From: Bacillota bacterium
GTDB taxonomy: Bacteria; Bacillota; Limnochordia; Limnochordales; DUMU01
Direction: 5' to 3'
Assembly (NCBI GenBank): GCA_012839805.1
Contig: DUMU01000017.1
Coordinates: forward strand, 1 to 46,160
DNA: 46,160 bases
Shown here: piece by piece, positions 1 to 46,160 of the stretch
How the letters are laid out: each line of letters starts with the position of its first letter
Position numbering within the stretch: position 1 is the first letter of the stretch
Translations under genes and position numbers: made by a program
The notes under the pieces: generated by a model
What the model saw: the letters and a program-made list of their open reading frames with translations, nothing else
The model's database searches: none
Told to the model about the DNA's origin: nothing

Positions 1-2
1 CC

Positions 3-713
3 GATATGGTGCTCGCCGACGACAACTTTGCCCCCATCGTGGCGGCCATCCAGGAAGGGCGGGTCATCTATGCGAACATCCGCAAGGTCATCCACTACCT
101 GCTCTCGTGCAACATTGGCGAAATCGTCGCCATTTTCTTCGGTATCATCCTTGGTTGGGGTCGTGTCCTCACGCCCATTCAGATCCTGTGGGTCAACCTG
201 GTGACCGACGGGTTACCGGCGCTGGCGCTGGGGGTAGAGCCGCTCGAGCGGGGAGTAATGAACGAGCGCCCGCGAGACCCGAAAGAAGGCATCTTCGGTC
301 GCGGGCTGGGCTGGCAGATCGCCTGGCAGGGTGTACTGGTAGGAGTGATGACACTTCTCGTCTACCGGTGGGATCTGGCCATGCGTGGCGACCGCCTGCG
401 GGCGGAAACGGTGGCGTTCATGACGCTTTCCCTGGTGCAGCTGGTGCATAGCTTCAACACTCGCTCGCTTCGGCAAAGCCTCTTTCGAATCGGATGGCTC
501 CACAACCGGCCGCTGGTGGTGGCGGTGGGCGTCTCGCTGCTGCTGCAACTCATGGTGCTGACCGTACCCTTCCTGCGGCCGGTCTTCGACGTCGTGCCGC
601 TCTCAGTGCGGGACTGGGCGACGGTGATGATGGCGGCGGTAACCATGTTGGGGGTAGTGGAGATCGTCAAGGCGGCGGTCCGCTTCCTTGGCCGGAGCCA
701 GGCAGGAATCTGA
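3..713 (+). CDS. P-type cation-transporting ATPase, C-terminal part (partial at window start)
   Basis: This is the C-terminal end of a P-type ATPase, most like the calcium/cation-pumping P2 group; the start lies before the window. The frame opens with DMVLADDNFA, the hinge that follows the phosphorylation domain in this family, then runs into the membrane segments. QILWVNLVTDGLPALALG is the M6-type ion-binding segment, with the N and D of NLVTDG in place. About five or six further hydrophobic helices follow, ending near residue 230. The enzyme would couple ATP hydrolysis to cation export across the inner membrane. Ion specificity (Ca2+, Mn2+ or other) cannot be told from this part. The downstream small gene starts 43 bases later and may be cotranscribed. 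Confidence 0.93.
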   Translation, partial: DMVLADDNFAPIVAAIQEGRVIYANIRKVIHYLLSCNIGEIVAIFFGIILGWGRVLTPIQILWVNLVTDGLPALALGVEPLERGVMNERPRDPKEGIFGRGLGWQIAWQGVLVGVMTLLVYRWDLAMRGDRLRAETVAFMTLSLVQLVHSFNTRSLRQSLFRIGWLHNRPLVVAVGVSLLLQLMVLTVPFLRPVFDVVPLSVRDWATVMMAAVTMLGVVEIVKAAVRFLGRSQAGI

Positions 714-756
714 AAGACGGTGTCGAAAAGCCAGGCAGCAAGGGGGGGAGCAGTAA

Positions 757-1005
757 ATGGGACTCTTTTCATTCCTCGGAAAGAAGGATCCAAAGAAGAA
801 GTATGTAGATATCTTCGTCAAAGCAAAGAAGATGGGCCTCAGCGTCGAGAATGCTCTGCGCCAGGCCGTGGACGCAGCCGTCGCGGACAAGGTCTTCCCC
901 GATCGTAAGAAAGCCGCGGAAGAGCTCTACAAGGCGGTCATCACGCTGGTAGAGCGGGACGAGAAGGCCGACCTCGAAAAGGCAAAGCGGAAAGCGGCTT
1001 TGTGA
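757..1005 (+). CDS. Small highly charged protein of unknown function (82 aa)
   Basis: I do not recognise this protein. The start is well supported: a run of G ending in GAG sits six bases before the ATG. The 82 residues are rich in Lys, Glu, Asp and Ala, with a short hydrophobic start (MGLFSFLGKK) and then probable amphipathic helices, so it is likely a soluble, mostly helical cytoplasmic protein. It has no Cys pairs, membrane segment or signal peptide. It lies between the P-type ATPase and the helicase-like gene on the same strand, which suggests cotranscription but not a function. Confidence 0.75.
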   Translation: MGLFSFLGKKDPKKKYVDIFVKAKKMGLSVENALRQAVDAAVADKVFPDRKKAAEELYKAVITLVERDEKADLEKAKRKAAL

Positions 1006-1091
1006 GACGCCAAGCGGCCTTGGCAAAGCCTGGGGCAGCCCGGTGAGGTTCAAAGCCGCATGGTGAGAAAAGCAGAGCGTACGGCTCCTCG

Positions 1092-4000
1092 GTGAGCAGG
1101 GAGGCGAGGTCGGTGGGGACAGGGGCGGTACGCGAGGGCCCGGGACGGGTGACCTGGGGTGGATTGATACGCTATTATGCGGCGGCGGCCGCGAGGAGTG
1201 CGGCTGATACCGGCTTCCGCTTCCTGGTTGAAGAGGAAGGGAGCCGGTTTCTCTTTTGGTCGGGGCCTGACCCCCTTTTCGGGATAAACGGAGGGGAAGC
1301 GGGCCCTTCACCGGCAGGCGTCGCCGGGGAGATGGAGACCCTCGCCCGTCTGGCCGAGCTGGCCGGCGAATCCCTCTGCTTCGGCTTTCCGCTGGTGGTA
1401 GACGGGGAGGGACGATTCCTCCCGCTTTTGTGGCTTCCCGTTCGGCAAAGCCAAAGCCGTGACGGCAAGCCGCTGGCCGGGCGCTGGGTGGGCGGCAGCT
1501 GGGAGTTCAACCTCGCCTTGTTGGGAGGGAGCGAGGCGCCTGCGGTCTGGGATCTGGTCGGCTCGGTACGCCGAACGCTCGAGCCGGGAGTCGAACCCGG
1601 GCCCGCCAGCGCGGCCGCTTTTGCCGCGGCGGTGACGGTACTTGCAAGCCGGATCGGGTTGGAGATCCGGGAGCCGATCCGGCCGGGTCGATGGTCCGCG
1701 CCGGTTACCCGGCGGGCCGAGCGTCCGGCGGCGGGCGTTTACAACCAGGCCCTGCTCTTTCGTGCCTTCGCCCCTGACCTTCCTCTCTGGTTGTGGCGGG
1801 AGTGGGAGCGCTTGGCCGAAAGGGAACCGCCACGAGGCTGGGCGCGTGCTCTCTCTCCTGGCCTGGAGGCAGGCGCGGATCGAAATGGGGATCGGGATGG
1901 GGATGGAGATGGAGATGCGGGAGGCCGGGCCACCCCTCTGCAACTGCTTTTTCACGCTTTCACTCCCGGCGAACGGGAGGCGTTGGCCAAAGGCTTGTCC
2001 GATGCGGAGGCGTATGGAAGTGCCGCCTTGCATTTTCCCCAGGGTGACGGTGAGATAGAGGCAGCCTTCCACTTGCTGATCAACGCCTGGCGGGCGGGGC
2101 GGAAGGTATTGGTAGTAGCGCCCACGGCCAGAGAGATCGAGCCCTTGGTTCAGCTCCTGCGGGCCGTATACCCGGGCCCTTTCTTCGGCCGGTGGGGTGA
2201 CGCGAAAGGAAATCGGGCGATGGTAGCGACCATCCGCTGGATGGTACGTTCCAGATCCTCCGCTCGGCCGAAGAGCATCAAGAATAGCCTCCAAGAGGGT
2301 AACCGGGGGTATCGGGAGGAACTAGAAAAGGCCTGGCAGGGAGTGCGACAGGCGGAGGACGCGGTAGGCCGTGCCACCTCCGCCGGGGAACGAGCCGCGG
2401 CCATCCGGCGCGAGCTGGACCGGGCCGTGCGAAGTCTCGCGCCGGCTCTGGAAGAGCTGGCCCGGCGCATCGCGGGCGGAACGGGCGACGGGACCGGGCG
2501 CCCCGCCGGATCGTGGGCGCGGCTGGCCGAGCAAGTAGGGGAGCTGGTGGCCGAGGGCGAACGGATCGCGGGCGGCCGGTGGCGCTGGACGGAAAGACTG
2601 TGGCCCTGGCGGCGCACGGAACGGCTCACGGGGCGGCTCGAGCTGCGCTTGCGGGCTCTCCTCAACGGTGCGGGGCTCAATTCCGGAGATTGGCTCCTCC
2701 TCTCCAAACCGCACGATCCGGTGGCCCTTCTTCAAAGCCTGCGGCAGGTAGAAAACGCGCTACGGTATGCAGAGCTACAGGTACAGTACCGGCAATGGAA
2801 AGAGGCGGCGGGGGAGGGGCCGTGGGAGGCGCCCTCCAGCCTGCCGCACCGGCTGGACGAAGCTCTGGCCGCCCTGACCGGGGTGTCGACCCGGCTGGTT
2901 CAGGAGCAACGGGAGGCGGAAGTAGGGGCCTGGTCGGCAGAGATGGTGGCCCGGCTCGAGTTATGGATTCGCCTGGAGGCGGAAATCAGGGCCAGCCGGC
3001 CCGGTTCGGCGGCCGCCGCGGAGCTCGAGCGCGTCCTGGCCGAACTCTTTCCCGGGGTGCTCGAAGCCCTGCCCGTCTGGTTTTTCCCCATCAGCGAGGC
3101 CTCCTTCCCGCTACCGGATCGCCCCGACCTTTTCGATCTGGCATTGATTCTGCGGGCGGAAAGGATTCCGCTGGCGGTGGCTTTGCCGTTCGCCTGCCGG
3201 GCGCGGTCCACCCTTGTCCTCGGGGATGCCTCCGAGGAAGCGATGCGGTTGGCAGAAGAGAAGCAGTTTGCCCCCGAGGCCCGCGGTTTGGAACAAGACG
3301 CGGCGGCCACCCAGGGCCTATGGGGGTTGGACTACCTGCGCCACGCCTGGCCTGTTTCCGCCCTCCGCTGGTTGAAGGAGGGGGACTCGCTCCTCCATAT
3401 TGCTCGCGCCCCGGTTCTGCGGCGACCGTGCCGGCGGGTGGGGCAACTCGCGAACCGGCTCTTTCACGGCGCGACGCTCCACCCGGTGGGAGGCCCGGGC
3501 GGTGCGGTCGCCTGGGTCGAGGCCCGGGGCCAGGTGATCGTTCCCGAAACCGGTAGTGCCTTCAACCTGGAAGAGGCCGAGGCGGTAGTGGCAGCGGTCC
3601 GGGAACGCCTGGCGGCCACGGGCGGGCAGCCGGCAAGGGTGGCCATCGTTACGCCTTTCCGCCGGCAAAAAGAGCTCCTGATGCGTAAACTCCTGGCCGC
3701 CCTGCCGTCCCTGCCGGGCGATGATCCCGGCGGCCCGCCGGTCCGGGTGCTACTGCCGCCCGAGGCGCTACACGGCACGGAAGAGTGGCCGACCGTGATC
3801 TTCAGCCCGGTTATCTCGCGAGGAGCACCGGAGGCCGCACTGTGCTATCTGGAAGAGCATCCTGAGTTCCTCTACGCGGCCATAGCCCGAGCTCGCGAGG
3901 AGTTCGTGGTCGTAGGCGACCCCGAGATGGTGGCATCGCTCGGAGGCACCTGGGCCGATCTGGCCCGCATGCTCTCACGGGCAGAGGGTCTCCGGGCGGA

Positions 4001-4265
4001 GACGGAATTGATGCTGGCCCGGTCCGGCTCGGCCCTGCCGGCCCGGCCCGGCCTGGCCCCGGCCGAGGTGGCGGCCACCGCGGAGGCGGAGACCGTGGAA
4101 GAAGGCCCTTATCCCGCGGGGCGGGAAGGGCTCTTCACCCTGTACCGGGAGCTGCTCCTCCGGCGAAGCGGCTGGCGGGGGCGGCGCACCCTCGCCGGGA
4201 TCAGGGTTGAGGACGAGACAGAAGCCGCGCCAGCCGGGGCTCGGCCCAGCGCAGAAAGCGTGTAG
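1092..4265 (+). CDS. Superfamily 1 (Dna2/UPF1-like) helicase-related protein with lost catalytic motifs
   Basis: The 1057-residue frame has the layout of an AAA_11/AAA_12-type SF1 helicase, but key motifs are replaced. The P-loop position (about residues 315-322) reads FPQGDGEI where GPPGTGKT is expected, so the Lys and Thr are gone. The strand after it, RKVLVVAPTAREIE, is normal for motif Ia. The DE-box (about 681-690) reads FDLALILRAE instead of FDLVIIDEAS, and the motif III Gln is lost in VLGDASEE. The C-terminal RecA-like half keeps VAIVTPFRRQ, VIFSPVIS and AIARAREEFVVVGD, including motif VI arginines. A long charged helical insert (about 400-650) lies between. An Asp-Gly repeat occurs near residue 263. 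The GTG at 1092 has no clear ribosome site; GTG 1113 follows AGGGAGGCGAGG and may be the true start. The 3' end overlaps the convergent gene by 65 bases. Confidence 0.8.
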   Translation: MSREARSVGTGAVREGPGRVTWGGLIRYYAAAAARSAADTGFRFLVEEEGSRFLFWSGPDPLFGINGGEAGPSPAGVAGEMETLARLAELAGESLCFGFPLVVDGEGRFLPLLWLPVRQSQSRDGKPLAGRWVGGSWEFNLALLGGSEAPAVWDLVGSVRRTLEPGVEPGPASAAAFAAAVTVLASRIGLEIREPIRPGRWSAPVTRRAERPAAGVYNQALLFRAFAPDLPLWLWREWERLAEREPPRGWARALSPGLEAGADRNGDRDGDGDGDAGGRATPLQLLFHAFTPGEREALAKGLSDAEAYGSAALHFPQGDGEIEAAFHLLINAWRAGRKVLVVAPTAREIEPLVQLLRAVYPGPFFGRWGDAKGNRAMVATIRWMVRSRSSARPKSIKNSLQEGNRGYREELEKAWQGVRQAEDAVGRATSAGERAAAIRRELDRAVRSLAPALEELARRIAGGTGDGTGRPAGSWARLAEQVGELVAEGERIAGGRWRWTERLWPWRRTERLTGRLELRLRALLNGAGLNSGDWLLLSKPHDPVALLQSLRQVENALRYAELQVQYRQWKEAAGEGPWEAPSSLPHRLDEALAALTGVSTRLVQEQREAEVGAWSAEMVARLELWIRLEAEIRASRPGSAAAAELERVLAELFPGVLEALPVWFFPISEASFPLPDRPDLFDLALILRAERIPLAVALPFACRARSTLVLGDASEEAMRLAEEKQFAPEARGLEQDAAATQGLWGLDYLRHAWPVSALRWLKEGDSLLHIARAPVLRRPCRRVGQLANRLFHGATLHPVGGPGGAVAWVEARGQVIVPETGSAFNLEEAEAVVAAVRERLAATGGQPARVAIVTPFRRQKELLMRKLLAALPSLPGDDPGGPPVRVLLPPEALHGTEEWPTVIFSPVISRGAPEAALCYLEEHPEFLYAAIARAREEFVVVGDPEMVASLGGTWADLARMLSRAEGLRAETELMLARSGSALPARPGLAPAEVAATAEAETVEEGPYPAGREGLFTLYRELLLRRSGWRGRRTLAGIRVEDETEAAPAGARPSAESV

Positions 4266-6807
4266 CGAGCGCGAAGTCGCGCTGGAGTGAGACCTGAGCC
4301 CAATACCGGTTCGGGCGGAACTGGCTCGGGTCGACCTTCCCCACTTCCGTTGCCGGTTTGGCGTTGGCAAAGCGGGCTGCGGATCGTTCACGCTGCTCCT
4401 TACCGGCATGATCCTCCACCGCGGCGAGCCAATCGCCGATGAGCTTTTCGCGCCGCTCCTGCCACCCTTTTACGCCGGCTTCGTCCAGGGCGCCGATCTG
4501 CTGGAAGAAAGCAATCTTGGCCGCCAGGTTGGCGAGGAGCAGCGCAGCCGCCCCCTCGGGGTCAGCCAGCGGCGAAAGACCGGGCTGTGAGTAGAAGCCC
4601 TGGCGCAGAGCCTGCCGGTGATTGTCGCTCAGGTAATCGGTGGCGAAGAAGACCTCGCCGGGGGAGTTATGGGCCCAGGCCATCGCGACCTGCCCGGCCA
4701 GGGCTTCGGGGCTATTCACCCAGACGGCGAGACCGGGAAAGATGAGGCGCCCGAGGGCATCGGCACCGGTGGCGGCGTCGATCTCGCTCAGATACCGTTC
4801 GAAGAGAGGTTCGTTACTCGAATAGGCCATGGTGACGAGGAAGTCCACGTATCCCTCGTCGAGCCACCGTTTCCAGTCCTGCATGGTCGTGGCCCGTGCC
4901 CGTTCGGCCTCCGGAACGACGGCGGCCGAGAGGAGAAGGTCCGGGCGAGCTTCCTTAAGGACCACGGCCAGCTGGTGAACGAAACTCGTCACGTTCTCTC
5001 GGCGCCATTCATCCCAGAGGGCTGCCTCCCGGCTTCCCGGCCGAAGGGTGCGGGGATCGAGGCCGTACTTCTCCTGGAACGCCGAGAGAGAGGCGGGAGA
5101 ATACCCGAAGACGCTGCCGGTGGTATTCTCGGGATACCGTATATAGTCAAGGTGCAGCCCGTCAATGGGATACTCGGTGGCGATTTCGAGGAAAAGGCGT
5201 TGCAGGTACTGCCGTACCTCCGGGTGTGAGGGGTTGAGCCAGGAGGATCCGGAAGGAGGAGCAAAGAGCTCACCCCGCTGGGAGATCTCTCGCCAGTCCG
5301 GGTGATCGCGCAGGATGGCCGGCGTCTCTTCTCTCGTTCCTACGTTGAAAACCCACACCCATGGATGTACTTGCATCCCCCGGGCGTGGGCTTCTTCCAC
5401 CAGCACCCGGAGCGGATCCTCATCCCAGGAAGAGATGGCCGGATCACGGTAGCCCACCTTGGTCCAGAAGAGGGCGACGCCCCGCCGCACTATCTCCGGA
5501 AACAGGGTGTTGATCCCCGCCGCCTGGAGCTGATCGAGAAAATACCGTACCCCGCTACGACCGCCGAGGCTCGCCAGATTGCCCGCGCCCATCCATGCCC
5601 CCCGCACTCCCACCGGGCGAGTTTCCCGGACGAGAGGCGGGATCGCCTCCGCCCGGTACCTGGCGTCGATCGCGAGCGCCCGGGCTTCTTCGAACCGGCT
5701 GCTCCCGAGCCGGTCCTCAGCCCGGGAGACGAGTTCCTGGGCCTCACTCAGGCGCCGTTCGATCTCCCCATAGGGCACGAAGGTGAGTTTCTGGCGGGCG
5801 GCCCGGAGGGCGGCTTCGGCCTGGTCCAGGGCTTCGCGGGCTGCGGTGAGCGCCCGGCGCGCCTCGGCCTGGGCCTCTTCACCCAGGGCGAGACGGACGG
5901 CGTTGGCGAGGAGTTGCCGGGCCCAGGCCTTGACCGGTTCCGCCGTCTGACCCCCGGCCGCTTCGCCGGCCGCCGCGTGAACCCGGTCCGCCTCGCCCGC
6001 GGCAGCCGCCAGGAGGTTAAAGCCAATGTACAAGGATTGAGGACCGGCAATTGCAGCCGCGTTCCGGTCCGGGGGGGCGGGGCGGGTGATTTGGTCGGCC
6101 GCTAACCAACTGGCCATGACCACGCCCTGCCCGGTGGGCCCGGCCAACATCACCGGCTGTTCCAAGGCGACCAGCGGCAGGAGGGAAGGCAGCCCGGCGA
6201 AGAGCGCGGCTCCGTCCAGGGTCGCTTCGAGGTATCCGGCGTGGTCTTCGGCCCGGTTTCCGGGCTCGGTGACCCCGTCGTCGTAGAGGGTGCGAAGCTG
6301 GCCATACGTATTAGCGTGTAAAACCGGCTTCAAGGCGTTGTCCTTCCGGAGCCTCCCCGCCTCATCGTAAGCGCCGGTCTCCCAAAAGGCCAGCACCCGG
6401 CCGCCGCGCTCAACGAAGCGCTCTACGGCCGCCACTTCTGCTTCGGTCAATACAGGGTTGGTCGGGAAGATGAGAAGAGCGTAAGATCCGAGCTGCCCCG
6501 AAGCGAGTTCCTGGTCGTCGACGTAGCCATACGAGAGCTCCTGGTCATGCAGCACGCCCGTCAAGGCCTGAAGCCACGTGACCCAATGGACCGGACCGTA
6601 CCAGCCGGCGGCCCGGTCGCTGTTGGCGATGCCCACCAGGGGTGCTTCGCTCCGGTCAGGCATCGCGTTGCCGTCGCCGGTCGCTGCTGCTCGGCCCGCG
6701 CCCAAGACGATCGGGAAGGCGATGACGAGGACGGTGGCGGCAACGAGCCGGTCAAGACCAGGCAATAGATGGCGCCGGCTTTTCGAGCATGGGTGCTGGT
6801 GGTACAT
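4201..6807 (-). CDS. Secreted GHL10-type glycoside hydrolase-like protein with N-terminal GATase1-like domain
   Basis: A long secreted protein of about 868 residues. The N terminus has basic residues, a hydrophobic stretch (LVAATVLVIAFPIVLGAG) and a likely cleavage after GRAAA. Residues about 60-290 resemble the GATase1-like domain found beside family 42 galactosidases (LLIFPTNPVLTEAEVAAVER, then FVERGGRVLAFWE). A helical, coiled-coil-like linker of about 80 residues follows. The C-terminal half (about 400-720) is a GHL10/DUF187 TIM barrel: VRGAWMGAGN at its start, HPWVWVFNVG, and GLHLDYIRYP, typical of this family. The exact substrate is unknown; the family is tied to cell wall or polysaccharide breakdown. 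I prefer ATG 6807 because GAGGTGAGG precedes it at good spacing; the frame also opens at GTG 6834. It converges on the helicase-like gene. Confidence 0.87.
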   Translation of the reverse strand: MYHQHPCSKSRRHLLPGLDRLVAATVLVIAFPIVLGAGRAAATGDGNAMPDRSEAPLVGIANSDRAAGWYGPVHWVTWLQALTGVLHDQELSYGYVDDQELASGQLGSYALLIFPTNPVLTEAEVAAVERFVERGGRVLAFWETGAYDEAGRLRKDNALKPVLHANTYGQLRTLYDDGVTEPGNRAEDHAGYLEATLDGAALFAGLPSLLPLVALEQPVMLAGPTGQGVVMASWLAADQITRPAPPDRNAAAIAGPQSLYIGFNLLAAAAGEADRVHAAAGEAAGGQTAEPVKAWARQLLANAVRLALGEEAQAEARRALTAAREALDQAEAALRAARQKLTFVPYGEIERRLSEAQELVSRAEDRLGSSRFEEARALAIDARYRAEAIPPLVRETRPVGVRGAWMGAGNLASLGGRSGVRYFLDQLQAAGINTLFPEIVRRGVALFWTKVGYRDPAISSWDEDPLRVLVEEAHARGMQVHPWVWVFNVGTREETPAILRDHPDWREISQRGELFAPPSGSSWLNPSHPEVRQYLQRLFLEIATEYPIDGLHLDYIRYPENTTGSVFGYSPASLSAFQEKYGLDPRTLRPGSREAALWDEWRRENVTSFVHQLAVVLKEARPDLLLSAAVVPEAERARATTMQDWKRWLDEGYVDFLVTMAYSSNEPLFERYLSEIDAATGADALGRLIFPGLAVWVNSPEALAGQVAMAWAHNSPGEVFFATDYLSDNHRQALRQGFYSQPGLSPLADPEGAAALLLANLAAKIAFFQQIGALDEAGVKGWQERREKLIGDWLAAVEDHAGKEQRERSAARFANAKPATEVGKVDPSQFRPNRYWAQVSLQRDFALATRFLRWAEPRLARLLSRPQP

Positions 6808-6862
6808 GGTCATCCTCACCTCTTCATGGGTCACGGGCCGGGTCCGCTGCTGGAGCCCATTT

Positions 6863-6878
6863 GGTAATTCGGTAATTC
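6863..6878. repeat. Tandem 8-bp repeat GGTAATTC x2 upstream of the GHL10 gene
   Basis: GGTAATTC occurs twice with no gap, 56 bases upstream of the preferred start of the minus-strand GHL10-type gene. A tandem pair of this size in a promoter region can be a regulator site; that role is inference. Confidence 0.35.
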
Positions 6879-6934
6879 GCCTCCAACGGAATAATCCCTT
6901 CTGAAATGCCAGTTCAGCTGCCGAACCGTTTTCT

Positions 6935-6962
6935 TGTCATTCGCAATATCGCAGGAATGACA
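6935..6962. promoter_or_regulatory. Inverted repeat TGTCATTC-N12-GAATGACA, possible operator
   Basis: Perfect 8-bp arms separated by 12 bases lie in the intergenic stretch between the GHL10-type gene (minus) and the zinc-ribbon gene (plus). The arm sequence is AT-rich compared with the surroundings. Arm length and spacing suit a dimeric DNA-binding regulator. No T-tract follows, so a terminator is unlikely. Confidence 0.45.
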
Positions 6963-7081
6963 TAGAGTTCACTCTGTCTCGTTTCTGAAAGACCCCTCCC
7001 TGGATGGGCCGCCGGCCGGTCCGCACCTCCTGACATGACCACGTTTGCACTGCTTGAGGCTGTTAACAGTGTGTAAAGTCC

Positions 7082-7110
7082 TTGACGCTTCCCTCCAAGA
7101 ATGCTAGATT
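7082..7110 (+). promoter_or_regulatory. Sigma70-type promoter for the zinc-ribbon gene
   Basis: TTGACG (7082-7087) and TAGATT (7105-7110) are separated by exactly 17 bases, a near-consensus vegetative promoter. It lies about 90 bases before the GTG at 7200 and about 135 before the alternative ATG at 7245. Confidence 0.6.
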
Positions 7111-7199
7111 ACCACTGAAGAAAAGAACCGAGTTCCAACTACCCCGGTTCACCCTGTCGCTATTTTCCCAGCCGGTGCTGCCGGATCATCGTGTGAGGG

Positions 7200-7445
7200 G
7201 TGAAACCGGGAACGGACCGGATCAGAGTGGAGGCGTATGCTGGCATGGCGGTCAAGCTAGAAACCGGTAAGCCGGGGGGGCGGCATGCCCTGAAGGTGTG
7301 CGAGATCTGCGGGGCGGACATCAGCCACCGCACCGGGCCGGCCAAGTACTGCGTACCCTGTTCCCTGCTGACCAAGCGGCAGCGGGCCATGGTGAAAGCG
7401 GGAATCCTTACCGTCGAAGAGGCTACCGCACAGCGGGGGTTGTAA
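7200..7445 (+). CDS. Small zinc-ribbon protein (unknown function)
   Basis: An 81-residue frame with one clear four-cysteine zinc site: CEIC and, about 20 residues on, CVPC. The segment VCEICGADISHRTGPAKYC is typical of treble-clef or zinc-ribbon knuckles in small DNA- or RNA-binding proteins. A short basic helix (LLTKRQRAMVKAG) follows. The frame opens at GTG 7200, but ATG 7245 (MAVKLETGKPGG) is preceded by GGAGG and would remove 15 uninformative residues; I cannot decide between them. A strong promoter lies upstream and a long inverted repeat downstream, so the gene looks like its own transcription unit. Function unknown; a regulator role is possible. Confidence 0.72.
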   Translation: MKPGTDRIRVEAYAGMAVKLETGKPGGRHALKVCEICGADISHRTGPAKYCVPCSLLTKRQRAMVKAGILTVEEATAQRGL

Positions 7446-7500
7446 CCGGGTTCAAACCGGACCCGAAGTGGTGGTGTCCAATTGACGGTTGCCGGGACGA

Positions 7501-7545
7501 GTCCCTTCTCTGCCGAGCCCGGGAGGGCGACGGGCGAGAAGGGAC
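7501..7545. repeat. Long stem-loop between convergent genes
   Basis: GTCCCTTCTC (7501-7510) and GAGAAGGGAC (7536-7545) form a perfect 10-bp stem. Inside lies a second small hairpin, GCCC-GGGA-GGGC. It sits between the zinc-ribbon gene (plus) and the DUF4434 gene (minus). There is no T-tract on either side, so it may be a bidirectional 3' end structure rather than a textbook terminator. Confidence 0.5.
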
Positions 7546-7584
7546 GCGTTCTACCGGCACAGGCGAGGCCGTGGCCGCGCCCAC

Positions 7585-8550
7585 CTACGGGTTGCCGGCC
7601 GTGGCCCGGCGACGCCAGGACTGATACTCCTCGTAGAGCCGGACCGAGTCCGGATGGCCCGCGAAAGCCCGGCTACCCGGCCGGTTCATCAGGCCGAGAT
7701 ACTGGTAGCATAGCACCTCTTCCACCTCGGGCGGGATGACGGTGAGCTGTTTTTCCAGACGCTCCCACGGGGCCGGGATGAGGGCACTATCGTATACCGG
7801 ACCTTCGAACTCGAACACCTCCACGTCCATCCACAGTCGTTTTCCGGCTTCCTGATGCACCTTCACCAGCCGTTGGTATATCTCGGGCAGTTCTTCCACC
7901 CGGGTCTTGCGCACTCCCACCTCGTCTTGCCAGGCGAGCCAGTCTACCTCTAGCCCTTTCAGTTGTTGAACGAACCGCTCATCCGGCCGGATGGTGCGTG
8001 TGCCGTAAGGAGCTATGAAGACGGGCTTGCTCGCCGCCTTTCGACACCATTCGCCTAGCTGGTTCGCATACGGCAGGTACTCGGGCGGGAAATGCCCCTG
8101 TACTCCGGCTTCGACCGGTAAATACCAGCCGGCAAAAGAGCGGAAGTGACCGTAACGGTCGGCGAGCTCCTTTGGTATCTCCCGCCGCAGGCGCTCTTCT
8201 TCCGGGCTCTCCGCCCTGGCGGCCCCGGTGTCGTGACCAAAAAACCCGACTCCGAGGTAGACTTCGGCTTGATAGCGTTCGGCGGCGGCCAGCACGGCGG
8301 CGATGGGGTCTTCGGTCACCAGCGGCCATCGCTCGGGGATCAAGCGCGAAGGGTAAAAAGATTGCCCCCGCAGGGCCACCGACATGACGACCAGCCGGAA
8401 CATGCCGGCCTCCACCATCTCGGCTACCTTGGCCTCCCAGTCCGCCGGCGTGAAGCGGGCGGTGGCCTCATTCCAGTAATCACCGTCGTGGACGTTGGGA
8501 TGATGGAAGTCCATCCAGGTACCGCTTATGACCCGTGCTCGACCCGTCAT
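7585..8550 (-). CDS. DUF4434-family TIM-barrel protein (putative glycoside hydrolase)
   Basis: A 321-residue protein without a signal peptide, so probably cytoplasmic. It begins with ISGTWMDFHHPNVHD, the usual opening of DUF4434 proteins, and continues with MVEAGMFRLVVMSVALRG, AEVYLGVGFFGH, FAGWYLPVEAG, VFIAPYGTRT, VDWLAWQDEVGV and KRLWMDVEVFEFE. These are the successive strands of a (beta/alpha)8 barrel with acidic residues at strand ends (E of YLPVE, D and E of WQDEVG, E of DVEVFE). The family is glycosidase-like but its reaction is not established to my knowledge. AAGGAAGG lies six to eight bases before the ATG. It is divergent from the DUF4855 operon and convergent with the zinc-ribbon gene. 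Confidence 0.85.
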   Translation of the reverse strand: MTGRARVISGTWMDFHHPNVHDGDYWNEATARFTPADWEAKVAEMVEAGMFRLVVMSVALRGQSFYPSRLIPERWPLVTEDPIAAVLAAAERYQAEVYLGVGFFGHDTGAARAESPEEERLRREIPKELADRYGHFRSFAGWYLPVEAGVQGHFPPEYLPYANQLGEWCRKAASKPVFIAPYGTRTIRPDERFVQQLKGLEVDWLAWQDEVGVRKTRVEELPEIYQRLVKVHQEAGKRLWMDVEVFEFEGPVYDSALIPAPWERLEKQLTVIPPEVEEVLCYQYLGLMNRPGSRAFAGHPDSVRLYEEYQSWRRRATAGNP

Positions 8551-8721
8551 AAAGATCCTTCCTTCCTACTCTTGCGCTTCCTGTTACAAGTGCTGAAGGA
8601 ACTTCGGTGGTTACGGGGAATATCCTTCCCGCTACGGTGGCCCCGCCCTGACCCGGGAAGATTAGGACGGCCTGGATGGGCTTGGACGGACCGGAGGCAG
8701 GCAGGCGAGGAGGCTTCGAAG

Positions 8722-9951
8722 ATGACTAGGCAGGCAAAAAGAGCGGTCCTGATAAGAAGGGGCGTGATCCTATTGGCGGCCTCTATAATCGGGGGGTTGG
8801 GGAGCGGTGCCGGAGCTGCAGAGCCCGGGTACTTCCCTCCTGGTACCCCTGCCTCCCGGGGAGCGGCCAATATCATTTTGATCTACACCGGCTACTACGC
8901 GAGCGGCGCCGGCAACTGGGACGTGGTGGACGCTCTCCCCTACGTGGCCTACGGGCGCCGGCCGGTCGACGAAGAGACCGGTCGCCTGCAGCCCCAGGCC
9001 GAGTGGGTGGACTGGTTCTTTGACACCTATCTTTTCCTGGGACTGCAGGCCCCCTCCGGTCGTGCCTTCGATTCACCGGCGCGGGCGACCCCGGCCCGCC
9101 AGGAGGATTGGCAGTGGTATATTGACCATCTCTTTGCCGACGGGAAACAACTGGATGCCTTCGAGCAGGCGGTGGCCCTGGCCAAGACCCGGGGACTTGG
9201 GCCGCCCGATTACCGTGGCAAGGTGATCATCATGATCCCGAACCCCATCACCACCCAGCGAGACTTCGGGGACGTAGACGGTGACGGTCGCTCGGAGAAC
9301 TTCAGCATGGTAGGCCAGACGGCCGAAGCGGCGGCCGAGGCCAGAGTAAAGGCGGTGCGCTGGTACCTGGGTCAAGTGCTGGAGCGCTGGCGGGCCAAGG
9401 CCTATCAGCATCTTGAACTCATCGGTTTTTACTGGGTGGAGGAGCAAGTTCATATGGGGGTGGCCAGCGAGTGGATCACGTTGCGGAAGGTAGCGGCCGA
9501 CCTCCATGAGCAGGGGTATCTCCTTTTCTGGATTCCGTGGTTCAACGCCCCCGGGGTGAAAAGCTGGCAGCGCTGGGGGTTCGACGTGGTGATCCACCAG
9601 CCAAACTACATGTTCAACCCGGCCATTCCCCGGGAGAGACTGAAAGAGGCGGCCGAGATCTCCCAAACTTACGGGTTGGGGGTGGAGATCGAGGCGGACA
9701 GCTCCATACTCAACCTGCCGGAGGGTCGTGAGCGTTACCGTGATTACCTGCGGGCGGGCGTGGAGTACGGTTACATGAAGGGGGCGATCAAGGCCTACTA
9801 CCAGGATGCCAAGGCCCTCTGGTCGGCGTTCTCCCATTGGAACCCCGACGTCCGGCAGGTCTACGACGATACGTACGCTTTCGTCAAAGGCGTTTTTAGT
9901 GAGGGGCTTTCAAGCTCCAGGGGAACGAGCGGGGACGGTCATGGAGAATGA
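8722..9951 (+). CDS. DUF4855 family protein, secreted (copy 1)
   Basis: This 409-residue protein is a complete, single-domain DUF4855 protein, a family of unknown function probably built on a TIM barrel. ATG 8722 is preceded by GAGGAGG eight bases upstream and starts a Sec-type signal (IRRGVILLAASIIGGLGSG, cleavage near AGAAE). Family motifs in order: NIILIYTGYY, LPYVAYGRRP, DWFFDTYLFLGLQAPSGRAF, DWQWYIDHLF, KVIIMIPNP, RWYLGQVLERW, ELIGFYWVEEQVH (about 233-244), WIPWFNAPG, GFDVVIHQPNYMF, GVEIEAD (about 321-327) and a final TYAFVKGVF. The Glu of GFYWxxE and those of GVEIE are also present in the other two copies here. Its stop overlaps the next gene by four bases (ATGA), so the three genes 8722-12118 form an operon. 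Confidence 0.9.
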   Translation: MTRQAKRAVLIRRGVILLAASIIGGLGSGAGAAEPGYFPPGTPASRGAANIILIYTGYYASGAGNWDVVDALPYVAYGRRPVDEETGRLQPQAEWVDWFFDTYLFLGLQAPSGRAFDSPARATPARQEDWQWYIDHLFADGKQLDAFEQAVALAKTRGLGPPDYRGKVIIMIPNPITTQRDFGDVDGDGRSENFSMVGQTAEAAAEARVKAVRWYLGQVLERWRAKAYQHLELIGFYWVEEQVHMGVASEWITLRKVAADLHEQGYLLFWIPWFNAPGVKSWQRWGFDVVIHQPNYMFNPAIPRERLKEAAEISQTYGLGVEIEADSSILNLPEGRERYRDYLRAGVEYGYMKGAIKAYYQDAKALWSAFSHWNPDVRQVYDDTYAFVKGVFSEGLSSSRGTSGDGHGE

Positions 9952-10796
9952 CGGGCGACGGCCGGGAGGTGTCCGGGGCGGAGCCGCAAGTGCTGCTGAA
10001 GCTGCGCCTGATGACCTGGAACATCCATGAGGGGATCGGTGAGGACGGGCGCTACGACCTGAACCGGCTGGCCCGGGTAATCCGGCTGGCCGCGCCGGAT
10101 CTGGTTGCCCTGCAGGAGGTGGGCCGCCGCTGGTCGGCGGCAAGCCGGTACGACGACCAGCTGCTCCGGCTTTCGGAAGAGCTGGGCTACCATCCCTTTT
10201 TCGCCCCCATCGTGGACGAGGGAACGCGGCAGTACGGTTGCGGCCTCTTGTCCCGGTGGGCCTGGCGGGCGGTCAAGGATCACGGTCTCATCCGTATCGG
10301 AACCTTCGATCCGGAAAAGCGGGTGCGGCATCTACCGGGCTTTCCCCAGGGGACGGTGGTGCCGGGCGGAGAGGCCGCACAGGGACAGGCACCGGCGGTG
10401 CACCTTTTCGACACGCACCTTTATTGGCGTGACGCGGGCATAAGAGAGAGGGAGGCCGAAGAGATGGTAGCGATCATGCGCCCGCTCCTGGAAGCGGGGG
10501 AGCTCGTCCTCCTGGCGGGTGACTTGAATGCGGAGCGGGACGACCCCGAACTCGCCCCCCTCGCCCGGCTTACCGCCGCCGGTATCCTGAGGGATGTTGG
10601 CCCCCAGGAGGCCACTTATCCGGCCCGAGATCCCCAAAAAAGGATCGACCTCGTGCTGGCCGGGCCGGGTTGGATAGTACAGGAGGCTCGGGTCTGGCCT
10701 GAACCGTTGGCTTCCGACCACCGGCCGGTCGTGGTCGATCTGTTGGCAGTGATGGCAGCCCGGAGCGGAGAGAGGCTGCCGTCCCGCCCTGCTTGA
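9948..10796 (+). CDS. Endonuclease/exonuclease/phosphatase (EEP) superfamily hydrolase
   Basis: A 282-residue protein with the full set of EEP-fold catalytic motifs: MTWNIHEG (Asn), LVALQEVG (Glu, metal ligand), LFDTHLYW (His), LLAGDLNAERDD (Asp and Asn) and LASDHRPVVVDL (Asp-His). The fold cleaves phosphoester bonds in DNA, RNA, phosphoinositides or sphingomyelin. The substrate here is unknown, and the length fits the shorter metal-dependent hydrolases rather than full ExoIII. There is no signal peptide. It overlaps the DUF4855 gene by four bases, which implies translational coupling and a shared pathway. Confidence 0.88.
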   Translation: MTGDGREVSGAEPQVLLKLRLMTWNIHEGIGEDGRYDLNRLARVIRLAAPDLVALQEVGRRWSAASRYDDQLLRLSEELGYHPFFAPIVDEGTRQYGCGLLSRWAWRAVKDHGLIRIGTFDPEKRVRHLPGFPQGTVVPGGEAAQGQAPAVHLFDTHLYWRDAGIREREAEEMVAIMRPLLEAGELVLLAGDLNAERDDPELAPLARLTAAGILRDVGPQEATYPARDPQKRIDLVLAGPGWIVQEARVWPEPLASDHRPVVVDLLAVMAARSGERLPSRPA

Positions 10797-10801
10797 ACTC
10801 T

Positions 10802-12118
10802 ATGCTTGAACTCTATCTCCTCGAAACCAGTGCCGAACTCCCGGGCCTGCAGAGCCTGGCGGAGGAGGCCGGTTGGCGACTGACTCCTCTGGCCCGCCCC
10901 ACCGCTTCCGCCGGTGTCGCGAGCACTACGAGCGCCGGCGAGGAGTATTCGCCCGACTTCGTCTTCCTCGAGGCCGAGGTGGCTACGGGCAAGCCCCCGC
11001 GGACCATCGGCCGGTTGCTGGCCCTGGATCCCAACCTCCGCTACTGGGGGTTTCTACCGGCCGAGGGGTCTAACGCCCGTGGAGAACTCTCTCTTGCCGT
11101 GGAGCAGGCTGCCGGTCTCGACCGGGTATGGTTACCCCCGTCTTTTCTGGCCCGGGCATGGGAGTCCCTGGTATCGGTATCTTCGCTACGGTTTCCCTTT
11201 TCGCAGTTCACCTACACCTGGGAAAGGCAGGGTTGGAAAAGTTCGGAGCCGGGATGGCCCGGGCCAATCCCTGAGACGGGCGTACCGGCCGTTCCCCCCG
11301 AGCTCCAGGCGACAGGAGCCGGTGACACCCGGCTGGTGTGGCAGGAAGAGAGCCGGCGCGTGCGTGAGGCGGGAGGGCCGCTACGGGCCGATTGGCCGGT
11401 CCCGGCTGCCCTGGCCGCGTTTTCCGTTTGGGGAGAGAAGGGTGTCATCCAGCTGACCCAATCAGGCTACCTCCGTGCCAGCGGCCCGAGTTACCTGCCC
11501 GAGGTTTCGTTCCTGATCCGGGCACACTCCGCTCTGACCCGGCTCTTCGAGTGGCTTCTCCACAAGGCCGGCTCTCGGAACAGGTCAGCGGCGAGAACCC
11601 GGGAGGGGGAAGCGGCCGTTGGTGCCCAGCAAGAGGAAAACCGAAGCCGGGAGAACTCCCCTCATACTGCCTCTGCCCAACCGAATGCTCCCGCCCAACC
11701 GGACGACGAGGAGGAGATCGAAGGGATCGGAGAGGTGCGGCGACGGGGTTTGCCGCTCACTATTCTCTTTTCTGAACCGCCAGCCGGCGAGGTGCTCACT
11801 GCGTGGCTTGCCCGTCTTTCCGAGGGCGGGGGTGCCCTGCGATTGTGGGGGCGGGGACGCCGGGTGGCCGGAGAACGCTTTCAGATCCGGGCTCTCGATC
11901 TTCATCTGCGCCGTGAGGTCGAGATCGAGCTTTCGTCCCGGCAAGTGGTGCTGGTCTGGCCTCCCGGGGCATGCGGCAATAGCCTCCTGAGAGTGGCCAC
12001 GCAGGTGGTTCACCAGATCGACCCACTGGCGAGGGTTTTCGTGGGGGACCGGCGGTATGAAGAGTGGCTGAAGGAAGCGTGGGCTGCCGCTACTACCTCG
12101 TGGCCCGGCCCCCCGTAG
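10802..12118 (+). CDS. Unknown protein with disordered middle linker (third gene of DUF4855 operon)
   Basis: I do not recognise a family. The frame begins at TTG 10793, overlapping the EEP stop; ATG 10802 (MLELYLLETSAELPGL) is a reasonable start, but neither has a clear ribosome site. The first 130 residues look like an alpha/beta domain, with PDFVFLEAEVATG and a response-regulator-like alternation, though no convincing phosphoacceptor pocket. A middle stretch (about 260-310) is rich in Glu, Ser, Asn, Ala and Pro and probably disordered, ending in an acidic run DDEEEIEGIGEV. The last 120 residues form a second compact domain (LPLTILFSEPPAG, VVLVWPPGACGNSLLRVATQ). No signal peptide or membrane segment. 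Position suggests a role with the DUF4855 and EEP proteins. Confidence 0.7.
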   Translation: MLELYLLETSAELPGLQSLAEEAGWRLTPLARPTASAGVASTTSAGEEYSPDFVFLEAEVATGKPPRTIGRLLALDPNLRYWGFLPAEGSNARGELSLAVEQAAGLDRVWLPPSFLARAWESLVSVSSLRFPFSQFTYTWERQGWKSSEPGWPGPIPETGVPAVPPELQATGAGDTRLVWQEESRRVREAGGPLRADWPVPAALAAFSVWGEKGVIQLTQSGYLRASGPSYLPEVSFLIRAHSALTRLFEWLLHKAGSRNRSAARTREGEAAVGAQQEENRSRENSPHTASAQPNAPAQPDDEEEIEGIGEVRRRGLPLTILFSEPPAGEVLTAWLARLSEGGGALRLWGRGRRVAGERFQIRALDLHLRREVEIELSSRQVVLVWPPGACGNSLLRVATQVVHQIDPLARVFVGDRRYEEWLKEAWAAATTSWPGPP

Positions 12119-12141
12119 TTGGCACAGTCCTGCGTAGCCCA

Positions 12142-14262
12142 TTAACGGCAAAACCGGATATTCGCCAGCTCGAGGCTGGCCGTCTCCAGCGAGCTGGTCT
12201 CGCCTCCGGTCAAGCTTGCCGGGGAGGAAAAGGTGAGCGTGATGCGTACGATCCGGTCGAGCGCTACTCCGCCGGGCGCGCCCGTTCCCAGCGCATCCAC
12301 GTGTTCTCGCCCTTCGGCCGCCGCCGCGAGGGGAAGTACGAGCGTCTGCCACCCGGCGGGCGGTATGGGGATGGGGTAGGACCGGGTGTAGAGGTTGCCA
12401 TCCCCATCGAGGAGCGTGAGGAGGAGCAACGCCCGGACCGGTCCGGCGGCCGCAGGGGCCTCGCCCACGACCCCGGTTGGTACCGGGCTGCCCGGGGCGG
12501 CAAGGATCCCGGGCGGTATCTCCAGCTTCACGTCGAGGGCGAGGGCGGTAAACGAGGCTTTGCCGGGTTCGGCACCTGCGCCGGCTGCAACGTCCAGCTC
12601 CTTGTCGCCCAGGTCGAAGAAGATACTTCGAACGGCGCCCGGCCCGGCGCGAGGGGAAAGTACGAGAACTCCCTGACGTTCCCGATCCAGCTCCGGTTTC
12701 CACCCCAAAGCGGTTACCCCCGCCGGCGCCGTGTCATCATCACGCGGGGCATCATGCCAGTTGAAGACGGGAACGAAGAGCTGGTTGGCAGCCACCACCA
12801 GGCTTACCGTCGTGATGCGAGAGCCGCGAGTGCCGTCCGGACCCGGGGCTTCCAGCGATACTACCTGTACGAACCCATCATCACCGGGCTTGGATACGAG
12901 GAGGTCGGTGCGCTTACGGTAGATCCCCGGCAGGTGGAAGCGACCGTCGGCACCGGTGAAGGTAACCACCTCTCCGGCCTGGATTCGCGCTCCGGCGACG
13001 GGGCTGCCTTTTTCATCGACCACCGTACCTGAAATATGCCAGGCGGCGGCCGTCGGCTCGGGGTAAGTACCCTTGGCGAAGGCGTAAACGTCATCGTAGA
13101 TACGTCGCAGCTCGCCTCCGGCGGCATAAAGCTGCGCCAGCATGCAAACGTCCTGGTAATACGCGATCAAAGCATCGCGCACGAACCCGTATTCTACCCC
13201 GGCATTTAGATAGTCGTAGAGCTTCCGTGCCCCCTGCGGTTGCTTGACCCGGCCGTCCAGCTCGATCTCTATCCCCATGCGAGCTGTTCGGGCACGGTCC
13301 ACCGCTGCTTTGATCAAGCCCGGCTGGTCCTGGAACATGTGATTAGGTTGGGTGACGGCCCAGTCAAAACCGTAGGACCTCCAGGAAGTGGCAAGATACG
13401 CTCCGGACCAGGGAATCCAGCCCAGTTTCAGCCCTTTTTGATGAACGTAATCCGCCGTTCCCCTTACCAGCGTGCCTTCTCCGGGCACCTCCGGGTTGAC
13501 GTGCTCCTGCATCCAGTAGAAGCCGGCCAGGCGTAAATGCGCGAGTTCGGTCCGCCTCGCCTCCCAGCGGCGCAGCACCTCGTCAACATACCACCGGACG
13601 GCTTCCAGCCGGTTGGCGACGGGAAGGAGTGACTTCCCGCCGCCATCTCCCACCGGTGAACCGAAGTCCGTCACTTTGTAGCTCGGGTACGGGATCATTA
13701 TGTAGACGTTGACCGCAAGATCCGGGCGGGCCAATGCCTCGGCCACCCGGGCCGTCGCTTCCTCTAAAGCGGCCAGCTGCTTACCCGGGGCGAAGAGCCG
13801 GTCTATGTACCACTGCCAGTCGTACCACAGGCTGGCGCGGTCCTGGCCGTACTCGCCGCCGAAGTGCCGCCCCCGGGGGCTAACGGTGCCAAGGAAGATG
13901 AAGGTGTCGAAGAAGGTGTCGTCAGGCTCTCCGCTCGCATCCAGGTGTGCCACGTAAGGCAAGAAGTCCCCGGGTAGCCAATCACCGTCGTCTTCCCGCA
14001 CCGTACCGCTATCTGCCCCATCGTGGTTAAGGCCGGCAAGACCAGACTGGCCAGGAGGGTAGTAGCCTGAATAGACGAGGAGCGCGTCCGCCGGCCAGCC
14101 TTCCTCGACCGGACCGGCCGGAAAGTATGGCCGGCTCAGGCTCGTTCTTGGGCTCGTTGCCGCAGCCAGTACCTTCTCCGGCAATGGTAATCCCTCCCCG
14201 GCGGCCAGTGCCAGCAGCCATCCGCAGATAGCGACGGAGACCAGCGGCTTGAAATGGTACAT
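12142..14262 (-). CDS. DUF4855 family protein with carboxypeptidase-regulatory-like and C-terminal beta domain (copy 2)
   Basis: A 706-residue secreted protein. The N terminus carries a signal peptide (VSVAICGWLLALAAG). The DUF4855 domain covers about residues 50-410: ALLVYSGYYPP, DFLPYVAHLD, TFFDTFIFLG, DWQWYIDRLF, VYIMIPYP, LAGFYWMQEHVN, WIPWSGAY, GFDWAVTQPNHMF, GIEIELDG and DDVYAFAKGTYPE. Then comes a beta-sandwich of the CarboxypepD_reg type (about 420-490; ISGTVVDEKGSPVAGARI, GADGRFHLPGI), usually a surface or adhesion module. The last 200 residues are a jelly-roll-like region reminiscent of carbohydrate-binding domains (KLEIPPG, WQTLVLPL, IVRITLTF). GGGGG lies eight bases before the ATG. 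It starts 21 bases after the solute-binding protein gene, so the two are cotranscribed. Confidence 0.88.
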   Translation of the reverse strand: MYHFKPLVSVAICGWLLALAAGEGLPLPEKVLAAATSPRTSLSRPYFPAGPVEEGWPADALLVYSGYYPPGQSGLAGLNHDGADSGTVREDDGDWLPGDFLPYVAHLDASGEPDDTFFDTFIFLGTVSPRGRHFGGEYGQDRASLWYDWQWYIDRLFAPGKQLAALEEATARVAEALARPDLAVNVYIMIPYPSYKVTDFGSPVGDGGGKSLLPVANRLEAVRWYVDEVLRRWEARRTELAHLRLAGFYWMQEHVNPEVPGEGTLVRGTADYVHQKGLKLGWIPWSGAYLATSWRSYGFDWAVTQPNHMFQDQPGLIKAAVDRARTARMGIEIELDGRVKQPQGARKLYDYLNAGVEYGFVRDALIAYYQDVCMLAQLYAAGGELRRIYDDVYAFAKGTYPEPTAAAWHISGTVVDEKGSPVAGARIQAGEVVTFTGADGRFHLPGIYRKRTDLLVSKPGDDGFVQVVSLEAPGPDGTRGSRITTVSLVVAANQLFVPVFNWHDAPRDDDTAPAGVTALGWKPELDRERQGVLVLSPRAGPGAVRSIFFDLGDKELDVAAGAGAEPGKASFTALALDVKLEIPPGILAAPGSPVPTGVVGEAPAAAGPVRALLLLTLLDGDGNLYTRSYPIPIPPAGWQTLVLPLAAAAEGREHVDALGTGAPGGVALDRIVRITLTFSSPASLTGGETSSLETASLELANIRFCR

Positions 14263-14283
14263 GACCGATGCCCCCTACCCGGT

Positions 14284-15588
14284 CTATTTCTTCTTCCGGG
14301 TCATAATAGCCTCCCACTGCTCCTGAACTTTGCGCACAAACTGTGCTGCTCCCACCCGTCCGCTGCTCCACTCGGGAACCAGGCTGAAGAACGCGTTGAC
14401 CAGGTCCTGGTGCTCGGGGATGGGGAGTTCGAGGAAAGTGTGGTCGAGTTCGGCCGGGATCAGCCCGACCGGCAGCTGCCGTCCGGGAACGCCAAAGGCT
14501 TTGAGGTAGTTGCTCGGTTCAAGGGCGGCCCGCCGGTTCGCCGGCACGGCGGCAAAGCCGGTTTGGACCAGGAAAGACTGGCCCTCGTAACTGGTGGCGA
14601 ATTTGAGGAACTCCCAAGCTTCCTCGGGATGGAACGCATTGGCAGGGATGGCATAGCCACCGAAAGCGATAACGGTTGCTTTCCGGCGCCCGGCCGGCAG
14701 GGGTGCGATGCCCCACTCAAACGATTTGATAGACCGAAGAGTGGTGGAGATCATCCATGCGCCTTGATGAAGAAGCGGTAGGTCGCCGGCCATGAAACGC
14801 TCATAGCTCGGCTTCCGAGCGTCCTCCGGCCCGGGCATCATGGCTTTCGTTTCGAACATGAGCCGCTCGAGGAACTGAAAAGCTTCTACCGCACCGGGAT
14901 TGTCGAAGGCCGGCTTTCCATCTGAACTCAGAACCATCCCGTTAGCCTGGAAGATGAAAGGGAACAAGGTGTGGGTCCAAAAAGGCATGCCGAAGCCGTA
15001 ACGGGAAACCCGGCCGTCCTTGTCCCAGACCGTGGTTTTGCGGGCGGCGACGGCCAGTTTGTCCCACGTCCAGTTCATATCGGGGAGCTCCAGCCCGGCT
15101 TTCTCCAAGAGATCGGCATTGTAATACTGGATTATCGGGGCACAGTCATTGGGCATACCAAAGAGTTTGCCTTGGTAGGAATAGGCGTCCAACAGAATTG
15201 GGAAATACTGGCCCAAGTCCCATTTGTCGCGTCGAATGTATGGTGTCAGGTCGAGAAGCATGCCGCGGGCGGCCATGGATTGGAGTGATTCACCGATCCA
15301 GAAGAGATCGGGGGGATCGCCGGCGGCAATATGGGTAATTACCGCCGAGTCGTAACAGTAAGGGACGAATTTAACCTCGATGTTCGGATGCCGGCGTTCG
15401 AATTCATCGGCCAGGGCTCGCTTCGACTCGTAACTCGGCCCTCGGAACTCAACGAACTCGGCAATGGTGATGGTAACCTTCTTCTCTGCAGCGGCGACTT
15501 TACTCTCCACGCCGTATAACCCTACCAGACCCATGACTCCCACTAAGGCGCCCAGAACGGCTTTTGCCAGTCGACATGTGAGATTCAT
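14284..15588 (-). CDS. ABC transporter family 1 extracellular solute-binding protein (sugar type)
   Basis: A 434-residue periplasmic binding protein of the maltose/oligosaccharide group (SBP_bac_1). Signs are ITIAEFVEFRGPSYESKRAL, DEFERRHPNIEVKFVPY, IAAGDPPDLFWIGE, GMLLDLTPYI, LFGMPNDCAPIIQYYN and the C-terminal AFGGYAIPANAFHPEEAWEF. The signal peptide (AVLGALVGVMGLVGLYGV, then KVAAAEKK) has no lipobox Cys, so the protein appears to be released rather than lipid-anchored. It would deliver a sugar or oligosaccharide to an ABC importer, but no permease or ATPase for it lies in the window. It sits between two DUF4855 genes on the same strand, which suggests it binds their product. A run of six G lies seven bases before the ATG. 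Confidence 0.92.
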   Translation of the reverse strand: MNLTCRLAKAVLGALVGVMGLVGLYGVESKVAAAEKKVTITIAEFVEFRGPSYESKRALADEFERRHPNIEVKFVPYCYDSAVITHIAAGDPPDLFWIGESLQSMAARGMLLDLTPYIRRDKWDLGQYFPILLDAYSYQGKLFGMPNDCAPIIQYYNADLLEKAGLELPDMNWTWDKLAVAARKTTVWDKDGRVSRYGFGMPFWTHTLFPFIFQANGMVLSSDGKPAFDNPGAVEAFQFLERLMFETKAMMPGPEDARKPSYERFMAGDLPLLHQGAWMISTTLRSIKSFEWGIAPLPAGRRKATVIAFGGYAIPANAFHPEEAWEFLKFATSYEGQSFLVQTGFAAVPANRRAALEPSNYLKAFGVPGRQLPVGLIPAELDHTFLELPIPEHQDLVNAFFSLVPEWSSGRVGAAQFVRKVQEQWEAIMTRKKK

Positions 15589-15705
15589 CGTTATGCCCCC
15601 CTATTCGTTGGCCTGTCGTTATCCTGTACTGTCTTGCTGATGCCCATCATAATTGCAGGAACTGGCAAATACTTGGCTAACCCGCGGCACGATCGCCTCC
15701 TCTTT

Positions 15706-17833
15706 TCAGCCTGGTCCGGTCCTTTGGTCTTTCTGTTCGTTAGAGTCGAGCTCACTCACCAGATACCACTGGCCGACATACATCACCTCCTCCTTACCTT
15801 CGACCGCCGGAACGGTCAGCGTCACGCGGACTAGAGAATTAAGGTTGATCCCATTGCTTTCATCCTCACCCGCCAGGTTAGAAGCAAACCTGCCGGTGGC
15901 AGCTTCAACTAACGGGACAAGCAGGGTCTGTTTACCAGAGCCGTTACGTAACAGCGGCAGCGTGTCACCGGCTCTCCCGTCTCGTCGACCACTCGTCCGG
16001 CTTGCTTCCAGCTTTCGAGCCTGCCCTTGACGAAGCGGTAAAGATCCTCGTACACCCTTCTACCCGGGCCGCCTGGCATTCGCGCCATCTGGGCAAGGTC
16101 ATTGACGTTCTGGTAATAAGCGAGCACTGCCTCCCGCATATATCCGTACCTATCGCCGGCCTCGAAGTACTCGTACAGGCGCTGACGCCGTTCGGCGTCT
16201 TGGACCACATTGGCATCCAGCTCGATTTCAATCCCCATCTCATACCGTCTGGCCAGCATCGCGGTCTGCCGCAGGCGGGTGAGTCGACTCTTGGGCGAGC
16301 TGCCCGGCGGGGGTACTTCCTCGCGCGGCATGAAATAGTAGTTGGGTTGCAGCATGGCAGCATCAAATCCCCACTCTCGCCAGTGGCGTATCCGCTGGCC
16401 CGGAAGTGGGGGATCCAGTAAAACCGGCTTCCTCTTTCGTGAACTATCTGCGCCACCTGCTTTACCAGCGCCTGATCATCGGCCTTTTCCGATACCCCTT
16501 CTTCGAACCAGTAGAAACCCGCCAGTTCCAGCCGGCGAAAGCCGGCCTGTTGCCAGCGGGCGAGGATCTCGTCGATCATCCACTCCAGGACGATGCGGCG
16601 TTCTTGGAGAGTGCCGGAGAAGCGGTTCCTGCTGCCGTCCCTGGTTATGACCAAACCATTGGATTCGAAATACTGCCGGGCCCCGGGATCCTCGTCGATT
16701 CCCGACCAAAACTCGGTCTGTTTTGGATTTGGTGATGGCAATGCCAGGATGACTTTTACTTTGTGCCCGGCGTCGCCGAGGCGGTCGCCGGCCCAAGCTG
16801 TGCTCTGCTCCAACGAGGCCAGCGGTCCGTCCGGAGCGAAGCAGGTGTCGACGAGCCAGAGCCAATCGGCAAAGACCGAGCCTGGATTACTGAAAGTGTG
16901 GAAGAACCGTCCCGAGGGCGCGGCTGCTACAGGGGCAAAGAGAACCGTATCGAAAAGCCAATCCTGGGGTTCCCAGAGCGGTTCTTGGTTGACAGCAGGA
17001 TCTTCTTCATCAGCTGGTTTTCCAAAGGTGATGTAGGGGAGTAGCTGCTGCATGTCCCAGCGAACCGGAGGATACAGAGGTAAAAGGACAATATCATGGA
17101 CACTACCCGTCGTCTCTCCCGGCGTGCGGTAAGGGCCGATCGGCGCGAGATCAAATTGATCCCCTTTCGGCCAGGGCGGCAATCCCGCGTGGGCCGGGGA
17201 ACCGGGAACTGGGGGCGGTTCGGTCGTGCTGGCGCTGCTGCTGGTGCTGGTGTTAGCGTCGCTCTGGCCGGAAAAGATCCCATCGACCTCGATCTCGTCT
17301 ATGAACAGACTGATCTCGAGGGGCAGGTGGACCCGCACGTAGCGGGCCGTTACCGGCCGGGGAGCCGATCCGGGCAATGTATACGTGACTCGCCGGGGAG
17401 TCGCCCTTTCGGAGGGAGCAGGAGCAGGGGGGTATATGACATCCCACACTGCCCAGTGCTTGCCGTCTTCAGACAGACCGGCCGCGATGTATATCGGTGG
17501 CATTATGCCCACGGCCGGGTGGTGGAGCATGCCGATGGTTACGCCGTAGACTGTCTCTACCCGGCCAAGGTCTATAACGATGTCCACCGCTTGGCCCTTA
17601 GAGACATGGTAACCGCTCCACGCAGGGCTCAAGTATGATGCACTGCCCTTTCGGCCGTCCGTCAGTTCAGCATGGCGAGTGTCAGGGTAATTGGGTTCCG
17701 CCGAGGGGGAGATAGTGTATGGTCGTCCTTGAGCAAGATTGGCGGCATGGATCGCATGACTTCCAACTCCGACTGCCGTGACCACAAGCAAGACGGTCGC
17801 TGCTATCCCCTTCGCGCTTATATGCCCGGCCAT
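15706..17833 (-). pseudogene. DUF4855 family protein with N-terminal discoidin-like domain (copy 3), two frameshifts
   Basis: The first frame starts at ATG 17833 behind GGGGGAG, with a signal peptide (IAATVLLVVTAVGVGSHAI). Next is a discoidin (F5/8 C)-like domain at about 30-170 (NLAQGRPYTISPSAEPNYPD, VDIVIDLGRVETVYGVTIG, TARYVRVHLPLEISLFIDEI), then DUF4855 (HDIVLLPLYPP to FYWIPHF). At about 16402 the frame breaks. The remainder (REWGFDAAMLQPNYYF, GIEIELDA, YRFVKGR) continues in a second frame. Adding one base in the GGG/CCC run gives HFPGQRIRHW, exactly the spacing seen in the other two copies. A second break near 15963-15970 moves to a third frame that stays open to the TGA at 15706 and ends VMYVGQWYLVSELDS. 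Both are apparent one-base deletions, so sequencing error is as likely as true decay. Confidence 0.75.
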
Positions 17834-18061
17834 CCGTCTCCCCCTCTCCAGGCGACAGGTCCTACCTACCGTGTAGCGCTCACCTACTGATCAGACAAGT
17901 GGAAAAACGGCGGCAAAACAGATTCCCAGCGGTCACCCCCGCTCGGACAGGAAACCGGATAAGCAGCGGTGGAAAGGGGAGCGACCGGGAGCCTAAAAGG
18001 GAGTGATGCGAAAGCAGGGGAGCTAGAATAGGGAAGACCGAATAGGGGAGACAAGGTACAA
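17834..18061. other. Divergent promoter region between DUF4855 copy 3 and the toroid protein gene
   Basis: About 230 bases with no gene. On the minus strand TTGTCT followed after 17 bases by TACACG (around 17868-17896) is a weak promoter candidate for the 17833 gene. On the plus strand TAGAAT (18024-18029) could be a -10 element for the gene at 18062, but no matching -35 is seen. Both assignments are weak. Confidence 0.3.
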
Positions 18062-20443
18062 GTGGGAGTGGAGCTGTGGCGTACTGTTCACGCTGGTTTG
18101 TACGGTGAGGAGGGCTCCAACACCGGCGAGTACTATCCGCCTGATCACCTGTATGTGGTGGGGGACCGAGCCCGTGACCTGCAGTTCGGCATCGTACGGG
18201 AAACGGCGGCAGTGGTCCAGAGCGCCTGGGCGACGGAGGCCTTCCGGATCGTTCCCTTCTTGCAGGTGGGGGAGGAGATCGTGGCGGGAGCAACCGATCC
18301 CGCCCGCTTCTATTTCACTCCGGAACGGGTAGCCATCGATGCGACGGGCCAGGAAAACGGCCGCCAGAGCGGCCAGGAGGTCGAAATCAGCCTGGTGGCC
18401 AGGGGAGTGGCCGGGCTCGGGGAGCCTCTTCCGGGCAGCCCGACGAACGGTCGCGTACCTTGGGAATTACAAGTGGGCTACACCTACGATGCGAGGCTCG
18501 GGACGCTCGCGGTTTTCGTGCGGCCGCAAGTTCACGGGCGCACCGCGTGCCATCCGGAGGGCAACCCGGGTGGGGAACGCTGCGTCAGAACTCTTTTCGG
18601 GCTGAGGGTGGACTGGAGCGAGTCCTGGCAACGGCGGGCGCGCCGCGCCGTCTACTCACCGCTAGGGGCGATGGTGGGCGTTCCCGAGCAACCGGGGGTG
18701 TCGGTAGCGGTAACCGACCGGAGCGTCACGGCCCTGGGCGAGTACCCGCAGGGTGAAGGTCTTTTGATCGTACTTCACTTCAGTTTCCCCGGCCGCCGGG
18801 ATCGCCGGGGCGAGTTTCGAAGCCCCCTCGAAGCGATCATCGACGGGCTCAGACTTTCATTTAGACTCGGCAGCATCGTCCCTGCAGAGGGTCGTACCGT
18901 TCACAACGGCCTGCCGGTCATCACGGATTGGACACAAGCCACCGGATGGATACACCTCGAACCTCCCGGCTCGTACGGCAACTTACCGGCCGGTGAGGGC
19001 GGGCGAGATGGCCTCCCCGAGGAAATCACCGTTCACCGCTGGGTTGAACCGGCCCCTTCCTTTCCGCGGCTGCCGGCCGGCGGTGACGTGCGGGTTGTCT
19101 GCCCCCCCGCTCCTCCCGGGCGGTATCGCCTGGTATGCGAGATCAAGGGGAAATCCGGGTGGTTGCGATTGGCGTTCCCCTTCCGGTACTGGCCGCAGGC
19201 ACTCCGCCAGCCGGCGGCGGCCCAGTTCGCCCAGCTCTTGCTCACTTCGTGCCTCGAGGCAGATTTCGTGGTGGCTTACAACTTCGTTCACCCGCGGCGG
19301 ATCTACGTGGGGACAGAGCGGGATGACGTGCTGGCGGAGGCCGGGCGTCTCGCGATGCTTCTTTTTCGGGAGCTCGGTGACGAAGACCTGCGGGCTCTGG
19401 CGTGGGCCATGGCCGAGCAGCTCCTCGCCCATCAGCAGCCGGACGGCGGTTTCACCTTCGGCGTTTCGGCCAACGGCTTCCGGGCCGACTATAGCGACAC
19501 GGACGCGGATGCGGTTCAGTTCTTGTTGATGCTGGCCGGTGATGAGGAACTCGATCCGCTCCGCCGCCAGGTGTACCGGCAGGCGGCGGAACGGGCCGCA
19601 CACTTCATCTGCACCTACCAGGATCCGGAAGGCTTCTTTTGGGGACGGGTCGACCGGCCGGGCAAGAGAAGCTACGGGCAGCAGCCGTGGTTCACGAGCT
19701 ATGCGGTGGTCGCTTGCCTGGAGGTGGCGCAAGGATCGGCGGCGGGGGTGGCAAACGGCTTGATCAGCGCGGCAAGACGGGGGCTTGAGTGGCTCTGTTC
19801 TGTTCAGGCCGAGGACGGTCATTTCCGCTTCGACACGGAAGGGCCTTACGCCGACTATGACGACCTGAGCAACACGTCGGTCGCCGTTTGGGCGTTGTGT
19901 CGTGCTCTTCGGCTCTTGCCGCGGGCGGCGGGGGGAAACATGGAACAGGATACCGAGCGGGAAAGATGGTGGCAGGCCGCCCAACGGGGTATGAAGTATC
20001 TCCTCGGCCTTGAGTCGGCGAAGCACCCGGGGCAGTTCACCGGCCGGCAAACTCGTGGGGTGGAAAAGCTGGTTTACGATTATCGCCTCGGCTCGGCCTT
20101 CCAGAGCTACCTGGAGGCCAGCCGGGAGTGGCAGAGGGGGGTCAAACCCGAAACCGAGCCCGAACCGGCCGCGGCGCTCTATCGCTATTTGAACCACCTG
20201 CGGAGCATCCAGGGCCGGGGTACGCTCACCGGTGGTTGGGGGAGCGTTTTCCGGGTGGACCGGCAGGAGTATGCGGCAAAGCACGAGTGGTTTGAGACCG
20301 GAAGCGCCTGGCAGGAGTACGTCTTCCTCGGCTGGCAGGGAAAGCTGATTGAGCTCATGCTCGGCGTCGACGGGAGGTTGCCGCCCGTCACCCTGCCGGG
20401 GGCGGCTAGCCCCAGCACGGTGAACGGCATCCAGAGGGATTAA
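18062..20443 (+). CDS. Large protein with alpha/alpha-toroid-like domain (putative glycan-active protein, family not recognised)
   Basis: A 793-residue protein with no signal peptide or membrane segment. The N-terminal third is beta-rich and resembles sugar-binding beta-sandwich domains ([34 protein letters not shown]). From about 390 to 770 it is helical, with motifs seen in alpha-toroid enzymes (terpenoid cyclase, squalene-hopene and glycosidase toroids): [80 protein letters not shown]. The QxxDGxF repeats recall QW-like repeats, and the placement beside glycan genes favours a polysaccharide lyase or hydrolase-like role; this is inference. The GTG start at 18062 has AAGG six bases upstream. 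Confidence 0.7.
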
Positions 20444-20483
20444 AGAACCCGGGGCGAACTGTTACCGCACGGAGATGATTGCC

Positions 20484-21437
20484 GTGCCCCGGAGAAAAGG
20501 CACTACTACATATTCTTTTGGGGTGTCCCGGCGGGAAGGGCACGATGCCTCCGCCTTCTACGGCCGGAGCCTCTACGGCAAAGGGCCTCTTCCGCTGGTG
20601 GTTCCCGGCCTGGAACTGGATGTTGAGACCGCTGGTGACGGGCGGGCGTCGGAGGTTCAACCTCCCCAGCCCCCGCCCGCCCCCCGCCCGCTCGACGAAT
20701 GGGCAGACCGGATCTACTGCCATACCTCGGAGCGGATGGTTCACCTGCCGGACAATAGTGTGGCGCTGGCTTTCACTTCTCCCCCCTACAACTCGGGGAA
20801 GGAATATGACGAGGACTTCGACCTCCCGGAATATCTGGGGCTGATCGGGAGGGTGGCGGTCGAGGTTCACCGGGTGCTCGTGCCGGGAGGCCGGTACGTG
20901 GTCAACATCGCTAACCTCGGTCGCAAACCTTACATACCCATGCATGCGTATTTCTACGCCGTGCATATGGCCGCCGGCTTGTTGCCGGCCGGGGAGATCA
21001 TCTGGCAGAAAAGCCGCGGCATGAATGGCAGTTGCGCCTGGGGAAGCTGGCGGTCGGCGAAGGCGCCCCGGCTGCGGGATGTTCACGAGTATTTGCTGGT
21101 GTTCGTTAAGGAGACGTTCGGCCGTCCGGACCGGGGAGTGTCCGACATCTCGGCGGAGGAGTTCATGGCGGCTACCCTGTCCGTTTGGGAACTTCCTGCG
21201 GAATCCGCCCGGCGGGTGGGTCACCCCGCTCCCTTCCCGTTGGAACTGGCAAGCCGCGTCATCAGCCTATACTCGTATCGAGGAGACGTGGTGCTCGATC
21301 CCTTCTGCGGGTCGGGAACGACGTGTGTGGCGGCCAAGCGCCTCGGCCGTCACTACGTCGGCTATGACATCGTGCCGGAGTACTGCGAGCTGGCCCGGCG
21401 GCGACTCGCCGGCATCCCGGAGGATGAACGCGGGTAA
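20484..21437 (+). CDS. Orphan beta-class site-specific DNA methyltransferase
   Basis: A methyltransferase of about 317 residues with the beta-class motif order: catalytic motif IV first (TSPPYN, about residues 98-103), the target-recognition region next, and SAM-binding motif I last (DPFCGSGTT, about 271-279) followed by GRHYVGYDI. The SPPY form is usual for N4-cytosine enzymes but also occurs in adenine enzymes, so the modified base is not settled. An N-terminal segment [18 protein letters not shown] precedes the core. ATG 20475 has no spaced ribosome site, whereas GTG 20484 has GGAG nine bases upstream; I chose the latter. No restriction endonuclease gene is adjacent, so it looks like an orphan methylase with a regulatory or protective role. 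Confidence 0.9.
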
Positions 21438-21474
21438 CAGTCCGGCTGCGCTCTGGCCATGCCGGTGAGGCGAG

Positions 21475-22044
21475 TTACGTCCGGCCGGAGCTAGCCAGAT
21501 CCGGGCGAGGCTCCAGGCGGAGCTCAAGGCAGACGATCTCGGTTTCGCCCGCGGGCAAACGTTGCCGCACGGTACGGACAGGCCGAAAGCCCCGCCGCTG
21601 CCACCACCCCAGGGTGTGGGTATTGGTGGCGACCACGCCGATACGCACCACCGGCCAGCGCCGGTCGTCGCAGAAGTAAGCAAGTAAAGCGTCAAGTGTT
21701 TCTGTTCCATACCCCTGCCCTTGAAGATCTCCCCGGATGATGAGCAACCCGAGCCACGGAAGATGATCGGAGGGGTTCTCTTCCAGGAAGTCGGTCAGGC
21801 CGATAGGTGCTCCGTCTGGCTTACGCCATATCGCCCACATGTGCCGCCCTGGCGTCCGGGAGGCAACCTGCCAATCACGCTGGAACTGTGCCAGGCTGTA
21901 GCCGCCCGGGCCCTCGGTCATCCGGACGTAATCCGGATTGGTGGAGAACACCACCAGGAGCTGCGGGAGCAGGTCGGCCGTGGCGCGGGTTAGGAAGAGG
22001 CGCGGCGTTTCAAGCACATGTTCGAGATCCAACGAGGAGGGCAT
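21475..22044 (-). CDS. GNAT family N-acetyltransferase (RimJ/RimL-like)
   Basis: A 189-residue acyltransferase of the Acetyltransf_3 kind. It begins with ETPRLFLTRATADLLPQLL, the usual first strand and helix, and carries IGLTDFLE, LPWLGLLIIRGDLQGQGYGTE (the acetyl-CoA binding QxxGxG/A loop) and VVATNTHTLGWWQRRGFRP. It would transfer an acetyl group from acetyl-CoA to a small-molecule amine or a protein N terminus; the substrate is unknown. The ribosome site before ATG 22044 is weak. A perfect -10 hexamer lies about 43 bases upstream. It converges on the methyltransferase gene. Confidence 0.9.
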   Translation of the reverse strand: MPSSLDLEHVLETPRLFLTRATADLLPQLLVVFSTNPDYVRMTEGPGGYSLAQFQRDWQVASRTPGRHMWAIWRKPDGAPIGLTDFLEENPSDHLPWLGLLIIRGDLQGQGYGTETLDALLAYFCDDRRWPVVRIGVVATNTHTLGWWQRRGFRPVRTVRQRLPAGETEIVCLELRLEPRPDLASSGRT

Positions 22045-22086
22045 GCCCGGTCAACCCTTTCAGGTAGCCTTTTGCCTTTTGACGCC

Positions 22087-22092
22087 ATTATA
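22087..22092 (-). promoter_or_regulatory. Probable -10 element (TATAAT) for the GNAT gene
   Basis: On the minus strand TAGTATAAT gives a perfect TATAAT 43 bases before the acetyltransferase start. No good -35 hexamer is found at 16-18 bases. Confidence 0.45.
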
Positions 22093-22206
22093 CTAGCCGG
22101 ATATCAGCCAGTAGTTCCGACAGCCTATAGCAACCGTTGGCGTTATACCAGCCGGCCCCGTCTCCATACCTTTTTGCAGGAACGATACCAAAGAAAAGAG
22201 AAATGA

Positions 22207-22758
22207 ATGGCTGACTGCCCGGGGAAGACACCCCTCACAAAAAACGCCGGCAGAGCCAGTTCACCAAAGGGGGAGACACCCATCGCCAAAAACGTAATGG
22301 TGCTGGACGCCCACTTGAACCCATTACACCCAACCTACCCGAGAAGGGCTAGACACTTGGTAAAGCGCGGGCGGGCCGAGTGGGTCGACGATACCACAAT
22401 TCGCATGCTCTCGGATCCGCCCCAAGAAGAGAGGGCGAAAGCCATGCCAGAAAACGAAGCAACCGCTCGTGAGGAGTGGGTTGAGTACCTGAAGGGCTTG
22501 GCCGACAAGTTGACGGCCAACGACGGGGTGGCTATGGCGGCCATCGAGGCTATCCGGTCGCTCGCCGGGTCGCCCTCGTTGGGCGATAAGCCGTCGATGG
22601 CCGTCGGCAAGATTGTCGAAGCCAGCCAGAAAGCAAAGGGCGACGTTTTACGCAGCTTGACCGAATTTCTCCACCGGCAGGTCGCCCTGGGTAAGCTCCT
22701 GGAACGCATAGAAGCGCAGCCCATCGATCCTGTCGTCAAGGCTAACATGCTGAAATAA
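22207..22758 (+). CDS. Stand-alone RRXRR-type protein (IscB N-terminal-like domain)
   Basis: A 183-residue protein. Residues about 26-70 (NVMVLDAHLNPLHPTYPRRA, then RHLVKRGRAEWVDDTTIRML) match the RRXRR domain found at the N terminus of IscB and related RNA-guided nucleases: a short beta hairpin, PxxPRRAR, then a basic strand. The HNH and RuvC nuclease parts of IscB are absent. Instead a helical domain of about 110 residues follows (EWVEYLKGLADKLTANDGVA, SQKAKGDVLRSLTEFLHR). It may bind RNA or DNA; that is inference from the domain. The start is unclear: the frame opens at ATG 22207, but GGGGGAG with correct spacing precedes ATC 22282 (ATC GCC AAA AAC), where an ATG would make a natural start. 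A strong terminator and a possible structured RNA follow. Confidence 0.68.
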   Translation: MADCPGKTPLTKNAGRASSPKGETPIAKNVMVLDAHLNPLHPTYPRRARHLVKRGRAEWVDDTTIRMLSDPPQEERAKAMPENEATAREEWVEYLKGLADKLTANDGVAMAAIEAIRSLAGSPSLGDKPSMAVGKIVEASQKAKGDVLRSLTEFLHRQVALGKLLERIEAQPIDPVVKANMLK

Positions 22759-22760
22759 AT

Positions 22761-22905
22761 AGCGCAGGCGGTTGCCCGCGGGAAGGAGTATGACGCCCCA
22801 AAGTCCGGCGCGGAATCCGGGGAGACCTGAAGTTAATGGGCAGGGATAGGTGCGAGGTCGATAGATCCAGAGGCCCGGCGTTCGCCGGGCCTGCTCTTTT
22901 GCGCT
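22761..22905 (+). ncRNA. Possible structured RNA downstream of the RRXRR gene
   Basis: Several pairings nest in one 145-base stretch: AGCGCA (22761-22766) with TGCGCT (22900-22905) closes the region. Inside are GCGG-TTGC-CCGC (22768-22779), CCCC/GGGG (22796-22799 with 22819-22822), GACCT/AGGTC (22824-22828 with 22855-22859) and the strong terminal hairpin at 22871-22892. It begins two bases after the stop of the RRXRR gene, and no open frame explains it. Short stems arise easily in GC-rich DNA, so this is a candidate only. Confidence 0.35.
22871..22900 (+). terminator. Rho-independent terminator after the RRXRR gene
   Basis: AGGCCCGGC (22871-22879) pairs perfectly with GCCGGGCCT (22884-22892) around a GTTC loop, followed by GCTCTTTT. 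A 9-bp GC-rich stem with a T-run fits a factor-independent terminator on the plus strand. Confidence 0.75.
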
Positions 22906-22960
22906 CATGTGCTGTGGGGAGCGCCGGTACCCTGTGCCCCGGACGAGAACGACGGATGCC

Positions 22961-22986
22961 AACCGAACCAGGGTAACCGAACCAGG
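22961..22986. repeat. Direct repeat AACCGAACCAGG x2 upstream of the small secreted protein gene
   Basis: A 12-base sequence occurs at 22961-22972 and 22975-22986, a 14-base period. It lies about 75 bases before ATG 23060, where a regulator could act. The rest of 22906-23059 shows no gene and no clear promoter. Confidence 0.45.
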
Positions 22987-23059
22987 ACCTCCCCAACTTC
23001 CGGCGAAGGAGCGAGATTGAACGGGGTCACAAGGAACGAATAAGTGGGGAGGCGGTTCC

Positions 23060-23482
23060 ATGTTCAAAAAGAAGGTCGTACTGGCATCCGTAACCGCGTT
23101 GCTGGTTGTCTTTCTTTTCGGGGGCGTTCGGTTGTGGGGCGTCTCATCCTCGGGATTGGCGGATACGGCAGCCGACTCGCCCGTCACGGAACCGGTGGTA
23201 ACAAAGATCGTGGGACCCGTAGCAGCAGAGAGGACGGCAGCGGACGCGACCGTCAGGGTATCAGTGATTACCGGAGACGCCACCCATCAGGAGGCACGGG
23301 TGTTTTACGTAGACCCATATGAACTGGAACGGTTTGCGGAGGCCGACAGAGCTAGACCTTTCTTCGAAGCCTGGTACGGAACGCCGGGAGGAACACAGTT
23401 TAGGGTGTTTCTCAGCCGCGAGAGCATCCGGGAGATATGGGTCCTTCCTCCGGGAGTTGATGGTCCGGTCGGATTGCACTAA
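23060..23482 (+). CDS. Small exported or membrane-anchored protein of unknown function (140 aa)
   Basis: I do not recognise a family. GGGGAGG precedes the ATG at good spacing. The N terminus (MFKKKVVLASVTALLVVFLF) is a typical signal peptide or single membrane anchor. The rest is a short Ala/Thr/Val-rich linker and a compact C-terminal part with TVRVSVITGD, ARVFYVDPYELERFAEADRA and GGTQFRVFLSRESIREIWVL, probably a small alpha/beta domain outside the membrane. It is flanked by the direct repeat upstream and a long inverted repeat downstream, so it is probably transcribed alone. Confidence 0.7.
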   Translation: MFKKKVVLASVTALLVVFLFGGVRLWGVSSSGLADTAADSPVTEPVVTKIVGPVAAERTAADATVRVSVITGDATHQEARVFYVDPYELERFAEADRARPFFEAWYGTPGGTQFRVFLSRESIREIWVLPPGVDGPVGLH

Positions 23483-23530
23483 GGTCGGTACGGCCCGACC
23501 AGAGCGGTCGCGGTTGCCCTGGGCCGGGGG

Positions 23531-23563
23531 GGGCGGCCGCCCTCCACCGAGGGGCGGCCGCCC
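23531..23563. repeat. Duplicated 12-bp palindrome GGGCGGCCGCCC forming a large hairpin
   Basis: The self-complementary 12-mer GGGCGGCCGCCC occurs at 23531-23542 and 23552-23563. The two copies can pair with each other into a 12-bp stem or fold separately. It lies between convergent genes (23060 plus and 25138 minus) and probably ends transcription from both sides, although no T-tract follows. Confidence 0.55.
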
Positions 23564-23597
23564 TGCCCTGGCTGCAGCCGGTGGCCGGGCCGCGAAC

Positions 23598-25138
23598 TCA
23601 CTGCGGTGACGAGAGAGTAAACGCTTGCCAGTTGCCGGCGGCGATAGAGATCGCCTGGTAATCAAAGATCGAAGGCCTCTGCAAGCCCTGGTTGGGTGTA
23701 GTCCGGAAGGCCAGCGGTCGCCAGTAATACGCCCCGGCCGGCCACTGCGAGTACCCGCCGGGCGGATTGACCCTGCTCAAGTCCAGCGTCGTGCCCGGTG
23801 CCTCCCGGAAGGTGGTAGAGCTCATGCCCGGAGCCTGGATTTCGACCCCATACAACACGGGTTCTCCCGCGACCGGACTCCACCGGAGTACCGGCAGGCT
23901 ATTCAGCACGGCGCCGTTCGGCGGTGAAAGCGGGGCCGGCCTGCTCAGACCGGCAGGGGCACGACCGAACGGCCGACAGACGGCGCCGACTCTTTGTCGG
24001 TACCGAAGGCCGTCACCTTGTACGTGGCCGTCTGGCCGGGCGTCAGCTCGGCCGCGTAATCTTCAGTTTGGTAGAACTCCATGCCTGCAGGGAGGTCAGT
24101 GCCGGGATAGTCCAGCGCCAGCCGGCCGTCTCGGTAGACCCGGAAACCTTTGACCCCGCCAAGGCTCGCCTGTCTCCATCCGACCGCCACAAACAGGGCC
24201 GCGTCGGAGCCGGGGGGCAGTGCCGCCGGTTGCACGCGTCGCCCTTCGGGTGCTCCACCTCTGCCAGCCCGCCGGCCCGCCCGCTGGGTGGCCCGGTAGA
24301 CCGCCGACAACAAGTCGCCCGTCTGGGGCCGGCTCAAACTCGCAATACCGGGTCCTGCTGTAGTACTCGGTTGTGCCGGCGGCAGGTCAAGGAAGGAGTT
24401 AGTGATGGTCAGCGCGACCGCCCCTACGATGTCGGGGGGCGTATCCAGCCGGGTCAGACTGGTTTGTTCACCGAACCAGACGCTACTCGTTAGGGTGTTT
24501 CCGGCCCGGTCGATGGCAACGAACATAAGCTGGTGCTCACCCGGCCCGATCACGGCCGGAAGCTCGAAAGTATCGGAGAAAGATGCGGCGCCGTTCAGCA
24601 ACCAACCCTTCACGTGTCCCCAGTCATAATCTAGGAGCCATCCGACGAAACCAAGACCACTGGTGGCGTCGCTCGCCGAAACGTTCCACCTATTGAATCC
24701 GCTCTGGTCCTGGTGCAGGGAGGGCAGCGTGGTATCTTCGGCAAAAGCGGGATCGAGGGGCAACTGAACTAAAGTTACGTGTACCGTCCCCGCTCTCCGA
24801 ATCGCGACTGCAGTACGGACCGTCGCCCATTGCGGCTTCGAAACGGACAAAACGTAGAACTTGGGCGGTAACCCTTCTCCTGTTGGTACCGGCAAATTGC
24901 TGAACTGAAACCGCCCGTCGCTCCCCGTCGTGGTCGTCATGTTTATGCCCGGCCCCTGCAGAGCAACGGTGCTATTCTCGACCGCACTTCCTCCCGGCTG
25001 GTCAACGAGGTAGCCGGCGATGGTCGCCGTTCTTGAGCCCCCGCCGCCACAACCGGCCAGAAGGATTCCCAAGGTGGTGAGTAAGACCAGGCCTGCTGCT
25101 ACTGCCACACTGCCCGCTCTTGGCCTCATTGGAAACAT
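23598..25138 (-). pseudogene. Lipoprotein with FnIII-like domains, one frameshift near its 3' end
   Basis: Starts at ATG 25138 behind GGAGG. The N terminus ends in LLAGC, a good lipobox, so the protein is lipid-anchored. Residues about 38-115 look like a CarboxypepD_reg module (AGYLVDQPGGSAVENSTVAL, DGRFQFSNLPVP). A bacterial Ig-like part follows (SGFNRWNVSASDATSGLG, VAIDRAGNT), then a fibronectin III-like domain (GVKGFRVYRDG, GQTATYKVTAFGTD). The frame stops at 23945 right after VVPLPV, but the next frame continues at once with LSRPAPLSPPNGAVLNSLPV, LRWSPVAGEPVLYGVEI and AGAYYWRPLAF to a stop at 23598. That is a second FnIII-type domain, so a single base is missing near 23945. The cause may be assembly error or true mutation. 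Function unknown; probably surface binding. Confidence 0.72.
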
Positions 25139-25344
25139 CCTCCTTTCTTACTAGAAAACACTGAAAACAGCAGAACCGGAAGTTGCTTCTTCGTGAGGAG
25201 GATGATTCCTGGGCGCGTACCGGGCACACCTCGTACCCGGTCGACCACCAGCTGGACCGCTGCGTGCTCGAGTTGCTCAAAGGGTTGAGCCACCGGGGAG
25301 AGGGGGGTCGTGTATTGTGACAGGGTGTCGTCCTTCTCCTGCAT
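25126..25344 (-). pseudogene. Remnant of a LacI-family regulator (C-terminal fragment)
   Basis: The 72-codon minus-strand frame carries DDTLSQYTTPLSPVAQPFEQ, then LEHAAVQLVVDRVRGVP and GIILLTKKQLPV. This matches the end of the LacI/PurR ligand-binding domain (FDD, YTTPPLTTVxQP, AVxLLxxRIxG, xxLPxxLVV). A stop lies 11 codons upstream of its ATG and no DNA-binding part is found, so it is a fragment of a lost regulator. The similarity ends near 25170; the rest of the frame overlaps the leader of the lipoprotein gene. Confidence 0.55.
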
Positions 25345-25415
25345 CGAATCGACGGCGCAATTCAGAACCCGGGCGTGCTACGGGCAACCGGGTGGGGGCC
25401 TACACGGGGTGCCGG

Positions 25416-26633
25416 CTACCCTCGTTCCGAAGGTATTTCCCGTCTTGCTTCGTACAGGGTGTAACTCCAAAGCCATTGTTCGCCGGTTACCGCGGTGGTG
25501 AAGACGATGTCGAGGATGTCGCCCTTCCCGGGAGACGTCCCCGGCGGGGAAGGCAGGGTACCGGTGGGAGTGCGGACCAGGGCGGCGTTGTGGTTGCGGG
25601 GGAAGCCGCTGTCGGCCGGGCCGATGGTCCCCACCAGCTGCCAGTGCCCGTATCCGCTGCGGATGGCCTCACCGCCTATACTCGCCAGCTGCAGCACCGA
25701 ACTCACGAAGCCGGGCAGTTCGGGATCGAAAGGGTGTCGCGGAGCAATCAGGAAAAAGCGATCATGGCCGGTATCGTAGACCAGGTCGCCATTATGGAGG
25801 ATGGCTCGTGAACCGTCTCCGGTTGTCAAGCCTGCCTCGGGCAGCCGGAGGCCAAAACCTATGATGGGGGCGGATAGGCCGGAGAAGTCGAGCTGGCGGC
25901 GAACCATGTAGGTGCCGGAACGATCGCCGCGGGTATAGAATAGCCAGAGCCTCCCTTTCCCGTCGATACTTACCACGCTGGGCTGGCCGACACCCCAGAC
26001 ATCCGTGCCGGTCGCGGCCACGATAGGATTGCCGGCGTATCTGACCCAAGGGCCTCCCCATTCCCTGGCCAACGCTACCCCTATCTGGTTATGATTGTTG
26101 TCCCACTGATCAGTACCGGTGTAGAAGAGCGCGTACCGGTACTCCTCGCCTGCATACCGGAAGCTTCCGGCTACCACGGCGGGATCGCAGACGTGAACGC
26201 TATCCCACTCTCCCGGCCTCCCGGGTTCGAGGACCGGACGAGGCGGAGCCCAGCCGGTGGACGAGACCAGGACAGCGCTGCTACCCGTGCTGCCAGGGTT
26301 TCCCGCGCCGCCGTTCTCGCAGAAGCTATAGTAAATGTGGTCGCGAACCACATACGGTTCGCGGTTCTGACACCACCACGCATGAACGACGTTCCCATCC
26401 ACTATGACCGTGGGTGCGTAGTTGTAAAAGCCGTCGTGTTCCTTAGGCAAGAAAACCCTGGCCGTTGTGCCAACCCGCATCTTACCATCCTCCCGGACGG
26501 CCGGCCGATCCAGGCCCTCTCCGGTCTGGGCTACGGCCATCACCGCCAGGAGAGCTGTAGCGAGCCCCCCGGCGAGACCCGCGGCCAGACGGGCTGCGAA
26601 ACTCGTCGCCGGCAACCCCAGCCGTACCCTCAC
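25416..26633 (-). CDS. Secreted five-bladed beta-propeller glycosidase-like protein (GH43/GH32/GH130-like)
   Basis: A 405-residue protein with a signal peptide (LAAGLAGGLATALLAVMAVA, cleavage near AQT). The body shows repeated propeller blades typical of clan GH-F/J proteins: GFYNYAPTVIVDGNVVHAWW, DHIYYSFCENG, WDSVHVCDPAVVAGSFRYAG, YALFYTGTDQWDNNHNQIG, GQPSVVSIDGKGRLWLFYTR and LHNGDLVYDTGHDRFFLIAP. The DPAVV motif with an FYTG blade is like GH43/GH32 active-site blades, but I cannot assign the family or confirm the catalytic acids. Its GTG start overlaps the stop of the nucleoside hydrolase-like gene by four bases, so they are translationally coupled. Confidence 0.82.
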   Translation of the reverse strand: MRVRLGLPATSFAARLAAGLAGGLATALLAVMAVAQTGEGLDRPAVREDGKMRVGTTARVFLPKEHDGFYNYAPTVIVDGNVVHAWWCQNREPYVVRDHIYYSFCENGGAGNPGSTGSSAVLVSSTGWAPPRPVLEPGRPGEWDSVHVCDPAVVAGSFRYAGEEYRYALFYTGTDQWDNNHNQIGVALAREWGGPWVRYAGNPIVAATGTDVWGVGQPSVVSIDGKGRLWLFYTRGDRSGTYMVRRQLDFSGLSAPIIGFGLRLPEAGLTTGDGSRAILHNGDLVYDTGHDRFFLIAPRHPFDPELPGFVSSVLQLASIGGEAIRSGYGHWQLVGTIGPADSGFPRNHNAALVRTPTGTLPSPPGTSPGKGDILDIVFTTAVTGEQWLWSYTLYEARREIPSERG

Positions 26634-27769
26634 CGGCTGCCCTCCTCCTGGTCTGCTTCCCGGCCCGCAAACTTTTCCAGCTTCTCCACCAGGTCCAGCA
26701 AGATCGGGTCCCGGTAGGCGTCGACGGCCACCCGGTAAGGAGGCCGCGCCAGATCAGAAAGGTCCCAGCTCCGGTCGGCTCGCAGCCGGGGCGTGGGACG
26801 GACTTCGGTCGGCACCCAGGCGGGGTTGTTGAGCCAGGCTACGGGCACGATGTCCCAGATGACCTTGGAACGAACCCGGCCGGGGATAAAGTCGCAAAAG
26901 ATCCGGGCCAGGTAAGCACCCAACTCCCCGCAGGGCTCCACGTACTTGCGTATCTCCGCAGGCACGGAACGCACATGCTCGGCCACATTCTTACAGGGGA
27001 AACGGACCAGAGGTACTCCTATATCCAGCACGACCTGGGAGGCAGCCACGTCTCCGCTGAGGTTGAACTCGTCGGTGTGGGGCCAGTATTCGGGTTGGCC
27101 ACCCAGCCATAGTACGGTGATGTCCCGGGCGATCTCAGGTCGGAGCAACAGGGCCGAGGCGACGTTGGTGAGCGCGCCGATGGCGACGACGTACAGGCGC
27201 GCGCCCCGAGCCCGGCAGGCCGCTGCCCGCTCGATCAGGTCCAAGGCGGCGGCACTCTCGCAGGGTCGCCCGGTCTCGGTGAGGAAGGCCGTTGAACCGC
27301 GCCACACGGGCGGAGGCTCAATATCCGGCATTTTCGACAGCACGTTCTGGATTTCCACGTAACTTGCTTCCATGCCGGCCGCGGCCGAAGGGTACTCCGG
27401 TTTTGCGAAGGGGGCAGCATAGATTGCTTCACACTGCAAGGCGGGGGAGAGCAGCGTATAGGCAATGGCAAATTGATCATCGATTTCGTTCTTAGCGTCG
27501 GTGTCAAGAACTACGGGCACGGGCGCAGTGCGAGTACCGGCCCGTGGATGCTCCAGTGCCGCCTTTCTCTGGGTCTCCGTCATCTCCACCGGTAACAAGT
27601 CTGGAAACAAGCCCTTCACCTCTTTTTCGGTGTTGGTTCGGTTTTTGGAAAGCGGGCGGTCCGGCGCCCGGGAGGCAGCCGGCCGGCCGGGGAAGCTAGC
27701 GGCCGGCTGGGCCGGCGTCTGCAGACGGCGGCCCAGCCTGGTGCCGTGTAGGGGTAATCCTCGCGCCAC
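26630..27769 (-). CDS. Nucleoside hydrolase-like protein (extended metal loop)
   Basis: The core is an inosine-uridine nucleoside hydrolase fold: VPVVLDTDAKNEIDDQFAIA holds the calcium-binding Asp cluster, followed by VVAIGALTNVASALLLRPEI, ITVLWLGGQPE, EFNLSGDVAASQVVLDIGVP (substrate-binding N and D) and VIWDIVPVAWLNNP. The metal loop is DTDAKNEIDD, two residues longer than the common DTDPGxDD. The enzyme would cleave an N-glycosidic bond in a nucleoside-like compound. The frame opens at GTG 27769, directly beside the solute-binding protein stop, but about 60 residues before the domain look unfolded. TTG 27610 (GAGGTG six bases upstream) and ATG 27583 are better start candidates. It is coupled to the propeller protein gene downstream. 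Confidence 0.85.
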   Translation of the reverse strand: MARGLPLHGTRLGRRLQTPAQPAASFPGRPAASRAPDRPLSKNRTNTEKEVKGLFPDLLPVEMTETQRKAALEHPRAGTRTAPVPVVLDTDAKNEIDDQFAIAYTLLSPALQCEAIYAAPFAKPEYPSAAAGMEASYVEIQNVLSKMPDIEPPPVWRGSTAFLTETGRPCESAAALDLIERAAACRARGARLYVVAIGALTNVASALLLRPEIARDITVLWLGGQPEYWPHTDEFNLSGDVAASQVVLDIGVPLVRFPCKNVAEHVRSVPAEIRKYVEPCGELGAYLARIFCDFIPGRVRSKVIWDIVPVAWLNNPAWVPTEVRPTPRLRADRSWDLSDLARPPYRVAVDAYRDPILLDLVEKLEKFAGREADQEEGSR

Positions 27770-27770
27770 A

Positions 27771-29090
27771 TTACTTGGTTTGACGCAGGAGGTTGTTCAC
27801 CTGTACGTTGGCTTCATTGAGTGCGTCCTGAACGTTCTTCTCCCCGGTGAGGATCTGCCACACCTGCCCGTTGATGATCCGGTACATCTCGGAGAAATTG
27901 GGAGTTTGCGGGGCGGGCTGAGCATAGGCCAGGGAGTCGAGGAACGCCCGGAGGTTTTCCGGGTTACCGGCCTTCTGCTTTTGCGTGAGCACCTCCGCAG
28001 CCACGGCCGCCCGTGATGGGATGTCAAGCCCCGCCCGCTGGGCGTCCGCGCTGACGAGCTCCTTGACGAGTTCCCAGGCCAGTTCCGGATACTTCGTCTT
28101 GCTGGAGATGCCGTAACCCGATGAGTAGATCAGGGTGCTTGCCCGCTTCTGCTGGGGCAGTTCGGCAAATCCCCATCTGAACTTGGCGTCCTTGTAGATG
28201 CCAACGGTCCAGTACCCCAGTTGAACCATCCCAACCACTTGGTCGAGGAAAAGACCATCCCACCAGCCATGGGCTCCGGCCTCTTCGAAGGAAGGCGAGA
28301 CGTGCCACTGGTTCTTGAGTTTAGCCAGAAACTGGAATGTTTCCTGATTCTGGGGTGAGTCCAGGACTGCTTGGGTTCCTGCAGCATTAAGTATGTCGCC
28401 GCCGTTTTGGCGCACAAACGGAGTCCAGAACCCGTCCCATTCGTTCACGAAAACACCGTATTGGGAAAACTTGCCCGGCCCCAGGGGCTTTTGGGTGAGC
28501 TTCTGGGCAGTAGCAGCAAAATCATCCCAGGTCCAGCCTTTTTTCGGAGTAGCCAGTGCCGCTGCTTCGAATAGGTCACGATTATAGAGCATCACCAGTG
28601 TGGTAAAACCAGGAGGCAACGCGTAAAGTTTTCCGTCGTAACGGTAAACGTTGACTACCTCACCAAAGAACTCGTTCAACGGGTACTTCTCTTTGTTGAT
28701 GAACTGCGTCAGATCCAGTAGTAATCCTTGCCGTACCATTACCTGCAGGGACATGTCACGAACTACCATGACGTCCGGGGGACTCCCGGCCGCGGTCTGC
28801 ACAAAGAGTTCCTGTTCGTAATCACGGCTGGGAGTCATGTCCAGTATGATCTCTACTTCCGGGTGACGCGCATGGAAACGCTGCAAGACCTGGTCGTAGA
28901 ATGCGTTCTTTGTTGCCCCTTCGGCCGCTTCACCCCAGAAGGCCAGGCGCAGCTTGACCGGGGCGGGAGCGGCACAGACACCGGTGCCCGGCACGCCCGG
29001 TACACTCAACACGGTCACTAAGCTCAGGAAAGACGCGGCCAAGACCACCACTGACGCTCTTACAGGACCTTGAGCCCGTTGCCACCGCAT
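27771..29090 (-). CDS. ABC transporter family 1 extracellular solute-binding protein (second copy)
   Basis: A 439-residue SBP_bac_1 protein: LRLAFWGEAAEGATKNAF, VLQRFHARHPEVEIILDMTP, TAAGSPPDVMVVRDMSLQ, GLLLDLTQFI, LYALPPGFTTLVMLYNRDLF and YSSGYGISSKTKYPELAWEL. The signal peptide (SVVVLAASFLSLVTVLSV) ends in GVCAAPAPV; the Cys is not in a lipobox, so the protein is probably soluble in the periplasm. GGAGGAGG precedes the ATG by eight bases. It is the first gene of a minus-strand operon with the nucleoside hydrolase-like and propeller genes, and lies divergent from the hydrolase/AraC fusion. No ABC permease or ATPase for it is present in the window. Confidence 0.92.
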   Translation of the reverse strand: MRWQRAQGPVRASVVVLAASFLSLVTVLSVPGVPGTGVCAAPAPVKLRLAFWGEAAEGATKNAFYDQVLQRFHARHPEVEIILDMTPSRDYEQELFVQTAAGSPPDVMVVRDMSLQVMVRQGLLLDLTQFINKEKYPLNEFFGEVVNVYRYDGKLYALPPGFTTLVMLYNRDLFEAAALATPKKGWTWDDFAATAQKLTQKPLGPGKFSQYGVFVNEWDGFWTPFVRQNGGDILNAAGTQAVLDSPQNQETFQFLAKLKNQWHVSPSFEEAGAHGWWDGLFLDQVVGMVQLGYWTVGIYKDAKFRWGFAELPQQKRASTLIYSSGYGISSKTKYPELAWELVKELVSADAQRAGLDIPSRAAVAAEVLTQKQKAGNPENLRAFLDSLAYAQPAPQTPNFSEMYRIINGQVWQILTGEKNVQDALNEANVQVNNLLRQTK

Positions 29091-29385
29091 TTCCCGTTAC
29101 CTCCTCCGTACTTTGGCGTTTCCCTGATTTGTGAGGGCTCCTGCGGCAGATATACGGGCATGGTGTGCCAGCTCCTTTGCCCTACGTTGTCACACATTTA
29201 ACCAGTGTTGCGCAGATGCACTTTCCCGATGGTCCGTTCCGACCGGCTAGAGAGGCGGCAGTCGATCGTAATCAGCAGAGACGATGTAGCCAGGCTGCTC
29301 TATGGCTCAAGCATGCACGGGAGAAGGAAGAGGGGCGAGGGCGGCGAAGAGCTCCCCGCCGGGTAGAGAGAAGGAAGGGGCGGGC
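29091..29385. promoter_or_regulatory. Divergent control region between the binding-protein operon and the AraC fusion gene
   Basis: A 295-base gene-free region serving both strands. I see the ribosome sites at both ends but no convincing -35/-10 pair and no clear direct repeat of the kind AraC proteins bind. As the only shared upstream region, it is the likely target of the fusion regulator. Confidence 0.4.
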
Positions 29386-31194
29386 GTGAAAGTTATCCTG
29401 GATTGCCACATCGGTCCAAACATAGACGACGCCTTTGCTTTGGCTCTAGCTTTGGCCGCTCCGGAGATCGAGCTGGTAGGAGTGACCACGGAAGACGACG
29501 CCGGTGGTACGCGGGCGCGGACGGCGGCGGCGCTGGCTCGTGCCTATGGCCGTGCGGACGTTCCCATCATAGCAGGAGTCAACGGCCCGCTCACGCGGTC
29601 CGCTCCGCGCGAGTGCCCGGCGGTTCGTTTCCTCGTGGAGCAGGCGAAGTGCCACCCGGGTGACATCGTGGTGGTGACCACGGGACCGGCCACCAACCTG
29701 GCCCTGGCGTTGCGGGAGACTTTTCCCGGTTCTTCCGGCGTCCGGCGTTTCCGAGCGGTGGTCGCCATGGCCGGTTGGATGGGCCAGCGGCTCCCGGAGT
29801 GGAACGTTCAGTATGACCCCGTGGCCATGGACACGCTCCTTCAGTCAGATGAAGACCTCTGGCTGTTCGGCCTCGACGTAACGCTGGCTTGCCGCCTCAA
29901 CGAGATGGACTTGGCGCTGCTGGAGGAAGCCAAGAGCACCGGCACCCAGTTGCTGCTGCAACTTCTGCGCGAATGGCAGGCGGGCCGGCCGGACGCCCCC
30001 ATCCTCCATGATCCTCTTCCCGTTGCGTATCTCTGTGATCCGCAACTCGCCACCATGGAATCCGCCCGGGTGGCCATGACCGAAACGCCTGCGACCGTAC
30101 CGGACAGCGGACTCGGCGGGCGTAGCGAGCGGGTACTGGCGTTTGATGCGAGCGGGGGACGGCCGGTTAAGGTCTGTCGCCATGTAGACGTCAAGCGTTA
30201 CTTTGCAGTGATGATTCAGCGCCTGCTGTTTCCCCGGGTATCTCCTCTCTCCGGCAGGCAGATGGACCAGACCGTCTCCGGTGTGACCGGCCTGGGCCGG
30301 TCGCTGCGCAGCCTTCCCACGCCTGAACTTTACAATGCTTTGGAGTTGAGCTACCGGCCCGGATGGGATTCAGGATGGCAAAGCCGTGCCGAGCACCAGG
30401 TCATACTGATCGAAGAGGGAACGATCACCGTTGAGATCGCCAACCATTCCGAGCCGGCGTACGGCCAGCCTCAAGACGCGCTCTTCGTGCCCCGTGATAC
30501 GAGCTACCGCCTTTCGACCCGTACCGGTGCCCGTCTGATAGAAGTGTTCTTCTATATGAACGAAGAGAATGACCTCATTACCTCGCGTTTGCGGCGGGCC
30601 GGGGTGCTGGTACACGCGCGACAACAGGGGGCTTTGCCCACGGTGATGCGGGGATTGGTACAGGCCCACACCACGCAGACTTTCCACAGCCTCTTGACGT
30701 CGCAAGGATTGCTCTACCAGCTGCTCGCTCTCCTTTCGCAGGCGGCCAACCAGTCCCACTGGGCCGACGGTAATCCGGAACGTGACGCTTGCCTGGAACG
30801 GGCACGTTTCTTCGTCGAAGAACATATAACCCGTAACCTGTCCTTGGCGGAGGTAGCCCGGGTGGCCAACATGAGCAAGTACCACTTCAACCGGCTGTTT
30901 CGCCGGCGATACGGGGTCACCCCCTTGGGCTACCATACCCATTTACGCATGCAGCGGGCCGAGGCCTTGCTGGAGCTGGGGAAGCTGCCCGTCTGCGAGG
31001 TGGCCGAGCAGCTGGGATACGCATCGGTTTACTCTTTCAGCCGCAGCTTCAAACGATACTTCGGGCGAAGCCCGACGGCACCCCGCCGGCGCTCTGCCGG
31101 GACGGCGCCGGCCCGCGGACCCGGAGGGGGATGGTCTTCACCGGGCGATGCCCGGGACAACCGGAAACTGCCTGGCCCGGCCGGCGATGGATAG
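29386..31194 (+). CDS. Nucleoside hydrolase-like / cupin / AraC fusion regulator
   Basis: A 602-residue protein starting at GTG 29386, with AAGGAAGGGG five bases upstream. Residues 1 to about 285 are a nucleoside hydrolase fold: VILDCHIGPNIDDAFALAL, PIIAGVNGPLT, VVVTTGPATNLALALRETF, WNVQYDPVAMDTLLQ and ILHDPLPVAYLCDP. In the metal loop the second Asp is replaced (DCH instead of DTD), while the DD pair and the later HD are kept. About 315-392 is a cupin sensor domain (LELSYRPGWDSGW, HQVILIEEGTITVEIA). About 470-569 is an AraC/XylS DNA-binding domain with two helix-turn-helices (LAEVARVANMSKYHFNRLFR; VCEVAEQLGYASVYSFSRSF). It probably senses a nucleoside or glycoside and controls the divergent operon, which itself encodes a nucleoside hydrolase-like enzyme. 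Whether it still cleaves its ligand is unknown. Confidence 0.85.
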   Translation: MKVILDCHIGPNIDDAFALALALAAPEIELVGVTTEDDAGGTRARTAAALARAYGRADVPIIAGVNGPLTRSAPRECPAVRFLVEQAKCHPGDIVVVTTGPATNLALALRETFPGSSGVRRFRAVVAMAGWMGQRLPEWNVQYDPVAMDTLLQSDEDLWLFGLDVTLACRLNEMDLALLEEAKSTGTQLLLQLLREWQAGRPDAPILHDPLPVAYLCDPQLATMESARVAMTETPATVPDSGLGGRSERVLAFDASGGRPVKVCRHVDVKRYFAVMIQRLLFPRVSPLSGRQMDQTVSGVTGLGRSLRSLPTPELYNALELSYRPGWDSGWQSRAEHQVILIEEGTITVEIANHSEPAYGQPQDALFVPRDTSYRLSTRTGARLIEVFFYMNEENDLITSRLRRAGVLVHARQQGALPTVMRGLVQAHTTQTFHSLLTSQGLLYQLLALLSQAANQSHWADGNPERDACLERARFFVEEHITRNLSLAEVARVANMSKYHFNRLFRRRYGVTPLGYHTHLRMQRAEALLELGKLPVCEVAEQLGYASVYSFSRSFKRYFGRSPTAPRRRSAGTAPARGPGGGWSSPGDARDNRKLPGPAGDG

Positions 31195-31209
31195 GGGGAG
31201 GTGATGCCG

Positions 31210-32193
31210 GTGCCGGCCCTGTTCTTCTCCATATTGGCCCTGCTGGCTTGCACGGTCGCCTGCTTCTGGGTGATCGACGGGGTGGCCGGCTGGATGCGCG
31301 AGCGTAAGCCGGCACGGCTGGTCCCGTGGATTGTACTGGCGCTGTTGGTGGGTGTCAATTTCCTTCCCAGGTTACTTTATTACGTGCCCATGTCGTTTAC
31401 CCTGGCTTTCCTGGTCTGGTTCTTCAGCCATGGTCGCCGCAAGTATCAAAGGCTGACCGACCCTCTTCTCCTCAATTGGAGCAGTCTGCCTTCGCTTTGC
31501 CTATCGGGCGCCCTCGCCGGAGCCACGCTGGTCCTTTTCTTCGGTGCGGTCTTCCAGTTCCCGAACCCCGGTTCCTTTGTGGCCGCTTTGGGAGCCGGTC
31601 TGATCATCGGTGGTCCCCTGGCAGCGGCGAAGCGAAACATACGCCGGCGGTGGCCCGGCATGATAGGAGGACGTTTCGATATCGGCATGTCACCCACCGC
31701 CGGGCCGGTGGCCGCGGGAGGCCCGGCGGTGGCCAGCGGGGGCGGGAGCGCGGGCCGCTTGTACATGGACGAAGTCATAGCCCTTTTTGCGGGACTTCCG
31801 GTGTTGTTCTTCATTGGACCTTTTGCGATAATCGGTCCATTTGGACCGTGGGCTGCCTACCTCCTCTGGTCGGCATTGCAGGCGGCCTGGCTGCGTTGGG
31901 TGGGGGTGGTCGAAGAAGGTCGCCGCATGATCGCCAATGCGTACGAGGCAATTCTGTGGGACGACTATCTCTGTTCCTGGCTAGGTGAACTCGTCATCCA
32001 GTGGGATCAAGCCTCCCGCAAGTACATGGTAGCAGGGGCTCTTCCCAGCCGCGGGTTACTGCGCTCGCTGGAGACGCGGCTCGCCGGGATCGAGGGGGCC
32101 GGGGTGGATACTTCCCGGGTGCGGATCGACCCGGAGCTGCGCCCTGACCCCCACAAGCAAATCGCTCTCGGGTTAAAGGCGCGGTTCGGCTAG
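31210..32193 (+). CDS. Multi-pass membrane protein of unknown function
   Basis: About 327 residues with several hydrophobic segments: ALFFSILALLACTVACFWVI, LVPWIVLALLVGVNFL, VPMSFTLAFLVWFF, LSGALAGATLVLFFGAVFQF, FVAALGAGLIIGGPLAAA and, after a Gly/Ala/Pro-rich loop, IALFAGLPVLFFIGPFAIIG. The last 100 residues are soluble (YEAILWDDYLCSWLGELVIQ, YMVAGALPSRGLLRSLETRL). I do not recognise a family. GGGGGAGG sits eight bases before GTG 31210; GTG 31201 and ATG 31204 are also in frame but too close to it. It follows the AraC fusion gene closely and is probably cotranscribed. Confidence 0.75.
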   Translation: MPALFFSILALLACTVACFWVIDGVAGWMRERKPARLVPWIVLALLVGVNFLPRLLYYVPMSFTLAFLVWFFSHGRRKYQRLTDPLLLNWSSLPSLCLSGALAGATLVLFFGAVFQFPNPGSFVAALGAGLIIGGPLAAAKRNIRRRWPGMIGGRFDIGMSPTAGPVAAGGPAVASGGGSAGRLYMDEVIALFAGLPVLFFIGPFAIIGPFGPWAAYLLWSALQAAWLRWVGVVEEGRRMIANAYEAILWDDYLCSWLGELVIQWDQASRKYMVAGALPSRGLLRSLETRLAGIEGAGVDTSRVRIDPELRPDPHKQIALGLKARFG

Positions 32194-32229
32194 CATGTGC
32201 CGGCTTGTTTGCACGGCCGCCAAACGACA

Positions 32230-32253
32230 GGGGCTGGCGTGAGCGCCAGCCCC
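32230..32253. terminator. Bidirectional hairpin between convergent genes
   Basis: GGGGCTGGCG and CGCCAGCCCC form a perfect 10-bp stem with a TGAG loop. It lies between the convergent membrane protein gene and beta-barrel-like gene. T-rich sequence after the stem is weak on both strands, so its efficiency as an intrinsic terminator is uncertain. Confidence 0.6.
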
Positions 32254-32287
32254 CGATGGTGTAACCGGTACTGCGTCAGGTACGGGA

Positions 32288-33697
32288 TCAGAACTTGACG
32301 CGGAAGCGCCCGAGGATTTGTTGGGCCTTGCTGGCATCGAAATTACTGTCCCCGTATTCCAGCTCCAACGCGGCCTCCGAGTTAACCCACGCCGGCACGG
32401 TATAGGTAACCTTGCCGTAGACGGCAGGCGCGCCTTCCAGCTTGTCCTTGAACTGAGCCTTCCCTTCTATCTTCACCCGGTCGTTCAGACGGTAGGCAAA
32501 CTGCGGCACGAGCGTCCAGGCGGTGGTCGGCTTGGCTGCGCCGGCCACGATCGTGCTCGACCGGTCGGCGGTAAGCTTGGCCACCTCGAAGGCGGCGAAG
32601 GGCAGGTTCAGTTCGGCGTGTACGGTGGTCGTCGTCTTCTGTTCGCCGCCGGATTCCCCGGGTTCCACCCTTTCCTGGGTGAGCGCCAGAGCAGGAGACA
32701 TGAGGTCAGCCCGATTGATCTCGATCCCGGCTTCATAGGTGCGAGTAGTCGTGTCCTCGGTGACGAAGGTCTGCACGGCCAGGTTACCGTTGACCTGGTC
32801 GGCCAGCGGATACCCCACCGCCACGCGCGTCAGCCTGCCACCGGTTAGCACGGCCGGGTCACCCAGCGCATTATCGAAGACGGTTTTGATCTCCTTCGGG
32901 AAGGAACGATAGGTTGCCTGGACCTGGGCCTTTCCAATGGGCTGCGTGGCGTTCAGGTAATACCCGCGGACGGACTTGGTGCCCGCCCGGAAAGTGGCCA
33001 TTTCGCCCACCACCGAGAGCTCACCAAGGGTAAAGGCGGCATCGATCGCCAGGCCCGCGCGGCCACCGGTGCCTGCCCGGAAGTCCTTTAAGTTGCTCCA
33101 CACCTGCGAACTGTACGTCGCTCCTATCTTAAGCGGGCTGGTGGGGATAGGAAAAACGGTCTCGACGCGCCCGTTGAAGGCCCACTGCCCGCCCCAGGGG
33201 TGGAGTTTGACTACCGAACCAGACAGCTTCCATCCGGCATGGGTGTACTGAACCTCAGTTCCGGTGAAATTGGTCTCCGAGCTGCCCCAGCGGTTGGGAT
33301 GGAATATGTGCAACGGGTCATCGGTGGGATTCGGGCGTTCCCGTGAGAAGACCCGCACGTCGAAATTCTCGGTATCGAGGGTCGCATGGAACTGCTCTAT
33401 GTTTGTGCCGCTGGTCCCTGCGTGCTCATAGAAACTGAATGTCCGCCAGTAGAGTTCAACGCCGCGAGCCGGTCTCACTCGCATCTCAAGCGACAGGTCA
33501 TTGTGGAGGTTCTCAAGATTCCCGCTTTTCCAGTCCAGCTTCTGCCAGGCGGAGTAGTCCCCGTGGAACTCTATCCCCGCCGCCAAGGTGCTTTTGCCAG
33601 TGCCGAAGACGACCAGGAAAGCCAGGGACAACCCGACGCCGAGAACCGAGAAACCCAGCCGGTAATGTGATCGCCGCCAGTACCGCCACGACTTCAT
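32288..33697 (-). CDS. Secreted beta-strand-rich protein, probable outer membrane beta-barrel
   Basis: A 469-residue protein. ATG 33697 is chosen because GGGGAGGAG lies eight bases upstream, and it starts a signal peptide (LGFSVLGVGLSLAFLVVF, cleavage near TLAAG). The mature part is one long series of amphipathic strands separated by short turns: NDLSLEMRVRPARGVELYWR, WKLSGSVVKLHPWG, GLAIDAAFTLGELSVVGEMA, GKAQVQATYRSF, AWTLVPQFAYRLNDRVKIEG and ALELEYGDSN. It ends ILGRFRVKF, with the terminal Phe preferred by outer-membrane assembly machinery. No membrane helix or Cys is seen. These signs fit an outer-membrane porin-like barrel; specificity is unknown. It follows the GH27 gene on the same strand, separated from it by a terminator. 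Confidence 0.7.
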   Translation of the reverse strand: MKSWRYWRRSHYRLGFSVLGVGLSLAFLVVFGTGKSTLAAGIEFHGDYSAWQKLDWKSGNLENLHNDLSLEMRVRPARGVELYWRTFSFYEHAGTSGTNIEQFHATLDTENFDVRVFSRERPNPTDDPLHIFHPNRWGSSETNFTGTEVQYTHAGWKLSGSVVKLHPWGGQWAFNGRVETVFPIPTSPLKIGATYSSQVWSNLKDFRAGTGGRAGLAIDAAFTLGELSVVGEMATFRAGTKSVRGYYLNATQPIGKAQVQATYRSFPKEIKTVFDNALGDPAVLTGGRLTRVAVGYPLADQVNGNLAVQTFVTEDTTTRTYEAGIEINRADLMSPALALTQERVEPGESGGEQKTTTTVHAELNLPFAAFEVAKLTADRSSTIVAGAAKPTTAWTLVPQFAYRLNDRVKIEGKAQFKDKLEGAPAVYGKVTYTVPAWVNSEAALELEYGDSNFDASKAQQILGRFRVKF

Positions 33698-33734
33698 CCA
33701 TGACTCCTCCCCAACGGAGTAACGTTTGAACGGG

Positions 33735-33767
33735 CCGCCTGAAACCGCGGGGCGGTTTTCAGGGCGG
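33735..33767 (-). promoter_or_regulatory. Leader stem-loop before the beta-barrel-like gene
   Basis: In the 5' leader, about 38-70 bases before ATG 33697, complementary arms (33735-33747 with 33753-33767) can form a 13-bp stem with two one-base bulges and a 5-base loop. It is too close to the gene to end an upstream transcript usefully and may affect RNA stability or translation. Confidence 0.4.
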
Positions 33768-33976
33768 ACCACATCGGTGAGGAAGGTTCGGCAAGGAGGA
33801 GGGATTTCCTGCTGGTATTGAATCCACTTGCGTAGATTGCCCGGAAATAATGAATTCCCTCCGAAGGATACGGGACGAACGCGCAGCTTGCCTCCTTGGC
33901 TGAAGGACCTTCGCAATTTGGCCGGATCAAGCTGGCTTGTCTTCAATCCGTCCCGGTGCTCTGCCCGCGACAAAGA

Positions 33977-34003
33977 GGCGGCCGGGAATGAACCCCGGCC
34001 GCC
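33977..34003 (-). terminator. Terminator downstream of the GH27 gene
   Basis: A perfect 10-bp GC stem (GGCGGCCGGG with CCCGGCCGCC) and a 7-base loop lie about 65 bases after the GH27 stop. Read on the minus strand it is followed by TCTTTGTC, a modest T-rich tail. Confidence 0.62.
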
Positions 34004-34068
34004 AGCCGACAGATAGACGCAAGAGGCACACCGACGGGGTGCAGCTGCAAGGAGTTCTGGGGTGCTCC

Positions 34069-35598
34069 TCAGCCGCGCTTCATGAGGCGGAAGACCGCTA
34101 CGCCATGGGGCGGTACGACTGCCGAGACGCGGCCGTCGATTGGGCTCTCTCGATGCTCCCAGAGGTCACGAGCGACGTAAACGCCCCGGCCTGTTTTCCC
34201 GGCCGCGCCTGGTACCGCAGCCGCCAGCGGCCTGAGCGACTCCTCCAGCTCCTCGATGGTAACCCAGATCTCGGCGGGCGTCTCGGTACGGTTGAAGAGG
34301 ACCACGGCCCGGTCGCCGCCGGAAAGCGGCTTGGCCCACACCTCCAGGCCATTCTCGGCTCGAATCCGCTTCCCCTGCACGCCCAGGGGATCCTGATTGA
34401 TCGCAATCACCTCACGGTTGGTAAGTATGGCCCGGATCTCGTCGCTCATGTTGCGTAGATCGTTACCGGCCATGAGCGGTGCGTTCAGGATGCACCAGAG
34501 GCTGAAATGGGAAATGTATTCGGTTAGCGTCATGCCTCCGTTACCCACTTCCAGCATGTCCGGGTCGTTCCAGTGCCCGGGCCCGCTATACACCTCGAGC
34601 CCTACCTGGCGGTCCAGAATATCGAGCACGCTTGCCCAGCTGTCGGTGATATCGCCCGTGGTCCGCCAGAGATGCCCCACCTCCGGCCCCCACTCCCAGG
34701 GTGAATGAGTGCCCCATTCGCAAATACTGAAGACGATGGGCCGGCCTGTAGCCCGCAAGGCATCGCTCATCCGCTTGTAATTCTGAACCGTGATCTCCCG
34801 AGTCGTATACGGGTTGTAGAAGCGAACGGTGTTCTTGCCAGCCTGCAGTTCAACCGGAACGGTCAAAGTGTGAACTGCATCCCGCTGGTTCTCCGGGTTG
34901 AGCAGACGAAGCCTTGTCCCTTCGCCTTCATTAATGCTCACATAAACCGCTTGGGGATTGTTCCAGCGCTCGCGGTGAACGTAAGTCACGACCAGATCGT
35001 ACGTCCCGGCTTTGGGCACGTTTACGTTGGTAAAGAGCAAGCTTCCCTTGCCTTCCCCGATTCCGTTCACGAAGCGATTGCCGGAGCAATTGGAGCAGTA
35101 AGCAATGTTCGCTTCGCCCTCCAATACGTTTTCTGGCGCTTCAGCCTCGTAATCCACCCCGGCCACGGTTATCTTGTCAATCTGGCTGGTAGCCACCTCC
35201 GAATAGCAGAAGTCATACTTGAGGTAGTCTACCTGCCATTCGGCGAACTGGCGGGCGTCTTGCTCTTCATGGCCAAGGCTCGCCGGCAGCCCCTGGCATG
35301 TCAACGTACCGTTCGAGGAGTAAATCCCAAACTTTAACCCTTTGCTGTGAACATAGTCCGCGAGCGCCCTGATCCCGCTGGGGAAGGTCGCGGGATTGGC
35401 CTGCAGGTTACCGTCGGCGTCTCGTTCGGGAGCCATCCAGCAGTCGTCGATCACGAGATACTCATATCCGGCATCCTTCATGCCGGAACTGACCATTGCG
35501 TCGGCCATCTCCCGGATGATCTTCTCGTCGATCCGGCAACCAAACTTGTTCCAGCTGTTCCAGCCCATGGGCGGAGTTCTCGCCAATCCGTCGTCCAA
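34069..35598 (-). CDS. GH27 alpha-galactosidase with inserted carbohydrate-binding domain
   Basis: A 509-residue glycoside hydrolase. It opens with the GH27 signature LARTPPMGWNSWNKFGC and continues with YEYLVIDDCWM and KGLKFGIYSSNGTLTC. The catalytic nucleophile is the Asp of VDYLKYDFC (about residue 129) and the acid/base the Asp of WRTTGDITDSW (about 316), so both are present. Between them a beta-sandwich of about 130 residues (about 144-272; VDYEAEAPENVLEGEANIAY, FVNGIGEGKGSLLFTNVNVP, AGKNTVRFYNPY) resembles a CBM35/CBM6-type module and interrupts the barrel. There is no signal peptide, so the enzyme is probably cytoplasmic and removes alpha-galactosyl units from imported sugars. TTG 35598 is preferred because GGGAGGT precedes it; the frame also opens at TTG 35616. 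The C-terminal beta domain is short and ends VPPHGVAVFRLMKRG. Confidence 0.92.
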   Translation of the reverse strand: MDDGLARTPPMGWNSWNKFGCRIDEKIIREMADAMVSSGMKDAGYEYLVIDDCWMAPERDADGNLQANPATFPSGIRALADYVHSKGLKFGIYSSNGTLTCQGLPASLGHEEQDARQFAEWQVDYLKYDFCYSEVATSQIDKITVAGVDYEAEAPENVLEGEANIAYCSNCSGNRFVNGIGEGKGSLLFTNVNVPKAGTYDLVVTYVHRERWNNPQAVYVSINEGEGTRLRLLNPENQRDAVHTLTVPVELQAGKNTVRFYNPYTTREITVQNYKRMSDALRATGRPIVFSICEWGTHSPWEWGPEVGHLWRTTGDITDSWASVLDILDRQVGLEVYSGPGHWNDPDMLEVGNGGMTLTEYISHFSLWCILNAPLMAGNDLRNMSDEIRAILTNREVIAINQDPLGVQGKRIRAENGLEVWAKPLSGGDRAVVLFNRTETPAEIWVTIEELEESLRPLAAAVPGAAGKTGRGVYVARDLWEHRESPIDGRVSAVVPPHGVAVFRLMKRG

Positions 35599-35709
35599 GG
35601 TTCTGATACCTCCCAAATCTCGACATCGTTGCCGTAGCCCCGGATGCTAACGGCCCTGATTCTAGGGCCGGCCGGCTTCTCCTGCTGCTCGCGGCGCGGC
35701 CCTACCGGC

Positions 35710-35737
35710 TTGCTTGCCGGTCAACCAGTGATACACT
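35710..35737 (+). promoter_or_regulatory. Candidate promoter and hairpin before the ABC export locus
   Basis: TTGCTT (35710-35715) and TACACT (35732-35737) are 16 bases apart, about 90 bases before ATG 35828. The -35 lies in the loop of a small hairpin (ACCGGC 35704-35709 with GCCGGT 35716-35721), which could be an operator. A second small hairpin lies at 35651-35670. Confidence 0.4.
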
Positions 35738-35827
35738 GAGCCCCGGATCGCCCACTCGGTCCACCCGGCTTCGGTCCCGGGGAGGCGGGCAGCGGGCGAC
35801 GGGGGAAGAGGAGGCAGGTGGACGTCA

Positions 35828-36952
35828 ATGCACGGCACAACTGCGAGCAGCATGACTTCGAACGGTAACGGTAGAACCGGCCTGAGGCCGGGCCGGGCGG
35901 CTCCGGCTTCGGGTGGCATCGCTTCGGGCAACTTGAAGGCCGCCATCGAGACCTTCGGCCTCACCAAGTTTTACGGCAAGGTCCGCGGAATCGTGGACCT
36001 ATCGCTGGTTGTTCCCGAGGGGCAGATCTTCGGCTTCATCGGCCCCAACGGGGCGGGCAAGTCCACCACCATCCGCACCCTACTGGGCCTGCTCCGGCCC
36101 ACCCGGGGAACGGCTCGCCTGCTCGGCCACGACGTAACCAACCCCCACGAGGCCGCCCGGGCCCGGGCTCAAGTAGGATACGTGCCGGGTGAAGTCAACT
36201 ATTACGATAACCTCCGGGTGGCGGATCTCCTGGCCTATTCGGCCTCTTTCTACCCCAACGGTAATACTGCCGAGTGCGTGCGTCGCCGCCACGAGCTGGC
36301 CGAACTGCTCGACCTGGACCTCAGTCGCCGGATCGACGCGCTCTCGCTGGGGAACCGCAAGAAGGTGGCGCTGATTCAGGCACTCCAGCATCGACCCAGG
36401 CTCTTGATCCTGGATGAGCCCACCAGCGGGCTCGATCCTCTCGTTCAGGCCCGGCTCTTCGAGCTCTTGCGGGCGGAGAACCGGGCCGGCATGACCGTCT
36501 TCTTCTCCTCGCACGTGCTGAACGAAGTTCAGCGACTGTGCGACTCCGTCGCCATCATACGTGACGGGCGGCTGGTCACGGTCGAAGACGTAGAAACGCT
36601 GCGGGCAAGACAGGTCCGCCGGGTAAAAGTGACCCTTCCGGCTGCCGGCGAAGCTCAGGCCCGGGCTACCGTCGAACCGCTCCTCTCCCTGCCCGGCGTC
36701 TCGGACGCCCGTTGGGAGAGCAATCATACGGACCTTCCCCATGCGGTCAGCTTCCTTTACAGTGGTCACCCGCGTGAACTTCTTTCTACCCTTGCGAGCA
36801 TTCCGGTTAGCGATGTTCTGATCGAAGAGCCGTCGCTAGAGGAGATTTTTCTCCAGTACTACGGCGACTACGGTGTCGAAGGGGCGCAAGAAGGTTCAAC
36901 GGAAGCTGCGGGAGGCGTGACCGAACAAGCCTCGAGGGAGGGGACGGAGTAG
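35828..36952 (+). CDS. ABC transporter ATP-binding protein (ABC-2 type exporter)
   Basis: A 374-residue ATPase with all active-site motifs: Walker A GPNGAGKST (about 72-80), signature LSLGNRKKVALIQAL, Walker B LLILDEPTSGLDP and the switch His in FFSSHVLNEVQRL. The first 38 residues are a Gly/Ala-rich extension absent from most relatives. The C-terminal third (about 265-350) is the small domain common to ABC-2 exporter ATPases (VRRVKVTLPAAG, VSFLYSGHPRELLSTLASI, VLIEEPSLEEIFLQYYG). It would power the ABC-2 permease encoded 61 bases downstream. The start follows GGTGG at good spacing. It is the first gene of the plus-strand export locus. Confidence 0.93.
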   Translation: MHGTTASSMTSNGNGRTGLRPGRAAPASGGIASGNLKAAIETFGLTKFYGKVRGIVDLSLVVPEGQIFGFIGPNGAGKSTTIRTLLGLLRPTRGTARLLGHDVTNPHEAARARAQVGYVPGEVNYYDNLRVADLLAYSASFYPNGNTAECVRRRHELAELLDLDLSRRIDALSLGNRKKVALIQALQHRPRLLILDEPTSGLDPLVQARLFELLRAENRAGMTVFFSSHVLNEVQRLCDSVAIIRDGRLVTVEDVETLRARQVRRVKVTLPAAGEAQARATVEPLLSLPGVSDARWESNHTDLPHAVSFLYSGHPRELLSTLASIPVSDVLIEEPSLEEIFLQYYGDYGVEGAQEGSTEAAGGVTEQASREGTE

Positions 36953-37013
36953 CATCGAAAGCAAGCGTGGAAGAGGCGGTGAAGGAAGCCACGAAGCAAG
37001 GGGTGCGAGCCAA

Positions 37014-37862
37014 ATGAAAGCAATGTCAGGAGCAAAGGCGATCTTCAGGCGGGAGATCCAGGCCGGCCGTAATGCATGGCTGGCGTGGACGATCCCCGTC
37101 TGCCTCCTGATCCTTCTGGTGATGTGGGTGTATCCTTCCGTCGTAGCCAGCGGGGCGGCCTGGGATCAGTACCTGAACCAGCTGCCCGAACAGTTTCGGC
37201 TGGCGTTCGGGCTCGACCGGTTGAATATCACCGACCCGATAGGGTTCTTCGCCACCGAGGGGTATCTTTTCATCCAGCTGCTCGGGGGTATGTATGCCGC
37301 GATTTTGGGAGCTACTCTCGTCAGCAAAGAAGAAGCGGAAAAAACCGCCGAATTCCTGCTGACCAAGCCGGTTCGCCGCTCTTCGGTTGTGACCGGGAAA
37401 CTGGCCGCCGGTCTGTTCTACATCACGCTCTATACCCTGGTCGCGGCGGCAGTTACCTGCTTCTCGTTTCTGGCCTTCGTAGATCAAGCCTACTCGCCGG
37501 CGGTTCTGGGGCGGCTTTTCGGTGGCGCTTACCTCGTGGCGCTCGCCCTGGGGGCGCTCGGGCTCATTACCTCGGTTTTGCCTGCCCCGGCCGGAGGACG
37601 GCTCGGGCCGGTACGGGTGCGGGGAGCCGTTCCGGCCGCGGTGGGAGCGGTGATGGGCTTCTACTTTCTGGGCATCGCCTCCGGGGTCAGCCCGCGCCTC
37701 GACTGGCTGCGATATCTGAGCCCGTTCAAGTACGCCGATGCGGCAGATATCATCGCTTCCGGCGGACCCGGTATCTTCGACGTGGTCGTACTGGCCGGCG
37801 TGGCCGTACTCGCGGTCCTCGCCACCTATGTAGTTTATGGAAGGAAGGACATTCAGGCTTGA
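37014..37862 (+). CDS. ABC-2 type permease
   Basis: A 282-residue membrane protein with about six hydrophobic segments: LAWTIPVCLLILLVMWVYPS, FIQLLGGMYAAILGATLV, GLFYITLYTLVAAAVTCFSF, GGAYLVALALGALGLITSVL, AVGAVMGFYFLGIASGV and IFDVVVLAGVAVLAVLATYV. The loop KEEAEKTAEFLLTKPVRRSS is the typical coupling segment of this family (E...LL..PV.R). With the ATPase upstream it forms an exporter for an unknown substrate (drug, peptide or lipid-like). A 256-base gap separates it from the adaptor gene. Confidence 0.9.
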   Translation: MKAMSGAKAIFRREIQAGRNAWLAWTIPVCLLILLVMWVYPSVVASGAAWDQYLNQLPEQFRLAFGLDRLNITDPIGFFATEGYLFIQLLGGMYAAILGATLVSKEEAEKTAEFLLTKPVRRSSVVTGKLAAGLFYITLYTLVAAAVTCFSFLAFVDQAYSPAVLGRLFGGAYLVALALGALGLITSVLPAPAGGRLGPVRVRGAVPAAVGAVMGFYFLGIASGVSPRLDWLRYLSPFKYADAADIIASGGPGIFDVVVLAGVAVLAVLATYVVYGRKDIQA

Positions 37863-38118
37863 TGGAACGTCATTCAGGGATGGCGGGAGTACACTTGGAT
37901 GTAATGAACTAGGTGCAGGGCTACCGGCCGGTCGCCAAGCGCCCCGGTCCGCAGTGGACGTGGCCGGGGAGGAAACCTCAGCCGAACGCAGAAGGACTCC
38001 TGGGGATCTCGTCCCTTAAACGAGAAGACATGTCGAGCGTTCAGCCTGCATACACGGTCCTTAGTAAGAGTAAGGCCAAGCCGTAGGGTGCTGCCTTTCC
38101 AAGGGGAGGCGTCTTGAG
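37863..38118. other. Gap within the export locus (256 bp)
   Basis: No gene is seen. It contains a 6-bp inverted repeat TCTCGT-N7-ACGAGA (38007-38025) and a smaller CCTTA/TAAGG pair near 38060-38076. An internal promoter for the adaptor-TolC-MacB part is plausible, but no clear hexamers are visible. Confidence 0.35.
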
Positions 38119-39615
38119 ATGCCGGAGCCGGAGACCCCTGTGGCACCTCCATCCGGAACACCGTCTGGACATCCACCTGGACCGGCCTGCGGACTGCCAT
38201 CTGAGGCCCGGGGGAAGCGGGAGGAGCACGGGCCGTACCGGCGCTCGATCTTCGGCGACCGGGGACAGGAACGGGCGCAAGCCGGGGGGCGTGAGAGCGG
38301 GCCCCCGGCGTTGGAACTGCGGCGGCCCCGGCGCCGGCTCAGCATGCAGGCCCGGCTCGTCATTTTCGCCCTGGTGGTCCTGGCCATCCTGGTGGGCGTT
38401 CCGTTGTACTATCTTTCACCCAGGGAGAAGCCGTACGTTCTCGACACGTACCAGTACGCCGTCGTGGGGGTCAGGGATTTCCGCCAGACCATTACCGCGA
38501 GCGGCTCCGTCGAACCCCTGGCCATCGTATCGGTCAAGAGCCCGGGGGCGGCGGTGGTAGCCGAGGTGCTGGTGAAACCGGGCACCGATGTGACTTCCGG
38601 GCAGGTGCTGCTCCGGCTGAGCTCCGCGCAGTTGGCCGAAAAGCGGGAGCAGGCCGAGCGAGCGCTGGCCAAGGCGATGCGAGATCTGGAAAAAGCCCGG
38701 CTTGACCAGCAGGCGGAGCTGGCCCGGCTCACCGTGGCGCTGGACCAGGCGCGTGCCGCTCTGGCCGAGGCTCAAAATGATGTTCCCGTTCAGGAAGAGC
38801 TCTATCGCCTGGGCGGGATATCAAAACAGGAACTCCAACGGGCGAAGCAGCTGGTGGGGCAGCGGGAGCAAGAGGTGGCCAAAGCCCAGGCCGACCTCGA
38901 GTCCGCCCGGGAACGGCACGCGTTGGCGGTGGCCACGTCCCAGGACGCGGTCAATCTGGCCCGGCAAGATCTCCAGGTCGTAGACCAGCAGTACGCAGCC
39001 CTGACCGTGCGCGCTCCGCTCTCCGGCAGGGTCCTGGCGATACCGGTTCAGGCCGGGCAGCAGGTGACGGAGGGCGCCGAACTCCTTCGCATGGCCGATA
39101 TCCGGCAAATGCACGTCCGCGGCAGTGTAGCCGCAGAACAGGCCGTTTTCCTTCACGAAGACCAGCCCGCCACGGTCTGGGTGGCAGGAGCGAGCCTCCC
39201 CGCCCGGGTGGCCTATGTAGCCCCGCAGGCTACCGCCCCTTCCGGGCAGCAGCCGGCCACCGTGGAAGTGCTCTTTCAGTTCACCGGGGAGAGGACACCG
39301 GCTTCTCTGGGGGTGCGGCCTTTCACCGAGGCTACCTGCGAGGTGGAAGTGGGGCGGCTTCGGAATCAGCCGTACCTGCCGCGGGGGCCTTTCTTGAGCA
39401 GCGGTGAGGGTGGCTTTGTGTACGTCATTGATGAAAAGGAACGGGTTGCCCGCCGGCAGGAGGTTACGTACGGGATGGTGGAAGGAACGGCCATCGCCAT
39501 CCGGGAGGGCCTCAAGCCGGGGGACAAGGTTATCTACAGTTCCTATGACGGTTTCCGGGACCGGCGCGAGGTGCGCCTGTCGGCCGAAGGGGGCCGGTTG
39601 GTCGCGTCGGAGTAG
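38119..39615 (+). CDS. HlyD/MacA-type periplasmic adaptor (membrane fusion protein)
   Basis: A 498-residue adaptor. About 75 Pro/Gly/Arg-rich residues, probably cytoplasmic, precede a single membrane helix (about 79-99; VIFALVVLAILVGVPLYYLS). The periplasmic part has the first half of a barrel and lipoyl domain (VRDFRQTITASGSVEP, VVAEVLVKPGTDVTSGQVLL), a long coiled-coil hairpin (about 175-290; KREQAERALAKAMRDLEKAR and EQEVAKAQADLESARERHAL), the returning lipoyl half (VRAPLSGRVLAIPVQAGQQV) and a C-terminal membrane-proximal domain (GFVYVIDEKERVARRQEVTY, LKPGDKVIYSSYDGF). It would link the inner-membrane MacB-type permeases to TolC. GGGGAGG lies nine bases before the ATG. The TolC gene begins 17 bases downstream. 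Confidence 0.92.
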   Translation: MPEPETPVAPPSGTPSGHPPGPACGLPSEARGKREEHGPYRRSIFGDRGQERAQAGGRESGPPALELRRPRRRLSMQARLVIFALVVLAILVGVPLYYLSPREKPYVLDTYQYAVVGVRDFRQTITASGSVEPLAIVSVKSPGAAVVAEVLVKPGTDVTSGQVLLRLSSAQLAEKREQAERALAKAMRDLEKARLDQQAELARLTVALDQARAALAEAQNDVPVQEELYRLGGISKQELQRAKQLVGQREQEVAKAQADLESARERHALAVATSQDAVNLARQDLQVVDQQYAALTVRAPLSGRVLAIPVQAGQQVTEGAELLRMADIRQMHVRGSVAAEQAVFLHEDQPATVWVAGASLPARVAYVAPQATAPSGQQPATVEVLFQFTGERTPASLGVRPFTEATCEVEVGRLRNQPYLPRGPFLSSGEGGFVYVIDEKERVARRQEVTYGMVEGTAIAIREGLKPGDKVIYSSYDGFRDRREVRLSAEGGRLVASE

Positions 39616-39632
39616 AAACGGGGTGAGTCGCG

Positions 39633-41243
39633 ATGGCTGAGCTTGGCACGTTTAGCCACCGGCGAGCGGCGAAACTGGTCCGCCTCGTGATGTGTGGCGT
39701 CCTCGGGGTTTTGACGCCGCCCGAGGTAAGTCCGGCGAGTGCGGCGAGCGCCGGGAGCGAAGCTATACCGGCCGGGCCGGGAGCCGGAGGGGCCGGGCAG
39801 GAGGAACTCTCCCTGGCGGCGGCCTTGGCCGAGGCACGGCAGCAGGGGCCGGCCTTTGCCGCCCTCCGCCGGGACGAGGAGATGGCCGCCCTGGCCGAGC
39901 GCCGCCAGGCCGCCGCCGGCCTGCCCCGCGTCACCTTCTCAGCTTCCGCCGGCCTGGGATCATTAGCCACAGCTATGCCCTCGATGCCTTCGACGTCGCT
40001 TTCTCTGACTGCGCCGGACTTTGAGCCACACTTGGCCGCCGGCCTCCGCCTGGATTGGACGCTGCCCGGGGACTGGCAATTGCAGGCATCAGCGGGAGTT
40101 GAAAGCAGCGGCCCGCGGAGTTCGGGTGCGCTTTCGGTCGGCATCGGCCGGCAGTGGCCTTCCCCGGCCAAGGAGGTGGAGGGCGGCGAAACCGAGGCGG
40201 CCCGCCGGGAACGGCGCAACCAGGCGGTACTGGAGGTAGTGGAGGCGTGGTACGCAGCCCGTTCCACGGAGGCGGAGTGGGCGGTTCGACGGGAGTTGCT
40301 AGCCGTGGCCGAGTGGGAGTACCAGGCGGCCTGGAAGCGGCGGGACGATGGGGGTGGCTCCCTTCGTGAACTGCTGGCCGCCGAAGATGCTCTCCGCCAG
40401 GCCCAGGAGAGCGAGCGCAGCGCCTTTGCCCGGCATCTGGCTGCATGGCAGCGCTTGGAAACACTTCTCGGGCGACCGCCCGGTCGCCTGCGGCCGGCGC
40501 GGTGGCTGGACGACCTGGACTGGCCGGCGGTGGAGGCCGCGGTCCGGGCCGAGCTGGGGGTGAACGCTTTCCCCGGTGAAGTCGTCGCGACGGCCTCGCT
40601 CTTGCCCGGGGATCTGGCAGAGAGGTTGCTGGCCCGTAGCAGTAGCGGGCTGCAGGTGATGGAGGCGCTAGAAGAGGCGGAAAGGGGCGTGGCCGCCGCC
40701 CGGGCGGCCCGGGGCTGGCGGGTAGGTGCGTCTGCCTCCTACGGCCTTGACCTGCAGGAGGGCCGGGTCCCCGTGGCGACGTGGCAGACCGGGATCACGC
40801 TGGCGCATCCAATTCATGACCCGGCCCTCGCCCTGGACGAAGAAGCAGCCCGTCTTCGTCTTGAAGAAGCCCGGCGGGCGGTGGCGGGAAAACGAGAAGA
40901 ACTGGTGCAGCAGGTGGTTGACTCCTGGCAACGAGTACAGAATGCCTTCCGGGCGATAGAAGACGCGAGGCTCGCCGTCGAGCGGAGCACTACCACCCGG
41001 GACGTGGCCCTGGCCCGCTACGAGGCCGGGCTGGTGGCCTGGAACGATCGGCGCCGGGCCGAGATCGCCCTGATTCAGGCGGTAAACCGCCGGCAGGCAG
41101 CGGAGGGTGAGTACCGGCTGGCGTTGTTACGGCTTGCCGATGCACTGGGGCTTGACGTTGGCACCGTGGTGGGCTGGGAACCGGGCCGGGAGTTGGGCCA
41201 GGGGTCGGGCTGGGAGCCGGGCAGGGAGTCCGGCTCGGAGTGA
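39633..41243 (+). CDS. TolC family outer membrane efflux protein (first)
   Basis: A 536-residue protein with a signal peptide (VRLVMCGVLGVLTPPEVSPA, cleavage near ASA) and the TolC repeat pattern: the opening LSLAAALAEARQQGPAFAAL, long amphipathic helices (AARRERRNQAVLEVVEAWYA, LAVAEWEYQAAWKRR), then a second repeat (LQVMEALEEAERGVAAARAA, LEEARRAVAGKREELVQQVV, RDVALARYEAGLVAWND). It would form the channel across an outer membrane that accepts substrate from the adaptor. The C terminus is a Gly/Trp/Glu repeat (GWEPGRELGQG then GWEPGRE) of unknown role. It overlaps or abuts the next permease gene. Confidence 0.88.
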   Translation: MAELGTFSHRRAAKLVRLVMCGVLGVLTPPEVSPASAASAGSEAIPAGPGAGGAGQEELSLAAALAEARQQGPAFAALRRDEEMAALAERRQAAAGLPRVTFSASAGLGSLATAMPSMPSTSLSLTAPDFEPHLAAGLRLDWTLPGDWQLQASAGVESSGPRSSGALSVGIGRQWPSPAKEVEGGETEAARRERRNQAVLEVVEAWYAARSTEAEWAVRRELLAVAEWEYQAAWKRRDDGGGSLRELLAAEDALRQAQESERSAFARHLAAWQRLETLLGRPPGRLRPARWLDDLDWPAVEAAVRAELGVNAFPGEVVATASLLPGDLAERLLARSSSGLQVMEALEEAERGVAAARAARGWRVGASASYGLDLQEGRVPVATWQTGITLAHPIHDPALALDEEAARLRLEEARRAVAGKREELVQQVVDSWQRVQNAFRAIEDARLAVERSTTTRDVALARYEAGLVAWNDRRRAEIALIQAVNRRQAAEGEYRLALLRLADALGLDVGTVVGWEPGRELGQGSGWEPGRESGSE

Positions 41244-41257
41244 GGAGGGGAGCACCC

Positions 41258-42640
41258 GTGCATAGCTGGGCAGTTCGCCGCCTGGCCCGGCGGTGGTGGA
41301 ACCTGCTGGCCGTCTTGCAGGTGGCGGCGGGCGTGGCTGCCATCACCGCGATCGGATCCACCGTGCTGCCGGTCCTCTGGCAAGGCGACGACGGGCCGCA
41401 AATACTCACGGTGCGGTACGAACGGGAGTTGAACGAACCCGGGATAGGAAAGGTGATCAGCATCGAGCCCATTTTCCGGTACGAGGACCTGGAGCTCCTC
41501 AAGTCCGAGTTGCCGGGCGTGGTCGCGGCCGCCGAAGCGCCGGAGAGCGCCTATCAGGTGGAAGTGGAAGTAGAGGGACGCCGGTATATCGTTCAGCGGG
41601 TGGCACGGGTAGGCCCGGATTACCTCAAGCTCCTGGGCGTTTCGCCGGTTGAGGGTAGTTTCTTCAGCGATGACGACTTCAGGCAGGCCGCGGCCGACCC
41701 GTCCGGCACCGTCAAGAGCGTCGTGATCAGCCAAGAACTGGCCCGGGTCCTTTTCGGAAACGAGCCGGCGACGGGGAAGACCATAACCCTTCCCACCCGG
41801 GCCGGGAAGACCGAGTTGGCCGGCGCCGCTTCCTCGTTTGCCCACGGCAGCGTCCAGGTCATCGGTGTCGTAGAGATGCCCCCGGTGCGGGATCGGTATG
41901 CCTTTTTCGAAGTCTATGCCGACCTGCTCTTTCCCTCCCCGAGGGCGGTCGGCGGCAGCGGGACAACGGCCGCCGGCACAGGAACGTTCTACGTGCGCGC
42001 CAAGACCGGTGACATCGAGAAAGTGCGCCGGGAGATCATCGCGACTTTAACGCCCCTTATTCGGCAGCGCGAGGCCGAAGAGCCCGTGCCCGGCGGCGGA
42101 GTTGGAGCTCAGCCGTTGCAGCCGCCGCAGCCGCCGCGGCCGTCGCAGCCGCCGCCGGGAGAGATCCGGGTCGAGACCCCGCAAGCCTGGGCCGTCGAAG
42201 CGGCGACGACGGGCGGCCTTTACCTCGGCAGCATGGCTATGATTGCCTTGATCGTGAGTGGCATTGCGCTCTTCACGGTCACCCTGGTTAATCTGGCCGA
42301 ACAGCGGCACTCCATCGGCCTGCGGCGAGCGCTGGGGGCAAGTCGCGGCTCGATCCTGCGGGAGACCGTGGGTGAGGCCATCGTGCTGGCAGGAACAGGC
42401 GGCGTGCTGGGGGTAGCCTTGAGTGAACCGGTAGGGCGTTTCCTGTTGCAGACCCTCTTGTGGACGGCACGGTCTCCCCTGGCAAGTAGTTCACCCTGGC
42501 GGCTGTCGGCGTATTTTGACCTGCGGGCCGCAGCACTGGGCTTGCTACTGGCGCTGGTGGTGGGGGTAGTGGCCGTACTCTATCCGGGGTGGGAGTCTTC
42601 CCGGCTCCAGCCGGTGGAAGCTTTCCGGGACGGGAGGTAA
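41258..42640 (+). CDS. MacB/FtsX-type ABC permease (first)
   Basis: A permease of about 460 residues without a fused ATPase. GTG 41258 is preferred because GAGGAGGGG precedes it by seven bases; GTG 41240 overlaps the TolC stop. A first membrane helix (LLAVLQVAAGVAAITAIGST) is followed by a large periplasmic MacB_PCD domain (VVAAAEAPESAYQVEVEVEG, VGPDYLKLLGVSPVEGSFF, VVISQELARVLFGNEPATGK). A Gln/Pro-rich linker (about 290-310) precedes the FtsX core (LGSMAMIALIVSGIALFTVT, HSIGLRRALGASRGSILRET, VLAGTGGVLGVALSEPVGR) and a last helix near AALGLLLALVVGVVAVLYPG. It works with the ATPase encoded six bases later, the adaptor and TolC. Confidence 0.9.
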   Translation: MHSWAVRRLARRWWNLLAVLQVAAGVAAITAIGSTVLPVLWQGDDGPQILTVRYERELNEPGIGKVISIEPIFRYEDLELLKSELPGVVAAAEAPESAYQVEVEVEGRRYIVQRVARVGPDYLKLLGVSPVEGSFFSDDDFRQAAADPSGTVKSVVISQELARVLFGNEPATGKTITLPTRAGKTELAGAASSFAHGSVQVIGVVEMPPVRDRYAFFEVYADLLFPSPRAVGGSGTTAAGTGTFYVRAKTGDIEKVRREIIATLTPLIRQREAEEPVPGGGVGAQPLQPPQPPRPSQPPPGEIRVETPQAWAVEAATTGGLYLGSMAMIALIVSGIALFTVTLVNLAEQRHSIGLRRALGASRGSILRETVGEAIVLAGTGGVLGVALSEPVGRFLLQTLLWTARSPLASSSPWRLSAYFDLRAAALGLLLALVVGVVAVLYPGWESSRLQPVEAFRDGR

Positions 42641-42645
42641 TTACG

Positions 42646-43446
42646 GTGGGTGAACCGTTGACGCAGACGCCGGCGACGCCGGCCGCCATGGCGGAGCAGG
42701 AGAAGGAGACTCCGCTTATTTCGCTGAGAGGAATCACCAAGATCTACTACACGACCAAGACCCCGGTGCCCGCGCTGAACGGTATCGACCTCGACATCCA
42801 GCCCGGCGAGTTTGTGAGTGTGATGGGACCTTCCGGTTCTGGCAAGTCAACCTTGCTGCATATCCTGGGAGCGCTGGACGTGCCCACGCGCGGTGAGTAC
42901 CTGCTCGAGGGGGTGAGGGTGACGGGGTTGCCCGACCGGGAGCTCTCGCGCATTCGCAACCGGCACTTTGGTTTTGTGTTCCAGAGCTACAATCTCTTTC
43001 CCGAGCTGACGGCGCTCGAGAACGTGGAAGTGCCTATGATCTACGCGGGCGTGAGGGCGACGGAGCGACGGCGCCGTGCGGAACGGCTTCTAGAGCGCTT
43101 CGGCCTCAGCCACCGGATGACCCACCGGCCGGCCGAGCTCTCCGGCGGGGAGCAACAGCGGGTAGCCATCGCCCGGGCGCTGGCCAACGGGCCGACGCTC
43201 CTTCTGGCCGACGAGCCGACCGGGAACCTGCCCACCGCCCATGGGGAGGAGATCATGTCCATTCTCCAGGAACTGAACGATGAGGGCATGACCCTGGTGG
43301 TCGTTACCCACGACTGGCGGATCGCATCTTACGGCAAGCGCCTGGTCGAGCTAAAGGACGGGCAGGTGGTGGGGGATAGGCCGATCGCCCCGGAAGAGCG
43401 CCGGCTACGACCCGGTATCGGGGATCAATTGGACCGCAGGCCATGA
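42646..43446 (+). CDS. ABC transporter ATP-binding protein (MacB/LolD type)
   Basis: A 266-residue ATPase starting at GTG 42646, eight bases after GGAGG. Motifs: [20 protein letters not shown], Walker [10 protein letters not shown] (about 61-69), Q-loop [20 protein letters not shown], signature [15 protein letters not shown], Walker [11 protein letters not shown] and switch [12 protein letters not shown]. This is the standard LolD/MacB nucleotide-binding pattern. One deviation: the D-loop reads GNLPT where GNLDS/T is usual, so the D-loop Asp is replaced by Pro. It sits between two permease genes and is the only ATPase near them, so it may serve both as a heterodimer. Its stop overlaps the first possible start of the next gene. 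Confidence 0.93.
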
Positions 43447-43484
43447 TCACACCACAACCACAAATCAGGACGGAGGGAACGGGC

Positions 43485-44678
43485 ATGAGGCAATGTAACG
43501 GCAGATCGATTAGAAGCTGGATTTCGCAGCGCGGCCACAAACTGATGGTTGGCCTCATCGGCCTGGCTGCCCTTACGGCCATGATCGCGACCCCGGCGCT
43601 GGTGGTGACCCCGGCCTGGGCGGCCGGCGAGGAGGGCAACTTGCCTGCAGGCAACCCGGCCCCGCAGGGCTCAGGTGAGTCGCAAGCTCTGGTCCTCACA
43701 TTGCAGCAGGCGATCGCCCGGGCGCTGGAGGTTGCCCCCGAACTTCGCCTGGCCGCGCTCGACGTGGCGGAGAAAGAGATCGCCCTGAAAGAGGCGGAGA
43801 TCGGCCAGCTGGAAGGCCGTCCCGCTTCTGAACTCGCCGCCGCCCAGTTCGAACTCGAGAAGGCGAAGCAGGCAATGGCCGATGCCCGGGAGAGTGTGGC
43901 CCTCTCGGTCGAGCAGCAGTACTACCAGGTACTTCGTTCCACCGAACTCCTCGACATCCAGCGGCAGAGTCTCGAGCGAGCCGAAAAGCAGTTCAAAGTG
44001 ACGGAAGCCCGCTACCAGGCCGGGCTGATCAGCCGGCAGGATTACCTCACCGCTCAGGACCAGCTGGTCGAGCAGCAGCACAGCTTCCACCAGGCGCAAG
44101 CCAGCCTGGACCTGGCCAAGCTCCAGTTCAAGTTTCTGCTGGGGCTTCCGCAGGATCAGGAGATCATCCTGCAGGACCGCTTCCCCTTTGCCCCCCTCGA
44201 GGTGGACCTGGCTCAGAGCCTGAACCAGGCCCTGGCTCGGCGCTCGGACCTGCTTGCCGCCCGCCGGGCGGTGGCCAACGCCGAAAAGCAGGTGGCCCTG
44301 TCGGATAACGATTACACGCCACCCGTAGAGCTACGCAAAGCGAAGATGGCCCTGGAGCGGGCGCAGATAGCCGCGGCCCAGGCGGAAATCCGGGTGATCC
44401 TGGACGTGCGCCAGAAATATCTCGCCCTGGAGCAAGCGAAGACTGCGGTGGAAGACAGCGTGCGAGCCAGGGAGCGGGCGCGGGATGCCCTGCGCATCGC
44501 CGAGGCCCGCTACAACAACGGCTTGAGCCCCCTTCTCGAGCTGCTGAACGCCCAGACCGCGCTGGCCCAGGCCGAACTGGACGCCGTCGGGGCGGTTTGG
44601 GACTACAACCTTGCCAAAGCGGCGTTCCTGCAGGCCATTGGCGAACGCCTACTGCCCGAGGGGCCTCATGAACGGTAG
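43485..44678 (+). CDS. TolC family outer membrane efflux protein (second, short)
   Basis: A 397-residue TolC relative. ATG 43485 is preferred because GGAGGG precedes it by seven bases and it opens a signal peptide (LMVGLIGLAALTAMIATPAL, cleavage near AWAAG); an upstream ATG at 43443 overlaps the ATPase stop. The two helical repeats are clear: LTLQQAIARALEVAPELRLA, VALSVEQQYYQVLRSTELLD, FKVTEARYQAGLISRQDYLT, then LNQALARRSDLLAARRAVAN and ALRIAEARYNNGLSPLLELL. Its mature part is shorter than that of the first TolC and lacks obvious long strand insertions. It overlaps the second permease gene by 11 bases. Confidence 0.9.
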   Translation: MRQCNGRSIRSWISQRGHKLMVGLIGLAALTAMIATPALVVTPAWAAGEEGNLPAGNPAPQGSGESQALVLTLQQAIARALEVAPELRLAALDVAEKEIALKEAEIGQLEGRPASELAAAQFELEKAKQAMADARESVALSVEQQYYQVLRSTELLDIQRQSLERAEKQFKVTEARYQAGLISRQDYLTAQDQLVEQQHSFHQAQASLDLAKLQFKFLLGLPQDQEIILQDRFPFAPLEVDLAQSLNQALARRSDLLAARRAVANAEKQVALSDNDYTPPVELRKAKMALERAQIAAAQAEIRVILDVRQKYLALEQAKTAVEDSVRARERARDALRIAEARYNNGLSPLLELLNAQTALAQAELDAVGAVWDYNLAKAAFLQAIGERLLPEGPHER

Positions 44679-46160
44679 TCGCATCTATATCTACGGCAGT
44701 CTCTGGTGGGCGGTGCGCCGCCTGCGCTACCAGTGGCTGCAAAGTTTCTTCATAGTCCTGGGATTGGGGCTGGGGGTGGCCGTCCTTACGACGGTCGCCA
44801 CCCAGCTGGTCCAAGGCCTCCGGGAGTTCAACCGGATAGTGGAAAGAGAACCCTTCTTCAAGCAGGTCATGGTCACTCCCAAGCAGCGGGCGGCCGAGGT
44901 CATGGGGCCGGAAGCCCCGGTGGCGTGGCCCGTGACCGACCTTGACGTCGCGCAGAGACCGGAGCCGTTGACGTTGGCCGACTTGCTGGACGTGCGGAAG
45001 AACGTGCCGGGAGTCCGCTATGCACTTCTGAACGAAGGGCCGGCGGCAATCCCCGCCGTGGCGAGAGACGACGAGGCGGTCCCAGACACTCACGTAGTGC
45101 TAGGACAGGTTACGCCCGATCGATTTCGAGCCGATGAGATGCGGTTGCTGGCTGGTGCTTTCTTTACCTGGGACGACCTAGTGGCGGCCCGCCCGCTCCT
45201 GGTGGTGGATGAATCCTGGGTGAAAGGTTTCTTCCCCGAATTGTCTTCTCCCGCCCAGGCGATCGGCCATACGATTGTAACTGCCCCGCTCGGTGGGCCG
45301 GGGGCCGGCGGGCGGACATGGACCATCGTGGGAGTAGTGGCTGATCCCGAAGAAGAAGAGCTGGCGTCCGCCGCTTCGCCCGGTGTGAGGCGGTGGGGGC
45401 GAGGGGGCCGGTTTCGGGGCCGGCCGGTAAACGGTAATGCCTACGTTCCTGCGACCGCGGTATCGACGGCCCGCCTGGCGGTGCCGCTTTTGGGCTGGGG
45501 CTCGAGCTCGAGCTCGAGCCCGACTTCGGGCTCGTCTCCGGCCTCGCTCTCGGGCTCGCCTCCTGGCTCGAGCTCAAGCTCGGACTCGACCGCCGTGGCA
45601 CCCGGTAACCGTGAGAGCTCGAACCCTACTCAGACCTCGAACCCCGACGAACCGGCCGCCATCGACCCCCGCCAGGTGACTTACTACACCCTGGTCTTCC
45701 AGCCCGAGCCGGGTATTTCTCCGGCTGCCCTTGCCAGGCGTATCCAAGCATATCTCGATACCCGGCTCGGTCGCGACCGGGTTCAAGCTTTCGCCCCCGT
45801 TGAGCAGGTGGCGGAGGCCCGTCGCGAGCAGTGGCGGTCCTATGCCGCTCTCGCCGGGTTGGCATCACTCGCCCTCTTCATCGGCGCGATCAACGTCCTC
45901 AACCTCAACCTGGCCCATGTGCTGCAGCGCCAGCGCTACATTGGTCTGGCCGCAGCTCTTGGGGCCTCCCGGCGGCAACTGGTAGGCCAATCTCTGGTGG
46001 AAGCCCTTTCCCTGGGCCTCGGCGGCGGCCTGCTGGGGGCGATCCTCACCTACCCCGGTCTCCGGCTGCTCTTCCTCCTGCAAACCCGGAACGTACCCGA
46101 AGCCTCCCGGGCCCAGCTCGCCCTCTCTTACCAGCTCGATCCCTGGGTGCTCCTCGCCGG
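44668..46160 (+). CDS. MacB/FtsX-type ABC permease (second, cut by window end)
   Basis: The frame starts at ATG 44668 and stays open to the window end, at least 497 codons. It has a first membrane helix (WLQSFFIVLGLGLGVAVLTT), a large periplasmic domain (LREFNRIVEREPFFKQVMVT, VLGQVTPDRFRADEMRLLAG, LLVVDESWVKGFFPELSSPA, TWTIVGVVADPEEEEL) and the FtsX core (LASLALFIGAINVLNLNLAH, QRYIGLAAALGASRRQLVGQ, ALSLGLGGGLLGAILTYPG). A Ser-rich low-complexity loop (codons around 45500-45600) interrupts the periplasmic domain. The sequence differs from the first permease, so the two probably pair as a heterodimer on the shared ATPase. The C-terminal helix lies beyond the window. Confidence 0.9.
   Translation, partial: MNGSRIYIYGSLWWAVRRLRYQWLQSFFIVLGLGLGVAVLTTVATQLVQGLREFNRIVEREPFFKQVMVTPKQRAAEVMGPEAPVAWPVTDLDVAQRPEPLTLADLLDVRKNVPGVRYALLNEGPAAIPAVARDDEAVPDTHVVLGQVTPDRFRADEMRLLAGAFFTWDDLVAARPLLVVDESWVKGFFPELSSPAQAIGHTIVTAPLGGPGAGGRTWTIVGVVADPEEEELASAASPGVRRWGRGGRFRGRPVNGNAYVPATAVSTARLAVPLLGWGSSSSSSPTSGSSPASLSGSPPGSSSSSDSTAVAPGNRESSNPTQTSNPDEPAAIDPRQVTYYTLVFQPEPGISPAALARRIQAYLDTRLGRDRVQAFAPVEQVAEARREQWRSYAALAGLASLALFIGAINVLNLNLAHVLQRQRYIGLAAALGASRRQLVGQSLVEALSLGLGGGLLGAILTYPGLRLLFLLQTRNVPEASRAQLALSYQLDPWVLLA

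Follow-up and report, generated by a model that had tools for sequence, protein, structure and literature searches.

Organization of the locus

The window, a stretch of 46,160 nucleotides of Bacillota DNA, contains a gene for a protein that joins a nucleoside hydrolase (IUNH) fold to a complete AraC-type regulator, together with an operon that diverges from it and a predicted operator between the two (Table 1). The fusion gene is a single unbroken frame that begins at GTG 29386, with the purine-rich sequence GGAAGGGG just 5' of the GTG. An alternative in-frame ATG at 29302 would yield a protein of 630 residues. The alignment of the homologues begins no more than a few residues away from the GTG, consistent with the GTG being the start.

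Table 1 Features of the fusion gene, the intergenic region and the divergent operon (positions in the window).
Feature	Position	Strand	Basis and remarks
Possible glycosidase	25416..26633	-	Third gene of divergent operon; PF04616 (GH43) below cut-off
Nucleoside-hydrolase-like protein	26630..27769	-	Second gene of divergent operon; PF01156, E 6.1e-17
ABC-transporter solute-binding protein (SBP_bac_1)	27771..29090	-	First gene of divergent operon, predicted target; PF01547, E 1.3e-32
Predicted operator CCTTTG-N7-TTG-N18-TTGC, two half-sites repeating at 21 bp	29174..29213	+	Relatives' sites, matrix, shuffles, genome scan
IUNH-cupin-AraC fusion regulator	29386..31194	+	602 aa, GTG start; frame, Pfam, 12 homologous fusions, AlphaFold model
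Nucleoside-hydrolase-fold domain	29392..30204	+	Residues 3-273; PF01156, Foldseek to IUNHs, residue table
AraC-type cupin	30313..30570	+	About residues 310-395; Cupin_6, AraC_binding in homologues, model strands, Rns profile match
Helical linker, probable dimerisation helices	30571..30789	+	Residues 396-468; helices 416-430 and 433-460 in model
AraC DNA-binding domain, two HTH motifs	30790..31092	+	Residues 469-569; HTH_18, HTH_AraC

Domain structure of the fusion protein

The first-pass annotation had proposed a hydrolase-like domain, a cupin and an AraC domain in one frame, and the frame, Pfam, AlphaFold and Foldseek all bear this out. A Pfam search finds the hydrolase fold in the N-terminal part, where it was anticipated (IU_nuc_hydro, PF01156, residues 3-273, E 3.9e-38), and the two AraC HTH matches, HTH_18 (residues 491-569, E 2.6e-21) and HTH_AraC (E 1.8e-20), are above the curated cut-offs. 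The cupin of the window copy is sub-threshold (Cupin_6, E 3e-4). Over the 12 homologues, IU_nuc_hydro is found in all 12, HTH_18 in 11 and AraC_binding in nine; the homologue that lacks HTH_18 is cut by the end of its own contig.

An AlphaFold model made from the 12-sequence alignment (mean pLDDT 77, pTM 0.66) has the IUNH part, a beta domain (residues 314-390), helices and the HTH motifs in the expected order. When the model is used as a Foldseek query, nucleoside hydrolases rank first (best E 8.5e-17, PDB 5tsq; target-normalised TM-score about 0.7). In addition, a profile built on the C-terminal half of the fusion matches full-length Rns, indicating that the part after the hydrolase domain is a complete AraC-type regulator. 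By analogy with AraC/Rns-type regulators, the helices between the cupin and the HTH motifs probably mediate dimerisation. In the AraC/XylS family the HTH is commonly, though not universally, preceded by a cupin and dimerisation helices, and the fusion has a cupin and probable dimerisation helices as well as the double HTH.

Conservation within the fusion is highest in the AraC DNA-binding domain. Of the other two domains, the IUNH one exceeds the cupin both in invariant columns (11% versus 5%) and in identity (45% versus 36%).

Occurrence and origin of the fusion

A search of 73 genomes from the same class with a fusion profile identifies 12 homologous fusions, which come from 10 of these genomes and span five families of the class (f1, f7, f8, f9 and f10). 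One copy is ended by a contig end and the others are full-length matches; three further matches in the class cover the hydrolase half only and are not counted among the 12. The fusion is absent from a genus-mate (G001) and a family-mate (G002). A profile scan of a genome contig collection yields nine fusion loci, all from metagenome-assembled genomes titled Bacillota or Clostridiales; a single-sequence scan of that collection gives no match. Outside the class, no fusion is found among 398 genomes of the phylum (E<=1e-60, with the top few candidates per genome scored), and no full-length fusion in 246 Planctomycetota genomes at E<=1e-40. A set of 72,556 plasmids contains no site covering 80% of the fusion query, and no fusion is found in viral contigs. 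Long IUNH frames in two genomes of the phylum (G068 and G152) turned out to be GC-rich read-through rather than fusions.

The IUNH halves of the fusions group in a single clade (support 99/95), as do the AraC halves when compared with seven unfused AraC proteins (support 95/93). The simplest account of these trees would be a single fusion event, inherited as a unit; the patchy distribution must then involve loss or transfer. The relatives are metagenome-assembled, which is the one point in favour of an artefact of assembly or gene prediction that joined two neighbouring genes. We regard this as having next to no probability, and the census in relatives proposed in the first-pass annotation rules it out: the 12 copies are spread over 10 different genomes, and the trees place each half in a single clade.

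The metal loop and the sugar pocket

Characterised group I nucleoside hydrolases have the fingerprint DxDxxxDD; two Asp residues of the fingerprint and one distal Asp are the calcium ligands, and the ribose O2' and O3' are bound at the calcium site (PMC8910321). In the window protein, the loop reads D6-C7-H8-I-G-P-N-I-D14-D15 (DCHIGPNIDD) and departs from the fingerprint in that the second Asp is absent. It aligns without a gap to the partner loop DTDIGSDIDD and, therefore, H8 stands where the second Asp was, exactly the DCH in place of DTD that had been read from the sequence at first pass. Altogether the hydrolase domain carries D6, H8, D14, D15, E138/N140 and H208/D209.

The same position is altered throughout the family. 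The equivalent of the second Asp (D10) is changed in all 11 fusions that align over the loop, to His in the window, Asn in f9, Glu in G016 and Arg in G445, and it is deleted in three G024 copies. In contrast, it is present in 16 of 16 stand-alone relatives aligned, including E. coli RihA, RihB and RihC. The equivalents of D8, D14, N168 and D242 are invariant in all 27 aligned proteins, fused and stand-alone, and that of E166 is present in 26 of the 27. In window numbering, no change is seen at the first Asp, D14, N140 or D209, and a single copy has Asp instead of E138. From the C. fasciculata enzyme, we take the replaced Asp (D10) to be a calcium ligand and the probable base, and D14, E166, N168 and D242 to be the residues that hold the sugar. 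Sugar-contact residues that are kept while one catalytic ligand is freely swapped would fit a binding domain that needs no turnover.

The first-pass annotation had also pointed to a retained DD pair and a distal HD. Both are present in the window protein (D14-D15 and H208-D209, the latter corresponding to the distal His-Asp pair of catalytic group I enzymes), but the distal His is not a feature of the family: it is Tyr, Leu or Ser in four of 11 homologues, next to an invariant Asp.

The f9 fusions have the loop DTNLADNIDE, with another Asp inside the loop. HopQ1-like proteins, which have the rearranged motif DXXXDXDD, still bind calcium, and phosphodiesterase activity has been reported for XopQ (PMC11685791). 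Loss of D10 is therefore no proof that metal binding, or all activity, is lost. The window loop does not conform to the rearranged motif either.

A conserved direct repeat between the divergent genes

The exact core CCTTTG-N7-TTG-N18-TTG occurs at 29174-29210, between the fusion gene and the divergent operon; the operator is 83 bp upstream of the start of the solute-binding-protein gene and 212 bp from the start of the fusion gene. This core has one match in the window and none in 100 shuffles, and it is unique in the 2.78-Mb genome. A matrix built from the relatives alone, with the window left out, ranks 29174 top in the 46 kb with 20.8 bits, compared with 6.8 bits for the runner-up and with 18.1 bits for the best site over 100 random windows.

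Beside the fusions, the fuller consensus is CCTTTG-N7-TTG-N9-TA.C-N5-TTGC. CCTTTG is exact at nine of the 12 fusion loci, CCTTCC and CCTCTG replace it in two G024 copies, and the G445 copy (locus L070) has no clear operator. At eight loci chosen as non-redundant, identity is 55% within the site versus about 30% in the flanks. The two halves resemble each other at an offset of 21 (identity 0.55, versus 0.18-0.29 at other offsets). The fusion loci carry a conserved direct-repeat site with halves 21 bp apart, which we predict to be the operator of the fusion protein. AraC half-sites are likewise tandem with a spacing of 21 bp.

At four f9 loci, a pair of promoter-like elements (TTGANN-17-TATAGT or GATAAT) that would serve the fusion gene starts one base past the core, which weakly suggests that the fusion gene is autoregulated. 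A pair of this type is absent from the window, and generic promoter scans of both strands of its intergenic region gave no good promoter.

Two further sites match the fuller consensus. One (G022:C217:492-528, equivalent to L082 528-492 on the minus strand) has the sequence CCTTTGATAGAAGTTGCTATCAGTTTAACTGTGATTG and matches the operator in full. It is located upstream of an SBP_bac_5-type ABC transporter operon, and its relative orientation is that of the sites at the fusion loci; the operon is a possible second member of the regulon. The other (G024:C225:6968-7004, L083 3969-4005) resembles the operator and is flanked by genes for a solute-binding protein, in fragmented form, and a BNR-repeat protein.

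The divergent operon

Pfam confirms the earlier description of a divergent operon (29090-25416) with a solute-binding protein and a related IUNH-like enzyme. The IUNH-like protein has an intact Asp loop, DTDAKNEIDD, with D10 kept. The protein is very divergent, having Trp for the distal His and the longest branch of the tree, and its enzymatic activity is uncertain. The GH43 match of the third gene is weak (E 2e-4, 21.2 bits versus a cut-off of 32.2).

In six f9/f7 loci, an intact nucleoside hydrolase diverges from the fusion. In L023 and L024 it is followed by two ABC permeases and a solute-binding protein; L025-L027 and L028 also have the intact hydrolase divergent from the fusion. In L031, as in the window, a solute-binding protein is divergent from the fusion. 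Unlike L023 and L024, the window has no ABC permease gene among the adjacent operon genes examined.

GH127 (beta-L-arabinofuranosidase type) genes are located beside the partner nucleoside hydrolase in L027 (2344-4296) and L026 (517-1434). The L027 copy matches an aceric acid hydrolase model below the cut-off, and L032 has a nearby gene that is GH127-like as judged by sequence. These genes give a hint of the ligand. The ligand may be other than a nucleoside: neighbouring genes point to uptake of a sugar or furanoside, and the sugar gene context suggests a furanoside rather than a salvage nucleoside.

A proposed sensor of the divergent operon

We propose that an AraC-family regulator with a cupin, dimerisation helices and two HTH motifs acquired an extra domain at its N terminus that descends from a nucleoside hydrolase. 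One calcium-ligand Asp is gone and the residues of the furanose pocket are kept, so that a ribose-like or furanoside ligand would most likely be bound without being cleaved efficiently. Binding would cause a conformational change that is relayed to the cupin and the dimer, and the dimer would then occupy the tandem half-sites and control, most likely activate, the operon for the sugar-binding protein, the nucleoside-hydrolase-like enzyme and the possible glycosidase. It perhaps controls the fusion gene as well.

The recurrent fusion in relatives, the loss of the Asp with the sugar contacts kept and the shared operator are what is predicted if the protein is a sensor acting on the divergent operon, and support, on the strength of sequence comparison, the role and target put forward at first pass. 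That the fusion protein regulates the divergent operon is the stronger claim, and we consider it highly probable. The claim of ligand sensing by the hydrolase domain ranks below it, as reasonably probable. Taken together, a crippled hydrolase domain serving as the ligand sensor of an AraC-type regulator of an operon for glycoside uptake and hydrolysis is the explanation that we find likely.

The main rival places the sensor in the cupin. The cupin of AraC binds the inducer, and if the cupin of the fusion does the same, the IUNH domain may be an inert or structural addition that serves oligomerisation or partner binding. The model, Pfam on the homologues and the Rns profile match all detect a cupin, and inactive proteins of the nucleoside hydrolase fold with other roles exist (PMC8910321). 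We nevertheless consider this unlikely: the IUNH domain is the better conserved of the two, and its invariant positions include sugar-contact residues, which an inert domain would be expected to lose. Less probable still is the second rival, a trigger enzyme in which the IUNH domain remains catalytic, with a different substrate or arrangement of the metal site, and links turnover to the control of genes. The D8, D14, N168 and D242 equivalents present in all fusions speak for it, as do proteins of this fold that have non-standard Asp motifs, bind calcium and use other substrates (PMC11685791). However, the second Asp of the fingerprint gives way to His, Asn, Glu, Arg or nothing, with no one substitute conserved, and the leaving-group His is missing in four of 11 fusions.

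If the hydrolase domain is indeed the ligand sensor, a more specific version of the proposal, which we offer only tentatively, is that the nucleoside hydrolase fold without its calcium-ligand Asp is a furanoside receptor, possibly metal-free, coupled through the AraC module to genes for transport and cleavage of the same compound. A sensor and an active enzyme of the same fold would then recognise one ligand with related pockets, and the fusions would represent an undescribed class of sugar sensor.

Comparison with known systems

E. coli AraC and Rns of enterotoxigenic E. coli resemble the fusion in having a cupin, helices and a double HTH, and the 21-bp spacing of the AraC tandem half-sites is that of the predicted operator; the additional N-terminal IUNH domain of 285 residues is found in the fusion alone, and its cupin is weakly conserved. 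E. coli XylR, the regulator of the xylose operon (PDB 4fe4 and 4fe7), also has an AraC DNA-binding domain after a large sugar-binding domain, and it controls sugar uptake and use, similar to the role proposed here. The XylR sensor has a periplasmic-binding-protein (LacI-like) fold, whereas the fusion has a nucleoside hydrolase fold and a cupin, and the sequence match between the two is limited to the C-terminal part, including the HTH. RihA, RihB, RihC and the C. fasciculata IU-NH (PF01156) share the fold and most sugar-contact residues with the fusion, which differs in lacking the second Asp of the calcium loop and in being joined to a regulator. XopQ and HopQ1 reuse the nucleoside hydrolase fold with an altered Asp motif and have no nucleosidase activity (PMC8910321, PMC11685791). 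Unlike the fusion, they are effectors injected by plant pathogens, retain the calcium site and do not regulate transcription.

Each of the domains, AraC control of sugar operons, large added sensor domains (XylR) and inactive nucleoside hydrolase folds (XopQ) are thus known already. In the open literature searched, we found no description of the domain combination, the residue signature or the operator, and the architecture may already have an unstudied entry in UniProt or InterPro. XopQ is the only protein that a review of the fold covers in its section on inactive members (PMC8910321). If the proposal is correct, the fusion clearly exemplifies an enzyme that became a sensor for gene regulation; with its probable active counterpart encoded nearby, the steps from catalysis to signalling are open to testing residue by residue, and the residue pattern and the operator yield direct predictions. 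It would also provide a lead on the ligand of poorly understood hydrolase-like proteins found with sugar transporters, and possibly a furanoside biosensor.

Other neighbouring genes

An RtcB-type RNA ligase gene adjoins the fusion gene in L023 (3854-5074, identified by a Pfam match) and L024 (10388-11608, by sequence likeness). In the window, a minus-strand gene at 32288-33973 encodes a protein of 561 residues with a weak match to Porin_4 (Gram-negative porin; E 3e-4, below the cut-off), a possible hint of an outer membrane. Another minus-strand gene, at 34069-35616, encodes an alpha-galactosidase in which two stretches match Melibiase_2; the segment that separates them appears to be a CBM35-like insertion.
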